IMG/VR virus record: IMGVR_UViG_3300023119_000124
Location: 1-23,811 of that record
From: a virus
Length of the DNA: 23,811 nucleotides
Direction: 5' to 3' (one strand)
Part shown: one piece after another, positions 1 to 23,811 of the stretch
Position numbering within the stretch: the first letter of the stretch is position 1
How the letters are laid out: every line of letters starts with the position of its first letter
Translations under genes and position numbers: made by a program
The notes under the pieces: model-generated
Told to the model about the DNA's origin: nothing
The model's database searches: none
What the model saw: only the letters and a program-made list of their open reading frames with translations

Positions 1-581
1 CTGCTGCCGTCACTTGTGTTAAGCCTAGTGGCACTGTTAGTCAGTTGGTTGATAGTGCTAGTGGTATTCATCCTAGACATTCTAAGTATTACATCAGAAG
101 AGTTAGGGGTGACAAGAAAGATCCGCTCACTACGTTTATGGTTGAACAGGGTATTCCTTCAGAAGATTGTGTAATGCGTCCAGAGTCTACAACTGTGTTT
201 AGCTTTCCTAAAAGATCGCCTGGTGCTGCAACTCTACGGGATAACTTAACTGCTATTGAGCATTTAGACTTATGGATGACATATCAGAAGCATTGGTGCG
301 AACACAAACCATCAGTCACTATCTCTGTTAAAGAGGACGAGTGGGTTGAAGTAGGTGCGTGGTGCTGGAAGAACTTTGATGATATCAGTGGCGTTAGCTT
401 CCTGCCGTATGATGGTGGGACATACAAACAAGCACCATACGAGGAGTGTTCTGAACAGGACTTCTTCATACTACATGAAAGGATGCCTAACAATATTGAT
501 TGGGATTCATTGTCTGAAGAGGATGACAATGTAGAGGGAGTACAAACACTGGCTTGTACAGCAGGAGTCTGCGAAATATGA
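1..581 (+). CDS. nrdJ: Adenosylcobalamin-dependent (class II) ribonucleoside-triphosphate reductase, C-terminal part
   Basis: The reading frame is open from base 3, so the gene starts outside the window and only about 192 C-terminal residues are seen. The enzyme would reduce ribonucleoside triphosphates to deoxynucleotides in the cytoplasm, with vitamin B12 as radical source, to feed phage replication. The first visible residues contain CVKPSGTVSQ, then SASGIHPR and YYIRRVR, signatures of the monomeric class II reductases. FPKRSPGA and WCEHKPSVTI follow in the barrel region. The last residues hold Cys-x4-Cys (CTAGVC), the same spacing as the redox-active C-terminal cysteine pair of the Lactobacillus leichmannii enzyme. 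The stop codon is intact at 579-581. The downstream metalloprotease-like gene starts 13 bases later, so the two are probably one operon. B12 dependence suits an oxic marine host that makes or imports cobalamin. Confidence 0.93.
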   Translation, partial: AAVTCVKPSGTVSQLVDSASGIHPRHSKYYIRRVRGDKKDPLTTFMVEQGIPSEDCVMRPESTTVFSFPKRSPGAATLRDNLTAIEHLDLWMTYQKHWCEHKPSVTISVKEDEWVEVGAWCWKNFDDISGVSFLPYDGGTYKQAPYEECSEQDFFILHERMPNNIDWDSLSEEDDNVEGVQTLACTAGVCEI

Positions 582-594
582 TGAGGAGATTCTT

Positions 595-870
595 ATGCTC
601 GAAACAGTACTTAGCTTCTTGGCTTTGTTTAACTGCTATCCTGAAGACGTAACAATAACACCAAGCAACTCAACGTTCTATCTGGCTGGTGAGATAGGTG
701 TCGTGTATGTTAGACCTGATATGATGAAGGATAACGTCTTAGTGCATGAACTCTATCACCACTGCCAGTGGCAAAAGGCAGGCAAGAAACCTGCACAGAC
801 ATGGGACGAATGGAGACATCGGGAAGAAGAAGCAGCTAAGATAGAAGATATCTACCTTAACCTGAAGTAA
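595..870 (+). CDS. Small HExxH metalloprotease-like protein
   Basis: A 91-residue protein of unassigned family. The clear signature is HELYHH at residues 51-56, a zincin HExxH motif. It is followed about 22 residues later by an acidic helix (REEEAAKIED, 76-85) that could supply the third zinc ligand, as Glu does in small gluzincins. The N-terminal 15 residues are moderately hydrophobic (SFLALF) but lack a basic start, so a signal peptide is doubtful. The start is set by GAGGAG at 583-588, six bases before the ATG. It follows the reductase closely on the same strand. Its substrate is unknown; a peptidase acting on host or phage protein, or an inactive zinc-binding protein, are both possible. 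The motif is seen; proteolytic activity is inference. The stop codon touches that of the convergent gene. Confidence 0.75.
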   Translation: MLETVLSFLALFNCYPEDVTITPSNSTFYLAGEIGVVYVRPDMMKDNVLVHELYHHCQWQKAGKKPAQTWDEWRHREEEAAKIEDIYLNLK

Positions 871-877
871 CTACTTC
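864..877. other. Palindrome covering both convergent stop codons
   Basis: GAAGTA, AC, TACTTC is a perfect inverted repeat containing the plus-strand TAA (868-870) and the minus-strand TAG (873-871). As RNA it would give only a weak five-base stem and there is no U run, so it is not a convincing terminator. It is the only structure at the junction of the two transcription directions. Confidence 0.45.
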
Positions 878-1026
878 TTGCTGTTAAACAGTTCGAATAG
901 GGTCTTTACTTTCTCTTCAAGCATTGTCAAGCGTGTACTAATCTCTGCTTTCCAAGTAATACCTAGAAAGATGACAACTAGGAGACCTGATATGATCTCC
1001 CAGTAAGTAATGACAAACGTTTCCAT
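871..1026 (-). CDS. Small membrane protein with coiled coil, holin-like
   Basis: A 51-residue gene. The ATG at 1026 shares one base with the stop of the upstream amidase gene (TAATG), so translation is probably coupled. Residues 8-24 form one hydrophobic segment (IISGLLVVIFLGITW). It is followed by a charged heptad-like helix, residues 27-47, with KAEIS and MLEEKVKTLFELF, ending in lysines. One N-terminal membrane helix plus a soluble coiled coil is common among small phage lysis proteins. The position right after a cell-wall amidase supports a holin or holin-partner role, but sequence alone cannot prove it. Alternatives are a membrane anchor for a virion protein or a lysis regulator. The TAG stop abuts the stop of the plus-strand gene at 870. 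Confidence 0.72.
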   Translation of the reverse strand: METFVITYWEIISGLLVVIFLGITWKAEISTRLTMLEEKVKTLFELFNSKK

Positions 1027-2573
1027 TAAGGTGAAATTATTTCTATTCGTGATGCCGGTACAACTTCTCTTTCTTCGCCTAGTCTCTTGTCAAGAATAGA
1101 AGCATATTCATCTCCTTCTCCTTGACGTTTGTCTGAGGGAATCAAAGTGCTGTGACTAAAGTAAGGTAAATTCTTATACTTACCGCGCAACTCTGTCACT
1201 AACTTAACTAAAGCGTCTTCTGCTTTCTTAGTCAATTTAGGTGATGAACTGCCTTCACCTGACCCAAGATAGGCAATACCAATCGTATTAGAGTTACTCA
1301 GAACTGGTAGGTTCATCATCGTAAACTCTTTGTTGATGTCTGGGTTAACTTTGTCCCACTTAAAATGATTTGTTCTTTTGTTAAGTGGAGCAGTCTGGTA
1401 GACGTTTCCGTCTGCGTCAATAGCAAAGTGATAGCCAAACTGACCGTCTCTAGCTTGGTCAAACGTACCGTAGTAGTTTAGTTTAGCTTGAGTTGAACCA
1501 TTTAGATCATGGTGTAAGACAATCGATTGAAACGGTTTTGCTGCTGCCGATGCTTCAATGCCATAGTCTTGTACGTCATGGTTACCCCAATACTGCTGAA
1601 TATTTAGATCAGTAATGGTTGGTGTAAAGTTAGTTGCTGAGTTCTGGATTGCTTCGGCTATTTCATTGACAGGCTCGCCACTGCCTGCCTCACCGGAAAA
1701 GTCAGGATCGCTAGTATCAATATCGCCTTCATCTGCTTTCTCTTGAGTTGTTGTTTTCTCTCCTTCTCCAACACCTTCCCATTCATCAACAGGTTCGCCT
1801 TCTTCGTCAATAGGAACTATCTCGTAAGTTGTATCTGTTGGGTCTTCTGGATCGTTAGCGTTAACAATCAGAGCTTCTCTCCGTAGTTCATCTAAACCAG
1901 GACGTAGAGACGGGAATAAAGCCATACCTGTCCCAGTTAGATCGTAGTCTATTGCTGGACCAGGTACTACAGGTCTTCTACCGCTAGGTGGAGCTACGTT
2001 AGGATTGATCTCTATACCGCCGAACAACTGATCCATCTTGTCTTGAGAACGCTCATTCACATCTGTAGCGATGGTTGTAATGAGATCATCAATAACTTCA
2101 TCTGCTGTAGGACGCATCCTAGGACCACCAGGCATCTCTAACGATGGTGACCTAACTGTCATGTCTGAAGTCACAGGAGGCATACCAGATGGTGGAGCTA
2201 TTGGTTGATTTACTTGGACACCACCAAACAAAGGAGGTTGGGCTGCTTCACCACCGCCTTGACCACCAATCATGTCTGAATATACTGGAGGAGCAGGAGG
2301 TTGTCCTTGCATCATTCCTTGAGTTAATCCAGCAGGTTGTGTATATGGTTCTTTTGTAGTTTCAACTATATTTGACCTAACAGGTTCTCCATACATATCC
2401 TCGTAAGGAGCTAGTTGTCGTTCTTCAATAGGAGCGTTACGTTTGGCTCTAGCCGGTAAAGGTTGCCTATTAAACATAGCCATTAAGTAAGGATCAGCTT
2501 CTCGCTGTTTTTGTATTTCTCCTTTAACGCCTATACCAAATTCAGCTAGTCTTTGTCTTAAAGTTTTTGCCAT
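1026..2573 (-). CDS. N-acetylmuramoyl-L-alanine amidase (Amidase_2-like) with long disordered N-terminus; probable virion lysin
   Basis: This 515-residue protein has two parts. Residues 1 to about 330 are Pro/Gly/Glu-rich and low in hydrophobics. They contain a repeated unit, LFGGVQVN followed by APPSGMPPV, and LFGGIEIN followed by APPSGRRPV. From about residue 335 an amidase domain of the T7-lysozyme/PGRP type begins: IVLHHD (His354/355, zinc site), FGYHFAID, NTIGIAYLG, and SHSTLIP (His474, second zinc ligand). An Asp in GEGDEY (about 488) is positioned as the possible third ligand, replacing Cys. It would cut the bond between N-acetylmuramic acid and L-alanine in peptidoglycan. The place among internal virion proteins and the long linker suggest it travels in the virion for entry; release at lysis, with the adjoining small membrane protein, is also possible. 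The domain is clear; the role split is inference. Confidence 0.85.
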   Translation of the reverse strand: MAKTLRQRLAEFGIGVKGEIQKQREADPYLMAMFNRQPLPARAKRNAPIEERQLAPYEDMYGEPVRSNIVETTKEPYTQPAGLTQGMMQGQPPAPPVYSDMIGGQGGGEAAQPPLFGGVQVNQPIAPPSGMPPVTSDMTVRSPSLEMPGGPRMRPTADEVIDDLITTIATDVNERSQDKMDQLFGGIEINPNVAPPSGRRPVVPGPAIDYDLTGTGMALFPSLRPGLDELRREALIVNANDPEDPTDTTYEIVPIDEEGEPVDEWEGVGEGEKTTTQEKADEGDIDTSDPDFSGEAGSGEPVNEIAEAIQNSATNFTPTITDLNIQQYWGNHDVQDYGIEASAAAKPFQSIVLHHDLNGSTQAKLNYYGTFDQARDGQFGYHFAIDADGNVYQTAPLNKRTNHFKWDKVNPDINKEFTMMNLPVLSNSNTIGIAYLGSGEGSSSPKLTKKAEDALVKLVTELRGKYKNLPYFSHSTLIPSDKRQGEGDEYASILDKRLGEEREVVPASRIEIISP

Positions 2574-2582
2574 TGTACGTCC

Positions 2583-4229
2583 TTATGGTAACGGTGCGAC
2601 AAGAAAGTCTTGCACGTCTTCTCTTTCACTTGCCTGCGCTGCTGCAATACCTGTTCTAATTCTTCCTTTAGGTGGTGTTACTTCAGCTTTAGTCCTAGAA
2701 ATTCCTACTAAATCATCTACAAACTTAACTGACTCTTCTCCTAGTTCTTTTCGTACAGATGATTTAGCTGCTGTTGTAGCTCCGGTAATAGCTAAAAATG
2801 CAGGGTCTAACATAAATCCAAAACCATGCATTAGTAAAAGCATATTGTTTGAAGTAGGAGCATAACGACCAATCATTTGTCTAAAGTCTCTAGTAAAACC
2901 TCCTCTACCTAATTTCTCAAGCTGTTCAAGCTGAGTTGCAGTGTAGTGCATTTGAACTTCAGGATCGTCTAATAATTTTCTTATTGCTTTTTGATAGATG
3001 ATTACAGGATCTTTTACTCCAGCAGATTCTGATGCTGCTTTTTCAAATGCTTTAGATGCTACTAATGCTTTTTTGTATTGACTTGCTGCTAATCTAACTC
3101 CATCAGCTATTGTTTTACCTGAACCGTCTTTAGGTAACATATCGTCAATAAACTGACCAGTTCTTTGATACAATTTATAAACAGCTTGTTGATCTGCTTT
3201 ATCCGCTTTTAAAAAGTATTGATACAAAGTGTGTCTAATTGTTTCCATGTTAGAAATACTTTGATCTTTTAGTGTTTGTTGATTTAAATAGTGCAATGCT
3301 TGCTCGTAAGGGTTATTGCTCTTAGGATCAAGTTTTCCAAATATTTTAGGAAGAGCGTTTTGGTCAATGTCGTTCATTGCATTAATAAACGCTGTTTGAA
3401 AATCATCTGATTTAAAAACAAAACCAGATTTATCAAGAAGTTCGTAAGCTCTATCTCTATTTTGTTTTGCTAGTTGTAACGTAGGACGTAAAGACATTTC
3501 ATCAAATCCATTTGCAATAAGATTACCGCCTTTAACTTTTCTTAATAGTCCTCCGACAACACTTCCTATTGGAGACGAAAACAAACTAACTAATCCATCT
3601 GTGTAGGCTCTATCTGCTATTTCTTCTAAAGAACCTTCAGCAACTCCTGCACCATAAGTAGCACCGCCGGTAAACGCTCTTGCTGAATTAATTAAACCTC
3701 TAGTTGCAAATCCACCTTTATTATAAAGTTCCATTAAGGCTTTTGGACCACTAATCATCATAAGCGGTGATAAAAAACCACCAGTTATTTCAATACCTAA
3801 TGATTCCCAAGGAGCGTCTTTTTGGTATTGTTTTAACTCATTAAGCATTTCAGCTTTATAAGTGCTATATGTTTTTTTCCAATCGTGTGGTCTTCCTTTA
3901 GCTATGTTACTAATAGTATCTATAGTTGCTACAATACCAGCAACAGCTTCATCGCCCCAAGAAAGTGTCTGACCTTCAAACATTTGGAATAATTGTTTAT
4001 CAGTATCATCCCATGTTGATCCTGACATTTCAGTAGGTTCATATCCAACTGACTTACCATAACCAATCATTTGACCAAACTGATCTTGAGACATATTCAA
4101 CGCATCAGCAAACTGACCCATAGCTAACTTGTCTTTGTATGCTTTATCCCAAAGTCTATAAGCAAATTCTCCATCAGAAAGATTGTTGTACTGAGGAAAC
4201 TTTGTTCTTATTTCTTGAAAAGTAGCCAT
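2583..4229 (-). CDS. Probable internal virion / DNA-ejection protein, 548 aa
   Basis: A large, mostly helical protein without recognised enzymatic motifs. The N-terminus has KFPQYNNLSDGEFAYRLWDK and MGQFADAL, a short module that I recall at the start of many phage virion or injection proteins. Several Gly/Ala-rich hydrophobic stretches (about residues 150-165, IGSVVGGLL near 220, LLLMHGFGFML near 480) could insert into membrane. It follows the 388-residue gene with a one-base TAATG overlap and precedes the amidase gene. In T7-like phages this slot, after the tail proteins, encodes the internal core proteins that leave the capsid first and build a channel across the cell envelope; that role is inferred here by position and composition. 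It is visibly A+T-rich, like its neighbour upstream. Confidence 0.6.
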   Translation of the reverse strand: MATFQEIRTKFPQYNNLSDGEFAYRLWDKAYKDKLAMGQFADALNMSQDQFGQMIGYGKSVGYEPTEMSGSTWDDTDKQLFQMFEGQTLSWGDEAVAGIVATIDTISNIAKGRPHDWKKTYSTYKAEMLNELKQYQKDAPWESLGIEITGGFLSPLMMISGPKALMELYNKGGFATRGLINSARAFTGGATYGAGVAEGSLEEIADRAYTDGLVSLFSSPIGSVVGGLLRKVKGGNLIANGFDEMSLRPTLQLAKQNRDRAYELLDKSGFVFKSDDFQTAFINAMNDIDQNALPKIFGKLDPKSNNPYEQALHYLNQQTLKDQSISNMETIRHTLYQYFLKADKADQQAVYKLYQRTGQFIDDMLPKDGSGKTIADGVRLAASQYKKALVASKAFEKAASESAGVKDPVIIYQKAIRKLLDDPEVQMHYTATQLEQLEKLGRGGFTRDFRQMIGRYAPTSNNMLLLMHGFGFMLDPAFLAITGATTAAKSSVRKELGEESVKFVDDLVGISRTKAEVTPPKGRIRTGIAAAQASEREDVQDFLVAPLP

Positions 4230-5395
4230 TATGTTTCCTCAGTAAGAATTCCTAAAGGATCATTATCGTCAGACGAATTATTAGTTCCACCACTACTATC
4301 GCCACCGGAAGTATCAAAATACTCGTCTACAATTCCTGATTCTCTTAACAATCGTAGACCTTGTGCTGCTTTTTCTTTGTCTTCTTGGTTAATAACTTTG
4401 TTAATAATAGCTTTGAATTGCTCATCTATTCGTTTTAAGTTTTTATAAAGTTGTGGTGCAGTTAATTTTCTTGGATTTAAAGAAATAATACTGGTTTCTA
4501 ATGCAGTCCATTCCCTCATGTTAACAGCACCTAATCCACTTGCTCCAGTAGAAGACAATGCTTTTAGTCTAGCTAATGCTCCCAAAGCTATTTGAGAGTT
4601 TAAAGATTCAATTGCTGCAAATAGATTACCTACTTGAGTTGGAACAATGCTACCAAACCACTTGGTCGGATCTAACAATCTTATAGCTGCTCCATTTCCG
4701 AATCTGGTGTAATTGTTTTCTTCAATAATTTTTAAAGCATCAGAAACATTACGTCTACTCTGTGCTGCAAGCGTTGCTGCATCTACAGCTTGGTTAAATT
4801 GTTCTTCTTCTGACGCAGTATCAGTTATTTTTTGTAGTTCTAGTCCTTTTTCGGTTCTAACTAAACGTGTTCCAGCAGGAATACTTCCAATAGTAATTTC
4901 AGAACCTATTTCTTTTATGTCTCCTGTTTTAGTGTTTACTCGATAACTAGCAAACTCATTTAGACCACTAATTTGATTACCAAACAATTCCATTATTCTT
5001 TTACCAGAAGCAGTTATAAATTGGTCTGGTTGATTCTTTACTAACTCATTAGCCATTTGAGCTAACTGAAAAGCCTCATTTTGCATCCCTACTGCTGCAA
5101 ATTCTCTTGCCATTGTATTTAAAGAGTCGGGATTGTTGATTGCATCTGGACCATACTTAGACAAAATAGACTGAGTTGCAGTAGCTTTTTGCAACATAGG
5201 ATCTTGTCTACCAGCATTAAATAAAGGTGATATTGCTTGAGACAAAAGATTACCTGCCAGCATATAGTTACGTTCTGCTGGTGTTGAAGCCGTTGCTAAC
5301 ATAGCTTCGTATTGTTTGTTTTGTTGGTCTGTTAGCTCTTTTTGCCTAGCGTACATGACCTCTGCCGGCGAAGGTCCAAATAAAGAATCAGCCAT
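4229..5395 (-). CDS. Probable internal virion protein, 388 aa
   Basis: The N-terminal half is rich in Gln, Met and Ala helices (ARQKELTDQQNKQYEAML). It is followed by a short beta-type stretch, ITIGSIPAGTRLVRTEKG, near residues 168-185. The C-terminal half contains LARLKALSSTGASGLGAVN followed by an ALETSIISLNP segment and a helical end, a module I recognise from ejection-type proteins of podoviruses without an assigned function. The last 35 residues are Ser/Gly/Asp-rich and look disordered. It lies between the 350-residue and 548-residue proteins and shares a one-base stop/start overlap with the latter. Probably one of three proteins ejected with the DNA; an assembly or scaffold role is the alternative. 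No catalytic residues were identified. Confidence 0.58.
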   Translation of the reverse strand: MADSLFGPSPAEVMYARQKELTDQQNKQYEAMLATASTPAERNYMLAGNLLSQAISPLFNAGRQDPMLQKATATQSILSKYGPDAINNPDSLNTMAREFAAVGMQNEAFQLAQMANELVKNQPDQFITASGKRIMELFGNQISGLNEFASYRVNTKTGDIKEIGSEITIGSIPAGTRLVRTEKGLELQKITDTASEEEQFNQAVDAATLAAQSRRNVSDALKIIEENNYTRFGNGAAIRLLDPTKWFGSIVPTQVGNLFAAIESLNSQIALGALARLKALSSTGASGLGAVNMREWTALETSIISLNPRKLTAPQLYKNLKRIDEQFKAIINKVINQEDKEKAAQGLRLLRESGIVDEYFDTSGGDSSGGTNNSSDDNDPLGILTEET

Positions 5396-5412
5396 TGTTC
5401 TTACCTATTTAT

Positions 5413-6465
5413 TTAAATATAAGGGAAACCAGAAGAAGCGTAATTAGGAAATCCAAGTCCTCCTGCTAAATTAATACCTGTAGTCATTCCTCCTCCTAAT
5501 GATCGTTCTTCAATAGGTGCAGATGTTGGAAATGCTCTGTTCATCCACTGGTCAAACAACACATTCTGGTCGTATTGTCTACCTAGTCCTGCAATTCCCT
5601 GACCAAGTGAAGCCAATCCAGATGCTTTAGCCTGTGTAGCTTGAGACTGCAAGTTAGCAGCAGCACTCATACCTTGACCAATTAGTTGTCCAGCCTTAGC
5701 ATTAGCACTTGTTACTTGTTGTCCTAATGCAGTTCCTATATCCATAGGTTGTCTTGCTACATCTTCTAGTTGTGTAGCTAACTGGAATTGACTCTGGAAT
5801 GGTGACAACGCAGCTTGTTGCATCTGGTAACCTGTTCCAAGTAGACCAGCACCTTGTCCAAACAAACCTGCTGCTTGTGCTGCTCTATTCATAAATGTTT
5901 GATCTACGTTAGCAAGCATCTCTAAATCTCTACGTTTTCTTGATTCAGCTAATGCTTGTAGCTCAGGCTGTCCACCAACACTTAAGTTTAATCCACCACG
6001 ACCGCGACCAAAAACTCCAGCAGCTAATCGTTGTTCTTGTTCAATGTCGTAAGGACGTAATAGATCACGTTGTTGTTGTAGTATCTGTTCTCTGCTTTGC
6101 GGTACTTCTGCTTGACCTAACGCAAACAATCCTTGAGCAGCTTGTTGAAACTGAGGCATTGCAGCAGCAGCTTGTTCGGCTTGCAACAAACTAGGACCAT
6201 AGATACCTGATAGTTGGTCTTGTAATGCTTTTAGTTCAGGAGCAGCTTCGTATGTGTAACCGCTTAAACGACCACCAGTAAATTGAGGCGTAGCAGAAGC
6301 AAACCGAGTAGTAATTCCTACTGGTCTAAATCTAGCTTCTTCGGCAGCAATTCTAGCAGCTTCTAACTGCGCTGCTCCTTGTTGTTGCATGGCAGCAGCT
6401 TGCTTACTTGCTGCTCTGTTTGCAAACAATCCACCTACGACTGCACCTGCTATTGAACCCCACAT
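5413..6465 (-). CDS. Ala/Gln-rich probable internal virion protein, 350 aa
   Basis: The protein opens with a short hydrophobic Gly/Ala segment, WGSIAGAVVGGLF, residues 2-14, with small residues spaced as in helix-packing membrane segments. Long Gln/Ala-rich helices follow (AAAMQQQGAAQLEAARIAAEEA; further Gln-rich stretches to about residue 290). The C-terminal tail is Gly-rich. Near the end it carries APIEER, a hexapeptide also found in the N-terminal linker of the amidase of this phage. Composition and position after the collar fibre match the smallest member of the three-protein ejection apparatus of T7-like phages, but sequence homology to gp14 is not something I can claim. Spacing to neighbours is 16-17 bases, so it has its own ribosome binding site. 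Confidence 0.6.
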   Translation of the reverse strand: MWGSIAGAVVGGLFANRAASKQAAAMQQQGAAQLEAARIAAEEARFRPVGITTRFASATPQFTGGRLSGYTYEAAPELKALQDQLSGIYGPSLLQAEQAAAAMPQFQQAAQGLFALGQAEVPQSREQILQQQRDLLRPYDIEQEQRLAAGVFGRGRGGLNLSVGGQPELQALAESRKRRDLEMLANVDQTFMNRAAQAAGLFGQGAGLLGTGYQMQQAALSPFQSQFQLATQLEDVARQPMDIGTALGQQVTSANAKAGQLIGQGMSAAANLQSQATQAKASGLASLGQGIAGLGRQYDQNVLFDQWMNRAFPTSAPIEERSLGGGMTTGINLAGGLGFPNYASSGFPYI

Positions 6466-6481
6466 AGTTTTATCCTCTTAA

Positions 6482-7162
6482 TTACGCTGTTCTACGCCAC
6501 ATGTGAACTGTTACATAAGGCTGTAAGTTTTTACCTGTGCCTGACACACCTTCATTATTAATCGTAATACCTGTTGTACTTGTACTTGTTGTTCTGGTTG
6601 TATACAAGTAGTTAAGAGGTATAGCATTACCTGAAGCAATAGTAGATGTATTACTTGTTGTTACTGTGTGATTGTGACCAGGGTCAGTAATTCCGTGATT
6701 GTGTTCAACAACTACTGCATCTTTACTACCGCCTGTTCCTCCTGCTGTACCAAAGTCAGTATCGCCTGATTGGTAAGCAGCTAATACTTTGCCTTCAATT
6801 GCTGACCATGTACCAAACCCAAGCACTGTAGCAGGATCAGTAGATACACTATAGCTGGTGTAAATAGAACCAACAGGAAACACAGCCTGAAGAACTAATG
6901 TCTTGACAGATTGAACAAACGCTGTTGTAGCAATCTTTGTAGAGCTATCTGTGTTGTCTGCTACTGTGGTTGCAATAGTTCCAGAAGGTAGCGTTGGAGT
7001 ACCTGTAAATGTAGGACTGTTGATGTCTGCTTTAGATGCTACTGCACTTGCAATAGCTGTGTACTCTGCGTCTATCTCTGATCCCTTAATGACTTTACCT
7101 GGATCACCTGTTGACAATCCATCTTTTAGTGTAAAGTTTGTAGCTTTAGTATAATCTGACAT
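6482..7162 (-). CDS. Collar-type tail fibre / receptor-binding protein, 226 aa
   Basis: The N-terminal 90 residues are Thr/Ser-rich fibre-like sequence with SPTFTGTPTLPSG and TKIATTAFVQ, repeats common in phage fibre shafts. From about residue 94, FPVGSIYTSYSVSTDP followed by LGFGTWSAIEG is the signature of the C-terminal domain of T4 gp10-like baseplate/collar fibres. HNH at 154-156 and again at 163-165 form paired His-x-His motifs like the metal-coordinating sites in trimeric fibre tips. The end, LQPYVTVHMWRR, is typical of the same domain. It would form a trimer on the tail and bind the cell surface. It lies 1 base downstream of the nozzle gene and separate from the main fibre locus, so it is probably an additional fibre. 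Target unknown. Confidence 0.83.
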   Translation of the reverse strand: MSDYTKATNFTLKDGLSTGDPGKVIKGSEIDAEYTAIASAVASKADINSPTFTGTPTLPSGTIATTVADNTDSSTKIATTAFVQSVKTLVLQAVFPVGSIYTSYSVSTDPATVLGFGTWSAIEGKVLAAYQSGDTDFGTAGGTGGSKDAVVVEHNHGITDPGHNHTVTTSNTSTIASGNAIPLNYLYTTRTTSTSTTGITINNEGVSGTGKNLQPYVTVHMWRRTA

Positions 7163-7163
7163 A

Positions 7164-8786
7164 TCAAACTACCTTACCTGATTTAATATAAACATCTATT
7201 TTTTGAATGGACAAAGGGTTTTGGTTTATGTCTGCTTCAAACCCTAACTGCAAGATTGAACCTGAACCACCTAAGTTTGCTTTTACTTCTTCGAGCTTTA
7301 AACCTGACGTATATTCTGCAATGTTGTATTCAGAAATGTTATACTCAGATACTGTAGCTCCTGATGCAAGTGTTTTAGTTATTGACCTAAACGAATCAAC
7401 ATAATCAAAACCGTACTTTAATGCTACGTCTTGACCTACACCACCAATAACAACAAACGTACCTTTTTTTAAAAACTTTAATGACGTAGGATTACCTAGA
7501 TCAAAATAGTTTGTGTAATACCTAAGTCTATATATATCTGTATTGTCTAAGAATCCAAAGTATTTACCAATGTATCCTTCTTTACCTATCAACAAATCAC
7601 CAGCAAACGTTACATGTAATGATTTAGGTTTTATACTATCCCAGATAGTAGCTCTAGCTGAACCATTTTGTAGCCTACCTCGTAAATCAAAACAGTACAC
7701 ATAGTTAGATGAAGGTAACGTTAATAAATAAAAAGCATCTCGTGGATAGTAAGCAGCTTTAATCTTTTCTTTGTTTGATTCTGATGCAACAAAACCAACC
7801 AAGTCATCTCTGACATTAAAAGATATATCGTTAATAGGTGCTGACTTTTCTTGGACAACACGAGCAATACTTCTTACTCCAGTATCAGACAAGAACATTA
7901 CATCTGTACCAGTATTAACGATACTATCTCTTGCAATACATCCTACGTTAGCAATTAAGTCAACTAACTCTAACCGTGTTACATCAATAGGGTTAGCGTA
8001 AACTGCAATGTTTCTCTTACCAAAGATAATTAAGAAACCGTTGTGTGCTGCTAGTCCTATTACCTCGTCACCATTAGGAAATACGTCTACCAAAGATAGA
8101 TAACCTGAATCACCAGTAGACAGATTTGATCCGTCCAGTAATGCACTAAAGTACACTGTCTGTGTGTCTCCAGCAATATCTGCCCACCAAGTACGACCAT
8201 AAGCTCCTAATACAAAGTTAGGTTGAAATTGTGTTTCGTTACCGTCATAAGGCGTAGGAACAGAACCAACAGCATTAGTACCATCGTCTAATACTTGAAA
8301 GCCATAACTTCCTGTATGTGCGTGACCAGTACCTAACTTATGAAATACTAAAGGTACATGACCTGCTTGTGCTAAATAAGCATGAGGACTAATATCTGGT
8401 CCTTCACCGTACACAATGCTAGATGCTGACCAATCGTTACCCGATATTGTGTAACTGATTGTAGACGTTCCTGCATTGTCGTACACTGACTCAGTTGTTA
8501 TTGTGCCACTAGCAAAACTAAATAACTTATTGTTACCACCAGCTAGTACAGTAGCTGTCTCTGGTAACTCAAACAAGAACTCAATATCGTTAGTTGACAA
8601 ATCTGTGTTAGTAGAAGCATTTTGTTTTTGCCACCCACGTCTAGCACCAATACGTCCAAACTTATCAATCACACAATTAAATGCTTCTAATGCGTAACCT
8701 GATGACAAATCAACACTACTTTCCTGCGTATTAATACCAAGAAAACCTGGTGCTGAAATAGTAGATGTTTGTAACGGTTTAGCCAT
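7164..8786 (-). CDS. Tail nozzle / tail tubular protein B-like protein
   Basis: About 540 residues from the chosen ATG at 8786. A TTG 15 bases upstream lengthens the frame, but the ATG forms a TAATG overlap with the adaptor gene stop and gives the expected MAKPLQTSTISAPGF start. The early part has LGINTQESSVDLSSGYALEAFNCVIDKFGR, broken here for reading: the segment INTQESS, then DLSSGYALEAFNCVIDK, then a RRGW turn. This opening is typical of beta-propeller nozzle proteins that follow the adaptor in short-tailed phages. The rest is beta-rich with many YLSLVD, FLIIFGKR and LYLLTLP-like strands. In the virion it would plug the tail tip and gate DNA exit. Function is inferred from order (adaptor, nozzle, internal proteins) as in T7; direct homology to gp12 is likely but remote. 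Confidence 0.72.
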   Translation of the reverse strand: MAKPLQTSTISAPGFLGINTQESSVDLSSGYALEAFNCVIDKFGRIGARRGWQKQNASTNTDLSTNDIEFLFELPETATVLAGGNNKLFSFASGTITTESVYDNAGTSTISYTISGNDWSASSIVYGEGPDISPHAYLAQAGHVPLVFHKLGTGHAHTGSYGFQVLDDGTNAVGSVPTPYDGNETQFQPNFVLGAYGRTWWADIAGDTQTVYFSALLDGSNLSTGDSGYLSLVDVFPNGDEVIGLAAHNGFLIIFGKRNIAVYANPIDVTRLELVDLIANVGCIARDSIVNTGTDVMFLSDTGVRSIARVVQEKSAPINDISFNVRDDLVGFVASESNKEKIKAAYYPRDAFYLLTLPSSNYVYCFDLRGRLQNGSARATIWDSIKPKSLHVTFAGDLLIGKEGYIGKYFGFLDNTDIYRLRYYTNYFDLGNPTSLKFLKKGTFVVIGGVGQDVALKYGFDYVDSFRSITKTLASGATVSEYNISEYNIAEYTSGLKLEEVKANLGGSGSILQLGFEADINQNPLSIQKIDVYIKSGKVV

Positions 8787-9433
8787 TACGCAACATGCCA
8801 AACGTATTCATCACGATACCTGCCGTTTTCAATAGCTATATGATCTGCCAATGAAATATCTGCTAATGCAGTAGCTTCTTGTGCAGACAATCCACCATCT
8901 TCACCACGCTCTGCTACAGCCATAGCATAAGCATACTTAATAACAGGTTCTGCTGGTACTTTTAATGCGTCACTGTTAGCTGATAAAGCTGCTTGAGGTT
9001 TGTAGATGTTAAAGAAAATATCATACGCACCGTCAGGTATAGGATACAGATCAACTTGTGTGTCACCATTAGTATCTACACCGTTAAAGTTGTAGTACAT
9101 TGGTGATCCTTTTTGTGGTGACTGATTAAGAAACCAGTTATTCATCTTGCTAAAAGGAACGTACTCAAGAAACAAATCATCTGGACTATTGATAACATCA
9201 ATAACTTTAAAGCGTTGACCAGAACCTGTCATCACATAGTTAAACAGATCATTAGCTGTAGTCACAGTAAGTGTCTCAGACAATGCGTTCCACTGATAGC
9301 TATCTTCAACTAATCGTTTAGCATCATTAACGTACTTACTAAGCAACTTAGAGTATGGCGTGTCAGTAACAGCAGTTACCTCATCCTCTCTAAGCCTTAC
9401 CAACACATCATTGACAAGTTCTAAGTAGTTCAT
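8786..9433 (-). CDS. Tail adaptor protein (tail tubular protein A-like, T7 gp11 type)
   Basis: A 215-residue protein starting MNYLELVNDVLVRLRE, followed by YSKLLSKYVNDAKRLVEDSYQW. This helical opening is typical of adaptors that dock on the portal and receive the nozzle. The middle is beta-rich (SQPQKGSPMYYNF, DTQVDLYPIPDG, YDIFFNIYKP). The C-terminal helix, EPVIKYAYAMAVAERGEDGG, is characteristic of the same family. The ATG at 9433 overlaps by four bases (ATGA) with the stop of the preceding 40-residue gene, so translation is coupled. In podoviruses twelve copies form a ring between portal and nozzle. The family call is strong on N- and C-terminal signatures plus position directly before the nozzle gene. 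Confidence 0.82.
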   Translation of the reverse strand: MNYLELVNDVLVRLREDEVTAVTDTPYSKLLSKYVNDAKRLVEDSYQWNALSETLTVTTANDLFNYVMTGSGQRFKVIDVINSPDDLFLEYVPFSKMNNWFLNQSPQKGSPMYYNFNGVDTNGDTQVDLYPIPDGAYDIFFNIYKPQAALSANSDALKVPAEPVIKYAYAMAVAERGEDGGLSAQEATALADISLADHIAIENGRYRDEYVWHVA

Positions 9434-9552
9434 TTCTTCTTCTTCCTAGCCGTAGATAAGGCAATAGCTACCGCCTGTTTCTGTGGGTAGCCTTCCTTCT
9501 TTAGCTTCTTGATGTTAGAACCTACGTTCTTCTTACCTTTTTTTAGAGGCAT
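9430..9552 (-). CDS. Very small basic protein with GYPQKQAVAIAL helix, 40 aa
   Basis: The gene is a 41-codon frame whose ATG at 9552 overlaps the stop of the Cys-rich peptide gene (TAATG) and whose TGA overlaps the adaptor start (ATGA). The protein starts MPLKKGKKNVGSNIKKLK and then has GYPQKQAVAIALSTARKKK. The YPQKQAVAIAL(S)xAR helix is a recurrent module of small phage and prophage proteins (a DUF6496-like sequence by memory). Thirteen or so Lys/Arg in 40 residues suggest nucleic-acid or virion contact. Function is unknown. The tight coupling on both sides and the conserved module make it a real gene despite its size. Confidence 0.8.
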   Translation of the reverse strand: MPLKKGKKNVGSNIKKLKKEGYPQKQAVAIALSTARKKKK

Positions 9553-9641
9553 TACTTCTTTGTCTTTCTCATAGCTTTTTTTAAACACTTACCAGCAGCT
9601 TTACATTTTTTAGGGTAAGGACAAGTAGGACATGGTGTCAT
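9552..9641 (-). CDS. Four-cysteine micro-protein, 29 aa, possible zinc binder
   Basis: The 29-residue product begins MTPCPTCPYPKKCKAAGKC and ends in a Lys-rich tail. Cysteines at 4, 7, 13 and 19 give C-x2-C-x5-C-x5-C, which could bind one zinc ion or form two disulfides. AGGAG at 9649-9653 (complement) sits seven bases before the ATG, and the stop shares a base with the next start. I recall similar Pro/Cys/Lys micro-proteins in marine phages, none with a known role. Candidates are a virion cement peptide, a nucleic-acid binder or a host-factor modulator. The good ribosome binding site and coupled stop support translation; function is not assigned. Confidence 0.75.
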   Translation of the reverse strand: MTPCPTCPYPKKCKAAGKCLKKAMRKTKK

Positions 9642-9648
9642 TGATTAG

Positions 9649-9653
9649 CTCCT
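9649..9653 (-). promoter_or_regulatory. Ribosome binding site of the four-cysteine micro-protein gene
   Basis: AGGAG on the minus strand, seven bases upstream of the ATG at 9641. It overlaps the stop codon of the preceding 114-residue gene. It is the main evidence that the 29-codon frame is translated. Confidence 0.7.
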
Positions 9654-9996
9654 ATGAGTGGAATTGAATAGCCTCAGCAGGTCTGAGTTCTACGGTTGCA
9701 ATATATGTTAATGCGTTTGACCCTGCATTCTCAACTCTTATTTCATCGTTTTCTTGCAGAGCTACAACAGCATCAGATAATAAAATATACTCACCTACAC
9801 CTAAGTTCTTACCTTGTAGTATGGTATACTTAGTTGATGTATGACTATCCCACCAGTAAACTTTAGGCGATTCAGTACCCGCTGTACTAGAAACAAACAT
9901 CATGCTCCACAACCCAGTGTTCTTAGGAGGTACAGTAAACAGCGTATGTTCACCTGTTGTTGTTCTTGTTGTAACTGCGCTTACGGTTCGAGCCAT
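9652..9996 (-). CDS. Hypothetical beta-rich virion-type protein, 114 aa
   Basis: A Thr/Val-rich protein without Cys. It begins MARTVSAVTTRTTTGEHTLF and contains LWSMMFVSSTAG, VYWWDSHTSTKYTIL, GEYILLSDAVVAL and TYIATVELRPAEA, alternating strands that suggest a small beta-barrel or sandwich. No signal peptide or membrane segment is visible. Its start lies 47 bases inside the preceding lipoprotein gene, a longer overlap than elsewhere in the window. It comes between lysis-type genes and the tail adaptor. Such small beta proteins in this slot are often minor structural or capsid-decorating proteins, but I cannot name a family. Function unassigned. Confidence 0.7.
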   Translation of the reverse strand: MARTVSAVTTRTTTGEHTLFTVPPKNTGLWSMMFVSSTAGTESPKVYWWDSHTSTKYTILQGKNLGVGEYILLSDAVVALQENDEIRVENAGSNALTYIATVELRPAEAIQFHS

Positions 9997-10390
9997 GTAT
10001 TATTCTTTCTATCGATCCTACAAAACCATTCCAGATTTCTTGCGGACTTGGAAGTAACCAACCTAATACCAATAACAATAAATACCAAATAGGTACGTTA
10101 GTGTTATTTTGCACTAGACTTTCTACTTTCTCTGATGTTATACTTGTGTCATTGTCTTTCTTGGTTTGATTGACATTGACATTTTCACCTTCAATCTTTG
10201 TGTTCTCTTGCTTGCCTACAAGTTGCTGTGTATTCTCTTTACCTACCTGAGCATTAGCATTAACGTTAGTACCTGATTTACCAGGCATTAACGCCTTTGC
10301 TGCCGTTATTGCAGAGCATCCCTGTAGCATCGTTATACCACAAAACGCTATAAAAGTCAAGTACTTTCTATAATCTTTTAGCAATGACAT
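9950..10390 (-). CDS. Lipoprotein with C-terminal membrane helix, candidate unimolecular spanin
   Basis: A 146-residue protein with two membrane-targeting elements. The N-terminus has a basic start (KDYRKY), a hydrophobic core and the lipobox LQGC with Cys25, a signal peptidase II site. Ser at +2 predicts sorting to the outer membrane. Residues about 40-98 are Asn/Gln/Glu/Lys-rich and hydrophilic, fit for the periplasm. Residues 99-114, VPIWYLLLLVLGWLLP, form a membrane helix, followed by a basic tail (NRKRSYNKNNNR) expected in the cytoplasm. This outer-membrane-lipid plus inner-membrane-helix layout is that of the u-spanin of phage T1, which fuses the two membranes at the end of lysis. The 64-residue holin-like gene precedes it and overlaps its start by 23 bases. 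Topology is read from sequence; spanin function is inference. Confidence 0.72.
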   Translation of the reverse strand: MSLLKDYRKYLTFIAFCGITMLQGCSAITAAKALMPGKSGTNVNANAQVGKENTQQLVGKQENTKIEGENVNVNQTKKDNDTSITSEKVESLVQNNTNVPIWYLLLLVLGWLLPSPQEIWNGFVGSIERIIHGSNRKRSYNKNNNR

Positions 10391-10562
10391 CGACCAACCA
10401 CCCTAGCGATGCACCTAAGATCAACAGCAAAGCACCAGCACCTTTCCACTTAGTAACTACATCAGACATATTCTTAACGTCCTGACGTAGCTCTTTCATC
10501 TGGTGCTGTAAGGATTCAACCTGAGCTTCTAGTCTACCTATCTGTTGGTTTAAGTCATCCAT
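10368..10562 (-). CDS. Coiled-coil plus C-terminal membrane helix protein, holin-like, 64 aa
   Basis: The ATG at 10562 overlaps the upstream stop (TAATG) and is preferred to a GTG two codons earlier. Residues 2-36 form a regular heptad helix (DLNQQIGRLEAQVESLQHQM, ELRQDV). Residues 41-60, GAGALLLILGASLGWLVDVI, are one membrane segment with small residues, and the end is AKRL. The design matches XhlA-like and other single-helix lysis proteins with a cytoplasmic coiled coil. It lies directly before the lipoprotein with spanin topology and after two other small genes, which together read as a lysis cassette. The opposite-orientation membrane protein at 10806-11081 could be its partner (holin/antiholin). 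Family assignment is by topology only. Confidence 0.72.
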   Translation of the reverse strand: MDDLNQQIGRLEAQVESLQHQMKELRQDVKNMSDVVTKWKGAGALLLILGASLGWLVDVIAKRL

Positions 10563-10822
10563 TACCACTTCACCTTATTTGCCCAGTAAGCTGCTGACAT
10601 TTTGCCCTTAGCGATATTCTTAGCATGACGAGCTTTAAATGACTTTTGTCTAGCTGTTGGTTGTCTATCGCCTGTGACACCCTGTTGACCAAACCTAATA
10701 GTCTTAACCTTGTCACCTTCTTTAGCTACAACAACGTGTGACTTAGTAGGATGACTTGGTGTACGCTTAGGCTTGTTGTAACCTGATACACCTGCTCTTG
10801 CTAGTCTACTGTCCTTTTTCAC
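10562..10822 (-). CDS. Conserved basic hypothetical protein, 86 aa
   Basis: Starts with GTG at 10822. GGAGG seven bases upstream, located inside the preceding gene, supports this start. The protein is strongly basic and has KPKRTPSHPTKSHVVVAKEG, TIRFGQQGV, then RQKSFKARHAKNIAKGK and ends SAAYWANKVKW. I recognise this as a widely conserved phage hypothetical (GVxGxNKPKRTPxHxTKSHVVVAK, RxSFKARHAKNIxKGKMSAAYWANKVKW). I believe it falls in a DUF6321-like family, but cannot confirm that. No function is known to me; charge and the YWANKVKW end suggest DNA or virion contact. It overlaps the preceding gene by 17 bases and is coupled to the next by TAATG. Confidence 0.82.
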   Translation of the reverse strand: MKKDSRLARAGVSGYNKPKRTPSHPTKSHVVVAKEGDKVKTIRFGQQGVTGDRQPTARQKSFKARHAKNIAKGKMSAAYWANKVKW

Positions 10823-11081
10823 TCTTAGCCTCCAATAGTTTTACTCTAACGTGTAGGTCTGCTAGTCTTTCAATGATCTCTTCTTTTAGTTCCTGTCTTG
10901 CAAAAGCATTACCAGGGCTAGGAATAATCTGTCCCTGTGGATCAACCAACATCATCATGTTAGCTTGTAGTAATTGGATGTCACCTCTTAGCTCATTAAC
11001 ATTACTAATTACCCACCACATTGCAGCCAACATGACAGGTATGATTCCAGCAAGTAATGTAGCTAAGTCAAAGTTCTTCAC
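10806..11081 (-). CDS. N-terminal membrane helix plus coiled coil protein, 91 aa
   Basis: Starts with GTG at 11081, overlapping the upstream TGA by four bases (GTGA). Residues 6-27, LATLLAGIIPVMLAAMWWVIS, form one membrane helix. The following NVNELRGDIQLLQANMMMLV, a Pro/Gly break (DPQGQIIPSPG) and a charged C-terminal helix (residues 60-87, ELKEEIIERLADLHVRVKLLE) look like two coiled-coil segments. This is the mirror layout of the 64-residue protein two genes downstream. An i-spanin (Rz-like, inner-membrane helix plus periplasmic coil), a holin or an antiholin are all possible. A Rz-like role would make the nearby lipoprotein a partner and not a unimolecular spanin. Position in the presumptive lysis cassette is the main evidence. 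Confidence 0.7.
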   Translation of the reverse strand: MKNFDLATLLAGIIPVMLAAMWWVISNVNELRGDIQLLQANMMMLVDPQGQIIPSPGNAFARQELKEEIIERLADLHVRVKLLEAKSEKGQ

Positions 11082-11200
11082 CTGAATAACTCTTTCTTTT
11101 GATTCCTACTCCTCTTAGCAATCTGAGCTTTCTTCTTACGCTTACTCATCTTAGATCGCTTAGGGATAGGTCTAGTGTGTTCTAGCTTTAGTCTAGCCAT
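11078..11200 (-). CDS. Very small basic protein, 40 aa
   Basis: The frame is 41 codons from the ATG at 11200, which overlaps the end of the previous gene by 8 bases. Its TGA overlaps the next gene's GTG. The product begins [20 protein letters not shown] and continues with [17 protein letters not shown]; over half of the residues are Lys, Arg or Gln. No domain is recognised. Tight coupling on both sides argues that it is translated; the alternative, that it is an accidental basic reading of a regulatory overlap, seems less likely. Nucleic-acid binding is a guess from charge. Confidence 0.6.
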
Positions 11201-11357
11201 CAGCAGCCTCTGGTGTGTTACCCTCTGCTAACCACTCTAAGTATTCTTGATAGTCTCTGTTTGCTTCGTCAAATGGAATAGTTGCGTTATCTGAAAGTCT
11301 AATAACTGCACTAGATGTTTCATTTGTTATTGGATGATTAGGTTGTAATTTATACAT
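11193..11357 (-). CDS. Small tail-fibre-associated protein with [18 protein letters not shown] end, 54 aa
   Basis: The ATG at 11357 directly follows the stop of the 339-residue fibre gene (TAAATG). The product starts [20 protein letters not shown], then has [20 protein letters not shown] and ends [14 protein letters not shown]. The pattern [36 protein letters not shown] is a very common small phage protein that usually sits right after a tail fibre gene. An accessory or assembly role for the fibre tip is the usual inference, not a demonstrated one. Conservation of the motif and the coupled start make it a confident gene. Confidence 0.85.
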
Positions 11358-12377
11358 TTATAACTCCGCATCTAAAGTAAAAGCACTTATCCAACCAGTA
11401 GTTCCACTTATATAAAATTGAGTTACTATAGGTAAGTGATATGATGAATGATAATTAGAAGCAGTTTGTGTGCCAGTTGGCGATGCTCTCATAGGTTTTA
11501 AAGTTAATTGAACAAAAGAATAAGAACCATGAGTGCAAGCATAAAAATAATACCCTGAGTTGTAATCCCATTTTTGATAATACCTAAGACATAAATCTAA
11601 CTCAACGGGATAAGGACGATGCTCAAACTCAGTAGCTGACTCGCCAACCTCTAGTTGGACTCCTGTGAAATAAAATGTTGCTCCTGATGTTCCCATCCAG
11701 TCTGCTTGATTAGCAGTAGATACATAGTTTCCAGATTGCCAAGAATCTGTTGTTGCAGTTTCTTTGCTTGTTTGAGAACCTAATGTAATATCGATCAGTA
11801 CAGCACCAGCATTATCATTAGCCCATGTTCCCACTGTTGGACCAGTAACAGTAATTGTTTTCTTTTCCCATGTGTCCGCAGAAGAAATCGTAACCTCTGA
11901 CACATAACTATAAGTTCCGTTGTATGGTCTAAAAGAAACGCAGTATGCTCCTGTTACACTAGACCTAACCCAAAAAGAAAATGTCACATCTTTTGCGTCA
12001 GAAGTTCCCCAGTTTAAGTGAGCAATAGTATTGCCCTCTAGTCTTTGTCCAATAGCATAACCGTAGCTACCGCTATTTTCTGTTGTAGTTACTGTTAACA
12101 GAGCAGATGTATCAAATCCTGCTGGAGCAGTTGAACTTTGTTGCGTAGAAAATCTACCACTTCCTCCATAAGTTCTTGTGTTCCAACGATCTAAAGTATA
12201 TTGATTATCGGTAGTCATAGTAAACGCACTACCAGAATTCCTTTGGTCAATACGCATTGCACCGTTAATGATTAAGTTCTTGCCTACTGTGTTATAAGCA
12301 TTAGGCGTAGTGCCATTGATCGATGTAGTGCTACCACCGTTAGCATCTGTAATTGCGTTGACTGCAATGGTACTCAT
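11358..12377 (-). CDS. Tail fibre / receptor-binding protein with C-terminal fibre domain, 339 aa
   Basis: The largest tip-type protein in the fibre locus. It opens MSTIAVNAITDANGGSTTSI, a short leader shared in form with other fibre genes here (MST-L/I-x-V-D/N-x-I). Then comes GKNLIINGAMRIDQRNSG and LDRWNTRTYG, a signature of widespread phage fibre proteins with a jelly-roll carbohydrate-binding-like fold. Further on are VTFSFWVRSS, DTWEKKTITVTGP and YFTGVQLEVGESATEFEHRP, ending the conserved domain. The last 70 residues (Tyr/Ser/Gly-rich) are likely the variable receptor-contacting tip. It is preceded by an XkdW-like gene 2 bases upstream and followed by the 54-residue accessory gene. Receptor unknown. 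Confidence 0.83.
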   Translation of the reverse strand: MSTIAVNAITDANGGSTTSINGTTPNAYNTVGKNLIINGAMRIDQRNSGSAFTMTTDNQYTLDRWNTRTYGGSGRFSTQQSSTAPAGFDTSALLTVTTTENSGSYGYAIGQRLEGNTIAHLNWGTSDAKDVTFSFWVRSSVTGAYCVSFRPYNGTYSYVSEVTISSADTWEKKTITVTGPTVGTWANDNAGAVLIDITLGSQTSKETATTDSWQSGNYVSTANQADWMGTSGATFYFTGVQLEVGESATEFEHRPYPVELDLCLRYYQKWDYNSGYYFYACTHGSYSFVQLTLKPMRASPTGTQTASNYHSSYHLPIVTQFYISGTTGWISAFTLDAEL

Positions 12378-12379
12378 AA

Positions 12380-12646
12380 TTAACCTTTTGGATATTTGTC
12401 TTTAACTGCTTGAATCTGTGCAGCCATGTCAGCAGGAAATACTCCAGCATGAAACAAGGCATCTAACTGGTCACCAATAGCGGGATACTCTAATGCTCTA
12501 CTAAACTTGTATGCGTCTGGATCAACCCAAGCATTGACTGCATCCATGTCAATAGCAACTGAATTACCGTCAGCATCCATTGCGCCAGCAGTATCGTCAA
12601 TACAACGTACATTAGGATAAAGAGCGTAAATAGCTTTATGATTCAT
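12380..12646 (-). CDS. XkdW-like tail-fibre-associated protein, 88 aa (copy 2)
   Basis: The N-terminus reads MNHKAIYALYPNVRCIDDTA. The C-terminal signature is YPAIGDQLDALFHAG, a spacer, then IQAVKDKYPKG, as in the XkdW-like domain of phage tail regions. Those small proteins are often adjacent to fibres and are thought to help fibre assembly or form part of the tip. The ATG overlaps the stop of the 203-residue fibre gene by four bases (ATGA). The same pairing (VLQVV-type fibre followed by XkdW-like gene with ATGA) occurs again at 14437-15245, so this is one of two cassette copies. Acidic overall. Family call from the C-terminal motif. Confidence 0.75.
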   Translation of the reverse strand: MNHKAIYALYPNVRCIDDTAGAMDADGNSVAIDMDAVNAWVDPDAYKFSRALEYPAIGDQLDALFHAGVFPADMAAQIQAVKDKYPKG

Positions 12647-13254
12647 CCTGCTATCTCCATTGCTGTAATTGATGATGCTACTGCTGGATCATAATTAGTA
12701 GCATCTTGCCAACCATGGCTTCTATTTAAATAAACAGCATAAGTTGAGTAAGTTCCCATTTGCAATTTATATGTAGTACTGGATGTAGTAGCTGGAGAAT
12801 CTAAATAACAAATACTAAACGGTCCTAGGTGATACTGTTCATAAGCTCCATTAGCAGTATAAGCACCAAAAGCTGTAGACATTCTTGGTCTGCTTCCATT
12901 AGCATCTCCAATAGATATAGGAGTAGAATCTCTAACTAATCTAACCATTACTTGATAATTGTTATAACCACCCATACCATTAACCATAACTAATATTTTA
13001 TTAGAAGAACTTGAGGGTGTAATTGATACTGACATTCCAGTAACATCAGCAGGACTACTACCAAGAGCAGTTGTGCTAAACGTATCTGTCTTAACAGTTT
13101 GAACAACTTGCAATACATTACCAGCACGTTCTAGTCTATCAACTGTACCAGCAGCATCAGGTAAGTTAAATGTTCTGTCAGTATTGCTATTCGGGGCAGC
13201 AATGGTAAAGTTACCTGTCCCACTAGCGTTACCCTGAATTACAACTTTAGACAT
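12643..13254 (-). CDS. Small tail fibre tip protein, 203 aa (VLQVV type, copy 2)
   Basis: Starts MSKVVIQGNASGTGNFTIAA and includes RTFNLPDAAGT, a common fibre shaft motif. From about residue 46 it matches the 169-residue protein at 14736-15245: VLQVVQTVKTDTFS, a strand VSITPSSSSNKILVMVNG, VRLVRDSTPISIGD, LDSPATTSSTTYKLQ, and an end SITAMEIAG. The shared C-terminal domain is beta-rich and probably trimeric. The N-terminal leader differs from copy 1, so the two have different anchors or shafts on a related tip. It is coupled (TAAATG) to the gene before and by ATGA to the XkdW-like gene after. Likely binds host surface glycans; receptor unknown. Confidence 0.78.
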   Translation of the reverse strand: MSKVVIQGNASGTGNFTIAAPNSNTDRTFNLPDAAGTVDRLERAGNVLQVVQTVKTDTFSTTALGSSPADVTGMSVSITPSSSSNKILVMVNGMGGYNNYQVMVRLVRDSTPISIGDANGSRPRMSTAFGAYTANGAYEQYHLGPFSICYLDSPATTSSTTYKLQMGTYSTYAVYLNRSHGWQDATNYDPAVASSITAMEIAG

Positions 13255-13494
13255 TTACATATTCTCCACAACAGTTTTTAAAGCATCAACATCTGACGCA
13301 CTGTCAATATCTGTTTGTACTGTTTCGTACTTAGCTCTGATAGCTACCCTAGCCTCTTCAGCAGCAGTAGCGTCAGCACCAGGAATCTGTTTAGCAATCA
13401 CATCATCGTGTGGCTTAAACTCTTCCTCACGCTTAGCTCTACGCATCTCATGAGCTATGTCTTTAGCTTTAGTTAGATTAACAGTAATAGGCAT
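13255..13494 (-). CDS. Hypothetical protein of the fibre locus, 79 aa (MPITVNLTKAK family)
   Basis: The start is taken as the ATG at 13494, which shares a base with the preceding stop (TAATG); a TTG five codons upstream is less likely. The protein is helical: MPITVNLTKAKDIAHEMRRA, KREEEFKPHDDVIAKQIPG, then an Ala/Glu-rich C-terminal coil to VVENM. I have seen sequences of the form PITVNLTKAKxIAHxxRRxxREEEFxPxDxxIxKxIPG in marine phage fibre regions; none has a known function. A role as fibre connector or chaperone fits its location and coiled-coil look, but this is inference only. Confidence 0.75.
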   Translation of the reverse strand: MPITVNLTKAKDIAHEMRRAKREEEFKPHDDVIAKQIPGADATAAEEARVAIRAKYETVQTDIDSASDVDALKTVVENM

Positions 13495-13682
13495 TATGCG
13501 TACTCCCAAGCATTTCTAAAAGTTCTATCCCCAGGTATGTCAGTAACATCTACAATCTGATACTCCTTACCAGCAGGTACATCCTTAGCAGCAATCTGCT
13601 CAATAGTTAATCCTGAATTAGGAGCAGGTACTATGACTGCAACTCCTCCATCATCTGTGGGATATATAATTCTCTTATCCAT
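13494..13682 (-). CDS. Conserved small fibre-locus protein, 62 aa (RIIYPTDDGGVAVI family)
   Basis: Starts MDKRIIYPTDDGGVAVIVPA, then GLTIEQIAAKDVPAGKEYQI and ends DIPGDRTFRNAWEYA. The pattern (R-I-I-Y-P-T-D-x-G-G-V-A-V-I, C-terminal D-R-T-F-R-N-A-W) is a widely distributed small phage protein that I recall near tail fibre genes. Function unknown. AAGGAG about four bases before the ATG supports the start, and the stop is coupled to the next gene. Probably a fold of one beta hairpin and a helix. Confidence 0.82.
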   Translation of the reverse strand: MDKRIIYPTDDGGVAVIVPAPNSGLTIEQIAAKDVPAGKEYQIVDVTDIPGDRTFRNAWEYA

Positions 13683-13691
13683 TATTGCTCC

Positions 13692-14075
13692 TTATCTAAA
13701 AACTGCTAATTGATTTACATTAACATCTGCTAAAGTAGCACTTGTAGTAAAAGTGTTATAGTAGGCTTTAGATGTTGTTGCTGGGTTAGATACAGCCATT
13801 CGGTTATAGTTACTTGAGCCACCGTTTGTGACATTTAAATTAAGTCCAACTACGCAAACATAATTAGTATCCTCAAATGCGTTAGTAAAATTAACTTCAT
13901 AACGACCAACAGCAAGATCAGTAATACTGCCTACGTTAAATGATTCTCTAATAGCAACTGTCCCAGTACCATCAAAGTTTACCCAAGCCTTTGCAGAACC
14001 ATTAATGACGTTAGTCACATCAGTTGACTCTGTACCGTCTCTACTCGCTATCGTGTCTAGTTTAAGTGTACTCAT
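13692..14075 (-). CDS. Small tail fibre tip protein, 127 aa (AWVNF type, copy 2)
   Basis: The start is set at the ATG at 14075, giving MSTLKLDTIAS, matching the leader of the neighbouring paralogue; a longer frame to 14105 overlaps that gene and lacks this match. AAAGG precedes the ATG by about nine bases. The body shares KAWVNFDGTGTVAIRESFNV, SITD, then VGRYEVNFTNAFEDTNYVCV with the 117-residue protein at 14087-14440. This AWVNFxGxGTVAIxxSxNVSSITDxGxGxYTVNFTxAxxDxNY module is common in fibre tips of diverse phages. It would be a beta-sandwich, probably trimeric, binding the cell surface. The end LNVNQLAVFR differs from the paralogue. Confidence 0.82.
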   Translation of the reverse strand: MSTLKLDTIASRDGTESTDVTNVINGSAKAWVNFDGTGTVAIRESFNVGSITDLAVGRYEVNFTNAFEDTNYVCVVGLNLNVTNGGSSNYNRMAVSNPATTSKAYYNTFTTSATLADVNVNQLAVFR

Positions 14076-14086
14076 TTGGTTTACCT

Positions 14087-14440
14087 TTAGCGGAAAAATA
14101 CACAATGAACTTGGTCTGGGTCGTAATTAGTTGATGTGCCTGATATACAACACCTTATTTTTGCTGCGCTAGTTGTTTGGTCATATCCTGTATTAGTTTG
14201 GGCGTTGTGCATTTCCGTCCCAGTTTCTTCGTTGGTCAAAACAACAACGTAATTAGCATCTGGCATCGCATTAGTAAAATTTACTGTGTAAGAGCCAGAA
14301 CCATTATCAGTAATACTAGAAACATTACCACTTGCGTTAATTGCTACAGTACCAGAGCCATTAAAGTTCACCCAAGCCTTGCATAGGTACATTTCAACAG
14401 CATTGGTGTCTTGTATTGTGTCTACTTTTAACGTACTCAT
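14087..14440 (-). CDS. Small tail fibre tip protein, 117 aa (AWVNF type, copy 1)
   Basis: Starts MSTLKVDTIQDTNAVEMYLC, then KAWVNFNGSGTVAINASGNV, SSITDNGSGSYTVNFTNAMP and ends QVHCVFFR. Paralogous to the 127-residue protein that follows; the similarity is also visible in the DNA around the AWVNF codons. Two cysteines (RCCISG) lie near the end, a difference from copy 2. The ATG overlaps the XkdW-like gene stop by four bases. Proposed role: trimeric fibre tip or alternative receptor-binding module. Whether both copies are in the virion at the same time cannot be told from sequence. Confidence 0.83.
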   Translation of the reverse strand: MSTLKVDTIQDTNAVEMYLCKAWVNFNGSGTVAINASGNVSSITDNGSGSYTVNFTNAMPDANYVVVLTNEETGTEMHNAQTNTGYDQTTSAAKIRCCISGTSTNYDPDQVHCVFFR

Positions 14441-14739
14441 GGCTTCGGATGCTCCGTCTTTACAGCCTCAATAGCGTCTTTCCAAGTTGTTGTACCGTTA
14501 ACACTATCCCAATACTGCATATCTAACTGTTCTTGAATTGATGGATAAGCATCTGCACGATCACGTTGATATTGTTTAGCAATATATTCTTGCTCTAGTT
14601 TTATTATTTCTGCATTAACTTCTGTTTCAGATGGTTTAACACGATCATCGTGCCATATAACATTTTTATAATCGCCACCAACCAATGTAAATTTAGCATT
14701 AGGTACGAGTGAATTAAGTGCTTCTACTACATCGCTCAT
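14437..14739 (-). CDS. XkdW-like tail-fibre-associated protein, 100 aa (copy 1)
   Basis: Starts MSDVVEALNSLVPNAKFTLV and carries IWHDDRVKPSETEVNAEII, then a helix LEQEYIAKQYQRDRADAYPS. The C-terminal signature is YPSIQEQLDMQYWDSVNGTT, then WKDAIEAVKTEHPKP, as in XkdW-like phage proteins. The shorter copy at 12380 keeps the same YPxIxxQLDxxxxxG pattern and KxxxPKx end. It overlaps the 169-residue fibre gene before it and the 117-residue fibre gene after it, each by four bases. Likely a fibre assembly partner or tip component; this is the common inference for the family, not shown. Confidence 0.8.
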   Translation of the reverse strand: MSDVVEALNSLVPNAKFTLVGGDYKNVIWHDDRVKPSETEVNAEIIKLEQEYIAKQYQRDRADAYPSIQEQLDMQYWDSVNGTTTWKDAIEAVKTEHPKP

Positions 14740-15245
14740 GCGCTAATCTCCATCAAAGTCATACTTGAATAATAAGCTCCTTGATAAGGGTATGAACCAC
14801 CTATTACACCGCCTCTATTTACTGCTAAAGGATACGAAGCACTATAATATGATCCTTGTAATTTATAAGTAATTGCGCTAGTCGTTGCTGGCTCATCTAA
14901 AATAGTAGTAGAAGCACTCATTCCATGTGTAGTTCCATCATAGCCAGATATAAAACCTCCTGTCCAACCGCTTCCGTAATCACTAATACCTATCGGTGTT
15001 GAATCACGAACAACACGAAATCCGTTACTATAAGTACCTGCTCTACCTAAATTAACTAAAATAAGTATTTTGCTACTTGATGATACTGGAGTAATAGATT
15101 GTGAAAAACCTGTAATATCTATATAAGTATTTGTGGAACTAGTATGATAAAATGTATCTGTGTAGTTAAGAGATACAACTTGTAATACTCTATTGTTAGT
15201 AACACCAGCAGTGTTAGCTATGTTATCAACTCTTAGTGTACTCAT
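14736..15245 (-). CDS. Small tail fibre tip protein, 169 aa (VLQVV type, copy 1)
   Basis: Starts MSTLRVDNIANTAGVTNNRV, with the MSTLxVDxI leader of this locus. Then VLQVVSLNYTDTFYH, ITPVSSSSKILILVNLGRAG, FRVVRDSTPIGISDYG, LDEPATTSAITYKLQ, LAVNRGGV and the end SSMTLMEISA. It is paralogous over its whole body to the 203-residue protein at 12643-13254. The pattern SITPxSSxSKILVxVxxxG and PATTSxxTYKLQ is common in phage fibre tips. ATGA overlaps join it to the 66-residue gene before and the XkdW-like gene after. Expected to be a beta-rich trimer on the tail; receptor unknown. Confidence 0.8.
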   Translation of the reverse strand: MSTLRVDNIANTAGVTNNRVLQVVSLNYTDTFYHTSSTNTYIDITGFSQSITPVSSSSKILILVNLGRAGTYSNGFRVVRDSTPIGISDYGSGWTGGFISGYDGTTHGMSASTTILDEPATTSAITYKLQGSYYSASYPLAVNRGGVIGGSYPYQGAYYSSMTLMEISA

Positions 15246-15442
15246 AAGATCACCCAGTTCCCACCTGATGCAACAGTAACTGTCACACCTGAACTAATAG
15301 TTATGTCACCAATACTAGCTGCATTGCGTGTAGCAGCTACTGTGTAATCTGAATCTATACTCTGGTCATTCTCAAAGAACGCAGAAGTGTTATACACCCC
15401 TGGTGTCTGAATACCTGTAGTACCACTAATAATAGTTGCCAT
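15242..15442 (-). CDS. Stand-alone fibre C-terminal domain, 66 aa
   Basis: After the opening MATIISGTTGIQTPGVYNTS comes FFENDQSIDSDYTVAATRNA, then ISSGVTVTVASGGNWVIL. The last 45 residues match the C-terminal end of the 405-residue fibre directly upstream (FYENGQTITTSYTLTTNTNA and a VPSGSRWVVL ending). So a domain that closes the large fibre is encoded again as its own gene. The ATG directly follows the upstream stop (TAAATG). The domain is common in phage fibres (FENxQxIxxxYTIxxxxNAxSxGPITIxSGVxVTVxSGxxWxIV) and probably trimerises or caps. A gene split, a duplication or a cap chaperone are possible. Confidence 0.8.
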   Translation of the reverse strand: MATIISGTTGIQTPGVYNTSAFFENDQSIDSDYTVAATRNAASIGDITISSGVTVTVASGGNWVIL

Positions 15443-16660
15443 TTATAATACCACCCATCTTGATCCGCTAGGAACTGTTACCGATACACCGCTGTTTACT
15501 GTTAATGGTCCTGTACTCATAGCATTAGTGTTTGTTGTTAGTGTGTAGCTAGTCGTAATAGTCTGACCATTCTCATAAAATACTTGGTCTCCTCCACCAC
15601 CTGTAGCTCCACCACCGCCTCCAATAGCTCCCCACGCAGAACCATCGTAGCCCTCAAAAGAACTATCAGTTGTATTAAATCTTAAATAACCAGCAGCAGG
15701 TGAACCATCTCTCTGTGCTGTAGTACCGCTAGGAATCTCCGCAGAGCCTGTAGCAGACGTTTCAACAACGTATGTACCTAGATCACTAATCTGTGATTCT
15801 GTGATGCTGAGAGCAGCCTGATGCTGTGTGACAGAGCTTTGTGTGATGTTTGCATCTGGTACGTTAGCCCATGTAACAGCAGCAGTAAGATCGTTAGTTT
15901 CTGTAAATGATTGTAATGCTGTATCTGCTAATGCACCCTGAGCAGCAGTAGCATAGTCTGCTGAACTAAATGCTTTAACTTGAGCAAGGTTAGTTACCTC
16001 ACTATCCATCAATGCACCAGCAGCAGTAACATTAGCTGTGTCTGTTACATCAGCACCTGTCTCGATACCTGCTAGTTTAGTCTCTTCAGCAGTTGTGTAT
16101 GATGCTGTAGTTGCAGCTAAGACAGCAGAGTATGCTTGTACGTCAGTACCAATTTCTAAACCAAGATTAGTTCTTGATGTACTAGCACTTGCTACGTCAG
16201 ATAGGTTGTTAGCTGCTTGTAAACCACCACTACCTGTAGTAATAGTTTGCCAAAGAGTTCCATTCCAAACGTAGATAATATCGTCATTAGTATCGTAATA
16301 CATTGCTCCTTCAGCTAAAGCATCACCGTCATTATCAACGGCAGGAGCAGATGACTTAGCACCTAAGTAACGATCATCAAAAGAATCTAAAGCTAATTCT
16401 GCAGCAGCTTGTGCTGTCTCAGCATTAGTCTCAGCTAACTCAGCAGCAGTCTGTGCTGTTTCAGCAGCAGATTGAGCAGCCTGTGCAGCTACCTTAGCAG
16501 CATTTGCATTAGATGCTTCATTAGCAGCAGAAGTGGCAGAAGAAGCAGCAGCCGATGCAGACGCTTCAGCTTCAGCAGCTTTAGTTGAAGCTACACTAGC
16601 CTCATTAGCTGCATCTGTTGTAGCATCTCCTGAACCACCTGCGCCTCTCCATATAGCCAT
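15443..16660 (-). CDS. Main tail fibre shaft protein, 405 aa
   Basis: The ATG at 16660 has AAGGAAG six bases upstream, starting immediately after the stop of the pqqA-like gene. Residues 1-10 contain AIWRGAGGSG, which is a common fibre opening. Residues 12-95 are an Ala/Glu/Ser-rich alpha-helical stalk (AASSATSAANEASNANAAKV and similar) likely forming a trimeric coiled coil. Residues about 97-150 have the YYDTNDDIIYVWNGTLWQTI tail-spike motif. The middle is Ala/Thr-rich shaft with EETKLAGIETGADVT, a well-known fibre repeat. SPAAGYLRFNTTDSSFEGYD comes next, a Gly-rich break and the closing domain ending VPSGSRWVVL. It is the first gene of the fibre locus. It probably carries the fibre to which tip proteins downstream attach; attachment is inference. 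Confidence 0.88.
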   Translation of the reverse strand: MAIWRGAGGSGDATTDAANEASVASTKAAEAEASASAAASSATSAANEASNANAAKVAAQAAQSAAETAQTAAELAETNAETAQAAAELALDSFDDRYLGAKSSAPAVDNDGDALAEGAMYYDTNDDIIYVWNGTLWQTITTGSGGLQAANNLSDVASASTSRTNLGLEIGTDVQAYSAVLAATTASYTTAEETKLAGIETGADVTDTANVTAAGALMDSEVTNLAQVKAFSSADYATAAQGALADTALQSFTETNDLTAAVTWANVPDANITQSSVTQHQAALSITESQISDLGTYVVETSATGSAEIPSGTTAQRDGSPAAGYLRFNTTDSSFEGYDGSAWGAIGGGGGATGGGGDQVFYENGQTITTSYTLTTNTNAMSTGPLTVNSGVSVTVPSGSRWVVL

Positions 16661-16669
16661 GTTACTTCC

Positions 16670-16741
16670 TTACTTATTAGCGATATACATTGTTACTTCA
16701 AAACCAAAACGTAACTCTGTGTATTCAGGTTTAGACCACAT
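16670..16741 (-). CDS. pqqA: PqqA-like coenzyme PQQ precursor peptide, 23 aa
   Basis: A 24-codon gene hidden between the capsid and fibre genes. The product starts MWSKP and continues [16 protein letters not shown]. It agrees in length and register with cellular PqqA (23 residues in Klebsiella): Trp2, Lys4, Pro5, Leu10-Arg11, Gly13, Glu15-Val16-Thr17 and Tyr19, with Asn22 and a basic final residue. In the known pathway PqqE, a radical SAM enzyme helped by PqqD, joins the Glu and Tyr side chains of PqqA. Proteases and PqqB/PqqC then finish pyrroloquinoline quinone, the cofactor of periplasmic alcohol, methanol and glucose dehydrogenases. Both cross-linked residues are present. No other pqq gene is in the window, so host enzymes would be needed. 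The ribosome binding site is exceptionally strong. A host-made cofactor boost during infection is the simplest idea; a decoy or regulatory peptide is the alternative. Identity confident; function inferred. Confidence 0.9.
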
Positions 16742-16743
16742 CA

Positions 16744-16754
16744 GATCACCTCCT
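16744..16754 (-). promoter_or_regulatory. Near-perfect Shine-Dalgarno sequence of the pqqA-like gene
   Basis: On the minus strand this reads AGGAGGTGATC, 11 contiguous bases complementary to the 3' tail of 16S rRNA (GATCACCTCCT). GGAGG ends seven bases before the ATG at 16741. Other genes here, including the capsid gene (AAGGAAA), have much weaker sites. It decides the start of this tiny gene and predicts heavy translation. Confidence 0.88.
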
Positions 16755-16756
16755 AT

Positions 16757-16790
16757 TAAAAGCTCCCCAAGCCTTGTGAGCCTGGGGAGT
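16757..16790 (-). terminator. Rho-independent terminator-like hairpin after the major capsid gene
   Basis: On the minus strand CTCCCCAGGC, loop TCACAAG, GCTTGGGGAG form a 10-bp stem (16763-16789) with one G-U pair, followed by CTTTTAAT. The stem is GC-rich in an AT-rich genome. The U run is short, so termination may be partial, with read-through into the pqqA-like and fibre genes. It may also protect the 3' end of the capsid message. Position after the capsid gene is usual for such attenuators in podoviruses. Confidence 0.78.
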
Positions 16791-16799
16791 TATTACAAA

Positions 16800-16815
16800 C
16801 CAGCTATTAAGCTGG
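16800..16815. other. Small inverted repeat around the capsid gene stop codon
   Basis: CCAGCT, four-base spacer ATTA, AGCTGG: a perfect 6-bp inverted repeat whose loop overlaps the capsid gene stop (16807-16809). It lies 10 bases ahead of the larger hairpin. It could be a minor RNA hairpin at the end of the capsid message; chance is possible. Confidence 0.4.
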
Positions 16816-17751
16816 AACTGCTAGAGCAACAGCACTGCTGTCACGCAACTCAGCTACACCGTAAAGCATATCTGACGTGAACAACGTACCGAGGTACTCT
16901 TGCTTGTACTGAGTCTGTGAACGTACACCCATTTGTTCAGCAAGAACGAAAGCATCCTTGTGAGCCATGAGACAGATACGGTCAGTTGCAGAGTTACCTG
17001 CAGCAGTATCAGCATTAGTTGTAACGTAGACCTTAACACCATAGATGTCACCAATCTGACCGTTACGGATTGTGTTTCCACCGCCAACTTCACCAACGAA
17101 TGCTTGCTCAGTGAACCGTGCAAGACCCATTAATGTGTTACGAGTTGTAGGAGGAACAATCAAGAAACGATCTGACATTGGAACGTCATTGTCATCAAGT
17201 CTCTGGATTGAACGACGGATACCAGCATCACCAAGTGCAGCAGCATTTGAAGATGAAGAGTTGTAAACCGTAGCACCAGTAGAACCGATGAATGCGTTAG
17301 TTGATGTAGCAGCAGTAGCATAGTCAGATGTACCGACAACACCACCATTAACGCCACGACCAAGCTGAATAAGGTCTGTATCAACCTGAGTAGCCAAAGC
17401 ATAACCAGCATCGTCCGTGTAGAAACGACGTAGTGAGCTAAGAGCCTGTGTCTCTACGATATCCTCGATCAAACGTGAATACTCGTAGTGCTTGTTGATA
17501 AGAACCTGCTGCTCTGACTCAGTTGCAGCAATAAGCGTTACCTGAGTAGAAGCTGCCTTCGCAGATGCAGAACCACGAGTAGGCTTCGGAATGTGAAGCG
17601 TATCGCCCTTCTTACCTTTGAAAGACATTTTAGAAAACAAGTTTGCAGCAACAAGATTAGCCTTATATGCTGCGATGATTTCGTCGGACCAAATCTCTGG
17701 GATAAATTTATCCGCAGTAGTCTTGGTCACATGGTTAGTACCTAGTGCCAT
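16807..17751 (-). CDS. Major capsid protein (HK97-like fold)
   Basis: 314 residues beginning MALGTNHVTKTTADKFIPEI, then WSDEIIAAYKANLVAANLFS. This opening is typical of coat proteins of marine podoviruses. GDTLHIPKPTRGSASAKAAS, the helix VLINKHYEYSRLIEDIVETQ, then RFLIVPPTTRNTLMGLARFT and IGDIYGVKVYVTTNAD follow the usual order of N-arm, P-domain strand, spine helix and A-domain. The end (MLYGVAELRDSSAVALAVPA) is also conserved. It would form the icosahedral head with the scaffold upstream. AAGGAAA precedes the ATG. The codon use looks higher in G+C than that of the internal and polyvalent proteins, as is common for an abundant capsid gene. A terminator-like hairpin follows. Confidence 0.9.
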   Translation of the reverse strand: MALGTNHVTKTTADKFIPEIWSDEIIAAYKANLVAANLFSKMSFKGKKGDTLHIPKPTRGSASAKAASTQVTLIAATESEQQVLINKHYEYSRLIEDIVETQALSSLRRFYTDDAGYALATQVDTDLIQLGRGVNGGVVGTSDYATAATSTNAFIGSTGATVYNSSSSNAAALGDAGIRRSIQRLDDNDVPMSDRFLIVPPTTRNTLMGLARFTEQAFVGEVGGGNTIRNGQIGDIYGVKVYVTTNADTAAGNSATDRICLMAHKDAFVLAEQMGVRSQTQYKQEYLGTLFTSDMLYGVAELRDSSAVALAVPA

Positions 17752-17768
17752 TTTTTATTTCCTTTCTA

Positions 17769-18572
17769 TTATTTGACACGTCCCTCCGCGTAAGCAGACA
17801 TAATTTCATCCTGCATAGCTTCGTAACGTGCGGGATCACGCAAACGTAAATTGATTAGATCAGCCCTTCGGTACGTTTTTCTTGATGTAGGCGCAGGAGA
17901 CCCAGTATCTACTGCAACAGACTTTAAGTTCTTAGCAGTTTCCTTTTTAGACTCTGCTACTACCAGATCTTCTGTTTTTTGTACTTGTCTAGTAGCATTT
18001 AAACTATTCCAAGTAGATAAAAGCTCTGCTGCTGAATCATAATCATAATTAGCGTCAGCTTCGGCGTAGAGTTTAGTTCTAACCGGAGATGCTTTAATCC
18101 ATTCAAAAAACTTTGTATCTTGAGTTACTTCGTCAAAATTAGAAAACTCAGTTCTTAACTTCTGTGCAACTTGCTGTTGCTTTAGCGTCAACGCTTGCTG
18201 TTGAGCTTGAGTTACAGCAGGATGTTTAGATACTGCATCATTGATTGCCCGTTCAGGATCTTCGTACAATCGTTGAGCAAAATCTGGTTCATCTTCTTTT
18301 GGGGTTTGTACAGCTTGTTTTTGAGAGAGTTCCCGTTTCAACAATTCATCAGCTAGTTTTCTAACTTCGCCAACTTCTTGAGCTTGTTTACCAATCATCT
18401 TTTCAGCTTCTTGGTGCATCTTAACAATGTCTGCAACAGACTTGCCTCGATACTTATCAGGTAATTCTTCTTCAGGGTTGGCTTCTTGAACAACTTCTTG
18501 TTCTTCAGTTTCCTGTTCTACCTCTTCTTGCTCAATTTCTTCTTCTTGAATCGGATCTTCAAATGTAGCCAT
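17769..18572 (-). CDS. Capsid scaffolding protein
   Basis: The ATG at 18572 is chosen because AGGAG lies six bases upstream; a GTG five codons earlier would place that site inside the gene. About 267 residues: a very acidic N-terminus (EEEIEQEEVEQETEEQEVVQ), helices rich in Gln/Glu/Lys (KMIGKQAQEVGEVRKLADEL, ALTLKQQQVAQKLRTEF), no Cys. The basic C-terminal end TYRRADLINLRLRDPARYEA followed by IMSAYAEGR is the conserved tail of podovirus scaffolds, which binds the coat protein. It guides head assembly and leaves before or during packaging. Immediately upstream of the major capsid gene, 17 bases apart, as expected. Confident from composition, tail motif and order. Confidence 0.87.
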   Translation of the reverse strand: MATFEDPIQEEEIEQEEVEQETEEQEVVQEANPEEELPDKYRGKSVADIVKMHQEAEKMIGKQAQEVGEVRKLADELLKRELSQKQAVQTPKEDEPDFAQRLYEDPERAINDAVSKHPAVTQAQQQALTLKQQQVAQKLRTEFSNFDEVTQDTKFFEWIKASPVRTKLYAEADANYDYDSAAELLSTWNSLNATRQVQKTEDLVVAESKKETAKNLKSVAVDTGSPAPTSRKTYRRADLINLRLRDPARYEAMQDEIMSAYAEGRVK

Positions 18573-18624
18573 ATAATCTCCTGTCACGTTTGTGATTTTA
18601 GGAATTAAAAAATATCACCAGACG

Positions 18625-18861
18625 CTAACCCTCTCTGCGCTTGTTGGCGATTCTTGTTGCCTCCTCGTGCTTTCTAGCCCATGCATCAGCAGCAGTAGGA
18701 AAATCTCCCGATACTCCTTCTAACGCAATGCGTGGCATAGAAATAATACGAGTTGCCATACCTTGACAAGCAGGACACTCAATAGCGTTTCTTTGCTCAT
18801 CAATGTATTTCTCTGAGATGTGACCTTCCTCACACCTAAATTCAAATATCCTTCTACTCAT
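18625..18861 (-). CDS. Zinc-ribbon protein, 78 aa (FmdB-like N-terminus)
   Basis: Starts MSRRIFEFRCEEGHISEKYI; Cys10 and His14, then CPAC with Cys29 and Cys32, form a plausible zinc ribbon like that of FmdB-type regulators. After it comes ISMPRIALEGVSGDFPTAAD and WARKHEEATRIANKRRE, a basic helix. The ALEGxSGDFPTAADAWxRKHE tail is a form I recall next to capsid genes of marine podoviruses. It overlaps the 77-residue gene by eight bases and precedes the scaffold gene. It may be a nucleic-acid binding or assembly factor co-produced with the capsid; regulation of late genes is possible. The metal site is inferred from spacing. Confidence 0.8.
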   Translation of the reverse strand: MSRRIFEFRCEEGHISEKYIDEQRNAIECPACQGMATRIISMPRIALEGVSGDFPTAADAWARKHEEATRIANKRREG

Positions 18862-19087
18862 TTTCTAATTGCTCCCAGGCTTCTTCCGAAATCTGTTTTA
18901 GAGTTCTTATCCAATGAAGGACATCTAACTGACCTTTACGAAAATTTAGTTCTTCTAAACTCTGTGTTGCCAGTAAATTGTTTCTTTCTTCTATTACTTT
19001 TTCGATGTCAACCTGTAAATCTTTCCATCCTTTACTTGACATCATGTCAAATCTTGCTTCATAATACTCTTGAAGGTCTTTATCCAA
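18854..19087 (-). CDS. Hypothetical helical protein between portal and scaffold, 77 aa
   Basis: The start is set at the TTG at 19087: AGAGGA lies seven bases upstream (19095-19100). The only upstream ATG (19126) falls inside the -10 box of a promoter, so it would not be on the transcript made from that promoter. The product then begins MDKDLQEYYEARFDMMSSKG with W next, followed by DIEKVIEERNNLLATQSLEE and an end SEEAWEQLENE. It is nearly all helix and acidic. I recall similar DLQEYYExRFxMMxxKGW sequences beside podovirus portal genes, without assigned function. It might assist portal or scaffold assembly. If a different promoter is used, the longer ATG form (90 residues) could be made. Confidence 0.72.
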   Translation of the reverse strand: MDKDLQEYYEARFDMMSSKGWKDLQVDIEKVIEERNNLLATQSLEELNFRKGQLDVLHWIRTLKQISEEAWEQLENE

Positions 19088-19094
19088 TATGGAG

Positions 19095-19100
19095 TCCTCT
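19095..19100 (-). promoter_or_regulatory. Ribosome binding site deciding the TTG start of the 77-aa gene
   Basis: AGAGGA on the minus strand, seven bases before the TTG at 19087 and downstream of the predicted transcription start near 19118. Confidence 0.6.
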
Positions 19101-19124
19101 ATTAAGTTACTATAATGTATCCCC

Positions 19125-19153
19125 ATTATAACACACTTTTTATATTTTGTCAA
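19125..19153 (-). promoter_or_regulatory. Perfect-consensus sigma70-type promoter
   Basis: On the minus strand TTGACA (19153-19148), a 17-base spacer (19147-19131) and TATAAT (19130-19125): both hexamers and the spacing match the bacterial housekeeping consensus exactly. TG lies one base before the -10 box, giving an extended -10. The -35 box overlaps the stop codon of the portal gene. Transcription should start near 19118 and run through the 77-residue gene, zinc ribbon, scaffold and capsid genes to the hairpin at 16763-16789. It is the only such match I found in the window. Confidence 0.9.
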
Positions 19154-21183
19154 GCATTATTTTGTTGTTTCATACGCATTTGTTCAATAACAATCTTTTC
19201 ATTAGAGTCAATGTCTTTTTCTTTTAGCAACAACTCTGCTACCTTTGCTCTCTTTTGAAACTCATTATCGTCTTTAGCGTTGATGTTAGCTGATAGGTTT
19301 CTAATAATGTCTGACTTAACTTTGTCATCCATCAATGATGCTTCTACCAGTAACTTCTGCGCTCTAGCTTGAGCTTCTTCAGCGTCAGCAGCAGACTCAG
19401 CAGCCCTAGCGTTAAGCTCGTTAGCCTGAGCCTGAACAAGAGCCATTTGCAACTGCTGTGCTTGTTGTTGCATTTCTTGCGCTGCTGGATCAGGTTGTGA
19501 CATCTGATCTAACTGCATCATTAACTGCTCTTTGTTAAGTAGTCCTGATGTACTAATAATGCTTCTCAACAATATAGGTACGATAGGAGATTGTGGTCCA
19601 AGGGTCTGCATAAGACCAATTAGCTGCTGTTGCTCGTATTCCCTTGCAATAGCACCAATAGAAGACATCGTAGTAAACTTAAAGTCTTTCATTGGATAAC
19701 GATCAGGATCAAACTGCATATATCGATACGCAACCTTCTTCACCATAGGAATGATGAAGTCATCCTGAAACGATGCCATTGCCACCTTGTTCTTCTTGAC
19801 AATAGCTGACATAGCCAATGACATACCCATACCATTGTTTTGTCCTGCTGTAGATGCTGCACTCTTGACCAACTCTGACGAGTCTAGTGTGCCTGTAGCC
19901 TGCAACAACATTGCTTCAAACCCTTTGGCTGTCTCATAGTTTGAAACGTCAGTAGAACCAAATTTAAACGGTTGGAGGATTTCGGCAGGGTTGCCATTAG
20001 TTAGAACGTTTTTACCAGGTCTAACTTCGAACTTCATGCCTCTCGGCAATCTTGTAGCATCAATGCCCATCATAGGCGCAGTAGTTAACGCCAGAGAGTC
20101 CATGTGAGACCGTAGCTGGGCATCAATAGCTTTTTGCATATTGTACCCCTTCTCAACCGTTCCAACGCCGTAGAAGCGTCCAGGACGGACTTCAGGTCTA
20201 TATGCAATGATCGGTCTATCTTCCATCATGTATGGGGATGCTTCTGCTTTTAGTAGATGCTGATCGTTAGCAATAACAATAATAGCCTCTACCAAATCAG
20301 TTACTCTATCAGCAGCAGAATCTTCTGGGAATAGGTCAACTACTTCATCCCCTTCGTTTTCTAGTTGCTCTAGGTATTCTCTAGGTACAAGACCATAGTA
20401 ACGCATGACCTTGACTTTATCGTCTTGATACGATGTAGATTCAACTTTACTTGCTTCTAAATCGTCTGACTCGTAATGAGGCTCAATGTCACACTTACGA
20501 TAAATACCAGACTCAATACCTTTAACAACTTGATACAAGCTAACGTACTCTTCTACTGCTACACCTAGTGACTCATCAATAGAATCAGCGTTAGGATCAA
20601 TCAGTAAATTTCTTGGGTGTACCGGCTTGACTTTTACAGTTACTTTTTCTTGTTCTGTTACTCCAACAGCAGCCATTTGTTCTCCTGGCATTTGCTGTGT
20701 TGTTGGAATACGCTCCATTTCTGTTTTAACAAGAACTTCGCCTACACCAGTACCATAGATTTCAGCTAACTTAACAATAGTAGTGACGTTGTTAATGTAT
20801 GCATTGTTATGCGTGTCTTCCATAAGAAGAGCTTGCATAATTTCAACGTCAGTTCTATCTTGGTCAGCTAAATCATCGATTACTTCAAAGAGTTTACCAG
20901 ATCCTGCAAAGCCTTCCATAGTTTCTGCAACCCTGTTATCAACAGCTTGACGAGTTGCAGGACTAATGATTTTGCTACGTTCACTGTCCCTAGTACGATC
21001 TTCAGAAGCCCAGATACCATAATAAATCCTTTCATATTCATCCCATTTCTGTTCGTAATTAGTATCACGCCAGTCTCTCCACTTGTCACAGTGTTCAACT
21101 ACAAATGATACTAGCTCTTTATCACTCTCAGTAACTTCGTACTCTTCTACTGATTGTAATTCTTCATTGTATTGTTCAGCCAT
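19150..21183 (-). CDS. Portal protein (head-tail connector)
   Basis: 677 residues, a typical size for podovirus portals of the P22-like structural class. Marks seen: an acidic start, then WRDWRDTNYEQKWDEYERIY, SKIISPATRQAVDNRVAETM, EIYGTGVGEVLVKTEMERIP, VHPRNLLIDPNADSIDESLG and IIAYRPEVRPGRFYGVGTVE with the following NMQKAIDAQLRSHMD, all in portal order. The C-terminal 140 residues are Gln/Ala-rich helix (EMQQQAQQLQMALVQAQANE and onward), likely a barrel or coiled coil reaching into the head. A twelve-copy ring would form the packaging vertex and DNA gate. AGGAAATAAT precedes the ATG. Its last codons contain the -35 box of the downstream promoter. Identity is confident from motif order and from the place between terminase and capsid genes. 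Confidence 0.9.
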   Translation of the reverse strand: MAEQYNEELQSVEEYEVTESDKELVSFVVEHCDKWRDWRDTNYEQKWDEYERIYYGIWASEDRTRDSERSKIISPATRQAVDNRVAETMEGFAGSGKLFEVIDDLADQDRTDVEIMQALLMEDTHNNAYINNVTTIVKLAEIYGTGVGEVLVKTEMERIPTTQQMPGEQMAAVGVTEQEKVTVKVKPVHPRNLLIDPNADSIDESLGVAVEEYVSLYQVVKGIESGIYRKCDIEPHYESDDLEASKVESTSYQDDKVKVMRYYGLVPREYLEQLENEGDEVVDLFPEDSAADRVTDLVEAIIVIANDQHLLKAEASPYMMEDRPIIAYRPEVRPGRFYGVGTVEKGYNMQKAIDAQLRSHMDSLALTTAPMMGIDATRLPRGMKFEVRPGKNVLTNGNPAEILQPFKFGSTDVSNYETAKGFEAMLLQATGTLDSSELVKSAASTAGQNNGMGMSLAMSAIVKKNKVAMASFQDDFIIPMVKKVAYRYMQFDPDRYPMKDFKFTTMSSIGAIAREYEQQQLIGLMQTLGPQSPIVPILLRSIISTSGLLNKEQLMMQLDQMSQPDPAAQEMQQQAQQLQMALVQAQANELNARAAESAADAEEAQARAQKLLVEASLMDDKVKSDIIRNLSANINAKDDNEFQKRAKVAELLLKEKDIDSNEKIVIEQMRMKQQNNA

Positions 21184-21194
21184 ATTATTTCCTA

Positions 21195-23180
21195 TTAAGG
21201 TGTAGCGTAATCAAATGGATCTTTTAGTAAAGGGTTAGTATAAATGTCATCATCTTGTTCTTCTTGTGATGCTAAAGGTAAAGCAGGCGTTGCACTAAAC
21301 AAAGGCTGTCCTTTTTCTTTTATATCTTCAGCCATTTTTTTAGGGATCTTAAATTGAAAATACTCAATTTTCTTTCCATCAATATCTAACTCTTTTGTAG
21401 TAACTTTTGCGCCATACTCTTTACCTAATTTGTTTAAAATAGCAGGATTAACTTCATCGTATTCAAAATCAAAACCTTTACCACCTAATTTAAAGTCAGT
21501 TGTAAACTCAGTCTCAATAGGAGAGTCTAAAATCTCATTCGCTATTTCTTCAGGTATAACATTTTTTAATTTTTTGTTTACAAACTCAGCATCGTAATCT
21601 TCTCTTGAAGTTTTTACAATTTTTCCGTCTTTTCCTACATAAAGAAGAATATTACCTTCATTTGCTTTTACAGGCGTTAAATCAACAGAATAAGCTAATT
21701 CTTTATCTTTTCTCCAAGAATCTTTAACGTCTAAAGAATATCTTAATTTAGGATCAACTACAGAAATTTTCATATTAGATAAAGGTTCGGCTGTTATGGA
21801 CTCTACTTTAAGACCTTTATTCCATCTTTCTTTTTGAAGACTTGCTTTAGAAAACCCTAGTGTATCTATTCCATCGTCAACTGCTTGTTGAAGTATTCTT
21901 TTTAGTGTTGTTTTTTGCTGTACTCTAAAGAAAGGATTATTACCAACAGTATTTTTGTTTAAAGCATCAACTTTATTCCAAGCGTCTTGATACGAGCCTT
22001 CAAAAGTATCTACTACTTCATTAGTTTTAATGTCAACAAATTCAAAATTATTATTGTCAACTTTATTTAAAGTTACTAAGTTTCCAAAACCTGTTCTTTT
22101 TCCTTCTTGACCCCAATCATATTGCACTTCTTCAACAAACCTAATAGGAGTTCCTTCTGCGTCTACTCTTTCATTAGTACGCCAATGAGCAAAATAATCT
22201 TTTTCAGGATAATGCGATTCAAATTTAAAACCACTACTTTTTTCAACAGCTTGTTTTTTTATCCACAAAGAATTAAATTCATTTATTTCTTCTGGAGACC
22301 TATCAATATCTTTACCGTGTAGTTCATCTAAATAATTGTCATAAAGTTCTTTATATCTTTTTTCATTTTCAGGTGTCCAAGACTTAGCCACTTCTTTATC
22401 TTTATAGTTTTTAATACCTAATGTTGTTTCTTGTAAGTTTTCTCCATTAGGCAAATTATAACTAGCGTGTTCAATGTTTGAAGGAGGACTGTCTGTTCTT
22501 AAACGTTCAATAATATCTACTTTGTTTTTAGAAATAAAATCCTGTACTTCTTCTTTAGTAACATTTTTCTTACTTTTTAACCAGTCAGTTAAACCAGTCC
22601 AATTCATTTCATCTGCTGTAACGTTTGGATTCTTTGAAAACTCATTTATAAACGCTTGACCAGGACCGGCTTTGCGTTTTAAATTTAAACCTTGTTCTTC
22701 AACAGCAGAATAAAAACCATATCTATTTTTTGGAGCAGAAACCCTAGTTGGTTTATTAACAGATTGCAAAGAAGGTGCATTTTCTACTACTTCAGGAATA
22801 ATATTTTTACTTGCAACTTTAGCAGGAGTTCTAAACAAAGAAGAAACTCCTAAAACATCAAAAGGAAGTGTTAATGCATCAAACGTATCAGACAATCTTC
22901 CTTGTTTTATTGCTATTGCAACAGAAGGATCTACCTCAACCATAGGATTATCGTAATACGTTATTGGATAATTGCCTTCTCCCCATTTTTGATATTCTCT
23001 AGCTGCTCCAGGAATTGGAGTAAAATTACTTATTTCTATATCAGTTCTTTCAATAGGAGTTATTGCTCCTACAGAAGCTGCTCCTGGGTCTTGAAACAAA
23101 ACAGGAACATCTTTTATATCTAAACCACCTGAAATTTTATTCAGAAGGTCAACTAAAGTTGTATTAAATAAACCTGCCAT
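21195..23180 (-). CDS. Large polyvalent-protein-associated domain protein, 661 aa
   Basis: Residues from about 150 onward carry a domain I recognise from large polyvalent proteins of phages and conjugative elements: YGFYSAVEEQGLNLKRK, TADEMNWTGLTDWLKSKKNV followed by KEEVQDFI, HWRTNERVDAEG, EVQYDWGQEGKRTGFG, the helix LKRILQQAVDDGIDTLGFS, and near the end LGKEYGAKVTTKELDIDG with IPKKMAEDIKEKGQPLFS. Usually these stretches sit inside multi-thousand-residue ejected proteins; here they form a separate gene. The first 130 residues are a Pro/Asp-rich leader without recognised fold. No catalytic centre can be named. Placed between terminase and portal, it is probably packaged and injected, or acts in the cell at late times. 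Base composition is clearly more A+T-rich than portal or capsid genes, hinting at separate origin. Confidence 0.7.
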   Translation of the reverse strand: MAGLFNTTLVDLLNKISGGLDIKDVPVLFQDPGAASVGAITPIERTDIEISNFTPIPGAAREYQKWGEGNYPITYYDNPMVEVDPSVAIAIKQGRLSDTFDALTLPFDVLGVSSLFRTPAKVASKNIIPEVVENAPSLQSVNKPTRVSAPKNRYGFYSAVEEQGLNLKRKAGPGQAFINEFSKNPNVTADEMNWTGLTDWLKSKKNVTKEEVQDFISKNKVDIIERLRTDSPPSNIEHASYNLPNGENLQETTLGIKNYKDKEVAKSWTPENEKRYKELYDNYLDELHGKDIDRSPEEINEFNSLWIKKQAVEKSSGFKFESHYPEKDYFAHWRTNERVDAEGTPIRFVEEVQYDWGQEGKRTGFGNLVTLNKVDNNNFEFVDIKTNEVVDTFEGSYQDAWNKVDALNKNTVGNNPFFRVQQKTTLKRILQQAVDDGIDTLGFSKASLQKERWNKGLKVESITAEPLSNMKISVVDPKLRYSLDVKDSWRKDKELAYSVDLTPVKANEGNILLYVGKDGKIVKTSREDYDAEFVNKKLKNVIPEEIANEILDSPIETEFTTDFKLGGKGFDFEYDEVNPAILNKLGKEYGAKVTTKELDIDGKKIEYFQFKIPKKMAEDIKEKGQPLFSATPALPLASQEEQDDDIYTNPLLKDPFDYATP

Positions 23181-23181
23181 A

Positions 23182-23502
23182 TTACTTCCTAGGATTAAAG
23201 TCTGCTAAAGGAGTACCAGTTTTATAATTTCTAGCATAAGCTAATGCTTCATCTTCAGAACTAAATTCTTTAAAATTTCCTGTTCTTAGTGCATAATCTC
23301 TAGCAGTTTTAAAATCTTTAAACTCATATAGTTCATTACTAAAAGGTATAAACTGAATCATAGGAAAAGCAATAAATCTACCGTCTACTTCAGTATTTGC
23401 CATTCTGTGAGTAGAAAAAGTACCGTCTTCATTTTCAATAAAAGGATACTTTTCAGGATTCATAACACGATCTATAAATTCTGGTTCTTGTTTTTTAGCC
23501 AT
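23182..23502 (-). CDS. Small protein related to polyvalent-protein modules, 106 aa
   Basis: Begins MAKKQEPEFIDRVMNPEKYP and has ENEDGTFSTHRMANTEVDGR, IAFPMIQFIPFSNELYEFKD, ARDYALRTGNFKEFSSEDEA and LAYARNYKTGTPLADFN. The run DGxxSTxRxMxxEVDGRxxxxPTI, a helix ending in RTG, then FxSxEEAxAYA is a small alpha/beta module common in phage virion proteins and polyvalent proteins, function unknown. It is one base downstream of the terminase stop and directly upstream of the 661-residue gene (stop and next start 1 base apart), so the two probably act together. The module call is by memory. Confidence 0.72.
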   Translation of the reverse strand: MAKKQEPEFIDRVMNPEKYPFIENEDGTFSTHRMANTEVDGRFIAFPMIQFIPFSNELYEFKDFKTARDYALRTGNFKEFSSEDEALAYARNYKTGTPLADFNPRK

Positions 23503-23503
23503 A

Positions 23504-23811
23504 TTAATATCCTGATATAATGTCTAAAGGTTCGTAATCGTCTTCGTAGTCTTCAAAATATACTGCTGCATTAGCTATGTGTGCTATCAAACTTAATGAA
23601 TCTACCATGTCATCGTGAACTCCAGTAGTGGGGAAGTTCAATAGTTCATCCTTAAAACCTGGTATCCAATCGCCATCACAAAGTTCTATCTGCTTGTGTT
23701 CAAATCGTCCTTGTAACGCACCAATAATCTTATCAACCTTACTTTTATTTCCTAACGCTACTTCGTCTATCCTTGGGTAGATCGCCTGTTTTAGCATCAT
23801 CTCTGTGAGAT
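23504..23811 (-). CDS. terL: Terminase large subunit, C-terminal nuclease part (partial)
   Basis: The frame is open to the window edge (codons for Leu-Thr-Glu precede the two Met codons near 23800), so only about 102 C-terminal residues are present. KSKVDKIIGALQGRFEHKQI and GFKDELLNFPTTGVHDDMVD are the end of the RNase-H-like nuclease of phage terminases. The Asp of HDDMVDSLSL is the last catalytic metal-binding residue. The enzyme cuts concatemeric DNA and, through its missing N-terminal ATPase, drives it through the portal. The acidic tail (YFEDYEDDYEPLDIISGY) is variable. Its place upstream of the portal gene agrees. Confidence 0.9.
   Translation of the reverse strand, partial: LTEMMLKQAIYPRIDEVALGNKSKVDKIIGALQGRFEHKQIELCDGDWIPGFKDELLNFPTTGVHDDMVDSLSLIAHIANAAVYFEDYEDDYEPLDIISGY

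Follow-up and report, generated by a model that had tools for sequence, protein, structure and literature searches.

A 72-base pqqA gene between the capsid and tail-fibre-like genes of a marine-type phage, and its counterparts in methylophages

A pqqA gene lies between the capsid and tail-fibre-like genes

The window analyzed here is the whole 23,811-nucleotide (23.8 kb) stretch of IMG/VR record IMGVR_UViG_3300023119_000124, from a marine-type, podovirus-like virus with a bacterial host. On its minus strand, a pqqA gene lies downstream of the major capsid (head) gene and upstream of a tail-fibre-like gene (Table 1), and PHROG matches identify portal, terminase, tail, amidase and ribonucleotide reductase genes elsewhere in the window. 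Both this placement and the coordinates of pqqA agree with an earlier note on this DNA, which left the strand unstated: the minus strand encodes the peptide, while the plus-strand reading was rejected due to an internal stop codon. All residues listed in that note (W2, K4-P5, L10-R11, G13, E15-V16-T17, Y19 and N22) are present in the product. The peptide scores well above the cut-offs of two curated profiles, namely TIGR02107, the NCBIfam PqqA equivalog (47.6 bits, E 1e-12; cut-off 20), and PF08042, the Pfam PqqA family (43.5 bits, E 2.9e-11; cut-off 21.1), which upholds the proposed identity. A PqqA profile search over the entire viral record returned a single match (E 7e-12), and no PF08042 match was found among 14 control genomes. 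The E-x3-Y spacing of the pair cross-linked by PqqE, which we take to be numbered E15 and Y19 in PqqA, is shared by the window peptide and the products of all viral genes described below; these two residues were not used as bait when the window family and the isolates were collected. Judged from its sequence, this is a true PqqA gene carried by a phage.

Table 1. Features at the pqqA locus of the window
Feature	Position	Strand	Evidence
pqqA, 23 codons and stop	16670..16741	minus (read 16741-16670)	above PF08042 and TIGR02107 cut-offs
Shine-Dalgarno of pqqA, inside TAGGAGGTGA, 5' of ATG	16748..16757	minus	sequence
Hairpin CTCCCCAGGCTCACAAGGCTTGGGGAG followed by CTTTTAA, terminator-like, in the gap between capsid gene and pqqA	16763..16789	minus	sequence, relatives
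Major capsid (head) protein, upstream of pqqA	16807..17751	minus	PHROG 267 major head protein, E 2e-49
Tail-fibre-like protein, directly downstream of pqqA	15443..16660	minus	PHROG tail fiber families, E 1e-18 to 1e-21

The pqqA start codon is preceded by AGGAGGTGATCTG, a strong ribosome-binding site, and the Shine-Dalgarno-like AAGGAAGT of the fibre gene overlaps the pqqA stop codon (sequence TAAGGAAGTAACATG). The hairpin upstream of pqqA is strong and recurs in relatives with stem bases altered in pairs, as judged by eye. Since terminator-like matches in the region are no more frequent than expected by chance, the argument for this hairpin rests on its position and conservation. A promoter scan near the window pqqA returned nothing above chance.

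The late structural region had been considered an unusual place for a metabolic gene. This view is not supported, as psbA of Prochlorococcus phage P-SSP7 adjoins the major head gene and other methylophages place pqqA elsewhere. Both P-SSP7 psbA and the window pqqA are host-type metabolic genes beside a major head gene; however, psbA encodes a photosystem protein and lies upstream of the head gene, whereas pqqA encodes a cofactor precursor and lies downstream.

The slot is variable among the nearest relatives

We compared the window with the nearest relatives of its phage, whose head proteins are 84-100% identical. In five of them (L002, L003, L005, L006 and L008), pqqA occupies the slot that is flanked by the capsid and fibre genes. 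Four others (L004, L010, L011 and L012) keep a hairpin and the fibre gene with no pqqA, and in L040 pqqA lies approximately 7 kb from the slot. The same locus is therefore found in some related phages, and is empty or displaced in others. This patchiness marks pqqA as the cargo of a variable slot, and as non-essential within the window's phage lineage. A nucleotide search of the segment from pqqA to the capsid gene against phage records gave no match, which leaves this lineage without a close deposited isolate. Two of the relatives have an additional short open frame whose end overlaps the start of pqqA (L006 6600-6720, with MTWQDFCRKRELDNHKKQELLKLRQRKHYVD; L008 2400-2520), as would fit translational coupling; the window has no such frame.

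Cultured phages and environmental contigs carry pqqA

A tblastn search of the window peptide against 50,697 phage records matched 12 of them. Nine are phages of Methylophilales or Methylophilaceae (MEP301, MEP401, MEP402, Venkman, P19250A and four Melnitz variants), which correspond to six distinct cultured phages with hosts in these taxa, a tally that excludes HIM624-A, MEP431-434, Venkman EXVC038S, MG-MtP1 and other deposited Methylophilales phages. The other records are ctXG6705 (Manatee Spring) and two MD-2021a contigs. Acinetobacter- and Methylobacterium-type PqqA queries retrieved from the phage records the same methylophages, ctXG6705 and MD-2021a, and nothing further. In the methylophage and ctXG6705 records that we opened, pqqA is a stand-alone gene of 23-24 residues with a Shine-Dalgarno sequence, and it is unannotated on the coding strand. 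It has recombination genes nearby in Venkman and MEP301, precedes a block of small genes and tail genes in MEP401 and MEP402, and adjoins tRNA-Leu and baseplate genes in Melnitz. Among MEP401-type contigs with enough upstream sequence (marker at 87% identity or more), three out of four have pqqA. The genes of Venkman, MEP301, MEP401/402, P19250A and Melnitz resemble that of the window in standing alone behind a Shine-Dalgarno sequence, but they belong to other lineages and neighborhoods and encode Methylophilaceae-type peptides.

Venkman and MEP301 share approximately 140 bp at 79% DNA identity (L083 3947-4087 and 3296-3439, respectively), comprising pqqA and about 50 bases upstream, in genomes that are otherwise dissimilar. 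This segment suggests a shared promoter, or the transfer of pqqA together with its control region.

We also scanned IMG/VR with the pattern RFGFEVTMY, which carries 41 bits and would match by chance about 0.05 times per 1e11 positions. At least 120 stretches matched and, beyond the cultured phages, pqqA occurs in at least 119 IMG/VR contigs. Among the stretches listed, each encodes a full PqqA of 23-25 residues with a W near the start. When ten larger genes from ten such contigs were analyzed, most matched terminase, head, tail fibre, helicase, DNA polymerase and clamp loader families. Chance matches were rejected on the basis of the information content of the pattern, the Shine-Dalgarno sequence found in all cases and the phage-gene neighbors. 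None of pqqB, pqqC, pqqD and pqqE was found in the viral stretches fetched, which are partial, whereas many bacterial loci do have them.

We give practically no weight to the explanation that these genes are bacterial contamination or chance open frames. Such a case does exist among the INPHARED records, namely Acinetobacter phage MD-2021a: of its two contigs, the one that we opened (CAKLQF020000010.1, L088) contains a pqqABCDE operon with fur and ppk and looks like bacterial chromosome, and it was set aside as a contamination-like control. The window pqqA, however, sits between capsid and fibre genes, and the neighbors tested in environmental contigs encode terminase, capsid, DNA polymerase and similar proteins. 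The presence of the same gene in sequenced isolates with complete genomes refutes contamination.

Phage pqqA is under purifying selection

For 11 phage pqqA genes whose retrieval did not rely on the core motif, we obtained a pS of 0.69 and a pN of 0.15 (pN/pS 0.22). When only the RFGFEVTMY core of the same genes is considered, pS is 0.65 and pN is 0.02. A larger set of 132 viral pqqA genes, 119 of which had been retrieved with the core motif as bait, comprises 120 distinct DNA sequences and 54 peptides, with freely varied codons for R, F, G, V, T and Y. W2, E15 and Y19 are present in all 132 genes. Thus pqqA is under purifying selection in phages, and the check proposed in the earlier note came out in its favor: silent sites vary, yet none of the relatives has lost E15 or Y19. 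Every viral pqqA that we checked has a Shine-Dalgarno-like tetramer within 20 nt upstream, compared to 20% for shuffled upstream sequence.

The gene could in principle be a passive passenger, recently acquired from a host and functionless in the phage. Its patchy occurrence in the capsid-fibre slot (absent in L004 and L010-L012) and the many scattered host copies available for pick-up would agree with this, but the low pN/pS, a core that is nearly unchanged although silent sites have varied heavily, and the recurrence of the gene in unrelated phage lineages, always with a Shine-Dalgarno sequence, make it highly improbable.

Peptide types point to the hosts

Almost all Methylophilaceae genomes contain pqqA (149 out of 150), with a median of 4 copies and a maximum of 12. 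Methylophilaceae have been reported to carry 3-12 copies of pqqA, with the other pqq genes usually present as one set (PMC4109929). Stand-alone copies are numerous in bacterial methylotrophs, with nine in Methylophaga muralis (L252), and many lie distant from pqqBCDE.

The peptides of OM43 phages are of the Methylophilaceae PqqA type, and the commonest peptide in the Methylophilaceae loci that we fetched is identical in many phages. Instead, 2 residues separate the window peptide from the Burkholderiales-type form, which occurs in marine Betaproteobacteria TMED22 and similar MAGs, and its distance from the Methylophilaceae forms is 6 residues or more. Due to this similarity, the host of the window phage is probably a PQQ-making bacterium of the Burkholderiales type. 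The peptide type is the sole pointer to the host, as no tRNA that could serve as a clue was found in the window. PqqE is above the cut-off in 96 out of 100 Methylophilaceae genomes and in all six Burkholderiales-type genomes that best match the window peptide; the host pathway assumed in the earlier note is therefore supported for the bacterial groups with similar PqqA.

A proposed role in the PQQ pathway of the host

Phage pqqA is a host-type metabolic gene that lies inside bona fide phage genomes, as indicated by its head and fibre flanks and by the cultured carriers, and it is kept there by selection. The peptide is complete, with both cross-linked residues in place, and no enzymes accompany it; its most likely fate is therefore to serve as additional substrate in the pathway of the host. 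We consider it likely that phage pqqA is a minimal stand-alone auxiliary metabolic gene that supplies the PQQ pathway of the host. The 23-residue peptide would be translated by the phage during infection and accepted by host PqqD and PqqE, which would join Glu15 to Tyr19; host PqqB/C and peptidases would then complete PQQ. The added PQQ would sustain XoxF/Mxa-type or other alcohol dehydrogenases, and thereby provide energy and carbon for phage production. Extra substrate, already proposed in the earlier note, is the best mechanism in view of the PqqA identity, the conserved E15 and Y19 and the presence of PqqE in the host groups; that the gene is expressed in infected cells, that host enzymes process the peptide and that the phage gains from it is what we infer.

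Several published observations bear on this proposal. The joining of Glu and Tyr of PqqA by PqqE is established (PMC9851590 and references there), and an experiment cited in the same paper obtained PQQ from purified PqqA and cell extract at 70-80% conversion. In addition, xoxF is the most abundant OM43 transcript, and PQQ-dependent methanol dehydrogenases are among the most abundant proteins in coastal methylotrophs (PMC5120137). Since one PqqA is consumed per PQQ, supplying only the peptide would be an unusually cheap push to the pathway, at 72 bases and one peptide per cofactor. Hosts show the same economy in multiplying pqqA, usually with a single set of the remaining pqq genes. As they already have several pqqA copies, an extra one would be useful only if host expression drops or demand rises. 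Moreover, PqqA is not always limiting, since in one engineered Acetobacter pqqAB increased PQQ by 29%, versus eightfold with pqqABCDE (PMC7936290).

The phage peptide could also act as a decoy or brake, which occupies host PqqD/PqqE or serves as an altered substrate, and thus lowers or redirects PQQ synthesis. An enzyme-free peptide would suit a competitor too, and position 4 often varies in phage genes, from K to T or S. A decoy would nevertheless be expected to lose E15 or Y19, whereas the phage peptides retain this cross-linked pair along with the complete RFGFEVTMY core, and many of them do not differ from host PqqA at all; we regard this role as very unlikely. It is also very unlikely that PqqE or another radical SAM enzyme converts the peptide into a different product (signal, redox carrier or RiPP). 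PqqE does belong to the RiPP radical SAM class, and a PqqA-annotated family has been suggested, by co-expression only, to take part in phage interactions (PMC11118758); however, the NCBIfam equivalog score is more than twice the cut-off, the viral stretches fetched contain no PqqE-like partner, and here again phage and host peptides can be identical.

Returning to the supply of extra substrate, our data suggest that viruses of methanol-eating bacteria in oceans and lakes routinely feed the PQQ assembly of their hosts. We cautiously favor the broader view that a lone pqqA is near-universal in phages of pelagic methylotrophs and has been missed at 72 bases, that unrelated lineages acquired it independently because host takeover makes PqqA limiting, and that the window extends this habit to Burkholderiales-type hosts. 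If phages routinely bring the PQQ precursor, infection would be tied to C1 oxidation in oceans and freshwaters, in the way that psbA ties cyanophages to photosynthesis. Cultured phage-host pairs with pqqA already exist, and the idea is therefore testable now.

Earlier reports and annotation of viral pqqA

Like cellular PqqA (PF08042, TIGR02107), the window peptide has 23 residues with W2 and E15-V-T-x-Y19 and exceeds both cut-offs; unlike it, the gene is phage-encoded and capsid-adjacent, with no other pqq genes within 23.8 kb. Viral PqqA was described in 2020 from Lake Baikal, where VP_266 belongs to a virus pair with methanol dehydrogenase and was proposed to aid methanol oxidation in Methylophilaceae (PMC7678222). 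That virus is T4-like and has the dehydrogenase, whereas the window is podovirus-like, encodes a Burkholderiales-type peptide and contains no dehydrogenase in 23.8 kb. In 2026, pqqA, pqqE and pqqD were reported in viral contigs from reservoir sediments (PMC13188868). Viral pqqA has thus been reported before, and its breadth, the cultured carriers and the matching of peptide to host type appear to be new.

The papers on Venkman, MEP301, MEP401/402 and Melnitz make no mention of phage pqqA, and its spread across methylophages appears to have been overlooked. Prodigal, a common gene finder, has a default minimum of 90 bases, and the length of pqqA, at 72 bases, would explain the oversight. The case is a warning that standard phage annotation does not see metabolic genes this small. 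The unannotated copies are those of MEP402, Venkman, MEP301, P19250A, Melnitz and ctXG6705 (L082-L087, in this order) and of MEP401 (L089). In Melnitz and ctXG6705, a hypothetical protein, probably spurious, has been called on the strand opposite to pqqA.

Follow-up and report, generated by a model that had tools for sequence, protein, structure and literature searches.

A solitary phage pqqA gene preceded by an 11-base Shine-Dalgarno match that varies among relatives

In this study, we analysed a marine phage sequence from IMG/VR, 23,811 bases long (the window), that carries a pqqA-like gene among phage structural genes. Along the minus strand, the portal gene is followed by small genes and a scaffold-like gene, then by the gene for the major capsid protein, a terminator-like hairpin, the sequence AGGAGGTGATC, a 23-codon open reading frame (ORF) whose ATG lies at 16741-16739 (-), and a tail-fibre-like gene (Table 1). 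The Shine-Dalgarno (SD) sequence of the tail-fibre-like gene, TAAGGA, overlaps the pqqA stop, and its start lies 9 nt past that stop, a spacing kept in the nine phages compared. No tRNA was found in the window, and neither pqqB-E nor methanol dehydrogenase was present among the window genes scanned. The strand opposite to the structural genes carries the C-terminal portion of an adenosylcobalamin-dependent ribonucleotide reductase (3-581, +), truncated at the contig end. Two small structural ORFs in succession, at 15245 and 15442 (-), have WVIL or WVVL as their last residues, and the ATG that follows lies at the stop; the sequence at these ends, GGGTGATCTTATG, has GGTGATCTNATG in common with the pqqA leader.

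Table 1. Coordinates of the features at and around pqqA in the window
Feature	Position	Strand	Basis
Tail-fibre-like gene, downstream of pqqA	15443-16660	-	PHROG tail fibre matches
pqqA, 23 codons	16670-16741, stop codon included	-	PF08042, TIGR02107, pN/pS 0.14-0.16
Predicted hairpin in which early pqqA codons pair with the SD and AUG	16705-16755	-	Fold; opening cost ~7.7 kcal/mol
Extended Shine-Dalgarno sequence AGGAGGTGATC	16744-16754	-	11 contiguous bases complementary to 16S 3' tail GAUCACCUCCU; single exact occurrence
Intrinsic-terminator-like hairpin CTCCCCAGGCTCACAAGGCTTGGGGAG, then CTTTTAA	16763-16789	-	Terminator scan and fold; located between the capsid and pqqA genes
Major capsid protein gene, upstream of pqqA	16807-17751	-	PF19821 E 7.5e-10; phrog_267 major head protein E 2.4e-49

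PqqA is the peptide from which bacteria make the cofactor PQQ. An earlier note on this DNA had called the short ORF PqqA-like, and the family models bear this out: it matches Pfam PF08042 (E 2.9e-11, 43.5 bits against a curated cut-off of 21.1) and NCBIfam TIGR02107 (E 9.9e-13, 47.6 bits against a cut-off of 20), while PHROGs gave no match for the peptide. The E-x-x-x-Y cross-link motif is present as Glu-15 and Tyr-19, and both residues occur in 119 of the 119 viral pqqA copies listed, which were collected by degenerate DNA patterns that required Glu-15 but not its cross-link partner Tyr-19. Altogether Trp-2, Lys-4, Pro-5, Arg-11, Gly-13, Glu-15, Thr-17 and Tyr-19 are invariant in these listed copies, an invariance forced by the search pattern for most of the eight residues, Tyr-19 excepted. 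Among 80 distinct viral pqqA sequences, compared as 60 pairs of nearest neighbours, pN/pS is 0.14; within the lineage of the window's gene it is 0.16. To judge from its sequence, then, the ORF is a real and intact PqqA gene, and these codon comparisons place it under purifying selection, at a pN/pS of about 0.15. The earlier note had argued from the initiation site against decay of the gene; the gene is indeed intact and selected, because of the codon evidence and not because of the SD. As a gene of host metabolism with phage genes on both sides, and under purifying selection, pqqA is a candidate auxiliary metabolic gene, which would be expressed and of benefit to the phage during infection.

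The record has a single copy of AGGAGGTGATC, where base composition predicts 0.007 by chance over the window and ~2e-5 at the distance of an SD from a start. Its GGAGG is separated from the ATG by seven bases (TGATCTG), just as the earlier note had described, and 11 contiguous complementary bases at this spacing before a start codon make it an SD sequence; that note's term "full complement" is a slight overstatement, since the tail complement, TAAGGAGGTGATCC, has 13-14 nt and the match takes in 11 of them in an unbroken run. The 16S 3' tail GAUCACCUCCU is near-universal; we found it in one of eight pqqA-bearing genomes searched, the exact pattern being missing in the other seven, which are perhaps assemblies without a 16S gene. 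Pairing was computed against the tail GAUCACCUCCUUA, from which that of the host may differ, and comparisons of capsid and portal gave no host (best cultured relatives only ~25-35% identical). Scored on a deliberately generous scheme, the pqqA start pairs at -20.5 kcal/mol and ranks first among the 36 starts of the window, a fragment without a completeness estimate, so that the ranking holds within the window and not for a whole genome. The next starts, at -14.3 (that at GGGTGATCTTATG) and -13.7 kcal/mol, both pair through sequence inside an overlapping upstream gene, the best of the others pair at about -9.4 kcal/mol, and the capsid gene, with the weak SD AAGGAAATAAAAA, reaches only -5.6 kcal/mol. 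The claim that this is the strongest initiation signal in the window, above that of the capsid gene, therefore stands, and none of the other starts scored there equals it.

RNA structure does not displace this ranking. Occlusion by the upstream hairpin, which the earlier note had named as a possible objection, is ruled out by the fold, in which that hairpin is separate and leaves the SD uncovered; instead, the early pqqA codons are predicted to pair with the SD and the AUG. With the cost of unfolding charged, pqqA still comes first, at -12.9 against -10.7. When the codons were replaced by synonymous ones at random, a structure at least as strong arose in 5.3% of trials; because this null reaches only 0.053, the hairpin is unproven as a functional element, and we do not accept it as a designed riboregulator.

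In close relatives, pqqA likewise follows this hairpin at the same location, but its leaders differ, and these sister phages form a natural experiment in which one gene is preceded by leaders from -6 to -20 kcal/mol. The leader ATAGGAGGTGATCTG is found in the window, L025, L114, L212 and L214; ATAGGAGGTGGTCTG in L103 and L210; ATAGGAGGTAGTCTG in L036 and L213; ATAAGGAAACACT in L005, L067, L080 and L111; TTAGGAGAACTCA in L066, L104 and L049; and TTAGGAGAAGAAACAA in L028. In the four phages with ATAAGGAAACACT, the peptide is identical to that of the window and the SD, AAGGAAACACT, pairs at -6.2 kcal/mol, and in two of them, L005 and L067, another start outranks that of pqqA. The pqqA coding DNA of L103 is the same as that of L005, with leaders at -19.9 and -6.2, respectively, and the variants GGTGATC, GGTGGTC and GGTAGTC coexist. 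At 81-89% capsid identity, pqqA is not directly behind the capsid gene in L131, L134 and L137, and is located further on in L133 and L135. From this optional presence and these differing leaders, it follows that pqqA is optional cargo and that its leader is replaced more quickly than the gene itself. Judged by the leaders compared, the 11-base SD is labile, a changeable local trait and one among several interchangeable leaders. Two pattern matches, a gene other than pqqA in L211, which has the same leader, and a short ORF in L209, are probably due to chance. Another viral pqqA, at ~687 (+) of L055, has the leader GAGAGGAGGTGGTC, also at -20.5 kcal/mol, an extended SD that was apparently gained separately.

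Among the matches listed, viral pqqA starts have a median pairing of -8.7, and 697 other viral genes, each taken at its best start, one of -6.1 (p 6e-11); for cellular pqqA starts the median is -8.7, versus -5.6 for other cellular genes (p 1.5e-27). These p-values overstate independence given the shared ancestry in both samples; starts other than those of pqqA and capsid were called mechanically. At least eight complementary bases are found, again among the matches listed, in 14 of 107 unique cellular pqqA leaders (for example AGGAGGTGATCACT at locus L320) against 0 of 682 other cellular genes, and in 3 of 67 viral pqqA leaders against 2 of 697 other viral genes, where common descent inflates the count of long leaders, many of the cellular ones being GAGGTGATTATC-like Methylophaga copies. 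Since pqqA starts are stronger than those of other genes in both viruses and bacteria, strong initiation is a tendency of the family, and to that extent, as a group tendency, the interpretation put forward in the earlier note is partly supported. Its further step, that the site implies a need for many PqqA copies, is not supported: because the same gene is preceded by an ordinary, weak SD in sister phages, the long match is no proof that huge amounts of PqqA are needed. Capsid starts in the window's phage family are weaker than viral pqqA starts (median -5.6, minimum -9.2; p 1e-6), and yet far more capsid protein than PqqA is surely produced, so that the output of protein does not follow the order of pairing strength. 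The 6-nt AGGAGG gives top expression in E. coli, where lower temperature favours shorter SDs (PMC2176067), and genome-wide translation efficiency peaks at intermediate pairing (PMC5303271); long SDs are thus not the most efficient there. SD length alone is a poor guide to expression need.

None of pqqB, C, D and E lies near any viral pqqA copy examined, within the stretch of sequence covered, while the same probe was positive in 45 cellular loci among the matches listed. The phage would therefore have to rely on host enzymes. In nine bacterial genomes, mostly of Methylophaga and chosen because they matched, pqqA alone is amplified to 2-9 copies, and Methylophilaceae have 3-12 pqqA copies with the other pqq genes single (PMC4109929). 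Extra bacterial copies may be in tandem or clustered, each with its own leader (L253, L255, L301, L309, L263, L294). Solitary pqqA is also widespread, mostly unannotated phage cargo: cultured phages of methylotrophic Methylophilales, from different lineages, carry it (Venkman, MEP301, P19250A, MEP401/402 and Melnitz; L122, L123, L124, L125, L127). In Melnitz, the ORF is overlapped by a hypothetical protein on the opposite strand, and in several of the cultured phages the N-terminal Lys-Pro and Tyr-7 positions are altered (MWTSPKATEM, MWTTPAATEM) with GFEVTMY retained. Phage pqqA was reported as an auxiliary metabolic gene in Lake Baikal in 2020 (PMC7678222), and a reservoir study lists it among viral genes (PMC13188868); the Melnitz paper refers to PQQ only as a medium component (PMC9004378). 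We found no report of leader variation or SD enrichment at pqqA in the literature searched, which covered few subscription papers.

The explanation that we favour, and hold to be probable, is that the phage carries a solitary pqqA as cargo that supplies a consumed precursor of PQQ to the PqqB-E enzymes of its host, with the long SD as an interchangeable leader. The gene sits among the structural genes of a tailed phage, inserted between the capsid terminator and the tail-fibre-like gene. During infection, phage mRNA would be translated into the 23-residue peptide, whose Glu-15 and Tyr-19 would be cross-linked by host PqqD/PqqE before the remaining host Pqq enzymes complete PQQ. One PqqA is consumed per PQQ, since the peptide itself is cross-linked and then finished to PQQ. 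With the additional PQQ, quinoprotein dehydrogenases (in methylotrophs, methanol dehydrogenase) would stay active once expression of host pqqA falls. A strong SD would raise the rate at which ribosomes start on an ORF that is very short and whose transcript has to cross a terminator, and the 11-base extension would be one of several interchangeable leaders rather than a requirement. By analogy, an added phage copy fits the pattern of PQQ-dependent hosts that amplify pqqA alone. Two observations count against this explanation: the long SD is not conserved among phages that share pqqA, and part of it pairs with the coding sequence in the predicted fold.

A more ambitious reading, which we regard as tentative, is that strong and extended SDs have arisen repeatedly as an adaptation of supernumerary pqqA copies, on methylotroph chromosomes and independently in several phage lineages, as a consumed precursor would need very frequent initiation; phages would then flood the host PQQ pathway with its limiting precursor. 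Possible to a similar degree is that the strong SD offsets low mRNA levels, pqqA lying just past the capsid terminator with no consensus promoter between. A GC-rich terminator-like hairpin 3' of the capsid gene recurs in most relatives (L129-L208), down to ~70% capsid identity and with or without pqqA, its sequence drifting and its position kept, and a scan of the region found no minus-strand promoter-like site; however, phage-type promoters would escape that scan, and sister phages combine the same terminator with a weak SD. That the 11-base match is a neutral product of recombination or drift, with no effect on expression, would account for leader turnover at constant coding sequence, but strong leaders are enriched at pqqA in phages as well as in bacteria, which makes this account unlikely. 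We consider it improbable that the site is a selected optimum serving to make very many PqqA copies, more than of other phage proteins; the first rank by pairing, kept after structure cost, and the presence of the 11-base leader in several contigs of the lineage speak for it, and the weak leaders of sisters with the identical peptide or coding DNA, the weak capsid starts and the E. coli data cited above speak against it. Least credible is that pqqA with its SD serves mainly to load ribosomes onto the tail-fibre gene by termination-reinitiation, as the overlapping downstream SD and the conserved 9-nt spacing might suggest, since the next gene has an ordinary SD in relatives without pqqA, selection conserves the peptide itself, and pqqA adjoins unrelated genes in other phages.

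The proposed supply of a PQQ precursor by solitary phage cargo has counterparts in known systems; if PqqA supply limits PQQ in infection, leader strength should matter. Like the window, the Lake Baikal methylotroph phages (VP_266; PMC7678222) have a virus-borne gene for the PQQ precursor, for which a boost of PQQ for methanol dehydrogenase was proposed; unlike the window, they are from freshwater, and they have a viral methanol dehydrogenase, of which the scan of the window's genes found none; the leader of pqqA is not a topic in the available part of that article. Cultured Methylophilales phages share the solitary PqqA ORF, at unrelated genomic positions and unannotated or labelled hypothetical, and precede it with ordinary SDs (-5 to -7) or, in Melnitz, with one at -11.9, in contrast to the -20.5 of the window. 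The supernumerary pqqA copies of Methylophaga and Methylophilaceae encode the same peptide family and are dispersed, and some have extended leaders with up to 11 complementary bases, but they are chromosomal, in hosts that also encode pqqB-E. Extended SDs of bacterial mRNAs likewise pair past GGAGG into the GTGATC of the 16S tail complement; unlike these, the extended SD of the window precedes a 23-codon phage gene whose coding sequence is predicted to sequester it in part.
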